Shown here piece by piece: positions 1 through 37,154 of a DNA stretch of 37,154 nucleotides. The stretch's first letter is position 1; each line of letters starts with the position of its first letter. The notes below the pieces were generated by a model. The model did not search any database and had not been told where the DNA came from. It saw only the letters and a list, made by a program, of their open reading frames with translations. Both the position numbers and the translations under genes were made by a program. The stretch is from an uncultured Clostridia bacterium (GTDB lineage Bacteria; Bacillota; Clostridia; Oscillospirales; Ruminococcaceae). The stretch lies in NCBI GenBank assembly GCA_947629335.1, contig CANRDI010000019.1:1-37154 (forward strand), read 5' to 3'.

Positions 1-2
1 AA

Positions 3-632
3 ACTGCACCTCATATTCAAACAATTGAATTTAAGCAAAAACCGGTTTATGACTTCTTCAAAAGAGGGTTTGATATTGTGGTGGCGATAATTTGTTTGAC
101 GGTCGGTTTGCCGGTCTACATTATCATCGCCGTCGCAATTATGATAGACGATTTCGGGAATCCGTTTTTTATTCAAGAGAGAATTGGTTATAAAGGTAAG
201 CCTTTTTTAATGGTGAAATTCCGAACGATGTTTGCGCATTCCGAGGATATGAAGCAAGATCTGATGAAGCAAAACGAGTATGAGAGCGTGCATTTTAAGA
301 TGAAAAATGATCCGAGGATAACTCGTGTCGGAAAGTTTTTACGGCGCACCTCATTAGATGAGATTACTCAGGCAATTAATTTGCTGACCGGTTCAATGTC
401 CGTTATTGGACCGCGCGCGTTTGTCCGATCTGAACAGGAACAGCTCCCAAAGGACAGGCTTTGCGTGAAATCGGGGTTGTCGTGTTATTGGCAAATTACC
501 GACACAACAAAAATGTCTGATGAAGAGCAGCTTGAATTAGACTATAAATACATAAGAGAGCGCTCGGTTAAGACCGATCTGAAAATAATCGGAATGACCA
601 TTGCGGCGGTGTTTAAGGGGAAAAATTGTTGA
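3..632 (+). CDS. Initiating sugar-phosphate (undecaprenyl-phosphate) transferase, 5'-truncated by the window edge
   Basis: Bacterial sugar transferase family (PF02397). These membrane enzymes move a hexose-1-phosphate from a UDP-sugar to undecaprenyl phosphate and so start the capsule repeat unit. The frame is open back to base 3 with no good start there. A GTG at 78 falls inside a conserved stretch (YDFFKRGFDIVVA just before it), so the gene begins upstream of the window. Visible parts are one hydrophobic segment (VVAIICLTVGLPVYIIIAVAI), the QERIGYKGKPF loop, KFRTM, RRTSLDEITQ, the GSMSVIGPR motif and a terminal YWQI block followed by LDYKYIRERS. Only the catalytic C-terminal part is in view, so any N-terminal transmembrane bundle (WbaP-type) cannot be judged. 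The sugar specificity cannot be read from sequence. It heads the polysaccharide locus. Family call is firm. Confidence 0.92.
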   Translation, partial: TAPHIQTIEFKQKPVYDFFKRGFDIVVAIICLTVGLPVYIIIAVAIMIDDFGNPFFIQERIGYKGKPFLMVKFRTMFAHSEDMKQDLMKQNEYESVHFKMKNDPRITRVGKFLRRTSLDEITQAINLLTGSMSVIGPRAFVRSEQEQLPKDRLCVKSGLSCYWQITDTTKMSDEEQLELDYKYIRERSVKTDLKIIGMTIAAVFKGKNC

Positions 633-649
633 ACTTGAATAATATTTGT

Positions 650-932
650 CCCCAGCCCGTGCGTTTCAAAATGAGGCAATTTTTTGTGTGATATTGATGG
701 ACGAAACTTCGCAGGCATTACACAATAATTGGTTCGAGTGCATTCGTGTTTTAGGAACAGTCATAGCTCCCGAATTATAGGCTTCGAGTTAAATAGAGTC
801 TGAGTTACTATTGGTAGCCTAATAATGCCTTCATACAATAAGGGGCAGTTGGGGTTGGAGTATAGGTACATAAAAGAGTGAGGCGTCAAAAAGTATTTGA
901 GGTTAATTTGAAAAACGATTAAGGCGATGCCG
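650..932 (+). pseudogene. Decayed copy of a sugar transferase 3' end
   Basis: This otherwise gene-free stretch still aligns by eye with the C-terminal third of the intact transferase just upstream. VRFKM (from 659) matches VHFKM. Codons 728-817 read I G S S A F V F * E Q S * L P N Y R L and onward to YYW*, against IGPRAFVRSEQEQLPKDRL...CYWQ in the intact gene. After a frame change, 843-929 reads GQLGLEYRYIKE * GVKKYLRLI * KTIKAM, against EQLELDYKYIRERSVKTDLKIIGMTI. There are at least six in-frame stops (TAG and TGA), roughly 30 bases are missing between the VRFKM and LDE blocks, and the frame shifts near 833. It is a dead remnant of a second, related transferase, left by duplication or gene replacement at this variable locus. 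Not translated as one protein. Confidence 0.8.
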
Positions 933-976
933 AGCAGTAGTAATTACAGAGAAATGAAGTTCAGGGAGTGACGATA

Positions 977-2680
977 TTGAATTACAAAAACTTATTTAAA
1001 TTTTGGAAAACAAACAGCTTTTTCGACCCCCAAATCCACGCGGAACTTGCTTCGCTCGACCCTATCCGTGACGTTGCGGAGATTGAGGACCGCTTCTACC
1101 GCGACCTCGAATTTGGTACGGGCGGTCTGCGCGGAAAAATGGGTGCGGGCACGAACCGATTGAACAAATACACGGTTGGAAAAGCCACAGCAGGCCTCGG
1201 AGAATATCTGCTCCATACGTTTGGCGCTGACGATTGCCGTAAAAGAGGTGTAGTAATAGGTTACGACACGCGAAACAACAGCGAGTTTTTCTCTCGTACC
1301 GCTGCCGATGTGTTGAGCGGAATGGGCATAAGAGTTTACTTGTATAGTTGCCCAAGACCTACGCCGCAGCTTAGCTATTCCGTAAAACATATAGGAGCGC
1401 TTGCGGGAGTTGTCATAACGGCGTCGCATAATCCAAAGGAATATAACGGATATAAGGTTTATGACGAGTACGGCTGCCAGCTTGTGCCCAAACAGGCAAA
1501 GGCAGTTATCGGCTTTGTTGACGGGATAACAGATTACCATAAAATAAACTTTTGCGGCAATAATTCGCTTGTCGCGGAAATTGACGAAACGGACAGCTTT
1601 GTGGAGGAAGTTTTAAAGCAGAGCAGATACAGCGACGCGGCTTCAAAGGCTGACCTCAGCATTGTGTATACTCCTTTGCACGGAACGGGAAATATTCCCG
1701 TCAGAAAAACGCTTTCTGCGGACGGATTTACGCGGGTTTTTGTCGTAGAAGAACAGGAAGCTCCCGACGGAAATTTTCCAACGGTAGTTTCGCCAAATCC
1801 CGAAGACAGACGCGCGCTTGAGCTGGGAATTGCAAAGGCAAAGGAAATAAATGCGGATATTGTTTTGGGAACCGACCCCGACAGCGACCGCGTGGGAATT
1901 GCCGTAAGAAAAGCAGACGGTGAATACCGACTTTTGACGGGAAATCAAGTCGGCGCGCTTTTAATGAAGTTCATACTTGAAAATACGGATATGAGCAAAT
2001 TCAAAAAACCCGCAGTCGTAAAGACGATAGTAACCTCTGAGCTTGGCGCAGAGATAGCAAGGAAACACGGCATAAGCGTTTTTTCAACCCTTACGGGCTT
2101 TAAGTTCATAGGCGAAAAAATAACTCAGTTTGAACAAGCGAAAAAAGAGAACATAAAAGAACGCGACTTCGATTTCCTGTTCGGATATGAGGAGTCATAC
2201 GGCTATCTTGTAGGAACGCACGCCCGCGACAAAGACGCGGTCGTTTCGAGTATGATAATATGCGAAATGGCAGCAAGCGCGAAAGCACGCGGAAAAACGC
2301 TTTTGGACGAATTGGACGGAATATACGCCGAGTACGGATATTATCTTGACGTATTGGACAGCTTTACGCTTGAGGGTAAAGACGGCCTTGAAAAAATTTC
2401 GTCAATGATGACAAGCCTTAGAAATTCGGATAATGAATTTGACGGAACAATGACGGATTACATAAGCCCAGTAAAAGCAGAAAACGGCTTCGGAGAGCTT
2501 CCGACCTCGAACGTTTTAAAATATGAACTCTACGGCGGCTCGTGGATAGCGGTAAGACCATCTGGAACAGAACCCAAGATAAAAATTTATTACAGCATAA
2601 AAGCTGCGGATAAAGCTGCCGCAGAAAATAAGCTTGAACAGATAAGAAATGCGATCTGCGAAAAACTCGGTTTAAAGTGA
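977..2680 (+). CDS. Phosphoglucomutase/phosphomannomutase (alpha-D-phosphohexomutase)
   Basis: Interconverts hexose-1-phosphate and hexose-6-phosphate in the cytoplasm. Next to manC and manA it most likely supplies mannose-1-phosphate, although this PgcA-like type often also acts on glucose phosphate. All four active-site loops are present: the phosphoserine loop TASHNP near residue 150, the metal loop DPDSDRVG near 300, the sugar loop GYEESYG near 405, and the phosphate loop RPSGTEPKIKIY near the C-terminus. About 567 residues is normal for the long clostridial/bacillar form. Start: a GTG at 968 lies inside the ribosome binding site AGGGAG (963-968). TTG at 977, 8 bases downstream of it, is the better start. 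The stop is 10 bases before manC, whose ribosome binding site overlaps this stop codon, so the two are probably cotranscribed. Confidence 0.93.
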   Translation: MNYKNLFKFWKTNSFFDPQIHAELASLDPIRDVAEIEDRFYRDLEFGTGGLRGKMGAGTNRLNKYTVGKATAGLGEYLLHTFGADDCRKRGVVIGYDTRNNSEFFSRTAADVLSGMGIRVYLYSCPRPTPQLSYSVKHIGALAGVVITASHNPKEYNGYKVYDEYGCQLVPKQAKAVIGFVDGITDYHKINFCGNNSLVAEIDETDSFVEEVLKQSRYSDAASKADLSIVYTPLHGTGNIPVRKTLSADGFTRVFVVEEQEAPDGNFPTVVSPNPEDRRALELGIAKAKEINADIVLGTDPDSDRVGIAVRKADGEYRLLTGNQVGALLMKFILENTDMSKFKKPAVVKTIVTSELGAEIARKHGISVFSTLTGFKFIGEKITQFEQAKKENIKERDFDFLFGYEESYGYLVGTHARDKDAVVSSMIICEMAASAKARGKTLLDELDGIYAEYGYYLDVLDSFTLEGKDGLEKISSMMTSLRNSDNEFDGTMTDYISPVKAENGFGELPTSNVLKYELYGGSWIAVRPSGTEPKIKIYYSIKAADKAAAENKLEQIRNAICEKLGLK

Positions 2681-2690
2681 GGGACAAGCT

Positions 2691-4022
2691 ATGAACATAA
2701 TTTTACTTTCGGGCGGAAGCGGAAAGCGACTGTGGCCGCTTTCAAACGACGTCAGAAGCAAGCAGTTCATAAAACTTTTTAAGGACGACAGCGGAAACAG
2801 CGAGTCAATGGTACAGCGCGTTTACAGACAGATAACGACTGTCGATCCCGACGCGAAGATAACGATCGCCACGAGTAAATCCCAGGCAAGCGCCATAAAG
2901 AACCAGCTCGGCGAAAGCGTTTCAATTTGCGTAGAGCCGTGCAGAAGAGATACATTTCCCGCAATAGTCCTTGCGGCGGCTTATCTTCATGATGAGCTGG
3001 GAGTATCTGAAAACGAAGCGGTCGTTGTCTGCCCCGTAGACCCATATGTGGATTTAAGCTATTACGAGGCAGTAAAAGAGCTTAGCCGTCTTGCGGGCGA
3101 GAGTGCGAAAAAACTTACGCTAATGGGTGTTGAGCCGACATATCCGAGCGAAAAATACGGCTATATAATCCCCGAAACAAGCGAGAACACAAGCGCTGTA
3201 AAAGAGTTTAAAGAAAAGCCCGACGCAAAGACTGCTCAAAATTATATTGCACGACACGCTTTGTGGAACGCGGGAATATTTGCTTTTAAGCTGAGCTATC
3301 TGCTTGAAAAAGCGCACGGTATGGTCGAGTTTGATGATTATCGTGACCTTTACAATAAATATGAAACGCTCGAAAAAATCAGCTTTGACTATGCTGTGGT
3401 CGAAAAAGAGCAAAGCATACAGGTTATGAGATACAGCGGCGAATGGAAAGACGTCGGGACCTGGAATATGATGGCGGAGGTTATGGCGGACAAGACTAAA
3501 GGAAAGGTAATGCTCGACGAAGCCTGCGAAAACACAAATGTTGTAAACGAGCTTAATATCCCGATACTTTGTATGGGCTGTAAAGATATGATAATAGCGG
3601 CAAGCGGCGACGGAATTTTAATATCCGACAGAGAGCGCAGCGCATATATGAAGCCGTATGTCGAGAAAATCGAAACCTCGGCGATGTATGTGGAAAAGTC
3701 GTGGGGATCGTACACGGTGATAGACGTCCAGCCGGGTTCAATGACGGTAAAGCTGTCAATGAAAGCGGGCGAAAAAATGAGCTATCATATGCACAATTAC
3801 CGCGAGGAAGTCTGGACGGTGGTTTCGGGAAAAGGAAAAGCCACGGTTGACGGAATGGAGCAAATGCTCAGAAGCGGCGATGTAATAACGATAGCGGCGG
3901 GCTGTAAACACACGGTCGAAGCTGTAACGGCGCTGGATATTATAGAAGTGCAGCTGGGCGATGAGATAAGCGCGAGCGATAAGATAAAATTTGACGCGGA
4001 GCAGCAAAATGTATATCCTTAA
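2691..4022 (+). CDS. manC: Mannose-1-phosphate guanylyltransferase with C-terminal cupin (ManC type)
   Basis: Makes GDP-mannose from mannose-1-phosphate and GTP. The N-terminal nucleotidyltransferase domain (about 1-270) has the signature LLSGGSGKRLWPLSN with a following K-Q-F, then GYI, FKEKP and WNAGIF. The C-terminal part (about 340-435) is a type II phosphomannose-isomerase cupin, with YHMHNYREEVWTVVSGKG and a GDVITIAAGCKHTVEA strand. At 443 residues it is slightly shorter than the ~470 of enterobacterial ManC but complete. The gene is preceded by GAGGG 7 bases before the ATG and overlaps manA by 14 bases. GDP-mannose made here would feed both mannosyl transfer and the gmd/fcl fucose branch at the far end of the locus. 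A separate class I isomerase follows, so the cupin may be regulatory or redundant. Confidence 0.93.
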   Translation: MNIILLSGGSGKRLWPLSNDVRSKQFIKLFKDDSGNSESMVQRVYRQITTVDPDAKITIATSKSQASAIKNQLGESVSICVEPCRRDTFPAIVLAAAYLHDELGVSENEAVVVCPVDPYVDLSYYEAVKELSRLAGESAKKLTLMGVEPTYPSEKYGYIIPETSENTSAVKEFKEKPDAKTAQNYIARHALWNAGIFAFKLSYLLEKAHGMVEFDDYRDLYNKYETLEKISFDYAVVEKEQSIQVMRYSGEWKDVGTWNMMAEVMADKTKGKVMLDEACENTNVVNELNIPILCMGCKDMIIAASGDGILISDRERSAYMKPYVEKIETSAMYVEKSWGSYTVIDVQPGSMTVKLSMKAGEKMSYHMHNYREEVWTVVSGKGKATVDGMEQMLRSGDVITIAAGCKHTVEAVTALDIIEVQLGDEISASDKIKFDAEQQNVYP

Positions 4023-4974
4023 ACTTATGCCTACAGGCAAGGACTATCTGTGGGGCGGCACGCGCCTGAAAGATGAATACGGAAAAAAGATAGACATGAC
4101 GCCTTTGGCAGAAACATGGGAATGCTCCGTTCATCCCGATGGTCCGAGCTATGTTGCAAACGGCGAGTTTAAGGGAATGACTTTGGCGCAGGTATTGGAA
4201 CAACACCCCGAATACATCGGCACAAAGGCTGCTGACGGAAAACTTCCCGTTCTGGTAAAGCTTATTGACGCGAAAAAAGATTTGTCGGTTCAGGTCCACC
4301 CCGATGATGAATACGCCAAAAAATACGAGGGCGACAACGGAAAGACCGAGATGTGGTATGTAATTGACGCGGACAAGGGCGCAAGTCTAATTTACGGTTT
4401 CAGGCACAAGGTCACGCTGAAGATACTGCGAAATGCAGTTGAAACGGGAAAGCTGGACAAGCATCTTCAGAAAGTCTTAGTACACAAGGGCGACATTTAT
4501 TTTGTTCCTGCGGGAACTGTCCACGGCATAGGAAAAGGCATTCTGATAGCCGAGATACAGGAAAGCTCAAATGTGACATACCGGGTTTATGATTATGACC
4601 GCGTGGATAAAGACGGGAAAAAGCGCGAGCTGCATTTTGACAAGGCGATAGAGGTAATGGATATGAACGCCGCGCCCGACATAAGGCAAAAGCCGCGAAT
4701 GGTAAAGTATTATACGGGCTGCTCGCGGGAGATAATAAGCCGCTGCAAGTATTTTGAAACCGAGAGGATATGCGTAACAAAGGGCTTTACGTTTTCGGTT
4801 ACGGAAAATTCGTTTCAGATAATTTTGTGCCTTGACGGTTACGGCGAGGTGCAGACAATGGACTCCGAGCAAAAACCGACCCGCTTTTCCAAAGGCGAAA
4901 CCCTGTTCCTACCCGCAAGCTTAGGGAGATGTCTTGTGATTGGGGAGACGGAGATTTTGAAGATAAGAAGTTGA
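4009..4974 (+). CDS. manA: Mannose-6-phosphate isomerase, class I
   Basis: Zinc enzyme converting fructose-6-phosphate to mannose-6-phosphate, the entry step to GDP-mannose. The predicted zinc ligands are visible: Q-V-H in QVHPDDEY (Q95, H97), E114 in EMWYVID, and the His of TVHGIGKG near 172. At 321 residues it matches the short Bacillus-type ManA rather than the ~390-residue E. coli form. Start: the frame is open back to a TTG at 3991, but ATG 4009 has GGAG (3998-4001) 7 bases upstream and gives the usual N-terminus MYILKLMP. It overlaps the manC stop by 14 bases, indicating translational coupling. After its stop there is a 156-base gap before the heptose genes. Confidence 0.93.
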   Translation: MYILKLMPTGKDYLWGGTRLKDEYGKKIDMTPLAETWECSVHPDGPSYVANGEFKGMTLAQVLEQHPEYIGTKAADGKLPVLVKLIDAKKDLSVQVHPDDEYAKKYEGDNGKTEMWYVIDADKGASLIYGFRHKVTLKILRNAVETGKLDKHLQKVLVHKGDIYFVPAGTVHGIGKGILIAEIQESSNVTYRVYDYDRVDKDGKKRELHFDKAIEVMDMNAAPDIRQKPRMVKYYTGCSREIISRCKYFETERICVTKGFTFSVTENSFQIILCLDGYGEVQTMDSEQKPTRFSKGETLFLPASLGRCLVIGETEILKIRS

Positions 4975-5071
4975 AAATATTTTCTGCTTAAACTCGTAAT
5001 TTTCGATTTGCTTTGCAATCCGGTTACACAAAGGATCATGTTGTAAAAATAATATTTAAACAAATCCCGAA

Positions 5072-5094
5072 CTCAGCGTGTTTGACACACTGAG
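5072..5094 (+). other. Hairpin in the gap upstream of hddA
   Basis: CTCAGCGTGT and ACACACTGAG form a 10-base inverted repeat with one mismatch around a TTG loop, ending 36 bases before the hddA start. There is no T-run after it, so it does not look like an intrinsic terminator. It may be an RNA processing or leader structure. No convincing promoter was seen in the gap. Confidence 0.4.
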
Positions 5095-5130
5095 GGAGAT
5101 GGTGGAAAGATATGAAGAAGGAAAAACAAA

Positions 5131-6144
5131 ATGATAATAACCCGCACCCCATTTCGCATGTCGTTTTTTGGCGGCGGAACAGATATGGAAGAATTTTTCA
5201 AAGAGTACGGCGGAGCAGTGTTGTCAACGACGTTCGATAAATATTGCTATGTGAATGTTCGTCATCTGCCAAGATTTTTCGAGTATTCGACTGAGATATC
5301 ATATTCAAAAACGGAACGAGTAACAGACGTCGATCAGATCGAGCATCCGGCAATAAGAAACGCAATGAAAATGCTGGATATGTACGAGATAAGACTTACA
5401 TACGAGGGAGATCTTCCCGCGCGTTCTGGACTTGGCACAAGCAGTTCGTTCGCGGTAGGAATGTTAAACGCATTCTACGCTCTAAAGGGAAAGTATGCAA
5501 GCAAGAAAAAGCTCGCCGATGATGCAATTTACCTTGAAAGAGTTCTTTGCAGCGAGGCGGGCGGTTGGCAGGATCAGATAGCGGCGTCTTTTGGCGGGTT
5601 CAACCGAATAAATTTCAGCGCTGACGGATACGAAGTAATACCGCTTATCATCTCACCCGAACGTAAGAAAAAATTGAACGATAATTTGCTTATGTTCTTT
5701 ACGGGATTTACAAGACTTTCGTCGGACGTCCAGAAAACAAACGCGCTTTCGCGCAAGGATAAGACTGCGCAGCTAAAAGAAATGTATTCGCTTGTGGACG
5801 ACGCGGAAAAAATTCTTGTGGATAAATATTCGGACATTGACGATTTCGGAAGATTGCTTGACCACACTTGGAAGCTGAAACGCCAGACAGGCTCCGCAAT
5901 TTCCACGGATAGTATAGACGAATTGTACGCAAAAGGAATTGCCGCGGGAGCGCTCGGCGGAAAGCTGTTAGGCGCGGGCGGCGGAGGATTTTTAATATTT
6001 TACGTTCAGCCCGAATACAAAGAATCTGTTATGAAAGCTATGAGCGATCTGCTGTATATCCCGTTTGAGTTTGAAAACAGCGGGACGCGAGTTATTCATT
6101 ATACACCTGAGGACTATGTTCCGAGAGAGGAAAAAATATCGTAA
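5131..6144 (+). CDS. hddA: D-glycero-alpha-D-manno-heptose-7-phosphate kinase (GHMP family)
   Basis: Phosphorylates D-glycero-D-manno-heptose-7-phosphate at the anomeric carbon, giving the alpha-1,7-bisphosphate for the GDP-heptose pathway. It is a GHMP kinase: the N-terminus RTPFRMSFFGGGTDM is typical of HddA-like sugar kinases, the ATP-binding motif is PARSGLGTSSSFAVG (about 96-110), and the C-terminal glycine loop is LGAGGGGFLIFY (about 283-294). The motif AGGWQDQIAA seen in this subfamily is present. Length 337 is normal. The ribosome binding site AAGGA lies about 8 bases before the ATG. The stop overlaps the next start (TAATG). The direct neighbours supply every other step of the pathway, which makes heptose a much better substrate guess than galactose or fucose. 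Confidence 0.88.
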   Translation: MIITRTPFRMSFFGGGTDMEEFFKEYGGAVLSTTFDKYCYVNVRHLPRFFEYSTEISYSKTERVTDVDQIEHPAIRNAMKMLDMYEIRLTYEGDLPARSGLGTSSSFAVGMLNAFYALKGKYASKKKLADDAIYLERVLCSEAGGWQDQIAASFGGFNRINFSADGYEVIPLIISPERKKKLNDNLLMFFTGFTRLSSDVQKTNALSRKDKTAQLKEMYSLVDDAEKILVDKYSDIDDFGRLLDHTWKLKRQTGSAISTDSIDELYAKGIAAGALGGKLLGAGGGGFLIFYVQPEYKESVMKAMSDLLYIPFEFENSGTRVIHYTPEDYVPREEKIS

Positions 6145-7391
6145 TGAAAACAGTCATAATGTCGGGCGGGCGCGGAACGAGAATTTCCGAATTATTTCCG
6201 GATATCCCAAAGCCGCTTATCCCCATTTGCGGAAAGCCCGTTTTAGAGCACGAGATAGAGTGCCTGCGCGAACAGGGCTTTACGGATATAATTCTGACAG
6301 TAAGTCATATGTCGGAACGGATGATTGAATATTTCGGCAATGGCGATAAATTCGGAGTGCATATCGAGTATTTTGTTGAGGAAAAGCCGCTTGGAAACGC
6401 GGGCGCATTGTTCAGACTTAAGGACAAGCTGACCGAGGATTTCCTGCTTTTAAATGCGGATTCGGTGTTCAATATAGACTTCAACCGTTTTGTGGAGTTC
6501 CATAAAAATCATAAAGCATTGGCGACATTGTTCACCCACCCGAACGACCACCCATACGACAGCGGACTTATAATTGCAGACAATGACAAGTCCGTGCAAA
6601 AATGGCTTGCGAAAGAGGACGAACGTCCGAAATATTACAAAAATCGCGTTAATGCAGGACTTCACATCATTTCTCCAAGGCTTTTGGAAAATGAAATTGA
6701 CCTTCCGAAAATCGATCTTGACAGGCATTTGCTGAAACCGCTTGCGGGAACGGGAAAAATGTTCTGCTATGACAGTCCGGAATATGTAAAGGACATGGGT
6801 ACGCCAGAACGATTTAAGGCAGTGACAAGGGATTTTGAAAGCGGCAAGGTGTTTGCGAGAAATCTAAAAAACAAGCAAAAAGCAATTTTCCTTGACCGCG
6901 ACGGAACTATAAACAAGTATGTGGGTTTTCTAAGAAATGTAGATGATTTCGAGCTTTTGCCGACAGTTTGCGAAGCAATAAAGTTAATAAACAATTCGGG
7001 GTATCTTGCGGTGGTAGTGACGAACCAACCCGTTATAGCGCGCGGAGAAGTGACATATGCCGAGCTGAACGAGATCCACAATAAAATGGAAACACTTCTC
7101 GGCGCAGACGGAGCGTATCTTGACGGTATCTACTTCTGCCCGCATCATCCCGACAGCGGATTTGAGGGAGAGGTAAAAGAACTGAAATTCGATTGCGATT
7201 GCAGAAAGCCGAAGCCCGGAATGTTATTGAAAGCTGCCGAGAACTTTAATATTGACCTTACGCAGTCGTGGATGATAGGCGACGGCGATAACGACAAAGC
7301 CGCAGGCGAAGCGGCAGGGTGCAGAACAAAAATTATACCGACAGACGGAGAGCTGCTGAGGGCGGTAAAGGAAATTCTGGAGGATACATAA
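6144..7391 (+). CDS. Bifunctional heptose-1-phosphate guanylyltransferase / heptose-1,7-bisphosphate 7-phosphatase (HddC-GmhB fusion)
   Basis: Two enzymes in one chain. Residues 1-235 are a sugar-nucleotidyltransferase with the signature MSGGRGTRISELFPDIPKP, LLLNADSVF and a C-terminal DMGTPERF. This matches HddC, which couples heptose-1-phosphate to GMP. Residues 247-415 are a HAD-IIIA phosphatase like GmhB: DRDGTIN (catalytic D251 and D253), VVTNQP, a zinc loop with C332, H334/H335, C351 and C353, CRKPKPGM, and IGDGDNDKAAG. The linker near 236-246 is short and charged. The fusion would place phosphate removal at C7 directly beside guanylylation at C1. The gene overlaps hddA and gmhA by one base at each end (TAATG). 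In a few systems these two activities are separate genes, so the substrate remains an inference from context. Confidence 0.88.
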   Translation: MKTVIMSGGRGTRISELFPDIPKPLIPICGKPVLEHEIECLREQGFTDIILTVSHMSERMIEYFGNGDKFGVHIEYFVEEKPLGNAGALFRLKDKLTEDFLLLNADSVFNIDFNRFVEFHKNHKALATLFTHPNDHPYDSGLIIADNDKSVQKWLAKEDERPKYYKNRVNAGLHIISPRLLENEIDLPKIDLDRHLLKPLAGTGKMFCYDSPEYVKDMGTPERFKAVTRDFESGKVFARNLKNKQKAIFLDRDGTINKYVGFLRNVDDFELLPTVCEAIKLINNSGYLAVVVTNQPVIARGEVTYAELNEIHNKMETLLGADGAYLDGIYFCPHHPDSGFEGEVKELKFDCDCRKPKPGMLLKAAENFNIDLTQSWMIGDGDNDKAAGEAAGCRTKIIPTDGELLRAVKEILEDT

Positions 7392-8044
7392 TGACCGAGA
7401 AAGTTAAATATCAACTTGATTTGCTTATTGAAAGATATCCGAAATTGAGTGTTTGTAAAGATGACATTGCGGCGGCATATGAGCTGATGAAAAGCTGCTA
7501 TAACAACAATGGGAAGCTGCTTGTGGCAGGAAACGGCGGTAGCGCGGCAGACGCTGAGCATATTGTCGGCGAGCTGATGAAAGGCTTTAAAAAGCCGAGA
7601 AAGCTGTCAAAAGAATATGCGGACAAGCTCATATCGGTCAATTCCGAGCTTGGAAAGGTGCTTGCGGATAATTTGCAGGGAGCATTGCCTGCTATAGCTT
7701 TGGACGGACATCCGGGGCTTACGACCGCATATATGAATGACTGCGAACCGCTTTTGTGCTTTGCTCAGCAGGTAAACGGCTACGGAAACGCGGGCGATGT
7801 TTTCCTTGGCATTTCGACTTCGGGCAACAGCAAGAATGTGCTATACGCCGCAGTTGCAGCCAAAGCGAAAGGCATGAAAGTAATAGGACTTACGGGACAG
7901 AAAGACAGCAAACTTTCGGCAATCGCCGATGTTTGCATAAAAGTCCCCGAAACCGAGACTTATATGATCCAGGAACTACATTTGCCTGTCTATCATTGTT
8001 TGTGTCTTATGCTGGAAGAAAAATTTTTTGAGGAAGAGAGTTAA
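7391..8044 (+). CDS. gmhA: D-sedoheptulose-7-phosphate isomerase
   Basis: First committed step of bacterial heptose synthesis: sedoheptulose-7-phosphate to D-glycero-D-manno-heptose-7-phosphate. It is a SIS-domain protein of 217 residues with the GmhA signature AGNGGSAADAEHIVGELM (about 46-63), a second phosphate-binding loop STSGNSKNVL, and a C-terminal ETYMIQELHLPVYH block carrying the metal-binding His seen in GmhA. Start ATG 7391 overlaps the preceding stop and has GGAGG 7 bases upstream. An in-frame extension to 7319 is open but runs inside the fusion gene. The gene order hddA, hddC-gmhB, gmhA gives a complete path to GDP-D-glycero-alpha-D-manno-heptose. Confidence 0.93.
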   Translation: MTEKVKYQLDLLIERYPKLSVCKDDIAAAYELMKSCYNNNGKLLVAGNGGSAADAEHIVGELMKGFKKPRKLSKEYADKLISVNSELGKVLADNLQGALPAIALDGHPGLTTAYMNDCEPLLCFAQQVNGYGNAGDVFLGISTSGNSKNVLYAAVAAKAKGMKVIGLTGQKDSKLSAIADVCIKVPETETYMIQELHLPVYHCLCLMLEEKFFEEES

Positions 8045-9306
8045 TGAAAAAGCTTTTGTTTGTAACAACTCGTCGTTTTTGGCCTGTTGACAGCGGAAGA
8101 AAATTGACGCTTTATCATTATTGCCGAGGACTATATGAGATTTACGGATATGAAATTTACATATATTCATTTCTTGAAGCAGGACAAACTCCCGAAAACG
8201 CCGAGCCAACGCCTTGTTTCATAAAGGAAGTCGTATATTCAAATAAAATCGGATCGGCTGAAAAAATAAAAAACATTATTTCAAAAACAATTTTCAGGAA
8301 AGATAAATTTCCGTTTCAATGTTCATTGTTTTATTCAAAGAAAAATTTTATTTCGATTTCGGAATTTGCGGATAAGATAAGACCCGATACTGTAATTGTG
8401 GATATGGTACGGTTAGCGCCATATTATTATTCGTTTAGAAATATAAACTGTAAAAAGATACTTGATATGGACGATGTGCTGTCGCTTCGATATGAACGGC
8501 AAGCACAAAATAAGGTGTCGGAAGCTAACTTTCTCGGTAATTATGGAAAAGAAGTTTCAAGCGGGATAAATCGGATATTGAATCTGAGAATCTTCAAAAA
8601 TGCTTTTTTGAAATTCGAGTCTAAACTCATGAAAAAAGCAGAGGAAAAATATACGCTTTTATATGATAATATAATTCTTGTTTCAGAAAAAGAAGCTGAA
8701 TATGTCAATAAAGCAACAGGTACTGAAAAAGCGATAGCAATACCTGTCGGGGTGGATTATGATTATTTATCCGAAAATATTGATGTTAAAGCGATAAATA
8801 ATTCTTTAAGTTTTATGGGAAATTTAAATGTTGCGGCTAATGTTGATTCGCTTGATATAATCATACGAAAAATACTGCCTGTTATTGAAAACGAAGTTAC
8901 GTTGATTGTAATCGGAACGTGTTCTGAGGAAATCGAATCTAAATATAAAGATGTAAAAAATGTAGAATTTACAGGCAGAGTAGATGATTTTCGTTCATAT
9001 ATAAAAACATCTAAAGTTTTCTTGTCACCCATCGCATATGGCAGCGGTATTAAAACAAAAATTCTTGAAGCAATGGCTATGGGTATGCCTGTTGTAACAA
9101 ACAGTATCGGTGCAGAGGGTCTTGACGTTAAAGACGGCAGAGAACTTATTGTTAAAGATGATTACACTGAGATAGTTAGTGCTGTAAAAGAGCTTCTTAA
9201 TAACGAGGCGCTCAGAAAAGATCTGGGCGAACGAGGACAGAAGTTTGTACAGCAATATCATGACTGGAATGTTGTATATAAGGTGTTTATGGAAATGGGA
9301 ATGTAG
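8044..9306 (+). CDS. Glycosyltransferase, GT4-like (group 1)
   Basis: Predicted cytoplasmic or membrane-associated retaining glycosyltransferase with two Rossmann-like halves. The N-terminus (RRFWPVDSGRKLTLYHYCRGL) resembles the acceptor-binding loop of GT4 enzymes. The C-terminal half has LSFMGNLNVAANVDSL, VEFTGRVDDFRSYI, the nucleotide-binding stretch PIAYGSGIKTKILEAMAMGMPVV, and a final alpha-helix. 420 residues. It overlaps gmhA by one base (TAATG), so it is coupled to the heptose genes and is a candidate heptosyltransferase, but specificity cannot be read from sequence. From here on the genes become markedly more AT-rich than those at 1-8 kb. Confidence 0.85.
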   Translation: MKKLLFVTTRRFWPVDSGRKLTLYHYCRGLYEIYGYEIYIYSFLEAGQTPENAEPTPCFIKEVVYSNKIGSAEKIKNIISKTIFRKDKFPFQCSLFYSKKNFISISEFADKIRPDTVIVDMVRLAPYYYSFRNINCKKILDMDDVLSLRYERQAQNKVSEANFLGNYGKEVSSGINRILNLRIFKNAFLKFESKLMKKAEEKYTLLYDNIILVSEKEAEYVNKATGTEKAIAIPVGVDYDYLSENIDVKAINNSLSFMGNLNVAANVDSLDIIIRKILPVIENEVTLIVIGTCSEEIESKYKDVKNVEFTGRVDDFRSYIKTSKVFLSPIAYGSGIKTKILEAMAMGMPVVTNSIGAEGLDVKDGRELIVKDDYTEIVSAVKELLNNEALRKDLGERGQKFVQQYHDWNVVYKVFMEMGM

Positions 9307-9351
9307 CAAGATTTTGTCAGCTTGTTTTTGGTAAAAATTGGAGAATGTAAG

Positions 9352-10464
9352 ATGAAGTTAGGCATTGATGGATACTTTATGTGCGGCAAGCGAACAGGGA
9401 TGGGCGTTATGCTTGAAAATATACTGAAAAACTGGCAGAGCAGTGGTTTTGAGAAAACGGTTTTGTTTGTTCCTGAAGAACTTGATGAACATCAGACATC
9501 AGTTTTTAATAAAAATGGCATTACTGTCTGCAAATTGAATAAGAAAAGTTTTCCTGTTTGGGAGCAGTTTACTGTTCCTCATATTGCAAAAAAGCTTAAC
9601 CTGGACTGCTTATGGTTTCCGTTTAATACGGGAAGCCTGTTCTGGAAGAAAAGGCTTATAGTTACAATTCATGATGTGATTTTTATGAATGGTTCAATTT
9701 TTCAGCAACCTTCATTATATAAAAAATTCGGGCAGCTTTATCGAAAATTTGTGGTACCCAAAGCTGCCAAAAAAGCCGATGAGATAATTACAGTAAGCGA
9801 GTTTGCAAAAAGAGATATTATATCCATCTTCCCATGTGCAAAAAATAAAACACATGTGGTTTATTCAGCATGTTGTTTTAATGATCAATCATTGTCCGAA
9901 ACTGGATGGCTCAGTCTTTGCCGAATGCATGAAATTAACGAGTCGTACATATTGGCATACGGGTCAATAGAACAGCGAAAAAACACATTGCGTGTAATTC
10001 AGACCTTTGAGAAACTATGCAGTGAGGGGATTAATAAAGATCTTATTTTATTTGGCTTTAAGGAATGGGAGCAATCTTCCGAAAAGAATTATATTGAAAA
10101 AAGCCCCTACAAAGAGCGTATCCATGTGCTTGGATATATTTCTGAGGAAGAAAAAACATCGCTTTTCCGTCATGCAGACATATTCTTGTTCCCGTCGTTG
10201 GCTGAAGGCTTTGGAATACCTGTTTTAGAGGCATATTATTATGGTACGCCTTTAGTAACGTCAAATGTAACGTCTATTCCCGAAATTTCCGGAGATGCAG
10301 CTGTTTTTGTTAACCCATATAATGTTGATGATATCGCACAAGGAGTTAAGAAGGTGCTGTTGTCTGACAGCAACGAAGAATTGATACGTAAAGGAAAAGA
10401 ACGTGTATCACAGTTTTCATGGGAACGTACCGTGGCACGTACGATTGATGTGATTCTTTTATAG
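9352..10464 (+). CDS. Glycosyltransferase, GT4 (mannosyltransferase-like)
   Basis: GT4-fold glycosyltransferase of 370 residues. Conserved parts include LGIDGYFMCGKRTGMG at the N-terminus, VTIHDVIF, DEIITVSEFAKRDI, AYGSIEQRKN at the start of the donor domain, HVLGYISEEEKTSLFRHADIFLFPS, and the EX7E-type region EGFGIPVLEAYYYGTPLVTSN with IPEISGDAAVFVNPYN. This block set is common in mannosyltransferases that use GDP-mannose, which the locus makes, but other GDP-sugars are possible. Start: the frame opens at TTG 9322, but ATG 9352 has GGAG 8 bases upstream and gives the standard N-terminus. It is 45 bases after the previous stop. Confidence 0.88.
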   Translation: MKLGIDGYFMCGKRTGMGVMLENILKNWQSSGFEKTVLFVPEELDEHQTSVFNKNGITVCKLNKKSFPVWEQFTVPHIAKKLNLDCLWFPFNTGSLFWKKRLIVTIHDVIFMNGSIFQQPSLYKKFGQLYRKFVVPKAAKKADEIITVSEFAKRDIISIFPCAKNKTHVVYSACCFNDQSLSETGWLSLCRMHEINESYILAYGSIEQRKNTLRVIQTFEKLCSEGINKDLILFGFKEWEQSSEKNYIEKSPYKERIHVLGYISEEEKTSLFRHADIFLFPSLAEGFGIPVLEAYYYGTPLVTSNVTSIPEISGDAAVFVNPYNVDDIAQGVKKVLLSDSNEELIRKGKERVSQFSWERTVARTIDVILL

Positions 10465-10515
10465 ATAATAATAAATTGTATCATAAATTTAGTCATCTTT
10501 AAGGGAGATTTAAAT

Positions 10516-11364
10516 ATGGCATCTGATGAAATAAAGATTGCTCAACAAACATCTTTGGAGCTGTTAAAGGTATTTGTAGAAATATGCAATAAGTATAACT
10601 TGAGATATTACATCGGAGGCGGAACAATGCTCGGTGCAATACGACATAAGGGCTTTATTCCGTGGGATGATGATGTAGATATCGATATGCCGAGGGAGGA
10701 TTATGAGAAACTTATAGAAATCTCAGATGAAGCCTTGAAGGATTATCCAAACTATGAAATAAAAAACTATCATAAGAACAATGTAATTTCAATAATCACA
10801 AGTCTTGTCGATAACAGTAAAAAAATAATATACGCAAGAGGAACTATCGCTGAGCGAGCGTATTATTTATGGATAGATATAGCCCCCGTTGACGGGATAC
10901 CGGACAATCCTTTTTTAAGAAAAATACACTTGCTTAAATTAAGTGTATTAAAAATATGTTACAATTTTTCGATATTTAAATATGGTGGTATACTACCTAA
11001 TAGTATGAAAACGGGTAAAAGGTCATTTATAAAAAAGATAGGAGTGTTTTTAGCAACACATCTGCCCGTAGAAAAGGTTTTTAAATATAAAGTATGGATA
11101 CCGAAATTTGAGAAAGAATTAAAAAAATATTCATTTTATGATTGCAAAATGGCAGGCACATTAGCGTCACATCATGGCAGAAAGAGTATTTTCCCAACAG
11201 AATGGTATGGAAAAGGCACGAAATATCAATTTGAAGATATAGAAGTCATTGGCGTGGATAATTATGATGCATGGCTTACACAACTATATGGTGACTATAT
11301 GAAATTACCTGATGAAGCACACCAAGTTAGTCACTATTTTGAACTTATAGACGAGGAAAAATAA
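10516..11364 (+). CDS. LicD-family phosphotransferase
   Basis: LicD-fold nucleotidyltransferase-like protein (PF04991). Known members move a phospho-alcohol from a CDP donor to a glycan: phosphocholine in LicD proteins, ribitol-phosphate in the related human fukutin and FKRP. The defining motif GGGTMLGAIRHKGFIPWDDDVDIDM is at residues 34-58, with the metal-binding DDDVDID aspartates intact. The C-terminal half is basic and holds a SHHGRKSIFPTEWYGKGTKYQFE segment typical of the family. 282 residues is normal. AAGGGAG precedes the ATG by about 9 bases. The next three genes look like a CDP-polyol pathway and none resembles choline uptake or choline kinase, so polyol-phosphate transfer is the favoured role. 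Confidence 0.87.
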   Translation: MASDEIKIAQQTSLELLKVFVEICNKYNLRYYIGGGTMLGAIRHKGFIPWDDDVDIDMPREDYEKLIEISDEALKDYPNYEIKNYHKNNVISIITSLVDNSKKIIYARGTIAERAYYLWIDIAPVDGIPDNPFLRKIHLLKLSVLKICYNFSIFKYGGILPNSMKTGKRSFIKKIGVFLATHLPVEKVFKYKVWIPKFEKELKKYSFYDCKMAGTLASHHGRKSIFPTEWYGKGTKYQFEDIEVIGVDNYDAWLTQLYGDYMKLPDEAHQVSHYFELIDEEK

Positions 11365-11366
11365 GT

Positions 11367-12059
11367 ATGAACATAGCCTTGATACTTTCGGGCGGAACAG
11401 GCAGCCGAATGGGGCTTAATGTTCCAAAACAATATCTTAAGTTTAACGGTAAACCTATAATGAGTTATTCGTTGGAAGCTTTTGATTGTAATTCGCTTGT
11501 TGACGGTATTGTTATCGTTGCGGAAAAACAATGGAGAAATGAGATAGATAAATGGCTGAAAGAATATGACATAAAGAAATTTTTATGCTATGCCGACCCC
11601 GGAGAAACGCGACAGTATTCTATAATAAGCGGTCTAAAAGAAATAGAAAGACTTGGCGGTGCAGATAAAGTTATAATTCATGATGCGGCAAGACCGCTTG
11701 TTTCTGAGAAACTAATCACATCTTGTATTGAGGGTCTTGAAGATTGTGATGGAGTTATGCCTGTTTTGCCTGCAAAGGATACATTTTATATTTTAGATAA
11801 CAACAATATGGTTTCAAAGCTTTTGCCGCGTTCGCTTTTAGCTGCCGGACAAGCCCCCGAAGCGTTTGATTATAGAAAATATCACACTGCAAATATGTCG
11901 CTTTCAAGGAAAGAATTATTAGAGATAAACGGCAGTTCGGAACTTGCTGTTAAATGCGGAATGAAAATAAAAACAATTGCCGGAGATGAAAGAAACATAA
12001 AGGTTACAACTCCAAACGATCTGCTTCTTTTAGAGGCGTATATGAAGGAGGAAAAATGA
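11367..12059 (+). CDS. CTP:polyol-phosphate cytidylyltransferase, IspD/TarI family
   Basis: Activates an alcohol phosphate as its CDP derivative. The signature is LSGGTGSRMGLNVPKQYLKFNGKPI, then VIIHDAARPLVSEKLI, GQAPEAFDY and a C-terminal NIKVTTPNDLLLLEAYM. All are shared by IspD (methylerythritol phosphate) and TarI (ribitol-5-phosphate). 230 residues fits both. Its place between a LicD transferase and a polyol-phosphate-type dehydrogenase argues for a polyol-phosphate such as ribitol-, arabinitol- or xylitol-phosphate rather than isoprenoid synthesis. That is inference. It starts two bases after the LicD stop and overlaps the dehydrogenase start by four bases (ATGA). Confidence 0.85.
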   Translation: MNIALILSGGTGSRMGLNVPKQYLKFNGKPIMSYSLEAFDCNSLVDGIVIVAEKQWRNEIDKWLKEYDIKKFLCYADPGETRQYSIISGLKEIERLGGADKVIIHDAARPLVSEKLITSCIEGLEDCDGVMPVLPAKDTFYILDNNNMVSKLLPRSLLAAGQAPEAFDYRKYHTANMSLSRKELLEINGSSELAVKCGMKIKTIAGDERNIKVTTPNDLLLLEAYMKEEK

Positions 12060-13093
12060 AAGCGCTGGTCCTTGAAGATGTATCAAAATTAGTTTATAAA
12101 GACGTTCCCGACCCGATTATAAAACCGGGCGAGGTGCTTCTGAAAATAAAAGCGTGCGGGATATGTTCAAGCGATATACCGAGAATATTTACAACAGGTA
12201 CATATCATTTTCCGACCATTCCCGGACACGAGTTTTCGGGAGAGATAATCGACTGCGCGCCTGACGTTGACAATTCTCTCATAGGAAAAAGAGCCGTTGT
12301 ATTTCCGCTTGTGCCTTGCGGAAAGTGTCCTTCATGCGCTGCAAAAGAATATGCTCGATGCTCCGATTACAATTACTTCGGTTCGAGATGTGACGGCGCT
12401 TTTGCGGAATACATTTCGGTGCCTGTCTGGAATATTGTCAGATTTTCAAATAAAATTCCATATACTACTGCCGCAATGTGCGAACCTGCTTCTGTCGCTA
12501 AACATTGTGCGGACAGGGGGAAAATCAACGAGGGAGATACAGTAACGGTAGTCGGCACAGGCACAATAGGATATATTTCGGCGCTATGGGCAAAAACTAT
12601 GGGCGCAAAAAAAGTTATAATTGTGGGACGAAACAAAAGCAAGCTTGAATTTTCAAAAGAACTCGGTCTTGATTATACAATAAATACTTCAGAAGATAAT
12701 TTTTTTGAAAGTTATATGAAAATAACGGGCGGCGAGGGTTCAGACGTGGTTCTGGAATGCGTCGGAAGCAATGCGGCAATAAAAAGCTCGGTAAAGTTTG
12801 CAAAAAAAGGCGGGAGAATTGTTCTTGCGGGAAATCCCGAAGGAGATATAAAGCTTGAAAAAAATGTATACTGGAAAATTCTAAGAAATGAGCTTACTGT
12901 TATGGGGACATGGAATTCAAGCTATAATTCCGAAGTGAATAATTGGAATGAAGTTATAACAGCCTTGGAAAATCATAAACTTGATATTTCAAAATTGGTA
13001 ACGCACACTTTTCGGTTGGATGAATATGAAAAAGCATTTAAAATTTTAAAAGATAAGACTGAATTTTCGGTAAAAGTAATGTTTGCGGAATAA
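12056..13093 (+). CDS. Zinc-dependent MDR dehydrogenase, galactitol-1-phosphate 5-dehydrogenase-like
   Basis: Medium-chain dehydrogenase of 345 residues. The catalytic zinc site is GICSSD (C37) with GHEFSG (H58, E59). The structural zinc site has C88, C91, C94 and C102 (PCGKCPSC...RC). The cofactor loop is VVGTGTIG near 165-172. Family-specific stretches (SDIPRIFTTGTY, YNYFGSRCDGAFAEYI, WKILRNELTVMGTW) are close to GatD, which oxidises a polyol phosphate to a ketose phosphate. Here it probably runs in reverse, reducing a ketose phosphate to the polyol phosphate used by the upstream cytidylyltransferase, as TarJ does for ribitol. It overlaps the previous gene by four bases, with AAGGAGG 4 bases before the start. 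The exact polyol is unknown. Confidence 0.85.
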   Translation: MKALVLEDVSKLVYKDVPDPIIKPGEVLLKIKACGICSSDIPRIFTTGTYHFPTIPGHEFSGEIIDCAPDVDNSLIGKRAVVFPLVPCGKCPSCAAKEYARCSDYNYFGSRCDGAFAEYISVPVWNIVRFSNKIPYTTAAMCEPASVAKHCADRGKINEGDTVTVVGTGTIGYISALWAKTMGAKKVIIVGRNKSKLEFSKELGLDYTINTSEDNFFESYMKITGGEGSDVVLECVGSNAAIKSSVKFAKKGGRIVLAGNPEGDIKLEKNVYWKILRNELTVMGTWNSSYNSEVNNWNEVITALENHKLDISKLVTHTFRLDEYEKAFKILKDKTEFSVKVMFAE

Positions 13094-13103
13094 GGAGTAT
13101 CCG

Positions 13104-13781
13104 ATGAAAAAATCAAAGATTTCCGCGTCAATGATGTGTGCGGATCTTGTACATTTAAAGCAGACAATCACGATATTTGAGAGCGAAAAGATAGATTATT
13201 TACATATTGACGTTATGGACGGAGAATTTGTTCCGAATTTCGGCTTGGGGACAGATTATATAAGAGGATTGAGGGATTTAACAGACATTCCGCTTGACAT
13301 TCATTTGATGATAACTTCTCCGGAATACAAATATAAATGGCTGGGAATAAAATCAAGCGATATGGTTTCAATACATTACGAAAGCACGTCCCAGATACAA
13401 AGAGCGCTTGACCGGCTTTCGGAATATGGCTGTAAGAAATTTCTTGCAATAAATCCTGCAACGCCGATATATGTTCTTGAGGAAGTTCTTGACTACATCG
13501 ACGGGATAAATCTTTTAATGGTAAACCCCGGCTTTGCGGGTCAGAAGATAGTTCCGAGTACCATCAAAAAAGCCGAGCGGCTGGTTAAATTTCTGAGAGA
13601 CTGCGGCAAGGAAGATATTGAGATCGAGGTTGACGGTAACATAACATTTGAAAATGCAAAAATACTCAGAGCCGTAGGGGCGAGTGTGTTCGTCGCGGGA
13701 ACGTCAAGTATTTTTAAGGGTAAGCTTGAGGAGTATGATAACAATATTTTAAAGCTCAGGGAAAATATATCTTTAAGGTGA
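13104..13781 (+). CDS. Ribulose-phosphate / allulose-6-phosphate 3-epimerase family protein
   Basis: TIM-barrel metal-dependent epimerase inverting C3 of a ketose phosphate. The metal and catalytic motifs are present: HIDVMDGEFVPN (H34, D36, D39), IHLMI, VNPGFAGQ and IEVDGN. The N-terminus (ASMMCADL) and the PGFAGQ loop look nearer to AlsE (allulose-6-phosphate) than to the housekeeping Rpe, so pentulose and hexulose phosphates are both possible. Start ATG 13104 has AAGGAG 6 bases upstream and lies 10 bases after the dehydrogenase stop. An open extension to 13083 is not used. In this cassette it probably provides the ketose phosphate that the dehydrogenase reduces, making a less usual polyol. 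Confidence 0.84.
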   Translation: MKKSKISASMMCADLVHLKQTITIFESEKIDYLHIDVMDGEFVPNFGLGTDYIRGLRDLTDIPLDIHLMITSPEYKYKWLGIKSSDMVSIHYESTSQIQRALDRLSEYGCKKFLAINPATPIYVLEEVLDYIDGINLLMVNPGFAGQKIVPSTIKKAERLVKFLRDCGKEDIEIEVDGNITFENAKILRAVGASVFVAGTSSIFKGKLEEYDNNILKLRENISLR

Positions 13782-13785
13782 TAAA

Positions 13786-14814
13786 ATGGATCCAGTGATT
13801 AGTTTAATAATACCGGTATACAACGTTGAAAAATATCTCGACAAGTGCATACAGTCCGTCCTTGCACAGACGTATGACAACTTTGAGGTAATACTTGTTG
13901 ACGACGGCTCGACCGATAACAGCGGGAAGATGTGCGATGAATATGCGGAGAAGGACGGCAGAGTGAGAGCGTTTCATCAAGTGAATTCGGGTGTATGTCA
14001 TGCAAGAAATGTCGGCATTAATAGCGCACGAGGCGAATTTATTTCCTTTATTGATGCCGATGATTTTATTGATGAGAAATATCTTGAAATTCTTGTAAAT
14101 GCTCAAATGGAGAAGAACTACGATTTTACATTATGCGAATTTACCAATTTGGACGAAAAAACCGGAATATCTGCTCGAAAAGTAAGCTATGAAAATTCTT
14201 GCGAGTTTTTTGATGATGATATAAAACGATATGTTACGCCAAGGACACTTGTGAATCCTAAAAAACAAATGATCGGAAACCCTTATTGTAAGTTATTTCG
14301 CAGGCGGATCATTGCGGATAATAAAATAAAGTATTGTGAAGAAATTCATCTCCATGAGGACAGAATGTTTAATTATGAATACTGTCAGCACATTAAAAGC
14401 TTTGTATATATTCCTAAATCGCTTTATACAAGGCTCGTAAGACGTGATTCTGCGATGAATATTTTCAGAGAAGACACTTTATCGGAGTATCAAAAAATAT
14501 GCAAAGAATTTATGAGGCTTCTCAATAAATATTCGGACTTCGATTTCAGCGAGAAAATGTATTGTGAGATCATAACCGTGAGCGATGTTTTGCCGAGATA
14601 TGTTTGCAATCGTATGAATAAAAAGAAACACAGAACACGCTGGAATGAATACTATAATTTCTTAAACAGCCGATATTCAGGCGACGTTTGGAACCGTATA
14701 AATAAATTAAACAACATTCCGTTCAAATACAGTATGATAATTTTTCTGATAAAATTACATATGACATATTTAATTACATGGATGTATACAGTTCATGAAA
14801 AGATTAAAAGATAG
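13786..14814 (+). CDS. Glycosyltransferase, GT2 family
   Basis: Inverting GT-A glycosyltransferase of 342 residues. The N-terminal catalytic domain is plain: ISLIIPVYNVEKYLDKCIQS, then ILVDDGSTDNSG, then HQVNSGVCHARNVGI with the metal-binding FIDADDFID (the DxD equivalent). The C-terminal third is basic and partly hydrophobic, probably for membrane association. The start follows AAGGTGA, which overlaps the previous stop. Donor and acceptor cannot be told from sequence. A 66-base AT-rich gap follows. Confidence 0.9.
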   Translation: MDPVISLIIPVYNVEKYLDKCIQSVLAQTYDNFEVILVDDGSTDNSGKMCDEYAEKDGRVRAFHQVNSGVCHARNVGINSARGEFISFIDADDFIDEKYLEILVNAQMEKNYDFTLCEFTNLDEKTGISARKVSYENSCEFFDDDIKRYVTPRTLVNPKKQMIGNPYCKLFRRRIIADNKIKYCEEIHLHEDRMFNYEYCQHIKSFVYIPKSLYTRLVRRDSAMNIFREDTLSEYQKICKEFMRLLNKYSDFDFSEKMYCEIITVSDVLPRYVCNRMNKKKHRTRWNEYYNFLNSRYSGDVWNRINKLNNIPFKYSMIIFLIKLHMTYLITWMYTVHEKIKR

Positions 14815-14880
14815 CGTGATTATAAGTTTATAAGAGACCATTTGAAAATATAAAATATTTGTTCTGATTGGGCGAGTGAA

Positions 14881-15948
14881 ATGATAAAAGATTTTATAAA
14901 AAAGCATCAAGGACTATATCGTGTTGCAAAAGTAATTCAAAATATAAATAATTCCGAGTTTAAAAAGTTGTTAGACGGTTATCTGACAAATGCTCCTTCG
15001 GAATTATCATTACTTATTCACAATGCGGAATATATATCAAAAAACTCACCTGTATATCTTATTGAATACGGAGTTAAAGATGTTTGTGACAGCGGTTTTT
15101 TTGCGCTGTTAAGGCATACGATCAAGTATTTGCCTTTTGCCGACAGTTTAGGGCTTGTTCCGATTATAAATTGGGGTTCTAAAACTTTTTATTATGAAAA
15201 AGCTTTAAGCAATAAAGAGACAAATGTCTTTTTATATTATTTTATGCCGGTATCAGCGTCGGTAAGTTTAGAAGAAACTCCGTATATAATTGCTTCTCAA
15301 AAGGATTTTGACAGGTTTTCATCTACTAAAAAAATATCATACCTTGTAAATGATAAAGATGTGCGATTATTTGGAGAGATATATAAAAAATACATAAAGC
15401 TGAATGATGAAGTCGAAAATTATATAGATGAAAATGTACACAAAATGTTGTTAAACAAAAAAGTACTCGGAGTACATATCAGAGGCACGGATTTTTCTCA
15501 GAACTGGGCAAATCATCCCAAAATTGTAACGGTTGACGAGTATTTGGCAAAGTCGATAGATATTTTTGAAAGCGGAGAGTATGACGGGATTTTTCTGGCA
15601 ACAGATGATATAAATGCATTAAATAAGTTCAAAAATGAATTCGGTGGTAAACTTTTATTTTACGATGATGTTTTTCGTACTGAAAACGATATAGGACCGC
15701 ATGAGACTGAAAACGACAGAAACTTACATCATTATAAACTCGGATTAGAGGTTTTACGGGACGCCTATACGCTTGCTAACTGCAAAAGCCTTGTGTGCGG
15801 ATTGTCTCAGGTGTCCTTTGCCGCGCAGTATATAAATTATGCTCTCGATCGTAGTTTTGATACCTATGCGGTTATCGATCATGGACTTAATTCAAAAAAA
15901 TCTTTTAAGGAAAGAAAGGCAAAACGTATGTTCAAAAAAGAGAAATAA
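14881..15948 (+). CDS. Fucosyltransferase-like protein (GT23/O-FucT-type HxRGTDF motif)
   Basis: 355-residue protein without transmembrane segments. The recognisable part is LGVHIRGTDFSQNW (HIRGTDF at 199-205), resembling the GDP-binding arginine motif of alpha-1,6- and related fucosyltransferases, followed by GIFLATDD and a C-terminal LVCGLSQVSFAAQY strand like the donor-binding end of those enzymes. The locus makes GDP-L-fucose (gmd and fcl downstream), which supports the call. Weak points: the N-terminal half has no motif I recognise, and the family could use a different GDP-sugar such as GDP-heptose. The ribosome binding site is weak (GAGTGA). Confidence 0.65.
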   Translation: MIKDFIKKHQGLYRVAKVIQNINNSEFKKLLDGYLTNAPSELSLLIHNAEYISKNSPVYLIEYGVKDVCDSGFFALLRHTIKYLPFADSLGLVPIINWGSKTFYYEKALSNKETNVFLYYFMPVSASVSLEETPYIIASQKDFDRFSSTKKISYLVNDKDVRLFGEIYKKYIKLNDEVENYIDENVHKMLLNKKVLGVHIRGTDFSQNWANHPKIVTVDEYLAKSIDIFESGEYDGIFLATDDINALNKFKNEFGGKLLFYDDVFRTENDIGPHETENDRNLHHYKLGLEVLRDAYTLANCKSLVCGLSQVSFAAQYINYALDRSFDTYAVIDHGLNSKKSFKERKAKRMFKKEK

Positions 15949-16020
15949 AACCGAATGATATTCAAAAATAAATTATATTTTTTAAACTAATAAATATAAG
16001 CATTTTCAGTAGAGGATGAT

Positions 16021-17268
16021 ATGATGCGCGAAATCAAAACGATTTATAAAATCAATTATAAACATCTTATATATATACTTCCGGTTCTTTTTACTGTTTT
16101 ACTTTCAAGAACGGTGTATTTTGGCATTGTTCATTATCAATTTTATCAAGTAATATTTTGGCTTTTTTCAATTGCTTGTGGAATAGTTTTCAAAATAAAA
16201 GTCGGCAATTTTAAAAGAATGCTGAATGTTTTTATTCCGATAGCAGTTTTTATAATAATAAATATAATTGTAACCATGGCGTTTCCATCAATAATTTCGT
16301 ATGTTATAACTCTTATAAATATATTTTGCTGTGGATTCATTTCGATATATATTCCAAAAGAATATATTTCAAAATATTATATTTATATTATTTTTGCATT
16401 TTGCTTAATTTCCATTCCTTGCTTCTTTGTGTTAAGTCAATTTCCCAATATTGCATTACGTTTATGTCAGAGCGGGTATAACTATCAATCCAGATTTGGC
16501 TATTCATGGTATTTTACATTTGGCTGGAACGGAGGTTTGCTTTATAGAAATTCAGGACCGTTTTGGGAACCGGGAGCTTTTCAAGGATTTATTGTTATTG
16601 CGATAATTATGTTATTGTATAATACTGATAAGTACACGGTTTCGCATAGAAAGATTGTATTGCTTACTTTTCTGATTACACTCTTAACAACACAATCAAC
16701 GACCGGATATATTATCTTAGTGTTGTTAGCCATAACTTGTTTTAAGCAAATTAAAGATACATTTTACAGCACGTCAAACAAGGCTTTTAAAAGATTTATG
16801 ACAGCGGCGATAGTTTTAACTTTAATATATATTGTTGTTACTTCCGGTAATATCGGCGATAAATTTTCGGGACTTTATGAAAACAATAGATCGGCAAACA
16901 TAAGGTCTAACGATTTTTTTAGCGGAATTCAAATGACGTTAAAAGGCGGAGTATTTGGATTAGGGTGTACAAATCAAAGAGAGTTTTATAAGGCATATTA
17001 CGGTATAACAGATGATTCATGCGGATTAACACATTTGTTTTATACATACGGAATTGCATTTGGTTTGTTGTATGCATATTTTGCTGTAAAAGGCATAACT
17101 AATTTTTTTGAATGCAACAGTAAAATACGCAATGCAAGTATTTTATTAATATTTTTAATTTTGTTTTTGACTGAAGATCTTTGTTTCTTGCCGGTATACA
17201 TTATAATAATTTTCAGCGGATTTCAGAAAACAAATAATAAAAATGTTGATTTGCATAAAATGGAATGA
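16021..17268 (+). CDS. Wzy-like polysaccharide polymerase (multi-spanning membrane protein)
   Basis: 415 residues, dominated by roughly ten hydrophobic segments, very AT-rich. The middle loop RNSGPFWEPGAFQGF is the hallmark of O-antigen polymerase/ligase-type proteins (NSGxFxEPGxF). A hydrophilic loop with NRSANIRSNDF lies near residue 300. It would join lipid-linked repeat units outside the membrane after export by the Wzx-like flippase encoded at 20804. Two ATGs stand in tandem. AGAGGA ends 4 bases before the first and 7 before the second, so the second (16024) may be used. Sequence divergence is normal for this family, hence no gene symbol. Confidence 0.85.
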   Translation: MMREIKTIYKINYKHLIYILPVLFTVLLSRTVYFGIVHYQFYQVIFWLFSIACGIVFKIKVGNFKRMLNVFIPIAVFIIINIIVTMAFPSIISYVITLINIFCCGFISIYIPKEYISKYYIYIIFAFCLISIPCFFVLSQFPNIALRLCQSGYNYQSRFGYSWYFTFGWNGGLLYRNSGPFWEPGAFQGFIVIAIIMLLYNTDKYTVSHRKIVLLTFLITLLTTQSTTGYIILVLLAITCFKQIKDTFYSTSNKAFKRFMTAAIVLTLIYIVVTSGNIGDKFSGLYENNRSANIRSNDFFSGIQMTLKGGVFGLGCTNQREFYKAYYGITDDSCGLTHLFYTYGIAFGLLYAYFAVKGITNFFECNSKIRNASILLIFLILFLTEDLCFLPVYIIIIFSGFQKTNNKNVDLHKME

Positions 17269-17278
17269 AAGGATGATA

Positions 17279-17932
17279 ATGACGAAAAAGTTAAAATCTA
17301 TTATTTTGAAAAACAAATCAATTATGCAAGCAGTATTAATGTTGTATCGTTGGATTAGTTCCCCAAAGCTTACTTTAAGCAGAACAAATAAGCAATTCGT
17401 AGATTTATCACCTGTAATAAAATGTAAAATTTCGGTGGAAAAACAATAAGCTTATCGTCGGTGATAATACCCGCCTAATTAATTGCAAATTTATTTTTAA
17501 GGGAAATGACAATATAATATCATTGGGGAAAAACTCATATTTTCAGAATGTGGAATTTTGGATTGAAGACGATTTTAATTCTATTACAATCGGGACAAAT
17601 AGTTCATTTTTCGGCTCCGCTCACATCGCTTGTTGTGAAGGAACAAATATTTCTTTTGGTAATAATGTTCTGATGTCAAATGACGTTGTTTTCAGAACGT
17701 CAGACAGTCATTCAGAAACAGAGTTAATCAAGCCAAAGATATCGCGGTTGGCGACCATGTGTGGATAGGAAACAGAGCTATTGTTTTGAAAGGCAGCATT
17801 ATTCCGGATAATACAATTGTAGCATCAGAGGCAGTTGTAACAGCAAGACAGTATAAAACGAATACGATTATTGCCGGAAACCCTGCTTCAACTATAAAAG
17901 AAAATGTTGATTGGAAAGCGGAAAAATTATAA
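17279..17932 (+). pseudogene. Hexapeptide-repeat (LbH) acyltransferase broken by two frameshifts
   Basis: Three consecutive frames encode one left-handed beta-helix acetyltransferase. Frame 1 (from ATG 17279, with AAAGGA upstream) ends at a TAA at 17447. Frame 2 takes over near 17440 (NNKLIVGDNTRLINCKF) and runs through hexapeptide repeats to FRTSDSHS and a stop at 17767. Frame 3 resumes near 17743 (DIAVGDHVWIGNRAIVLKG) and runs to the TAA at 17932. Restoring one base in the A-run at 17438-17442 and one near 17740 (AAAG) would give one intact protein of about 217 residues with the catalytic-type His in SDSHS. Either the gene is inactive, or both single-base losses are sequencing errors in A-runs. 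The gene would O-acetylate a sugar of the repeat unit. Confidence 0.82.
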
Positions 17933-18027
17933 CATTTAGTGTATCAAACTTTTTAACTGCAAGATATGCTTTAATCTATTTATTATCCGTGCTTTTAAAT
18001 CAAAAATTATATATTAAGCAAAAAGGG

Positions 18028-19191
18028 ATGATCGAATCAGTGAAGAAATATAAGATTTTATTTGATACAAATGGGAGTTCAAACTGGATAGGCGGGTTAT
18101 ATTATATAAAAAATATTATATTTGAAATATTGGCTTCGGATGATTTCCTTTCCGTTTGTGATATTGTCATTTTGTGTAACTCCGACCATGAAAAAATGTT
18201 TAGGGAGTTTTCAAAAAAAGTTACAATAGTTACCTATAATAAATCTAACAAGTTCTGCAAATTGTTAAAATGCTGGCGCTATATAGCTTCTGCAAATTAT
18301 ATCTACCACTACCATAAATACAAAATCGATATATTTGACTTGCTTGAGAAAAAGGCAATATATTGGATTCCTGATTTTCAGGAGTGTTACTATCCTCAGT
18401 TTTTTAGCGTTCAGGAATTGGAGAGCAGACGTCGTCAACATGAGATGATTGCCAAATCTGACAGACCAGTCGTGCTCAGCAGTCAAAGTGCGAAAGACGA
18501 TTTTATTAAGTTTTTCGATCCCGAAAATAAGAATATATATGTAGTTCCCTTTGTTTCGGCTATTGAAAATGAGGCGTCAGAGCTGACAGATGAGTTTTGC
18601 CTTAAAGTATTGGAAAGGTACGGCTTAAAAAATATTAAATATGTTCTTATTTCAAATCAATTTTGGCAACATAAGAATCACATAGTAGTTTTTGAGGCGA
18701 TTGCGAAAGCTAAAAATCAAGGATCGTTCAGCGATCTGCTTTTTGTTTTCACCGGTGAGCTTAAGGATTACAGGAATACTGAGTATTATCTTAAACTTCA
18801 AAATCTTATTAATGATACGGGAATTAAAGACAGAATCAGAATCCTTGGTTTTATTGACCGACTTGATCAGCTCGCTTTGATGCATAAAGCGCAGCTTATA
18901 ATACAGCCTTCGCTTTTTGAGGGGTGGGGGACTGTAGTTGAAGATGCAAAGGTCCTGGATAAAACAATAGTGTTATCCGATATTCCTGTACATAGAGAGC
19001 AAAAAAATGATAAATGTTTTTTATTTGATGCAGGCAGCTCGGATAATCTCATAGAAGTTTTGAATAAAGCATTGTGCAATTTAAAAGAGGTCAATATTGA
19101 AAAAGGAATTATCGGGATGAAAGAAGACGCAAAGAGGTATTCGGAAAATCTGTTGAAACTTATAAAAGATTTGGAGAAACAAAAATGCTGA
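18028..19191 (+). CDS. Glycosyltransferase, GT4 family
   Basis: GT4-fold protein of about 387 residues. The N-terminus is KYKILFDTNGSSNWIGGLYY. The donor domain has YVLISNQFWQHKNH, FVFTGELKDYRN, IRILGFIDRLDQLALMHKA, and the nucleotide-sugar loop QPSLFEGWGTVVEDAKVLDKTIVLSDIPVHREQ with its two conserved acidic residues. Start is uncertain: the frame is open back to 17911 inside the acyltransferase pseudogene, ATG 18028 directly abuts AAGGG, and GTG 18040 (MKKYKILF) sits 12 bases beyond it. The last bases overlap the next gene by 7. Very AT-rich, like the genes before it and unlike those after. Confidence 0.83.
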   Translation: MIESVKKYKILFDTNGSSNWIGGLYYIKNIIFEILASDDFLSVCDIVILCNSDHEKMFREFSKKVTIVTYNKSNKFCKLLKCWRYIASANYIYHYHKYKIDIFDLLEKKAIYWIPDFQECYYPQFFSVQELESRRRQHEMIAKSDRPVVLSSQSAKDDFIKFFDPENKNIYVVPFVSAIENEASELTDEFCLKVLERYGLKNIKYVLISNQFWQHKNHIVVFEAIAKAKNQGSFSDLLFVFTGELKDYRNTEYYLKLQNLINDTGIKDRIRILGFIDRLDQLALMHKAQLIIQPSLFEGWGTVVEDAKVLDKTIVLSDIPVHREQKNDKCFLFDAGSSDNLIEVLNKALCNLKEVNIEKGIIGMKEDAKRYSENLLKLIKDLEKQKC

Positions 19192-20099
19192 AAGTTTTGG
19201 TGACAGGCTCGTCCGGATTTATCGGAAGCAGAATTGCGACCTATTTTTCTAAAAAAGGGGATATTGTTCTGGGCTGGGATATGCGGGAAAGCCGTAGCAC
19301 ATATACGACGCACGCAGTAAATATGTTGAATCCGGAAAAGATTGCGGAGGAGCTTGCTATTTTCAGACCGGAAGTTGTTATCCACTGTGCGGGCGCGGCG
19401 GATGTGAGTAAATCCGTGAAAGATCCCGAAACGGATTACGCGCACAATGTTTCGCTGACGCATCACCTGCTGTTTGGTCTTCACCGTGTGGGGCTGGATT
19501 TGGTGCGGTTCGTTTTTTTATCCAGTGCCGGCGTTTATGGAAATCCCGGCCGGTTGCCTATTTCTGAAAATGCCTGTTTGAATCCTCTTTCACCTTATGC
19601 TGTGCATAAGGTAATGTGTGAAGAACTGTGCCGGTATTTTGCTCGTAATTACGGAATGGATGTTAGAATCGCGCGGGTTTTTTCCGCTTATGGCGCGGGC
19701 TTGAAAAAACAGCTTCTATGGGATATGTACCGTAATACAGAGAAGACAGGGCAGCTTTGCCTGTTTGGAACGGGTGATGAAAGTCGGGATTATATCTATG
19801 TGGACGATCTTGTTCAAGCAATTTCTTTGCTGACCAGTGTGTCTGTTTGTCCCCAGGTCGTTAATGTAGCAAACGGTGAAGAAGTGACAATTCGGTCTGT
19901 TGCTCGGCTTTTTGCCCAAAGCGTGGAGATGGATGAGACAAATATCCGATTTAACGGAATAACGCGTGAAGGAGATCCACTTAACTGGCGGGCGGACATT
20001 CAGCGGCTTACTGAGTTGGGATATAGGAAAACAGTAGATATGGAAACGGGAATTAAGGAATATGTCCGTTGGGCGCGAGCAGAGGAGGGAAAGATCTAA
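19185..20099 (+). CDS. Extended SDR NAD-dependent epimerase/dehydratase
   Basis: Nucleotide-sugar-modifying short-chain dehydrogenase of 304 residues. Seen: the cofactor loop VTGSSGFIGS, HCAGAADV, the catalytic Ser in LSSAGVYG, and YAVHK (the YxxxK pair), then RDYIYVDDL and a C-terminal substrate domain. This arrangement fits UDP-hexose 4-epimerases and related enzymes. The substrate is not readable. It could equally be a reductase acting on a GDP-sugar. It overlaps the preceding glycosyltransferase by 7 bases. Codon use from here to 24865 is visibly less AT-biased (many CGG, CCG, GGC, CTG), suggesting that this block has another origin. Confidence 0.85.
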   Translation: MLKVLVTGSSGFIGSRIATYFSKKGDIVLGWDMRESRSTYTTHAVNMLNPEKIAEELAIFRPEVVIHCAGAADVSKSVKDPETDYAHNVSLTHHLLFGLHRVGLDLVRFVFLSSAGVYGNPGRLPISENACLNPLSPYAVHKVMCEELCRYFARNYGMDVRIARVFSAYGAGLKKQLLWDMYRNTEKTGQLCLFGTGDESRDYIYVDDLVQAISLLTSVSVCPQVVNVANGEEVTIRSVARLFAQSVEMDETNIRFNGITREGDPLNWRADIQRLTELGYRKTVDMETGIKEYVRWARAEEGKI

Positions 20100-20101
20100 A
20101 A

Positions 20102-20788
20102 ATGCCGATACTTCACAGAGTTAAGAACTTTTTAATTAACTTTGATATAAAGCATAAGATGAAAAAGTTGAAGCGGAACGGTCATGTTCGGATCGACGAA
20201 GGAACCCGGATTTTTCCGGAAACTTCTTTTTTCGCAAATTTAGGCGAAATATCCGTCGGTAAGCGCTGCTGTATTCGAGCGGCATTTGAAATTCAAAGGC
20301 AGGGTGGAAAGATTTCCGTTGGCGATAATTGCTATATCGGCGATCATACGAGGGTATGGGCTGCGGAAAGCATAACGATCGGTAATCACGTCTTGATTGC
20401 CCACAACGTAAATATTTTTGATAACGATACGCACCCGACAGACCCGACTGACCGCAGAGAGGATTTTGAAAATATTGTTTGGAAAAGAGAACGCTGCTCA
20501 TATCTTTCACTGCGGTCAGCGCCGGTTGTGATAAACGACGATGTGTGGATAGGATGTGGAAGCATTATCCTCAAGGGCGTGACAATCGGGAACGGGAGCA
20601 TCGTTGCCGCCGGAAGCGTGGTAACCAAGAATGTACCCGACCATGTGATTGTCGGAGGAAATCCGGCGCAAATTCTGAAACAATTGCAGCCGGGGGGGGT
20701 AACAAAGAATAAAGCTGTTCGGGAAATTTGGACAATCTGTGCATTCTCAAAGCAGGCTTTCCTACGCAACATCTTAGCGTTGAGATGA
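20102..20788 (+). CDS. Hexapeptide-repeat (LbH) sugar O-acyltransferase
   Basis: Probable acetyl-CoA-dependent sugar O-acetyltransferase. Hexapeptide coils run from about residue 45 (ISVGKRCCI, ISVGDNCYIGDHTRV, ITIGNHVLIAHNVNI). The catalytic-type His sits in FDNDTHPTD, followed by VWIGCGSIILKGVTIGNGSIVAAGSVVTKNVPDHVIVGGNPAQILKQL. The usual family end comes right there, but this frame reads on for about 30 more residues after a run of eight G (20692-20699). One G fewer would place TAA directly after QPGG. The start ATG 20102 follows AGGAGGG at 12 bases, rather long. An open extension to 20069 overlaps the SDR gene. Confidence 0.85.
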   Translation: MPILHRVKNFLINFDIKHKMKKLKRNGHVRIDEGTRIFPETSFFANLGEISVGKRCCIRAAFEIQRQGGKISVGDNCYIGDHTRVWAAESITIGNHVLIAHNVNIFDNDTHPTDPTDRREDFENIVWKRERCSYLSLRSAPVVINDDVWIGCGSIILKGVTIGNGSIVAAGSVVTKNVPDHVIVGGNPAQILKQLQPGGVTKNKAVREIWTICAFSKQAFLRNILALR

Positions 20789-20803
20789 ATTGAGGTGAGA
20801 AAA

Positions 20804-22126
20804 GTGTTGAATAAAATTCGGAAAATTATGAGCAGCCGAAACGGCGAGCTCGGAAAAAGTATGCTGTTGAGCGTCATTTTCAAGCCGCTCGGTATGCTGA
20901 TTTCTTTCATCTATACGCCTGTTTTGCTGGCTTATCTTGGCGAGGAAAGCTATGGTATATGGTCCACGCTCCTGTCCATCATCAACTGGATAAATTACTT
21001 TGATGTAGGAATCGGAAATGGGCTTCGGAATCGGCTGGCGAAAGATCTGACCAATGGGGATACTGACAGCGCGCGAAGCGCCGTATCCACCGCCTACATC
21101 GCGTTGTCTACCATTACCGGAGTGCTGTTCGTGGTAGGCACGCTGGTGATTTCAGAGCTTGATTGCTTTCGCGTATTTAATACGAGCATCAATGTCAAGC
21201 CCGCATTTCAGATCAGTTTTGTCTTTCTTTGCATCAATTTTGTCCTGTCACTGTCCAAAATTCAGCTGTATGCAACCCAACAGGCAGAAAAAGTTGGTCT
21301 GATGACCGTTCTGATCCAACTTTTAAATCTTCTCGGCATTATCGGATTAAGGTTTGTCACAAAGCAGAGCATCACAGGTGTGGCGATTGTGGTTGGTATG
21401 TCCGGTCTGCTCGTCAATGTGATCTTTACCGGCAAAGTCTGGAAACGTTATAGTGCGTTAGTCCCACGTTTCAGCTTTTTCCGTCGGGAAAAGCTGAGTG
21501 ATATTTGCAGCATTGGTATCAAATTTTTTTTCATTCAGATTGCTGCCCTTATCCTGTATTCGACGGATAACATTATCATTACTCAGCTCTTCGGTCCGGA
21601 ATATGTGACGCCGTACAACACCGCCTATACTGTTTTCGGCCTTGTAAACGGTCTGTTTGGGGCATTTATCGCGCCGTTATGGTCAAGATTCACAACTGCT
21701 GCAGAGCTTCAAGATTACGTTTGGATGAAAAAAACTATCCTCAATCTTGATAAAACGCTTCCCTTTATTGCATTGATTTTGATAATTGGCACCGTCTTAT
21801 TTAAACCGGTATCCGGGATTTGGTTGCAAAAAGAGTTGGTATACGATCCGGGGTTGATTCCTCTGATGGCAGTTTATTTCTTCATGATGGTTCAAGGTTC
21901 TATCTATGCGACGGCGATGAATGGCATGGGACGAATCAATTTGCAGCTGATTCTCAGTGTTATCTCGGCAGTGTTGAACATTCCGCTGTCCATTTATTTC
22001 GGCGAGTATCTGAATATGCGGACAACAGGCGTGTTGCTGGCTACAATCATCTGCCTGCTGCTGACGAATATTCCGCTTACCATTACGCTGCACCGATACC
22101 TTAACAAACATATTACGGAAAACTGA
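20804..22126 (+). CDS. Wzx-like polysaccharide flippase (MATE/PST type)
   Basis: Integral membrane protein of about 440 residues with roughly twelve hydrophobic segments and no signal peptide. The N-terminal SMLLSVIFKPLGMLISFIYTPVLLAYLGEESYGIWST is typical of lipid-linked-oligosaccharide flippases, and a further short motif, DVGIGNGLRNRLA, is also characteristic. It should turn undecaprenyl-linked repeat units to the outer face for the Wzy-like polymerase. Start: GTG 20795 lies inside the Shine-Dalgarno GAGGTGAG, so GTG 20804, 7 bases after GAGGT, is preferred (TTG 20807 is next). Cotranscribed with the acyltransferases on either side by spacing. Confidence 0.88.
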   Translation: MLNKIRKIMSSRNGELGKSMLLSVIFKPLGMLISFIYTPVLLAYLGEESYGIWSTLLSIINWINYFDVGIGNGLRNRLAKDLTNGDTDSARSAVSTAYIALSTITGVLFVVGTLVISELDCFRVFNTSINVKPAFQISFVFLCINFVLSLSKIQLYATQQAEKVGLMTVLIQLLNLLGIIGLRFVTKQSITGVAIVVGMSGLLVNVIFTGKVWKRYSALVPRFSFFRREKLSDICSIGIKFFFIQIAALILYSTDNIIITQLFGPEYVTPYNTAYTVFGLVNGLFGAFIAPLWSRFTTAAELQDYVWMKKTILNLDKTLPFIALILIIGTVLFKPVSGIWLQKELVYDPGLIPLMAVYFFMMVQGSIYATAMNGMGRINLQLILSVISAVLNIPLSIYFGEYLNMRTTGVLLATIICLLLTNIPLTITLHRYLNKHITEN

Positions 22127-22164
22127 GGCCCTTTCAGTGTGCCTTCTATGAGAGAGGAGAAAAA

Positions 22165-22788
22165 ATGGATCCTTTGGAATTAATGCGAAAAATAAGAAAG
22201 AAAAAAAGAATGGCAGCCGTTGCGCCATATGTTGACCTGGCGGAAGATACGATGTACGGCAACGGATTTGATGTGGAAATCCGAAAACCTGCGATGAGTG
22301 GGTACAAGTTTTTAAAGATTGGATCACAATGTATTATTGAAGGCAAATTCATTTTTGAAAAAGATTCAGGTCATATTACTGTCGGCAATCGCGTCCACAT
22401 CGGAGGAAGCACATTGATTTCCGTCAATCGGATTACCATAGGTGACGATGTGACAATTGCCTGGGGCTGTCTACTGTATGACCACAATTCCCATTCGGTC
22501 AGCTGGAATGAGCGTAAAAATGATACGGTGCAGGAATATGCCGATTACAAACAATACGGCGATCCAATTCGGAATAAAAATTGGAGCGTCGTAAAATCCG
22601 CGCCAATTGTGATCGGTAACAAGGTGTGGATTGGTGCAGACTGCAAAGTTCTCAAAGGCGTGACAATCGGCGAGGGTGCGGTTATTGCCGCCGGAAGCGT
22701 TGTGACAAATGATGTGGAGCCATGGAGCGTCGTGGGCGGCAATCCTGCCCGTTTTATCAAATGGGTCGATGATCCAAAACCGCAATAA
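22165..22788 (+). CDS. Hexapeptide-repeat (LbH) O-acetyltransferase
   Basis: Second acyltransferase of the block, 207 residues. The beta-helix repeats include FLKIGSQCIIEG, ITVGNRVHIGGST, ITIGDDVTIAWGC, then a loop LYDHNSHSVSW with the catalytic-type His, and IVIGNKVWIGADCKVLKGVTIGEGAVIAAGSVVT followed by GGNPARFIKW. This is close to the colanic acid/WcaF-CatB type of sugar acetyltransferase. AGAGGAGA lies 5 bases before the ATG. Its target sugar is unknown. With the intact gene at 20102 and the broken one at 17279, the locus once had three such enzymes. Confidence 0.87.
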   Translation: MDPLELMRKIRKKKRMAAVAPYVDLAEDTMYGNGFDVEIRKPAMSGYKFLKIGSQCIIEGKFIFEKDSGHITVGNRVHIGGSTLISVNRITIGDDVTIAWGCLLYDHNSHSVSWNERKNDTVQEYADYKQYGDPIRNKNWSVVKSAPIVIGNKVWIGADCKVLKGVTIGEGAVIAAGSVVTNDVEPWSVVGGNPARFIKWVDDPKPQ

Positions 22789-22877
22789 AGGCGGCAGGAT
22801 GATCCTGGAAAATTCTTATATGAGTGCCGCGATACGGCGCTCTATTCTAAAAATAATTATAACAGGAGGTAATTATC

Positions 22878-23924
22878 ATGAGAAAGACGGCATTGATAAC
22901 GGGAATTACTGGGCAGGACGGATCCTATTTGGCAGAATTTCTGCTTGATAAAGATTACGAGGTCCATGGTATAACCCGTCGCGCTTCCATTTCAAACACT
23001 GGTCGAATTGACCACATAAAGAATAAACTAGCACTCCATGACGGTGATCTGGCGGACAGTTCGTCGCTTATTCGCATTATCGCTGAGATTCAGCCCGACG
23101 AGATCTACAACTTAGCCGCGCAGAGCCATGTTAAAGTCAGCTTTGATGTTCCGGAGTATTCCGGCGACGTCGACGCACTCGGTACACTGCGAATCCTTGA
23201 AGCCGTCCGCATACTCGGTCTGATGAAGAAAACGAAAATTTATCAAGCATCCACTTCCGAACTTTACGGCAAGGTAGAGGAAGTCCCGCAGTCGGAAACA
23301 ACGCCGTTTCACCCGTATTCGCCTTACGCTGTTGCTAAGCAGTACGGTTTCTGGATTACAAAGGAGTACCGTGAGGCATACGGAATGTTCGCCTGCAACG
23401 GGATACTTTTCAACCATGAATCCGAGCGCAGAGGCGAGAATTTTGTCACCCGAAAGATAACGATTGCAGCGGGACGGATTGCAGAGGGATTGCAGGATCA
23501 TTTAGAGTTGGGCAACCTTGACAGCCTCCGTGATTGGGGCTATGCAAAAGATTACGTTGAATGTATGTGGCTCATTATGCAGCAGGACAAGCCCGATGAT
23601 TTTGTCATCGCAACCGGCATTCAGCATACCGTCCGCGACTTTACTGAACGCGCGTTTGCCTCAAACGGCATACAAATCCGTTGGGAGGGCAAGGGCATAG
23701 ATGAAAAAGGTTATGACGAAAAGACCGGCAAAATGTTCGTTTCGGTTAGTCCGAAATTCTATCGCCCGACCGACGTCGTAAACCTTTTGGGCGACCCGAC
23801 CAAGGCAAAAACTGTCCTCGGTTGGAATCCGCAGAAGACAACCTATGAAGAGCTAATTAGTATAATGTCAACGCATGACCGAGAGCTTGCAAAACGTGAA
23901 AAGGCTGTCTTGGAGGCAAAATAA
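22878..23924 (+). CDS. gmd: GDP-mannose 4,6-dehydratase
   Basis: Converts GDP-D-mannose to GDP-4-keto-6-deoxymannose, the first step to GDP-L-fucose. Extended SDR with the Gmd signature [31 protein letters not shown], the catalytic [17 protein letters not shown] and SPYAVAKQY (YxxxK), [17 protein letters not shown], and [15 protein letters not shown]. 348 residues is the normal length. AGGAGGT stands 7 bases before the ATG, and the stop overlaps the fcl start (TAATG). GDP-mannose would come from manC at the other end of the locus. Because GDP-heptose is also made here, a dual or altered substrate cannot be excluded from sequence. Confidence 0.95.
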
Positions 23925-24865
23925 TGGAAAAAAACTCAAAAATTTATGTCGCGGGACATAGCGGAATGGTCGGTTCGGCGATAGTCAGAGAGCTTGAACG
24001 GCAGGGTTACACGAACATCATCTCCCGCACCCATGCGGAGCTTGATTTGAAAAATCAGGCTGATGTTGAGAAATTCTTTGAAGCTGAAAAACCGGAGTAT
24101 GTATTTTTAGCGGCTGCAAAAGTTGGCGGAATTGTAGCAAATCAGTCGGCGCTTGCGGATTTCATGTATGAAAACATGATTTTAGAGATGAACGTGATTC
24201 ACTCAGCATGGAAAAGCGGTGTTAAAAAGCTTGAATTTCTGGGAAGCAGCTGCATCTATCCGAGAATGGCACCTCAGCCTATGCCCGAAAGCTGCCTTTT
24301 GACGTCTGAACTTGAAAAGACCAACGAAGCCTACGCGCTTGCCAAGATTTCAGGACTTAAATACTGTGAATTCTTAAACCGCCAGTATGGCACTGATTAC
24401 ATATCGGTTATGCCGACTAATCTTTACGGCCCAAATGATAACTATCATCCGGAACACAGTCATGTTTTGCCTGCACTGATTCGTCGTTTCCATGAGGCAA
24501 AAGAGGCAAACGCGTCGTATGTGATCTGTTGGGGTGACGGCAGTCCGCTCCGTGAATTTTTATATGTTGATGATCTCGCAAATCTATGTGTTTTTCTGAT
24601 GAACAATTACAGCGGCAACGAAACAATCAACGCAGGAACAGGCAAGGAACTGACGATTAAAGAGCTTGCTGAACTCGTTGCGAAGGTTATCGGTTATATC
24701 GGAGAAATACGTTGGGACGCATCCCGTCCGAACGGCACGCCAAGGAAACTTCTTGACGTCAGCAAAGCCACAAAGTTAGGTTGGAAATACAAAACAGAAC
24801 TTGAAGATGGAATTCGGCTGGCATATGAAGACTTTTTGCATAATCCCAAAAGGGCGGAGAGGTAA
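23924..24865 (+). CDS. fcl: GDP-L-fucose synthase
   Basis: Bifunctional 3,5-epimerase/4-reductase (also called WcaG) that completes GDP-L-fucose, using NADPH. It has the N-terminal loop VAGHSGMVGSAI, AAAKVGGI, the active-site Ser-Cys in FLGSSCIYP, the YALAKISGLKYCE block (YxxxK), TNLYGPNDNYHPEHSHVLPALIRRFHEAK, and WGDGSPLREFLYVDDLA. The 313 residues agree with the family. It overlaps gmd by one base. It is the last intact gene of the polysaccharide locus. Confidence 0.95.
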   Translation: MEKNSKIYVAGHSGMVGSAIVRELERQGYTNIISRTHAELDLKNQADVEKFFEAEKPEYVFLAAAKVGGIVANQSALADFMYENMILEMNVIHSAWKSGVKKLEFLGSSCIYPRMAPQPMPESCLLTSELEKTNEAYALAKISGLKYCEFLNRQYGTDYISVMPTNLYGPNDNYHPEHSHVLPALIRRFHEAKEANASYVICWGDGSPLREFLYVDDLANLCVFLMNNYSGNETINAGTGKELTIKELAELVAKVIGYIGEIRWDASRPNGTPRKLLDVSKATKLGWKYKTELEDGIRLAYEDFLHNPKRAER

Positions 24866-24868
24866 AAA

Positions 24869-24922
24869 ATGAATCGGTCTTACTTCAGAGCAAAAATTAA
24901 AATAATTATACCGACTGAATAA
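24869..24922 (+). other. Short reading frame after fcl, possible truncated gene start
   Basis: ATG 24869 has a good ribosome binding site (GGAGAGG, 24856-24862, spacing 6) and encodes only MNRSYFRAKIKIIIPTE before a TAA. A good start signal with so short a frame, ending 12 bases before a palindromic element, suggests the 5' stub of a gene whose body has been lost. A chance frame is also possible. Confidence 0.35.
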
Positions 24923-24933
24923 AAAGTCAAATT

Positions 24934-25008
24934 TCAGGCTGTTGATAAAGTCCCGCCTGCGGCGTATGATAACGCTACATCGCAGATGCGGTTTTATCGA
25001 CAGCCTGA
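24934..25008. repeat. Nested palindromic element (MITE-like or terminator)
   Basis: CAGGCTGTTGATAAA (24935-24949) pairs with TTTATCGACAGCCTG (24993-25007) with one mismatch. One further flanking pair extends the stem to 24934/25008. Inside are CTGCG/CGCAG and a small GCGT...ACGC hairpin, so nearly the whole 75 bases can fold into one branched stem. It closes the polysaccharide locus. No T-run follows directly. The arms resemble ends of non-autonomous insertion elements, but no target duplication was identified. Confidence 0.55.
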
Positions 25009-25067
25009 TTTATATTCTTAGTCTCCCTAAACATATTCACTTCCATAATATTTATTTTTAAAAGGTG

Positions 25068-25096
25068 TGGACAATAGCGTTTTTTTGTGTTATAAT
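25068..25096 (+). promoter_or_regulatory. Sigma-A type promoter for a short transcript
   Basis: TGGACA (25068-25073) and a perfect TATAAT (25091-25096) are separated by 17 bases. Expected transcription start is near 25103. The next thing downstream is not a gene but a hairpin with a T-run. Confidence 0.65.
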
Positions 25097-25102
25097 ATTC
25101 CA

Positions 25103-25172
25103 TGGTGGTTGAGTTCCTTTCTATTATTTTGGGTGTGGTAACTTTATTTTAACAGATCTCAACCACTTTTTT
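25103..25172 (+). ncRNA. Candidate ~70-nt small RNA (promoter plus intrinsic terminator)
   Basis: The expected RNA starts next to GTGGTTGAG (25105-25113) and ends with the exact complement CTCAACCAC (25158-25166) plus six T. Its 5' end would therefore pair with its 3' end around a loop of about 44 mostly pyrimidine/AT bases. No frame with a ribosome binding site lies inside. It could be a genuine small RNA, or the leftover end of an insertion element. Not matched to a known RNA family. Confidence 0.4.
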
Positions 25173-25236
25173 ATACCTTTTGTCTCACATCTATTGTAAC
25201 ATAACAATCTTACTTCTTACCTCTAAAAGAACCCCC

Positions 25237-25265
25237 TTGACAAAATCCGATTTTTGTGGTAAAAT
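25237..25265 (+). promoter_or_regulatory. Promoter of the T-box leader
   Basis: TTGACA (25237-25242), 17 bases, TAAAAT (25260-25265). Transcription would begin near 25272, just before the first conserved T-box helix. Confidence 0.75.
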
Positions 25266-25284
25266 AACTTATATATTTTCAAAG

Positions 25285-25526
25285 CGTTGATGAGAACACA
25301 GTAGTTTGCGGAGCGTTCTTTCAGAGAACCGCTGTTTGGTGGAAAGCGGCAGAATACCGTAAATGAATTACATCTCGGAGCGGCTTTGCGAACGGAATTT
25401 TTGTTCTTAATAGCAGGCACGGGAAAGCCCGTTACAGCTTTTAAAGGCGGCGTTTATTCGCCGTAAACTGAGGTGGTACAGCGATAATTCGCCCTCTATG
25501 ATAAAAATTCATAGAGGGCTTTTTTG
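25285..25526 (+). promoter_or_regulatory. Tyrosine-specific T-box leader
   Basis: A tRNA-sensing leader that lets transcription continue when tRNA-Tyr is uncharged. Conserved pieces in order: TGATGAGAACACAGTA (Stem I base and AG-bulge region), CAGAGAACCGC with the GGTGG apical loop, then GAATTACATCTCGGAG, where TAC (25369-25371) is the likely Tyr specifier codon. Next come the linker and helix III, and the T-box bulge TGAGGTGGTACAGCG (25469-25483), whose GGTG pairs with the tRNA acceptor end. It ends in a terminator. The specifier agrees with tyrS as second gene downstream. Confidence 0.9.
25491..25526 (+). terminator. T-box intrinsic terminator
   Basis: GCCCTCTATG (25491-25500) and CATAGAGGGC (25510-25519) form a perfect 10-bp stem followed by a run of six T. 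It is mutually exclusive with the T-box antiterminator, which uses bases just upstream. Confidence 0.92.
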
Positions 25527-25615
25527 TTGAAAGAAGGTGTTAAACGTGAGATGCTATGATCTCACAGGCTATGTGAAATTCTCGCTTTAATATTTAAATA
25601 ATTAAAGGAGGAGCT

Positions 25616-26077
25616 ATGATAAGAATTGCAAATAATTGCGACTGCGAAAAGCTTACAGCGCTGTTTACAGAGCTTCACAGACATCACGTTGAGATAAAGC
25701 CCGAAACGTTCAGAATGCCCGAAAAAGAATGGTTTTCGCGGCGCATTTCGGAAATTCTCGACGACGGCGAGCTTAAAGTTTTCGTTCACGATAACGGCTT
25801 CGGCATAGACGGCTATGCGGTCGTAAAAATTATGTATATAAACAGCGATGAGATATTTCCGAGAAAGGTCTGCTATATCGACTGCTTTGCGGTTGCTGAA
25901 AACAGCCGAAGAAAAGGGATAGGCACGAAGCTGTTCAATGCCGTAAAAAAATTCGGAACTGAAAACGGCTGTACAAGCGTTCAGCTCGGAGTTTCGGCGT
26001 GCAACCGCGGCGCGGTCATTTTTTATGAAAAAATGGGACTATTGCCGAGGACAATACAAATGGAACTTCGGTTTTAA
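25616..26077 (+). CDS. GNAT-family N-acetyltransferase
   Basis: 153-residue acetyl-CoA-dependent acetyltransferase. Motif A is clear: YIDCFAVAENSRRKGIGTKLFNAVKKF (the RRKGIG loop binds CoA pyrophosphate), followed by GCTSVQLGVSACNRGAVIFYEKMGL (motif B). The ATG follows AAAGGAGGAG by about 4-5 bases. It is the first gene after the tyrosine T-box and lies 59 bases ahead of tyrS, so it should respond to tyrosine starvation. The substrate is unknown. A role linked to tyrosine, to misacylated products or to a toxic aminoacyl compound would be guesswork from position only. Confidence 0.88.
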   Translation: MIRIANNCDCEKLTALFTELHRHHVEIKPETFRMPEKEWFSRRISEILDDGELKVFVHDNGFGIDGYAVVKIMYINSDEIFPRKVCYIDCFAVAENSRRKGIGTKLFNAVKKFGTENGCTSVQLGVSACNRGAVIFYEKMGLLPRTIQMELRF

Positions 26078-26136
26078 AATGATCAACAATTTTTCGCGTT
26101 AAGAACAACGCGGTTTGAAATTTTGGAGGAATTAAA

Positions 26137-27342
26137 ATGGAACTTTATGATGAATTAGTGGCGCGCGGACTTATCGCGCAGGTAACGGACAAGGACGAAA
26201 TAAGCAAGATGATAAACGCAGGAAAAGCTACGTTTTACATCGGCTTTGACCCGACAGCCGACAGTTTGCACGTCGGGCATTTTATGGCGCTGTGCCTTAT
26301 GAAACGCCTGCAAATGGCGGGGAATAAGCCAATAGCATTGCTCGGCGGCGGCACAGGAATGATAGGCGACCCGTCGGGAAAAAGCGATATGAGAAAAATG
26401 CTCACGAAAGAGGACATCGCGCACAACATTGCCTGCTTTAAAAAGCAGATGAGCCGCTTTATCGACTTTTCGGACGACAAGGCTCTTATGGTAAATAACG
26501 CCGACTGGCTGATGAATTTGAATTATATCGACGTATTAAGAGAGGTCGGAGCGTGCTTTTCGGTAAATAAAATGCTGTCGTTCGAGTGCTATAAACAGCG
26601 TTGGGAGAGAGGACTTACGTTCCTTGAATTCAACTATATGATAATGCAGAGCTACGACTTTTATATGCTCTATCAGAAGTACGGCTGCAATATGCAGTTC
26701 GGCGGCGACGACCAGTGGGCGAATATGCTCGGCGGAACGGAGCTTATCCGCAAAAAACTCGGCAAGGACGCTCACGCAATGACCATAACCCTGCTTTTAA
26801 ACTCCGAGGGCAAGAAAATGGGAAAGACCGAAAAGGGCGCTGTGTGGCTTGACGCGGACAAGACCTCGCCTTATGACTTTTTCCAGTATTGGAGAAACGT
26901 TGCAGACGCGGACGTGATAAAGTGCCTGAAAATGCTGACGTTCCTGCCGCTTGAGGAAATAAACGAAATGGAAAAGTGGGAAGGTTCACAGCTCAACAAG
27001 GCGAAAGAAACGCTTGCATTTGAACTTACAAAACTTGTCCACGGCGAAGATGAAGCGAAAAAGGCGCTCGACGGAGCAAAATCGCTTTTCGGCGGCGCGG
27101 GAAATACCGACAATATGCCGACAGCCGAGGTTGAACTCACCGACGGTAAGATAGGTATTCTTGACCTGCTTGTAAGTACAAAACTTGCGCCCTCAAAGCG
27201 CGAGGCAAGAAATCTTGTATCGGGAAAGGGAATTTCCGTAAACGATAATATCATAGAGGACGCGAATGCCGTCATTGAAATAAACGGCGAAATAATCCTC
27301 AGAAAAGGCAAAAAAGTATTTCTTAAAGTTACGGGAAAATAA
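26137..27342 (+). CDS. tyrS: Tyrosyl-tRNA synthetase
   Basis: Class I aminoacyl-tRNA synthetase charging tRNA-Tyr. 401 residues with the HIGH-type motif GFDPTADSLHVGHF (HVGH at 45-48), GGDDQWANMLGG in the tyrosine pocket, the KMSKS-type KMGKTEKG near 230, and a C-terminal S4 RNA-binding domain (ISTKLAPSKREARNLV-like segment through ISVNDNIIEDANAVI). GGAGG lies 8 bases before the ATG. Expression is governed by the T-box leader upstream of the preceding acetyltransferase gene. No clear terminator was seen between this gene and the next operon. Confidence 0.97.
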   Translation: MELYDELVARGLIAQVTDKDEISKMINAGKATFYIGFDPTADSLHVGHFMALCLMKRLQMAGNKPIALLGGGTGMIGDPSGKSDMRKMLTKEDIAHNIACFKKQMSRFIDFSDDKALMVNNADWLMNLNYIDVLREVGACFSVNKMLSFECYKQRWERGLTFLEFNYMIMQSYDFYMLYQKYGCNMQFGGDDQWANMLGGTELIRKKLGKDAHAMTITLLLNSEGKKMGKTEKGAVWLDADKTSPYDFFQYWRNVADADVIKCLKMLTFLPLEEINEMEKWEGSQLNKAKETLAFELTKLVHGEDEAKKALDGAKSLFGGAGNTDNMPTAEVELTDGKIGILDLLVSTKLAPSKREARNLVSGKGISVNDNIIEDANAVIEINGEIILRKGKKVFLKVTGK

Positions 27343-27558
27343 TATCGGAACATTCGGACAAGCTGAAAGTACCACGGTATTCGTCAACTGTCAGATGTAC
27401 GCTGTAAACTGCCGATTATCAATTTTCAACAACGTTTTGTGAATAAAATCAGCTTTATACAACTTTATGACATATTATTTTTAAAAATTATTTTGTTTCC
27501 TATCATCAACTTTTCACATTCAGTCTTTATAATAATTTTTGTAAGGGGGGGAAAATAA

Positions 27559-28299
27559 ATGGCATATGCAAATACATTTAAACGCAAGGAAATGAAATTT
27601 CTTTTGAACGAAGAAAAATATGATTTGCTTATGAAAGCTATGGAGCCTTATATGACGGAAGATGAATTCGGGCTTCATACTATAATGAATATTTATTTTG
27701 ACAATGATAATAACGACGTTATAATGAGTTCTCTTTCAAAGCCGGTATATAAGGAAAAGCTGAGGCTGAGGGCTTACGGAAAGTCTGCTCAGGACAGCGA
27801 CGAGGCGTTTCTTGAAATAAAGAAAAAATATCGCGGAGTTGTTTATAAAAGACGTCTGGAGATGACGTACAAAGAGCTTTACGATTACGCTGAAAGCGGG
27901 AAAGCTCCCGAAATTCCCGAAAAACAAAGACAAGTGTTCGGTGAAATCGAATATTTTATAAAAAGGCTCGGATTAAAGCCGAAGATCGTTATATGCTATG
28001 ACAGACAGGCGTATTTCGGAAAAGAGGACAAAGAATTTCGTATGACGTTTGACTCAAACGTCAGAAGCAGAAGAAACGAGGTAGACCTCAGAAAAGGCGA
28101 TTACGGAGAAGTTCTTAAAGACCAGCCGTACAAGGTACTTGAAATAAAGGTTTCGGACGCCGTTCCGCTCTGGCTTGTAAAATTCCTTTCGGAAAACGGT
28201 ATTTTCACGGGAAGTTTTTCAAAGTACGGAAATATTTTTATAAATGAAGTAAAGAATAATACACAGAACAGGAGAGAAACAAAATGTTTTCGAGCATAA
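27559..28299 (+). CDS. VTC-domain (polyphosphate polymerase-like) protein
   Basis: 246-residue soluble protein with the VTC domain (PF09359), a tunnel-shaped triphosphate enzyme fold that in yeast Vtc4 makes polyphosphate. Basic and acidic tunnel residues are visible: FKRKEMKFLL, YFDN, KEKLRLRAYG, FLEIKKKYRGVVYKRR, ICYDRQAYF, and LEIKV near the C-terminus, then FSKYG. Bacterial copies next to DUF4956 proteins have no settled function, so polymerase activity is inference. A TATAAT at 27528-27533 without a good -35, and a very strong AAGGGGGGG, precede the ATG. The last 16 bases overlap the next gene, so the two are coupled. Confidence 0.85.
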   Translation: MAYANTFKRKEMKFLLNEEKYDLLMKAMEPYMTEDEFGLHTIMNIYFDNDNNDVIMSSLSKPVYKEKLRLRAYGKSAQDSDEAFLEIKKKYRGVVYKRRLEMTYKELYDYAESGKAPEIPEKQRQVFGEIEYFIKRLGLKPKIVICYDRQAYFGKEDKEFRMTFDSNVRSRRNEVDLRKGDYGEVLKDQPYKVLEIKVSDAVPLWLVKFLSENGIFTGSFSKYGNIFINEVKNNTQNRRETKCFRA

Positions 28300-29027
28300 T
28301 TAACAGCGTTATCAGCAGCAGTACGGACGCAGAAATACAAGATAAGTTCGACTTTTTTTCGAGCATAATTGACAGCACTGCGGGACTTACAGGAGAAAGC
28401 ATATTATTCTGCTCGCTGACGTCGGCGGTTTTGGGGCTTCTTGCCGCGGTTTTATACAGGCTGAACAATTATAAACCCTCGCGGAATTTAATGGTGACGC
28501 TTGTGGTCATGCCGGTCTTGGTTCAGAGCGTGATAATGCTTGTAAGCGGCTCGGTCGGAGCGGGACTTGCGGTTGTCGGAGCATTTAACCTCGTAAGATT
28601 TCGTTCCGCTCCCGGCACTTCAAGAGAGATCTGCTATGTATTCTATACAATGGCTATAGGACTTGCCACGGGAATGGGTTACATAGGCTATGCAGTTATT
28701 ATCGGGATCTCGGTCGGCGCTATTCTTGCCGTACTTGGTTTTATTCCCGCGTTCGGCGTGGTAAAGTCTGCAAAGGCTGTTCGTATCGTCATTCCCGAAG
28801 ATATGGATTATACGGACTGTTTCAAGGATCTGTTCAAAGAATATCTTTCGAGCTACAGGCTGATAATGTCGAAAACAGTAAATATGGGTACGCTTTATGA
28901 GCTGCGATATGAGGTTGTTTTGAAAAACGCCGATAAGGAAAAGGAATTTTTGGATAAGATACGCGAAAGAAACGGAAATCTTACCGTTTCATGCAGCGTT
29001 TTAGCGGAAAGTCATGAGGAAATGTGA
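28284..29027 (+). CDS. DUF4956 integral membrane protein
   Basis: 247 residues. The first ~40 are polar and contain a repeated FSSII element. About four hydrophobic segments follow (roughly 43-60, 70-100, 118-140, 142-162), then a cytoplasmic-type alpha/beta tail (165-247). The family mark is GAFNLVRFRSAPGTSREICY between segments two and three. The function of DUF4956 proteins is not established. They commonly sit beside VTC-domain proteins, as here, which suggests a membrane complex. AGGAGA lies about 8 bases before the ATG within the end of the VTC gene. The tail (DMDYTDCFKDLFKEYLSSYRL...) may contact that partner. Confidence 0.85.
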   Translation: MFSSIINSVISSSTDAEIQDKFDFFSSIIDSTAGLTGESILFCSLTSAVLGLLAAVLYRLNNYKPSRNLMVTLVVMPVLVQSVIMLVSGSVGAGLAVVGAFNLVRFRSAPGTSREICYVFYTMAIGLATGMGYIGYAVIIGISVGAILAVLGFIPAFGVVKSAKAVRIVIPEDMDYTDCFKDLFKEYLSSYRLIMSKTVNMGTLYELRYEVVLKNADKEKEFLDKIRERNGNLTVSCSVLAESHEEM

Positions 29028-29053
29028 CGTTCATAAAAAGGAGGCAGATTTTT

Positions 29054-30913
29054 ATGATCAGAAGTTTTAAATCTTTTGCGGCAATATGCGCTATGGCGGT
29101 CATGGCGGCAGGATGTACAAATACCGATAAGAACAACAGCTCAAACAGCTCGTCTGCGGGAACTCAGATTTCTTCTTCGAGCAGCTCGCCTGAGGACACT
29201 TATGTTGCTCCGGAAACTGCGCCCATAGGAAGCAGCGAGATATTATCCCAAGCCGCGACCTGTACCATAAACTTTTCCGACAGCGGCATTGAGGCTTCGG
29301 GAAAAGGCGCGATAGTTTCGTCGAAAATCGTTACAATAAACACCGAGGGAGTTTATTCGCTTTCGGGAACGTCTTCCGACGCAAAGATCCTTATTGAAGC
29401 GGACAAGGACGATAAAATAACCCTTATTTTAAACGGATTGTCGCTCACGAGCAAAGACGGCTCTGCGATTGACTGTGAAGAGGCGGGAGAGCTTGTCGTA
29501 TGTACGGCGAGCGGCACGGAAAATTCCGTTTGCGACACAAGCAATTATACTTTTGAACCCGAAGAAACGGAGCCTGACGCGGCGATATTCTGCCGCAGCG
29601 ACCTTACGCTTGCGGGAGAGGGAAAACTGAGCGTAACGGGTTATTATAATGACGGAATAAAATGCAAGGATAATCTTCAGATAATAAACGGCACATATAC
29701 CGTTAAATCCGAGTCTGACGCTATCGTCGGAAAAGACAGCGTAACGATATATGACGGAGACATATCTGCCGATTCGGGAAAGGACGGAATAAAATCCTCT
29801 CAGAATAACGACCCGACGCTCGGCTATGTTGCGATAAACGGCGGAAATATAAGTATATATGCCGAACACGACGGTATCCAGGCTGAAACGACGTTATCCG
29901 TTTACAGCGGCAACATCACCATAGTTTCGGGCGGCGACGCGGCATATGACAGTGTTCAGACCGAAACCGAAACAGGACCGGGCGGCGGACATTTCGGCGG
30001 CGACTGGGGCAACAGAAATCCGAACTCCGGTTCAAGCGCGAACGAGAACACCCAAAGCCTTAAAGGACTTAAAGCGGGCGGCGATATTGCAATATACAAC
30101 AAGGACACGGTTTTAAATATCACCTCTGCCGACGACGCTGTTCATTCGAATGCTAACGTTACCGTTTCAAGCGGACAGCTCACGCTTTCGAGCTGCGACG
30201 ACGCAATTCACGCTGACGAAACGCTTAAAATCGAAAGCGGCAATATTTCCGTCATAAAAAGCAGCGAGGGTCTTGAGGGCAAATGCATTGAAATAGACGG
30301 CGGAGAGATCGACATTATAAGCGCCGACGACGGAATGAACGCCGCAGGCGGCGACAACGGCGATTATTTCGGATTTGGCAGCGGCTCTGACGAGTATTAT
30401 ATTTCAATAAAAGGCGGCGATGTAACTGTAAACGCAGGCGGCGACGGAGTTGACAGCAACGGATCTATTGCATTAAGCGGCGGCAGGCTCGTTATCTACG
30501 GTCCTACAAACAGCGGAAACGGTGCGCTCGATTACGGAACATCATTTGCCGTAAGCGGCGGCGAGCTTATAGCTTTAGGCTCGGTCGGAATGGCGCAAGC
30601 GCCCAGCACCCTTTCACAGCCTTGTATTTCAATAACCGCGAACGTTTCGGAAAACAGCAAATTAGAAGTCCGCGCCGAGGACGGAACAGTCATAATGAGT
30701 ACTACCACGCCGAAAGTCTGCCAGTCGCTCATCTTTTCAAGCTATAACTTCACCGAGGGCAGCACATACAGTGTTTATTCGGGAGATACGCTTCTCTCGA
30801 CAGTTACCGCGCAGAACGGCGTCTCAGGCAACGGCGGAAGTTTTGGCGGAGGTTTTGGCGGCGGTCCGGGCGGCAACGGAGGACCCGGCGGAGGTCGCGG
30901 CGGGATAAGATAG
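29054..30913 (+). CDS. Carbohydrate-binding (Cthe_2159-type) beta-helix lipoprotein
   Basis: 619-residue secreted lipoprotein. The signal peptide ends in a lipobox (VMAAGC, Cys21), followed by a Ser/Asn-rich linker. The bulk is repetitive beta-strand sequence of the Cthe_2159 domain (PF14262), a parallel beta-helix reported to bind acidic or cellulosic polysaccharide. Recurring GDI/GDA-type turns such as DGIKSSQNN, DGIQAETTLSVYSGNI, DDAVHSNANVTVSSGQL, DDAIHADETLKIESGNI, DDGMNAAGGDNGD and DGVDSNGSIALSGG suggest calcium-binding coils. The C-terminus is a Gly-rich tail from about residue 595. An earlier in-frame start at 29024 is rejected: ATG 29054 has AAAGGAGG and gives the signal peptide. Third gene of the VTC-DUF4956 unit. 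It would sit on the outer face of the membrane. Confidence 0.87.
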   Translation: MIRSFKSFAAICAMAVMAAGCTNTDKNNSSNSSSAGTQISSSSSSPEDTYVAPETAPIGSSEILSQAATCTINFSDSGIEASGKGAIVSSKIVTINTEGVYSLSGTSSDAKILIEADKDDKITLILNGLSLTSKDGSAIDCEEAGELVVCTASGTENSVCDTSNYTFEPEETEPDAAIFCRSDLTLAGEGKLSVTGYYNDGIKCKDNLQIINGTYTVKSESDAIVGKDSVTIYDGDISADSGKDGIKSSQNNDPTLGYVAINGGNISIYAEHDGIQAETTLSVYSGNITIVSGGDAAYDSVQTETETGPGGGHFGGDWGNRNPNSGSSANENTQSLKGLKAGGDIAIYNKDTVLNITSADDAVHSNANVTVSSGQLTLSSCDDAIHADETLKIESGNISVIKSSEGLEGKCIEIDGGEIDIISADDGMNAAGGDNGDYFGFGSGSDEYYISIKGGDVTVNAGGDGVDSNGSIALSGGRLVIYGPTNSGNGALDYGTSFAVSGGELIALGSVGMAQAPSTLSQPCISITANVSENSKLEVRAEDGTVIMSTTTPKVCQSLIFSSYNFTEGSTYSVYSGDTLLSTVTAQNGVSGNGGSFGGGFGGGPGGNGGPGGGRGGIR

Positions 30914-30945
30914 TGTACAGTTTAGGTACGTCAGCCGTGCTGCCG

Positions 30946-31137
30946 GTGTACAGTTTACAGTGTATAGTAAACAGTTAAGGTATCGTCTACGGCAATAATT
31001 TAAAAGAGGAAGTCCAAACTGACTTCCTCTTTTTATCACTATTTTTCAGCCAACAGCGTTGTCTCCAAATCTGATTTTCAATCGTCAGCGTTAGCTGACG
31101 TAACAAAACTGTTTACTTTACACTGTAAACTGTATAC
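30946..31137. repeat. 31-bp inverted repeat pair around a terminator
   Basis: Bases 30946-30976 and 31107-31137 are inverted copies agreeing at 29 of 31 positions, built of the AT-rich phrase ACAGTTTACAGTGTA. Each arm is itself partly palindromic. A further short copy (GTGTACAGTTTA) begins at 30913, and a CGTCAG...CTGACG hairpin lies near 31083-31100. They bracket the shared terminator of two convergent genes. Confidence 0.7.
31001..31035. terminator. Bidirectional intrinsic terminator
   Basis: AGAGGAAGTC (31005-31014) and GACTTCCTCT (31021-31030) form a perfect 10-bp stem with a 6-base loop, flanked by AAAA on the left and TTTTT on the right. It can therefore stop the + strand lipoprotein operon and the convergent minus-strand carboxypeptidase gene. 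Confidence 0.9.
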
Positions 31138-31151
31138 TGCGTTCAACACTC

Positions 31152-32108
31152 TCAGTCCACTTCCAAGAACTCTTCCAAGCACAGCCCGCTGTCGTGAACG
31201 AGCTTAGCGGTGCTTTTGCCGAGGTATCTTATGTGCCACGGTTCGTAGATGTAGCCCGTTATGTCAACTTTGTCCGCAGGATAGCGGATAATGCAGCCGT
31301 ATTTATAGCAGTTTGCCGCGAGCCATTTTCCTTCTTCCGTGTCGGCATAGTCAAGTTCTGTTTTAGTTATGTCGGCGGCATAGCCCGTCTGGTGTTCGCT
31401 GTGACCGGGAAGCGCGGAATAAGTGATGGCGTTGTCATAACCGTCAGTATCGCAGTAATAGTTGAACCACCACTCCTGCGTAGCATAGCTTCTGTATCCC
31501 GACGAAGGTCTCAGCGTCATTCCGAAGCCCGTGTCCGCGCGCATTTGCTCTATTGCACTTCTAAGTTCGGGGCGAATGTCGGCTATGTCCGTGCCGAACT
31601 CCCGCGGAAGTCCGTATTCTTTGTTTACAAGCAGTATCCCGCCCACATATGTAACTCCGTCAATCTCTACAGGCTCAGGCGCGTCGATCTTTGCGGTAAC
31701 CGTACCCTCGCACTCAATGTCGTCAAACGAATTTACAACATGTATAACGCCCGTACCGCCGATCTTCGCGTTTTGAGCAATATGAAGCTTTCCCTCCACA
31801 TAAAGGTCGCCCGAAAGGTCGATTTCTCCGCTGAGATCGAGCGTTCCGCCTTTTTCTATGCGGATTTCATTTTCCGCAGAGCAGGAAATGTTGTCTGAAA
31901 TTTCCAGTACATCGCCATTTGAAACCGTGATATTTTGGTTTTCGGGTTCTGCCTGTGAGCTGTCAGAGCCGCTTTGAGAACTGCTTTGCGAAACAACGCC
32001 GTTGTTCGGATTATTTCCTGTGCTGTCCGAAGGCGCGGTCGTTTCTGTGCAGCCTGCGAGTAAAACTGCCGCCAAAGAAATTGTAGCCAAGATGTGTAAT
32101 TTTTTCAT
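31152..32108 (-). CDS. VanY-type D-alanyl-D-alanine carboxypeptidase lipoprotein with beta-repeat domain
   Basis: 318-residue secreted lipoprotein trimming the terminal D-Ala of peptidoglycan stem peptides. The lipobox LLAGC places the lipidated Cys at 20, followed by a Ser/Asn/Gln-rich linker. Residues about 60-150 form short beta-strand repeats (IRIEKGGTLDLSG, IDLSGDLYVEGKLHI, AKIGGTGVIHV), a bactofilin-like pattern not usual in VanY. The peptidase domain (about 155-318) has SSGYRSYATQEWW, the zinc motif PGHSEHQTGYAADI and EPWHIRYLG with the second His. ATG 32108 is preferred: it has AAAGGAG 6 bases upstream, while the longer frame starts at an unlikely TTG. It has its own consensus promoter. 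Confidence 0.9.
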   Translation of the reverse strand: MKKLHILATISLAAVLLAGCTETTAPSDSTGNNPNNGVVSQSSSQSGSDSSQAEPENQNITVSNGDVLEISDNISCSAENEIRIEKGGTLDLSGEIDLSGDLYVEGKLHIAQNAKIGGTGVIHVVNSFDDIECEGTVTAKIDAPEPVEIDGVTYVGGILLVNKEYGLPREFGTDIADIRPELRSAIEQMRADTGFGMTLRPSSGYRSYATQEWWFNYYCDTDGYDNAITYSALPGHSEHQTGYAADITKTELDYADTEEGKWLAANCYKYGCIIRYPADKVDITGYIYEPWHIRYLGKSTAKLVHDSGLCLEEFLEVD

Positions 32109-32158
32109 TTTTTTCTCCTTTTTCCCCAAAAATCATTCTCTGTAATGATTTCAAGTAC

Positions 32159-32187
32159 ATTATACAATTCATTTTTTTATTTGTCAA
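32159..32187 (-). promoter_or_regulatory. Consensus promoter of the VanY-like gene
   Basis: Read on the minus strand: TTGACA (32187-32182), 17 bases, TATAAT (32164-32159). Just upstream (about 32196-32220) are two tandem copies of AAAATTGTAATA, which may be an UP element or operator. Confidence 0.88.
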
Positions 32188-32263
32188 TAACTTTTTTATT
32201 ACAATTTTATTACAATTTTGTTGTATGAATTCGGTAAAAACAGGAGCTTAGCGCTTTAAAAAA

Positions 32264-32869
32264 TCACTTTGCCAGGCAATCTTTGAGGAACTTCAACAGC
32301 TCTCCATAATCCTCGAAAGCGGGAAGATTTGGGTTGTCTTTCTTTATCTGCTCTGTCGAGCGGAAGAGGAAACCGAATTTTGACGCGTTTATCATTCCGA
32401 GATCGTTAAAGCTGTCGCCGCCTGCGATAGTTTCAAAACCTATCGACTGCAATGCCTTTACAGTAGTGAGCTTCGACTTTTCAACGCGCATTTTATAGCC
32501 CGTTATCTCGCCGTTTTGCGCAACTTCGAGCGTGTTGCAGAAAATAGTCGGCTGACCCAACTTTTTCATAAGCGGCGCGGCGAACTGTGTAAACGTGTCG
32601 CTTATGATTATCACCTGAGAAAGCTCGCGCAGTTCGTCGAGAAATTCTTTCGCGCCGTCCATAGGCTCTATCTTTTCGATAGTCTGACGTATTTCTTTAA
32701 GCCCAAGTCCATGCTCCTTTAAAATGCCGATACGGAATTTCATAAGTTTGTCATAATCAGGCTCGTCGCGCGTTGTGCGCTTTAGTTCGGGAATGCCCGT
32801 TTCGTTTGCGAAAGCTATCCAGATTTCGGGAACAAGCACTCCCTCAAGGTCAAGACAAGTAATGTACAT
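32264..32869 (-). CDS. thrH: ThrH-like phosphoserine phosphatase / phosphoserine:homoserine phosphotransferase
   Basis: HAD-superfamily enzyme of 201 residues. It is strikingly similar to Pseudomonas ThrH in its first 60 residues (CLDLEGVLVPEIWIAFA, TTRDEPDYDKLMKFRI). The nucleophile is D7 in DLE, motif II is IIISDTF, motif III includes K of RVEKSK, and motif IV is GGDSFND. ThrH removes phosphate from phosphoserine and can pass it to homoserine, giving the threonine precursor homoserine phosphate. The nearby ilvA consumes threonine, which fits an amino-acid metabolism neighbourhood. AAAGGAG precedes the ATG by about 10 bases. Which of the two activities dominates cannot be read from sequence. 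Confidence 0.87.
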   Translation of the reverse strand: MYITCLDLEGVLVPEIWIAFANETGIPELKRTTRDEPDYDKLMKFRIGILKEHGLGLKEIRQTIEKIEPMDGAKEFLDELRELSQVIIISDTFTQFAAPLMKKLGQPTIFCNTLEVAQNGEITGYKMRVEKSKLTTVKALQSIGFETIAGGDSFNDLGMINASKFGFLFRSTEQIKKDNPNLPAFEDYGELLKFLKDCLAK

Positions 32870-32908
32870 TTTGTTTAGTCTCCTTTGTGTTGTTTTAATG
32901 ATAAATAT

Positions 32909-32937
32909 ATTTTATCACAAAACCATTTTTTTGTCAA
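32909..32937 (-). promoter_or_regulatory. Promoter of the thrH-like gene
   Basis: On the minus strand: TTGACA (32937-32932), 17 bases, TAAAAT (32914-32909), about 40 bases upstream of the start codon. Confidence 0.85.
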
Positions 32938-32959
32938 GTGGCAGGGGAAGACAGTGTGC

Positions 32960-33555
32960 AGTAAGCTGTTTTGGGGAAAAACTTTTATGTAACGTGCTGT
33001 AAGGGAAAACGTTTCCGCTTTCCGACCGCCGCGCAAGCGGCGGTACATAAGTTTTTTGAAGGAGAGTCCAGAGAGGAAACTTTTTTTCAAAAAAGTTTCC
33101 TCTCTGGTCGCGGCGAAGCCGCGAAACTTGCGCAAGCAAAGCGCATCAGATAAAAAGCCTATGGCTTTTTATCTTGGGTGCGGGGAAAACAAGAGTTTTC
33201 CCCGCATTGTCGTTTCAAATGCAGGCATTTGAAACGGCAATCTGCTGGAGGGGGAGCGGGGGAACCGGCAGGTTCCCTCCGCAGTTTGGTTTTCCCACAG
33301 TGAGTGGCAAGCGGAAAACAAAACGGGTGCGTGCGAAAGTTTTTTATTTTTTATTGGGGGAAAACTTTTGAAAAAGTTTTCCCCCAAACCCCTTTTCAAA
33401 ACTTTTATGTAACGTGCTGTATGGGAAACGCACTTCCATTCTTCGATCGCCGCGCATGCTGCGGCACAAAAGTTTTTTATTTTTTATTGGGGGAAAACTT
33501 TTGAAAAAGTTTTCCCCCAAGCCCCTTTTCAAAACTTTTATGTAACGTGCTGTAA
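32960..33555. repeat. Palindromic repeat cluster A
   Basis: No gene is credible in this 600-base stretch. It is a chain of strong hairpins: CCGCCGCGC/GCGGCGG (33016-33043), GAGGAAAC/GTTTCCTC (33074-33106), GCGGGGAAAAC/GTTTTCCCCGC (33180-33206), CGTTTCAAATG/CATTTGAAACG (33211-33236), and two copies ~131 bases apart of GGGGGAAAACTTTT/AAAAGTTTTCCCCC. Each GGGGGAAAA copy is followed by ACTTTTATGTAACGTGCTGTA. The same modules recur in clusters B (inverted) and C (direct). Short frames seen here are translations of the palindromes. Confidence 0.9.
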
Positions 33556-33580
33556 TGAAAATGCACTACTGTCTTCCCAC

Positions 33581-33609
33581 TTGACAAAATTAAAATAACG
33601 TTGTATAAT
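33581..33609 (+). promoter_or_regulatory. Consensus promoter of ilvA
   Basis: TTGACA (33581-33586), 17 bases, TATAAT (33604-33609), 40 bases before the ATG and directly after repeat cluster A. No attenuator or T-box was seen in the short leader. Confidence 0.9.
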
Positions 33610-33649
33610 AGGATATGGTAATATTTTAAAACTTCTGGAGGGGAATAAA

Positions 33650-34855
33650 ATGCTTACACTGGACAGCATATACAAAGCATCCCATGTACTAAAAGAGGTC
33701 ATCAGGCACACCGACCTTATAAAAGCGCCTAAGATAAACCCCGAATGCGAGGTGTACTTAAAGCCCGAAAACTTACAGGTAACGGGCTCGTTCAAGGTTC
33801 GCGGAGCATATTATAAAATTTCGCAGCTCACTCCCGAAGAGCGCGCAAAAGGCGTTATCGCCTGCTCGGCGGGAAATCATGCGCAGGGCGTTGCGCTTGC
33901 GGCAACTAAAGCGGGGATAAAATCGCTTATCTGCCTGCCCGACGGCGCGCCTATCTCAAAGGTTGAAGCGACAAAGGGCTACGGCGCAGAGGTCTGCCTT
34001 GTGCCGGGAGTTTACGACGACGCTTATAATAAAGCGCTCAGTCTGCGCGACGAAAAAGGTTATACGTTTATTCACCCGTTTGATGATGAAAACGTTATCG
34101 CGGGTCAAGGAACGATAGGTCTTGAAATACTTGACGATCTGCCCGAAGTTGACGCGGTGGTTGTGCCGATCGGCGGCGGCGGACTTATTTCGGGAGTTGC
34201 GTTTGCAATAAAACAATTGAACCCGAAGATAAAGGTCTACGGCGTTCAGGCTGCGGGCGCGCCGTCAATGTTCAATTCGATAAACGACAACAAGATAAAG
34301 CGCCTTGACAGCGTTGCGACGCTCGCGGACGGAATTGCCGTAAAAGAGCCGGGTAAAAACACGTTCGAGCTTTGCAAGAAGTATGTTGACGAAATTGTCA
34401 CCGTCACCGAGGATGAAATTTCGGGAGCAATTTTAGCGCTTATCGAACAGCAGAAACTTATCGCCGAGGGCGCGGGAGCGGTTTCCGTGGCGGCGGTTAT
34501 GTTCAACAAAGTTCCCGTAAAGGGCAAGAAAGTTGTGTGCGTGGTTTCGGGAGGCAATATCGACGTTACCATTCTGAACCGCGTTATCCGCAGGGGTCTT
34601 GTAAAGAGCGGACGTTCGGGAATGCTGAACATTGAACTTGTGGACAAGCCCGGACAGCTTTTAGGCGTTTCGGAGATAATCGCAAAACTCGGCGGCAATG
34701 TAACGACAGTTCGTCACGAACGCGCTGACGAAAATCCCGACATAAACGGCTGCTTTTTGCGTATTCAGCTTGAAACGCGCAACTCCGAGCATTACGAGGA
34801 GATAAGAAACGCGCTTATCAATGCGGGGTATAAGCTGGTAGATTATATTAAATAA
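33650..34855 (+). CDS. ilvA: Threonine ammonia-lyase
   Basis: PLP enzyme deaminating threonine to 2-oxobutanoate, the first step to isoleucine (or a catabolic step). The PLP lysine is K49 in TGSFKVRGA. Other marks are SAGNHAQGVALAA, the phosphate-binding GGGGLISG near 175-182, and VVSGGNID. Residues about 325-401 form a single C-terminal ACT domain (MLNIELVDKPGQLLGVSEII), characteristic of the ~400-residue clostridial and actinobacterial form, between catabolic TdcB and the longer E. coli IlvA. Preceded by GGAGGGG and its own consensus promoter. Palindromic clusters flank it on both sides. RidA, which detoxifies its imine product, is the next gene. Confidence 0.94.
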   Translation: MLTLDSIYKASHVLKEVIRHTDLIKAPKINPECEVYLKPENLQVTGSFKVRGAYYKISQLTPEERAKGVIACSAGNHAQGVALAATKAGIKSLICLPDGAPISKVEATKGYGAEVCLVPGVYDDAYNKALSLRDEKGYTFIHPFDDENVIAGQGTIGLEILDDLPEVDAVVVPIGGGGLISGVAFAIKQLNPKIKVYGVQAAGAPSMFNSINDNKIKRLDSVATLADGIAVKEPGKNTFELCKKYVDEIVTVTEDEISGAILALIEQQKLIAEGAGAVSVAAVMFNKVPVKGKKVVCVVSGGNIDVTILNRVIRRGLVKSGRSGMLNIELVDKPGQLLGVSEIIAKLGGNVTTVRHERADENPDINGCFLRIQLETRNSEHYEEIRNALINAGYKLVDYIK

Positions 34856-34879
34856 TAAGATAAGAAGTTATAGATAAGA

Positions 34880-35850
34880 AAAAGCGGACAACGTTTCCCT
34901 TACAGCACGTTGCATAAAAGTTTTGAAAAGGGGCTTGGGGAAAAACTTTTTCAAAAGTTTTTCCCCAATGGGGGCGCGGGGGCAAAGCCCCCGCAAACAC
35001 ATAAGCGCAAGCGCGTTTCCCATACAGCACGTTACATAAAAGTTTTGAAAAGGGGTTTGGGGGAAAACTTTTTCAAAAGTTTTCCCAATGGGGCGCGGGG
35101 ACAAAGCCCCCGCAAACACATAAGCGCAAGCGCGTTTCCCATACAGCACGTTGCATAAAAGTTTTGAAAAGGGGCTTGGGGAAAAACTTTTTCAAAAGTT
35201 TTCCCCCAATGGGGGCGTGGGGCAAAGCCCCCGCAAACACATAAGCGCAAGCACGTTTCCCATACAGCACGTTGCATAAAAGTTTTGAAAAGGGGTTTGG
35301 GGAAAACTTTTTCAAAAGTTTTTCCCCAATGGGGGCGCGGGGCAAAGCCCCCGCAAACACATAAGCGCAAGCACGTTTCCCATACAGCACGTTACATAAA
35401 AGTTTTGAAAAGGGGTTTGGGAAAAACTTTATCCACGTGCCCTTTTGTTTTCCGCTTGCCACTCACTGTGGAAGAACCAAACCGCGGAGGGAACCTGCCG
35501 GTTCCCCCGCTCCCCCTCCGGCAGATTGCCGTTTCAAATGCAAGTATTTGAAACGGCAATGCGGGGAAAACTCTTGTTTTCCCCGCACCCTTTAGCGCCT
35601 TGCTCGCGCAAGTTTCGCGGCTAAAGCCGCGACCGGAGGGAAAAACTTTTTTGAAAAAAAGTTTTTCCCTCCGGACTCCCTTTTCAAAAAACTTATGTGC
35701 CGCCGCTTGCGCGGCGGTTGGAAAGCGGAAACGCTTTTCCACCACAGCAAGTTACATAAAAGTTTTGAAAAGGGGTTTGGGGGAAAACTGTTTCAAAAGT
35801 TTTTCCCCAATGGGGGCGTGGTGACAAAGCCCCCGCAAACAAGTCGGAAA
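34880..35850. repeat. Palindromic repeat cluster B with tandem ~120-bp units
   Basis: About 970 bases without a credible gene. The phrase CAGCACGTT recurs at 34903, 35025, 35144, 35265 and 35385 (spacing 119-122). Each unit holds a GGGGAAAA-CTTTT/AAAAG-TTTTCCCC hairpin, a GCGGGGGC/GCCCCCGC-type hairpin and a small CGCAAGCG palindrome. Bases 35430-35740 are a reverse-complement copy of the cluster A module (CCACTCACTGTGG region, AACCTGCCGGTTCCC, CGTTTCAAATG, GCGGGGAAAAC, CCGGAGGGAAAAAC palindromes). One more unit begins at 35744. A TATAAT at 35855-35860 follows, probably for ridA, without a clear -35. Confidence 0.92.
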
Positions 35851-35926
35851 AAGGTATAATTTATCTTACATTTAAAAACACTATTTGTGTTGAGCAATAT
35901 TAAGCGATAATTTAAGGAGGACATTT

Positions 35927-36298
35927 ATGAAAACCATTCACACCGAAAATGCCCCTGCGGCAATCGGACCTTATGTTCAGGCTAAGGTCACGGGAAACCT
36001 TGTTTACACTTCGGGGCAAATTCCTATTGACCCGAAGACGGGAAACCTTGTCGAGGGCGGTATTGAAGCGCAGGCAAAACAGGTCTGCGAGAACTTAAAA
36101 GCTGTTCTTGAAGCGGCAGGATCGTCGCTTGAAAAGGTTGTTAAAACCAACTGCTATTTAAAGGACATAAACGACTTTGCGGCGTTCAACGCTATTTACG
36201 CCGAGTATTTCACCGAAAAGCCAGCGCGCTCATGCGTAGGCGGGTTGCAGATACCGAAAGGCGCGCTCTGCGAAGTTGAAGTTATAGCAGAAGTTTAA
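35927..36298 (+). CDS. ridA: RidA family 2-iminobutanoate/2-iminopropanoate deaminase
   Basis: Small trimeric enzyme (123 residues) that hydrolyses reactive enamines and imines released by PLP dehydratases such as IlvA. Seen: the N-terminal ENAPAAIGPYVQAK, VYTSGQIPIDPKTG, and the catalytic arginine in KPARSCVGG (R101, the counterpart of the usual Arg105), followed by LCEVEVIA. Length and motifs are standard for the RidA subgroup proper. AAGGAGG lies 7 bases before the ATG. It is downstream of ilvA but separated by a repeat cluster of about 1 kb, so it probably has its own promoter. The stop is 20 bases before the aldolase gene. Confidence 0.95.
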   Translation: MKTIHTENAPAAIGPYVQAKVTGNLVYTSGQIPIDPKTGNLVEGGIEAQAKQVCENLKAVLEAAGSSLEKVVKTNCYLKDINDFAAFNAIYAEYFTEKPARSCVGGLQIPKGALCEVEVIAEV

Positions 36299-36318
36299 AA
36301 AATTGACGGGAGAAAATT

Positions 36319-36966
36319 ATGAAACTGTTTATTGATACCGCAAATGTTGACGAAATAAGGCGCGCAAACGATATGGGAATTATCTGCGGCGTCACTACAA
36401 ACCCCTCTCTTATCGCAAAAGAGGGCAGGGATTTTAAAGAGGTCGTGAAAGAAATCGCGTCTATTGTTAACGGGCCTATTTCAGCCGAGGTGATTTCGCT
36501 TAAAGCGGACAAAATGGTTGAAGAGGCAAAGCCGCTGGCGGCGATACACAAAAATATCGTGATAAAGCTCCCGATGTGCGAGGAGGGGCTTAAAGCCTGC
36601 AAACAGCTCACCGCGCTTGGGATAAAAACAAATGTTACGCTCGTTTTTTCGGCAGCGCAGGCGCTTCTTGCGGCAAGAGCGGGCGCAACTTTCGTAAGTC
36701 CGTTTTTGGGCAGGCTTGACGACATCGGTATGGAGGGTATGAGCCTTATTGAAGAAATTGTCGATATTTTCAATGCCTGCGTGATTGAAACCGAGATAAT
36801 CGCGGCTTCTATCAGAAATCCCATTCACGTTACACAGGCGGCAAGAATGGGCTGCGACATTGCGACAGTTCCTATGAAAGTGCTTCTGCAAATGCTCAAT
36901 CACCCACTTACCGACAACGGCATTGAACGTTTCTTGAAAGACTGGGAAGGATTTACGGCGAAGTAA
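36319..36966 (+). CDS. Fructose-6-phosphate aldolase / small transaldolase
   Basis: TIM-barrel class I aldolase of the MipB/TalC/TalA-small group, 215 residues. The N-terminus [21 protein letters not shown] and the Schiff-base lysine in IVIKLP (K83) are plain, as are [17 protein letters not shown] and [13 protein letters not shown]. Both fructose-6-phosphate aldolase and true transaldolase activities occur in this subfamily and are decided by a few active-site residues I cannot assign safely. A transaldolase would help make sedoheptulose-7-phosphate, the precursor of the heptose genes at 5-8 kb, but this is not a local operon link. GGGAG precedes the ATG. Confidence 0.9.
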
Positions 36967-36984
36967 ATTCGCTTTGAGAGGGAA

Positions 36985-37154
36985 ACTTTTGATTTTTTTG
37001 GGGGAAAACTTTTGAAAAAGTTTTCCCCCAACCCCCTTTTCAAAACTTTTATGTAACGTGCTGTAAGGGAAAAGCGCTTCCGCTTTCCGACCGCGCCGTA
37101 AGGCGCGGTACATAAGTTTTTTGAAGGAGAGTCCAGAGAGGAAACTTTTTTTCA
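36985..37154. repeat. Palindromic repeat cluster C, running out of the window
   Basis: The same modules as cluster A, in the same orientation: GGGGGAAAACTTTT/AAAAGTTTTCCCCC (36999-37030), ACTTTTATGTAACGTGCTGTA, CTTTCCGACCG with a CGCGCC/GGCGCG-type palindrome, then a stretch (37113-37154) that repeats 33050-33091 apparently without change. The window ends inside it. Confidence 0.9.

Follow-up and report, generated by a model that had tools for sequence, protein, structure and literature searches.

A LicD-linked four-gene cassette of an uncultured Clostridia bacterium that probably makes and uses a CDP-hexitol

A packed LicD-CT-DH-EPI cassette

Within the window, i.e. the whole 37,154-nucleotide stretch of DNA analysed here, genes for a LicD-family transferase, an IspD-family cytidylyltransferase (CT), a zinc-dependent dehydrogenase (DH) and an Rpe-fold 3-epimerase (EPI) follow one another in this order on the plus strand (Table 1). 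LicD and CT are separated by 2 bases, CT and DH overlap by 4 and DH and EPI are separated by 10; together with the Pfam assignments, these coordinates bear out the tightly packed cassette that an earlier note on this DNA had described. We placed the start of EPI at an in-frame ATG with GGAG upstream. In the list of open reading frames, EPI begins earlier, at a TTG (13083) within DH. The LicD stretch GGTMLGA..IPWDDDVDID pairs with the active-site stretch of FKRP (E 1e-5), and LicD is predicted to move a polyol phosphate from a CDP-polyol to a glycan.

Table 1. Genes and sequence marks of the cassette (window coordinates)
Feature	Position	Strand	Basis
LicD-family transferase, 282 aa	10516..11364	+	PF04991, 167.8 bits (cut-off 22.6); FKRP active-site alignment
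CT, IspD-family cytidylyltransferase, 230 aa; predicted hexitol-6-phosphate cytidylyltransferase	11367..12059	+	IspD (PF01128), 145.8 bits
CT signature GQAPE, residues 161-165 (GQTPQ in TarI)	11847..11861	+	alignment
CT signature INGSS, residues 187-191 (TD in TarI and IspD)	11925..11939	+	alignment
DH, GatD-like zinc-dependent dehydrogenase, 345 aa; predicted NADPH-dependent hexulose-6-phosphate reductase	12056..13093	+	Pfam ADH_N, 87.7 bits, and ADH_zinc_N, 97.4 bits; PDB match GatD
DH residues 191-192, Gly-Arg (Asp at this site in NAD-type relatives)	12626..12631	+	alignment
EPI, Rpe-fold 3-epimerase, 225 aa; predicted fructose-6-P/allulose-6-P 3-epimerase	13104..13781	+	Ribul_P_3_epim (PF00834), 172 bits
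EPI beta-8 phosphate loop GTSSIF	13698..13715	+	same length as GTSGLF of AlsE, one residue longer than Rpe

Relatives and sequence marks of CT, DH and EPI

CT scores 145.5 bits against NCBIfam NF001183 (TarI, ribitol-5-P; cut-off 166) and 174.3 bits against TIGR00453 (IspD; cut-off 181.3), falling below both thresholds. That CT might be the only IspD of the genome, which would have spoken against the earlier note, was rejected, as a second IspD on contig C25 (173 bits) outscores it; two further matches are weak (29.6 and 22.6 bits). At the signature sites, where TarI and IspD have TPQ and TD, 34 of the 35 distinct CTs encoded beside a cassette-type DH align with GQ(A/S)P(D/E) plus Gly, a combination seen in none of seven TarI/TarJ-like pairs. 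The exception is locus L072, in which CT, DH and EPI are all present but CT has GQTPEC and lacks the Gly. Perhaps two CT lineages converged on the same substrate; trees give two changes in the signature, but a single clade is not rejected (p-AU 0.129, with only the first CT motif masked), and we dropped the claim that the signature surely evolved twice. The ligand contacts of CT are presumed.

By sequence, the best PDB match of DH is GatD (4a2c). DH scores 182 bits against E. coli GatD (33% identity), as against at most 73 bits with TarJ-like sequences, and it falls in a clade separate from the latter rather than grouping with TarJ; with the GatD equivalog model NF007642 it reaches 215.5 bits, below the cut-off of 550. 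The Asp that binds NAD is missing from all 35 CT-linked DH sequences and kept in all 14 CT-free ones. An independent co-evolution of this residue with CT was considered and dropped: Fisher's test gives p 1.9e-11, but on the tree there are two changes and one or two independent pairs.

These comparisons bear on a very improbable reading, in which the cassette would carry out ordinary CDP-ribitol synthesis and EPI would be an extra, redundant Rpe. S. aureus TarI is the closest structural match of CT, and the logic of TarI, TarJ and LicD or TagF would be identical; yet CT is without GQTPQ and TD, which mark the seven TarI/TarJ-like pairs as well as two solved TarI structures, DH lies outside the TarJ clade, and locus L041 has a TarI/TarJ-like pair as well as a CT-DH-EPI trio. 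No epimerase was found within about 1.5 kb on either side of the seven pairs, all from related genomes, in line with the earlier assertion that TarI/TarJ need none.

The beta-8 loop of EPI has the length of its counterpart in E. coli AlsE. This long loop is present in 34 of 36 EPI sequences encoded near DH, and also at L085, which was read later, and in none of 31 housekeeping Rpe, nor in E. coli Rpe; the loop has reportedly been the subject of a dedicated study. H34, D36, H67 and D177 of EPI are unvarying in the alignment. EPI passes the NCBIfam Rpe subfamily model NF004076 (173 bits, cut-off 165) and stays below the Rpe equivalog TIGR01163 (193.1 bits, cut-off 212.6) and the AlsE equivalog NF007266 (171 bits, cut-off 271). 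The earlier note had described EPI as Rpe/AlsE-like; the loop is AlsE-like, but the protein scores below the curated AlsE cut-off. EPI as the only Rpe of the genome was rejected, given a higher-scoring Rpe (218.8 bits) on contig C36. The structure model of EPI has a pLDDT of 93.5. Of the structural comparisons suggested earlier, that of CT led to TarI, as above, while Foldseek ranked Rpe (2fli) first for EPI and AlsE 18th; we set Foldseek aside as a discriminator, as for this protein it cannot tell the two enzymes apart. Mapped on the trees, the long loop takes one change and the DH residue takes two; therefore, neither represents many independent events.

The main rival to a hexitol, which we regard as unlikely, is CDP-xylitol or CDP-arabinitol. 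EPI would then interconvert ribulose-5-P and xylulose-5-P, DH would form xylitol-5-P or D-arabinitol-1-P, or reduce CDP-xylulose, and CT would yield CDP-xylitol or CDP-arabinitol. The match of EPI to the Rpe subfamily fits this reading, as do its top structural matches, which are Rpe enzymes, the first of them with xylitol-5-P bound. AlsE and Rpe are, moreover, promiscuous for each other's substrate, and pneumococcus makes CDP-arabinitol from xylulose-5-P, with AbpB reducing CDP-xylulose. Against it stand the AlsE length of the EPI loop and the closer kinship of DH to GatD, a hexulose phosphate enzyme, than to TarJ; furthermore, with a housekeeping Rpe in the genome to interconvert the pentulose phosphates, a second one would be superfluous, a point that we count for the hexitol.

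Recurrence of the CT-DH-EPI trio

The trio was found repeatedly in Clostridia and in one Bacteroides MAG, adjoining LicD or TagF-type polyol-phosphate transferases; in locus L188, a single protein combines CT with a TagF-type transferase, and EPI and DH are encoded beside it. Ruminococcus bicirculans 80/3 and Roseburia faecis M72 are cultured carriers of the trio. On genome contigs, 24 of 32 loci whose DH is at least 45% identical to that of the cassette carry both EPI and CT at most 3.5 kb away and in the same orientation, whereas among 38 loci with a DH below 35% identity CT is found in none and EPI in two, which argues that the arrangement is not due to chance. We regard the central proposal of the earlier note as supported: the cassette would encode a route to a CDP-polyol that differs from TarI/TarJ and has an epimerase of its own, together with LicD for the transfer. 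In a held-out set of 11 genomes, the EPI loop (9/9), the CT signature (5/5) and the DH residue (11/11) were as predicted.

DH-EPI pairs without CT adjoin PTS or kinase genes, which we also count for the hexitol; in Lactobacillus helsingborgensis, DH and EPI lie beside PTS genes. Conversely, CT and DH are present and EPI was not detected at L069, L076, L079, L082 and L198, the first three of which have short flanks. CT and DH look fused in L069, a reading that we rejected: an ambiguous residue lies at the junction, which may therefore be an assembly gap. DH orphans of Bacteroidales gave no informative context in a partial scan of three loci (including L082 of Lachnospiraceae).

The surroundings of the cassette suggest one further, highly improbable product, a CDP-heptitol, for which EPI would act on sedoheptulose-7-P, also used by neighboring GDP-heptose genes. 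Positions 5131-8044 of the window indeed encode three proteins of GDP-heptose type (a GHMP kinase, a SIS isomerase and a nucleotidyltransferase fused to HAD), and L063 has such genes beside its cassette. However, the DNA covered for 29 further CT-DH-EPI loci, some of it short contigs, shows heptose genes at only one of them, and the loop length of EPI is that of a hexulose-6-P enzyme.

A candidate CDP-hexitol pathway and its known counterparts

Three marks speak for a hexitol rather than a pentitol: the length of the EPI loop, the signature residues of CT and the likeness of DH to GatD. The earlier note had left the polyol open between the two; because of these three marks the hexitol moves to the front, and xylitol and arabinitol become rivals. 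We suggest that the four genes, which belong to the capsule cluster of a gut bacterium, probably serve to synthesize an activated sugar alcohol with six carbons and to attach it; in our view it is reasonably likely that this is a CDP-hexitol, most likely CDP-allitol, both formed and consumed by the cassette. EPI would convert fructose-6-phosphate to D-allulose-6-phosphate, which DH would reduce at C2 with NADPH to allitol-6-phosphate or, alternatively, D-altritol-6-phosphate; CT would convert the hexitol-6-phosphate to CDP-hexitol, and LicD, or a TagF-like enzyme in its place at related loci, would pass the hexitol phosphate on to the repeat unit of the capsule. In the MDR polyol dehydrogenases known to us (for sorbitol, xylitol, ribitol-5-P and galactitol-1-P) the C2 hydroxyl always lies on the same side, so that allitol-6-phosphate, the all-cis six-carbon homolog of ribitol-5-phosphate, would be the expected product of DH. 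From sequence we infer what each enzyme does, in which order CT and DH act, the stereochemistry and the acceptor.

More tentatively, a CDP-allitol (or CDP-D-altritol) pathway running from fructose-6-P via allulose-6-P and hexitol-6-P may supply the hexitol for LicD-type decorations and for TagF-type polymers, among gut Clostridia as well as in at least one Bacteroides. We call it previously undescribed, as word searches of open-access literature turned up no bacterial polymer with allitol phosphate or altritol phosphate, and we know of none with such a hexitol. If the pathway exists, gut genera such as Ruminococcus and Roseburia use a hexitol to build their surface, the labels "Rpe" and "IspD" are wrong within such capsule loci, and three short sequence marks allow annotation to recognize the pathway. 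It would also allow the choice of alditol by IspD/TarI enzymes, LicD/FKRP and TagF transferases to be tested directly.

The pathway would be a six-carbon analog of the ribitol-phosphate system, in which TarI and TarJ are described as making CDP-ribitol (PMC3511166), a precursor for teichoic acids and capsules. In both, an IspD-family cytidylyltransferase and an MDR dehydrogenase supply a CDP-polyol to a phosphotransferase, TagF/TarL or LicD; the cassette differs in its epimerase, in the lineages of CT and DH and in the CT signature. EPI resembles E. coli AlsE (D-allulose-6-phosphate 3-epimerase) in its Rpe fold, long beta-8 loop and PGFAGQ, but AlsE belongs to an allose breakdown operon, while EPI would work in the reverse, biosynthetic direction. 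GatD (galactitol-1-phosphate 5-dehydrogenase), whose chemistry is that of hexulose-6-P, is the closest solved structure to DH by sequence, but the two share 33% identity, and DH stays below the GatD cut-off and has Gly-Arg in place of the NAD-binding Asp. As generally described, pneumococcal AbpA/AbpB likewise pair an IspD-type cytidylyltransferase with a reductase for a non-ribitol alditol, but start from xylulose-5-P, reduce after CDP transfer and are not known to involve an epimerase. In animals, ISPD and FKRP/FKTN, again an IspD-family cytidylyltransferase partnered with LicD-domain transferases, bring CDP-ribitol onto dystroglycan; the alditol is ribitol, and the part of the source drawn on here mentions no dedicated 3-epimerase (PMC4873967). 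Hafnia alvei PCM1191 contains arabinitol, whose genes, according to the source, lie outside the O-antigen cluster (PMC4869667).

Cassette enzymes and their housekeeping counterparts

The window, contig C19 (37,154 b) of a 2.48 Mb genome, contains a capsule or exopolysaccharide cluster enclosing a cassette of genes for LicD (a predicted polyol-phosphate transferase), an IspD-family cytidylyltransferase (CT), a GatD-like zinc dehydrogenase (DH) and an Rpe-fold 3-epimerase (EPI).

Genes of the cassette, with Pfam family scores
Gene	Position	Strand	Pfam match
LicD	10516-11364	+	LicD, 167.8 bits
CT	11367-12059	+	IspD, 145.8 bits
DH	12056-13093	+	ADH domains, 87.7 and 97.4 bits
EPI	13104-13781	+	Rpe family, 172 bits

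CT scored below the NCBIfam cut-offs for ispD (174.3 vs 181.3) and ribitol-5-P cytidylyltransferase NF001183 (145.5 vs 166), DH below that for GatD (215.5 vs 550), and EPI below those for rpe TIGR01163 (193.1 vs 212.6) and AlsE (171 vs 271); EPI exceeded the cut-off of the looser Rpe subfamily NF004076 (173 vs 165). As CT, DH and EPI miss these curated cut-offs, the cassette enzymes look like specialised paralogues. The genome encodes a separate IspD (contig C25) and a separate Rpe (C36), with higher Pfam scores than CT and EPI, respectively, and a second LicD (C1). Models of EPI and CT were both confident folds (pLDDT 93.5 and 93.2). The top match of the EPI model was Rpe 2fli (TM 0.90), AlsE 3ct7 ranking 18th (36% identity; TM 0.88, a value equalled by Rpe 7b1w), and that of the CT model was TarI 6xhs. 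Judging from these models, fold comparison does not settle the substrate of either enzyme.

Recurrence of the trio and its transferase context

DH was used as a query against genome contigs, the best 79 loci were retained, and the trio of CT, DH and EPI was scored as EPI and CT together within 3.5 kb. This was the case in 5/5 loci with a DH identity of at least 60%, 19/27 at 45–60%, 4/9 at 35–45% and 0/38 below 35%, where EPI was present in two. The eight EPI-less loci of the 45–60% band comprise seven from Bacteroidales/Bacteroidia and one on a 5 kb contig (L069). A TagF- or LicD-like gene lies no more than 6 kb away in 22 of the 24 trios with a DH identity of at least 45%, the contigs of the remaining two (L064 and L072) measuring 3.6 and 4.5 kb; the same queries found none at the nine loci of the 35–45% band. 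In R. bicirculans (L058) the gene order is TagF-like, CT, DH, TagF-like, EPI, with a Glyphos_transf score of 253 bits for protein P0005. In a rabbit-gut MAG (L047), a TagF-like gene (Glyphos_transf, 197 bits) replaces LicD immediately before CT, and a Bacteroides MAG (L063) has LicD, CT, DH and EPI in the same order as the window (59, 75, 74 and 78% identity). Of the 148 genomes in the family to which the window belongs, 30 contain a DH relative at 1e-40; the surroundings of seven of the other 29 were read, showing the trio in four (G143, G035, G055, G005) and DH plus EPI, but no CT, in three (G001, G051, G120).

At L188, from one of 11 genomes read after a class-level search, a single 861-aa protein consists of an IspD domain (residues 10–236), carrying GQAPD and TG, and a Glyphos_transf domain (460–817); on its strand the order is DH, EPI, fusion. 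Through this fusion, CT is linked to polyol-phosphate transfer as well as to EPI and DH. The assignment as a CDP-polyol cassette is well supported.

Four Lachnospiraceae loci (L074, L075, L077, L078) have a second EPI subfamily (PGNAGQ and GTTLLF) in the order EPI-CT-DH; TagF or LicD was not found within 6 kb with these queries.

Residue signatures of EPI, CT and DH

The loop that follows β strand 8 is reportedly one residue longer in AlsE than in Rpe, which is said to fit a hexulose-6-P; a one-residue deletion in this AlsE loop reportedly moved preference to ribulose-5-P. After removal of two duplicate loci, 34 of the 36 EPI rows neighbouring a DH have the long loop, as do E. coli AlsE and the L085 EPI, an ORF added later; the two rows without it, L087 and L088, are both distant. 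The short loop is seen in E. coli Rpe and in each of 31 Rpe rows from the same bacterial family (the best 30 of 69 matches listed plus the Rpe of the window's genome). On a tree with the loop masked, one change suffices for the long loop, so that it is a family trait rather than a series of separate events. As the cell's Rpe interconverts ribulose-5-P and xylulose-5-P, a dedicated epimerase would be needed for allulose-6-P only.

Among the 35 distinct CTs that neighbour a cassette-type DH, all but L072 (34) combine GQ(A/S)P(D/E) with Gly at the position of the Asp of TD in TarI and IspD. The solved TarI structures 4jis and 3f1c read TPQ and TD, as do E. coli IspD, the IspD of the window's genome and seven TarI/TarJ-like pairs. 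The ~1.5 kb examined on either side of these pairs revealed no EPI. The signature sites presumably contact the polyol, as in IspD complexes, and the changes from Thr to Ala and Asp to Gly could widen a pocket.

At L173 (1462-3231), a CT and an HMGL-like (aldolase-type) domain form a single reading frame; this CT has the Gly (TG) together with GQTPS, and DH or EPI was not found in the stretch examined. The trio and a TarI/TarJ-like pair occur together on a 16.7 kb contig (L041, shared with L059), possibly for two alditols in one organism. Near the L063 cassette (15549-18375), a second LicD is followed ~1 kb further by a second CT (TQTPQAF, without TD), perhaps for a different CDP-alcohol.

DH resembles GatD (33%, 182 bits) more than it does the TarJ-like rows (at most 28% and 73 bits). 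At residue 191, the position of the NAD-binding Asp in this fold, Asp is missing in 35/35 CT-linked rows, mostly in favour of Gly-Arg or Gly-Asn, and kept in 12/12 CT-free rows (14/14 once L065 and L067 are included). This count excludes TarJ-like rows, GatD, two further L081 paralogues and duplicates, and scores L070 and L084 as CT-free despite an IspD-type gene (TPQ, TD) ~2 kb upstream or on the opposite strand. The trait requires only two changes on the tree. CT-free DH-EPI pairs adjoin mannose/sorbose-family PTS genes (L044, L080) or an FGGY kinase (L045). The pattern fits NADPH-driven synthesis by CT-linked DHs and NAD-driven breakdown by CT-free DHs. The L044 (4090-8626) and L080 (7406-11730) pairs, with NAD-type Asp, probably serve to break down an imported hexitol via allulose-6-P.

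Of 391 genomes in a class-level DH search, 12, including the window's own, had a match at 1e-80. The other 11, read once the rules were fixed, have no DNA of 80% identity in common with loci L039-L124. EPI was present in nine, always with the long loop, and CT in five, where GQAP and Gly were constant. In the five with CT, the main DH is devoid of the Asp, which it carries in the other six. L198 has CT and DH with EPI not detected, L197 has DH alone, and L189 has an extra DH relative (30%) with Asn-Arg.

Predicted product and neighbouring genes

MDR polyol dehydrogenases yield sorbitol from fructose, xylitol from xylulose, ribitol-5-P from ribulose-5-P and galactitol-1-P from tagatose-6-P; those known to us all set an identical C2 configuration. 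Applied to allulose-6-P, this common configuration gives allitol-6-P, which by extrapolation from these enzymes would be the DH product, with altritol as the alternative. From the EPI loop, the CT signature, the similarity of DH to GatD and the presence of a separate Rpe, we infer that the activities and product probably concern a hexitol, the polyol we favour. More tentatively, the predicted activities and product may constitute a new CDP-allitol or CDP-altritol pathway.

Elsewhere in the window, GDP-heptose-type genes (GHMP kinase, nucleotidyltransferase-HAD fusion, SIS isomerase) and a sugar transferase at 5131-8044 are 68–84% identical to L063:3073-6623. This segment, which the window and the Bacteroides MAG have in common along with the cassette, represents either a cross-phylum capsule segment or a binning error. 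A protein at 14881-15948 has a weak match (31.6 bits) to the fold of FUT8/NodZ fucosyltransferases, and its cluster seemingly contains GDP-fucose synthesis genes at 22878-24865, as assigned by reading rather than by family scan.
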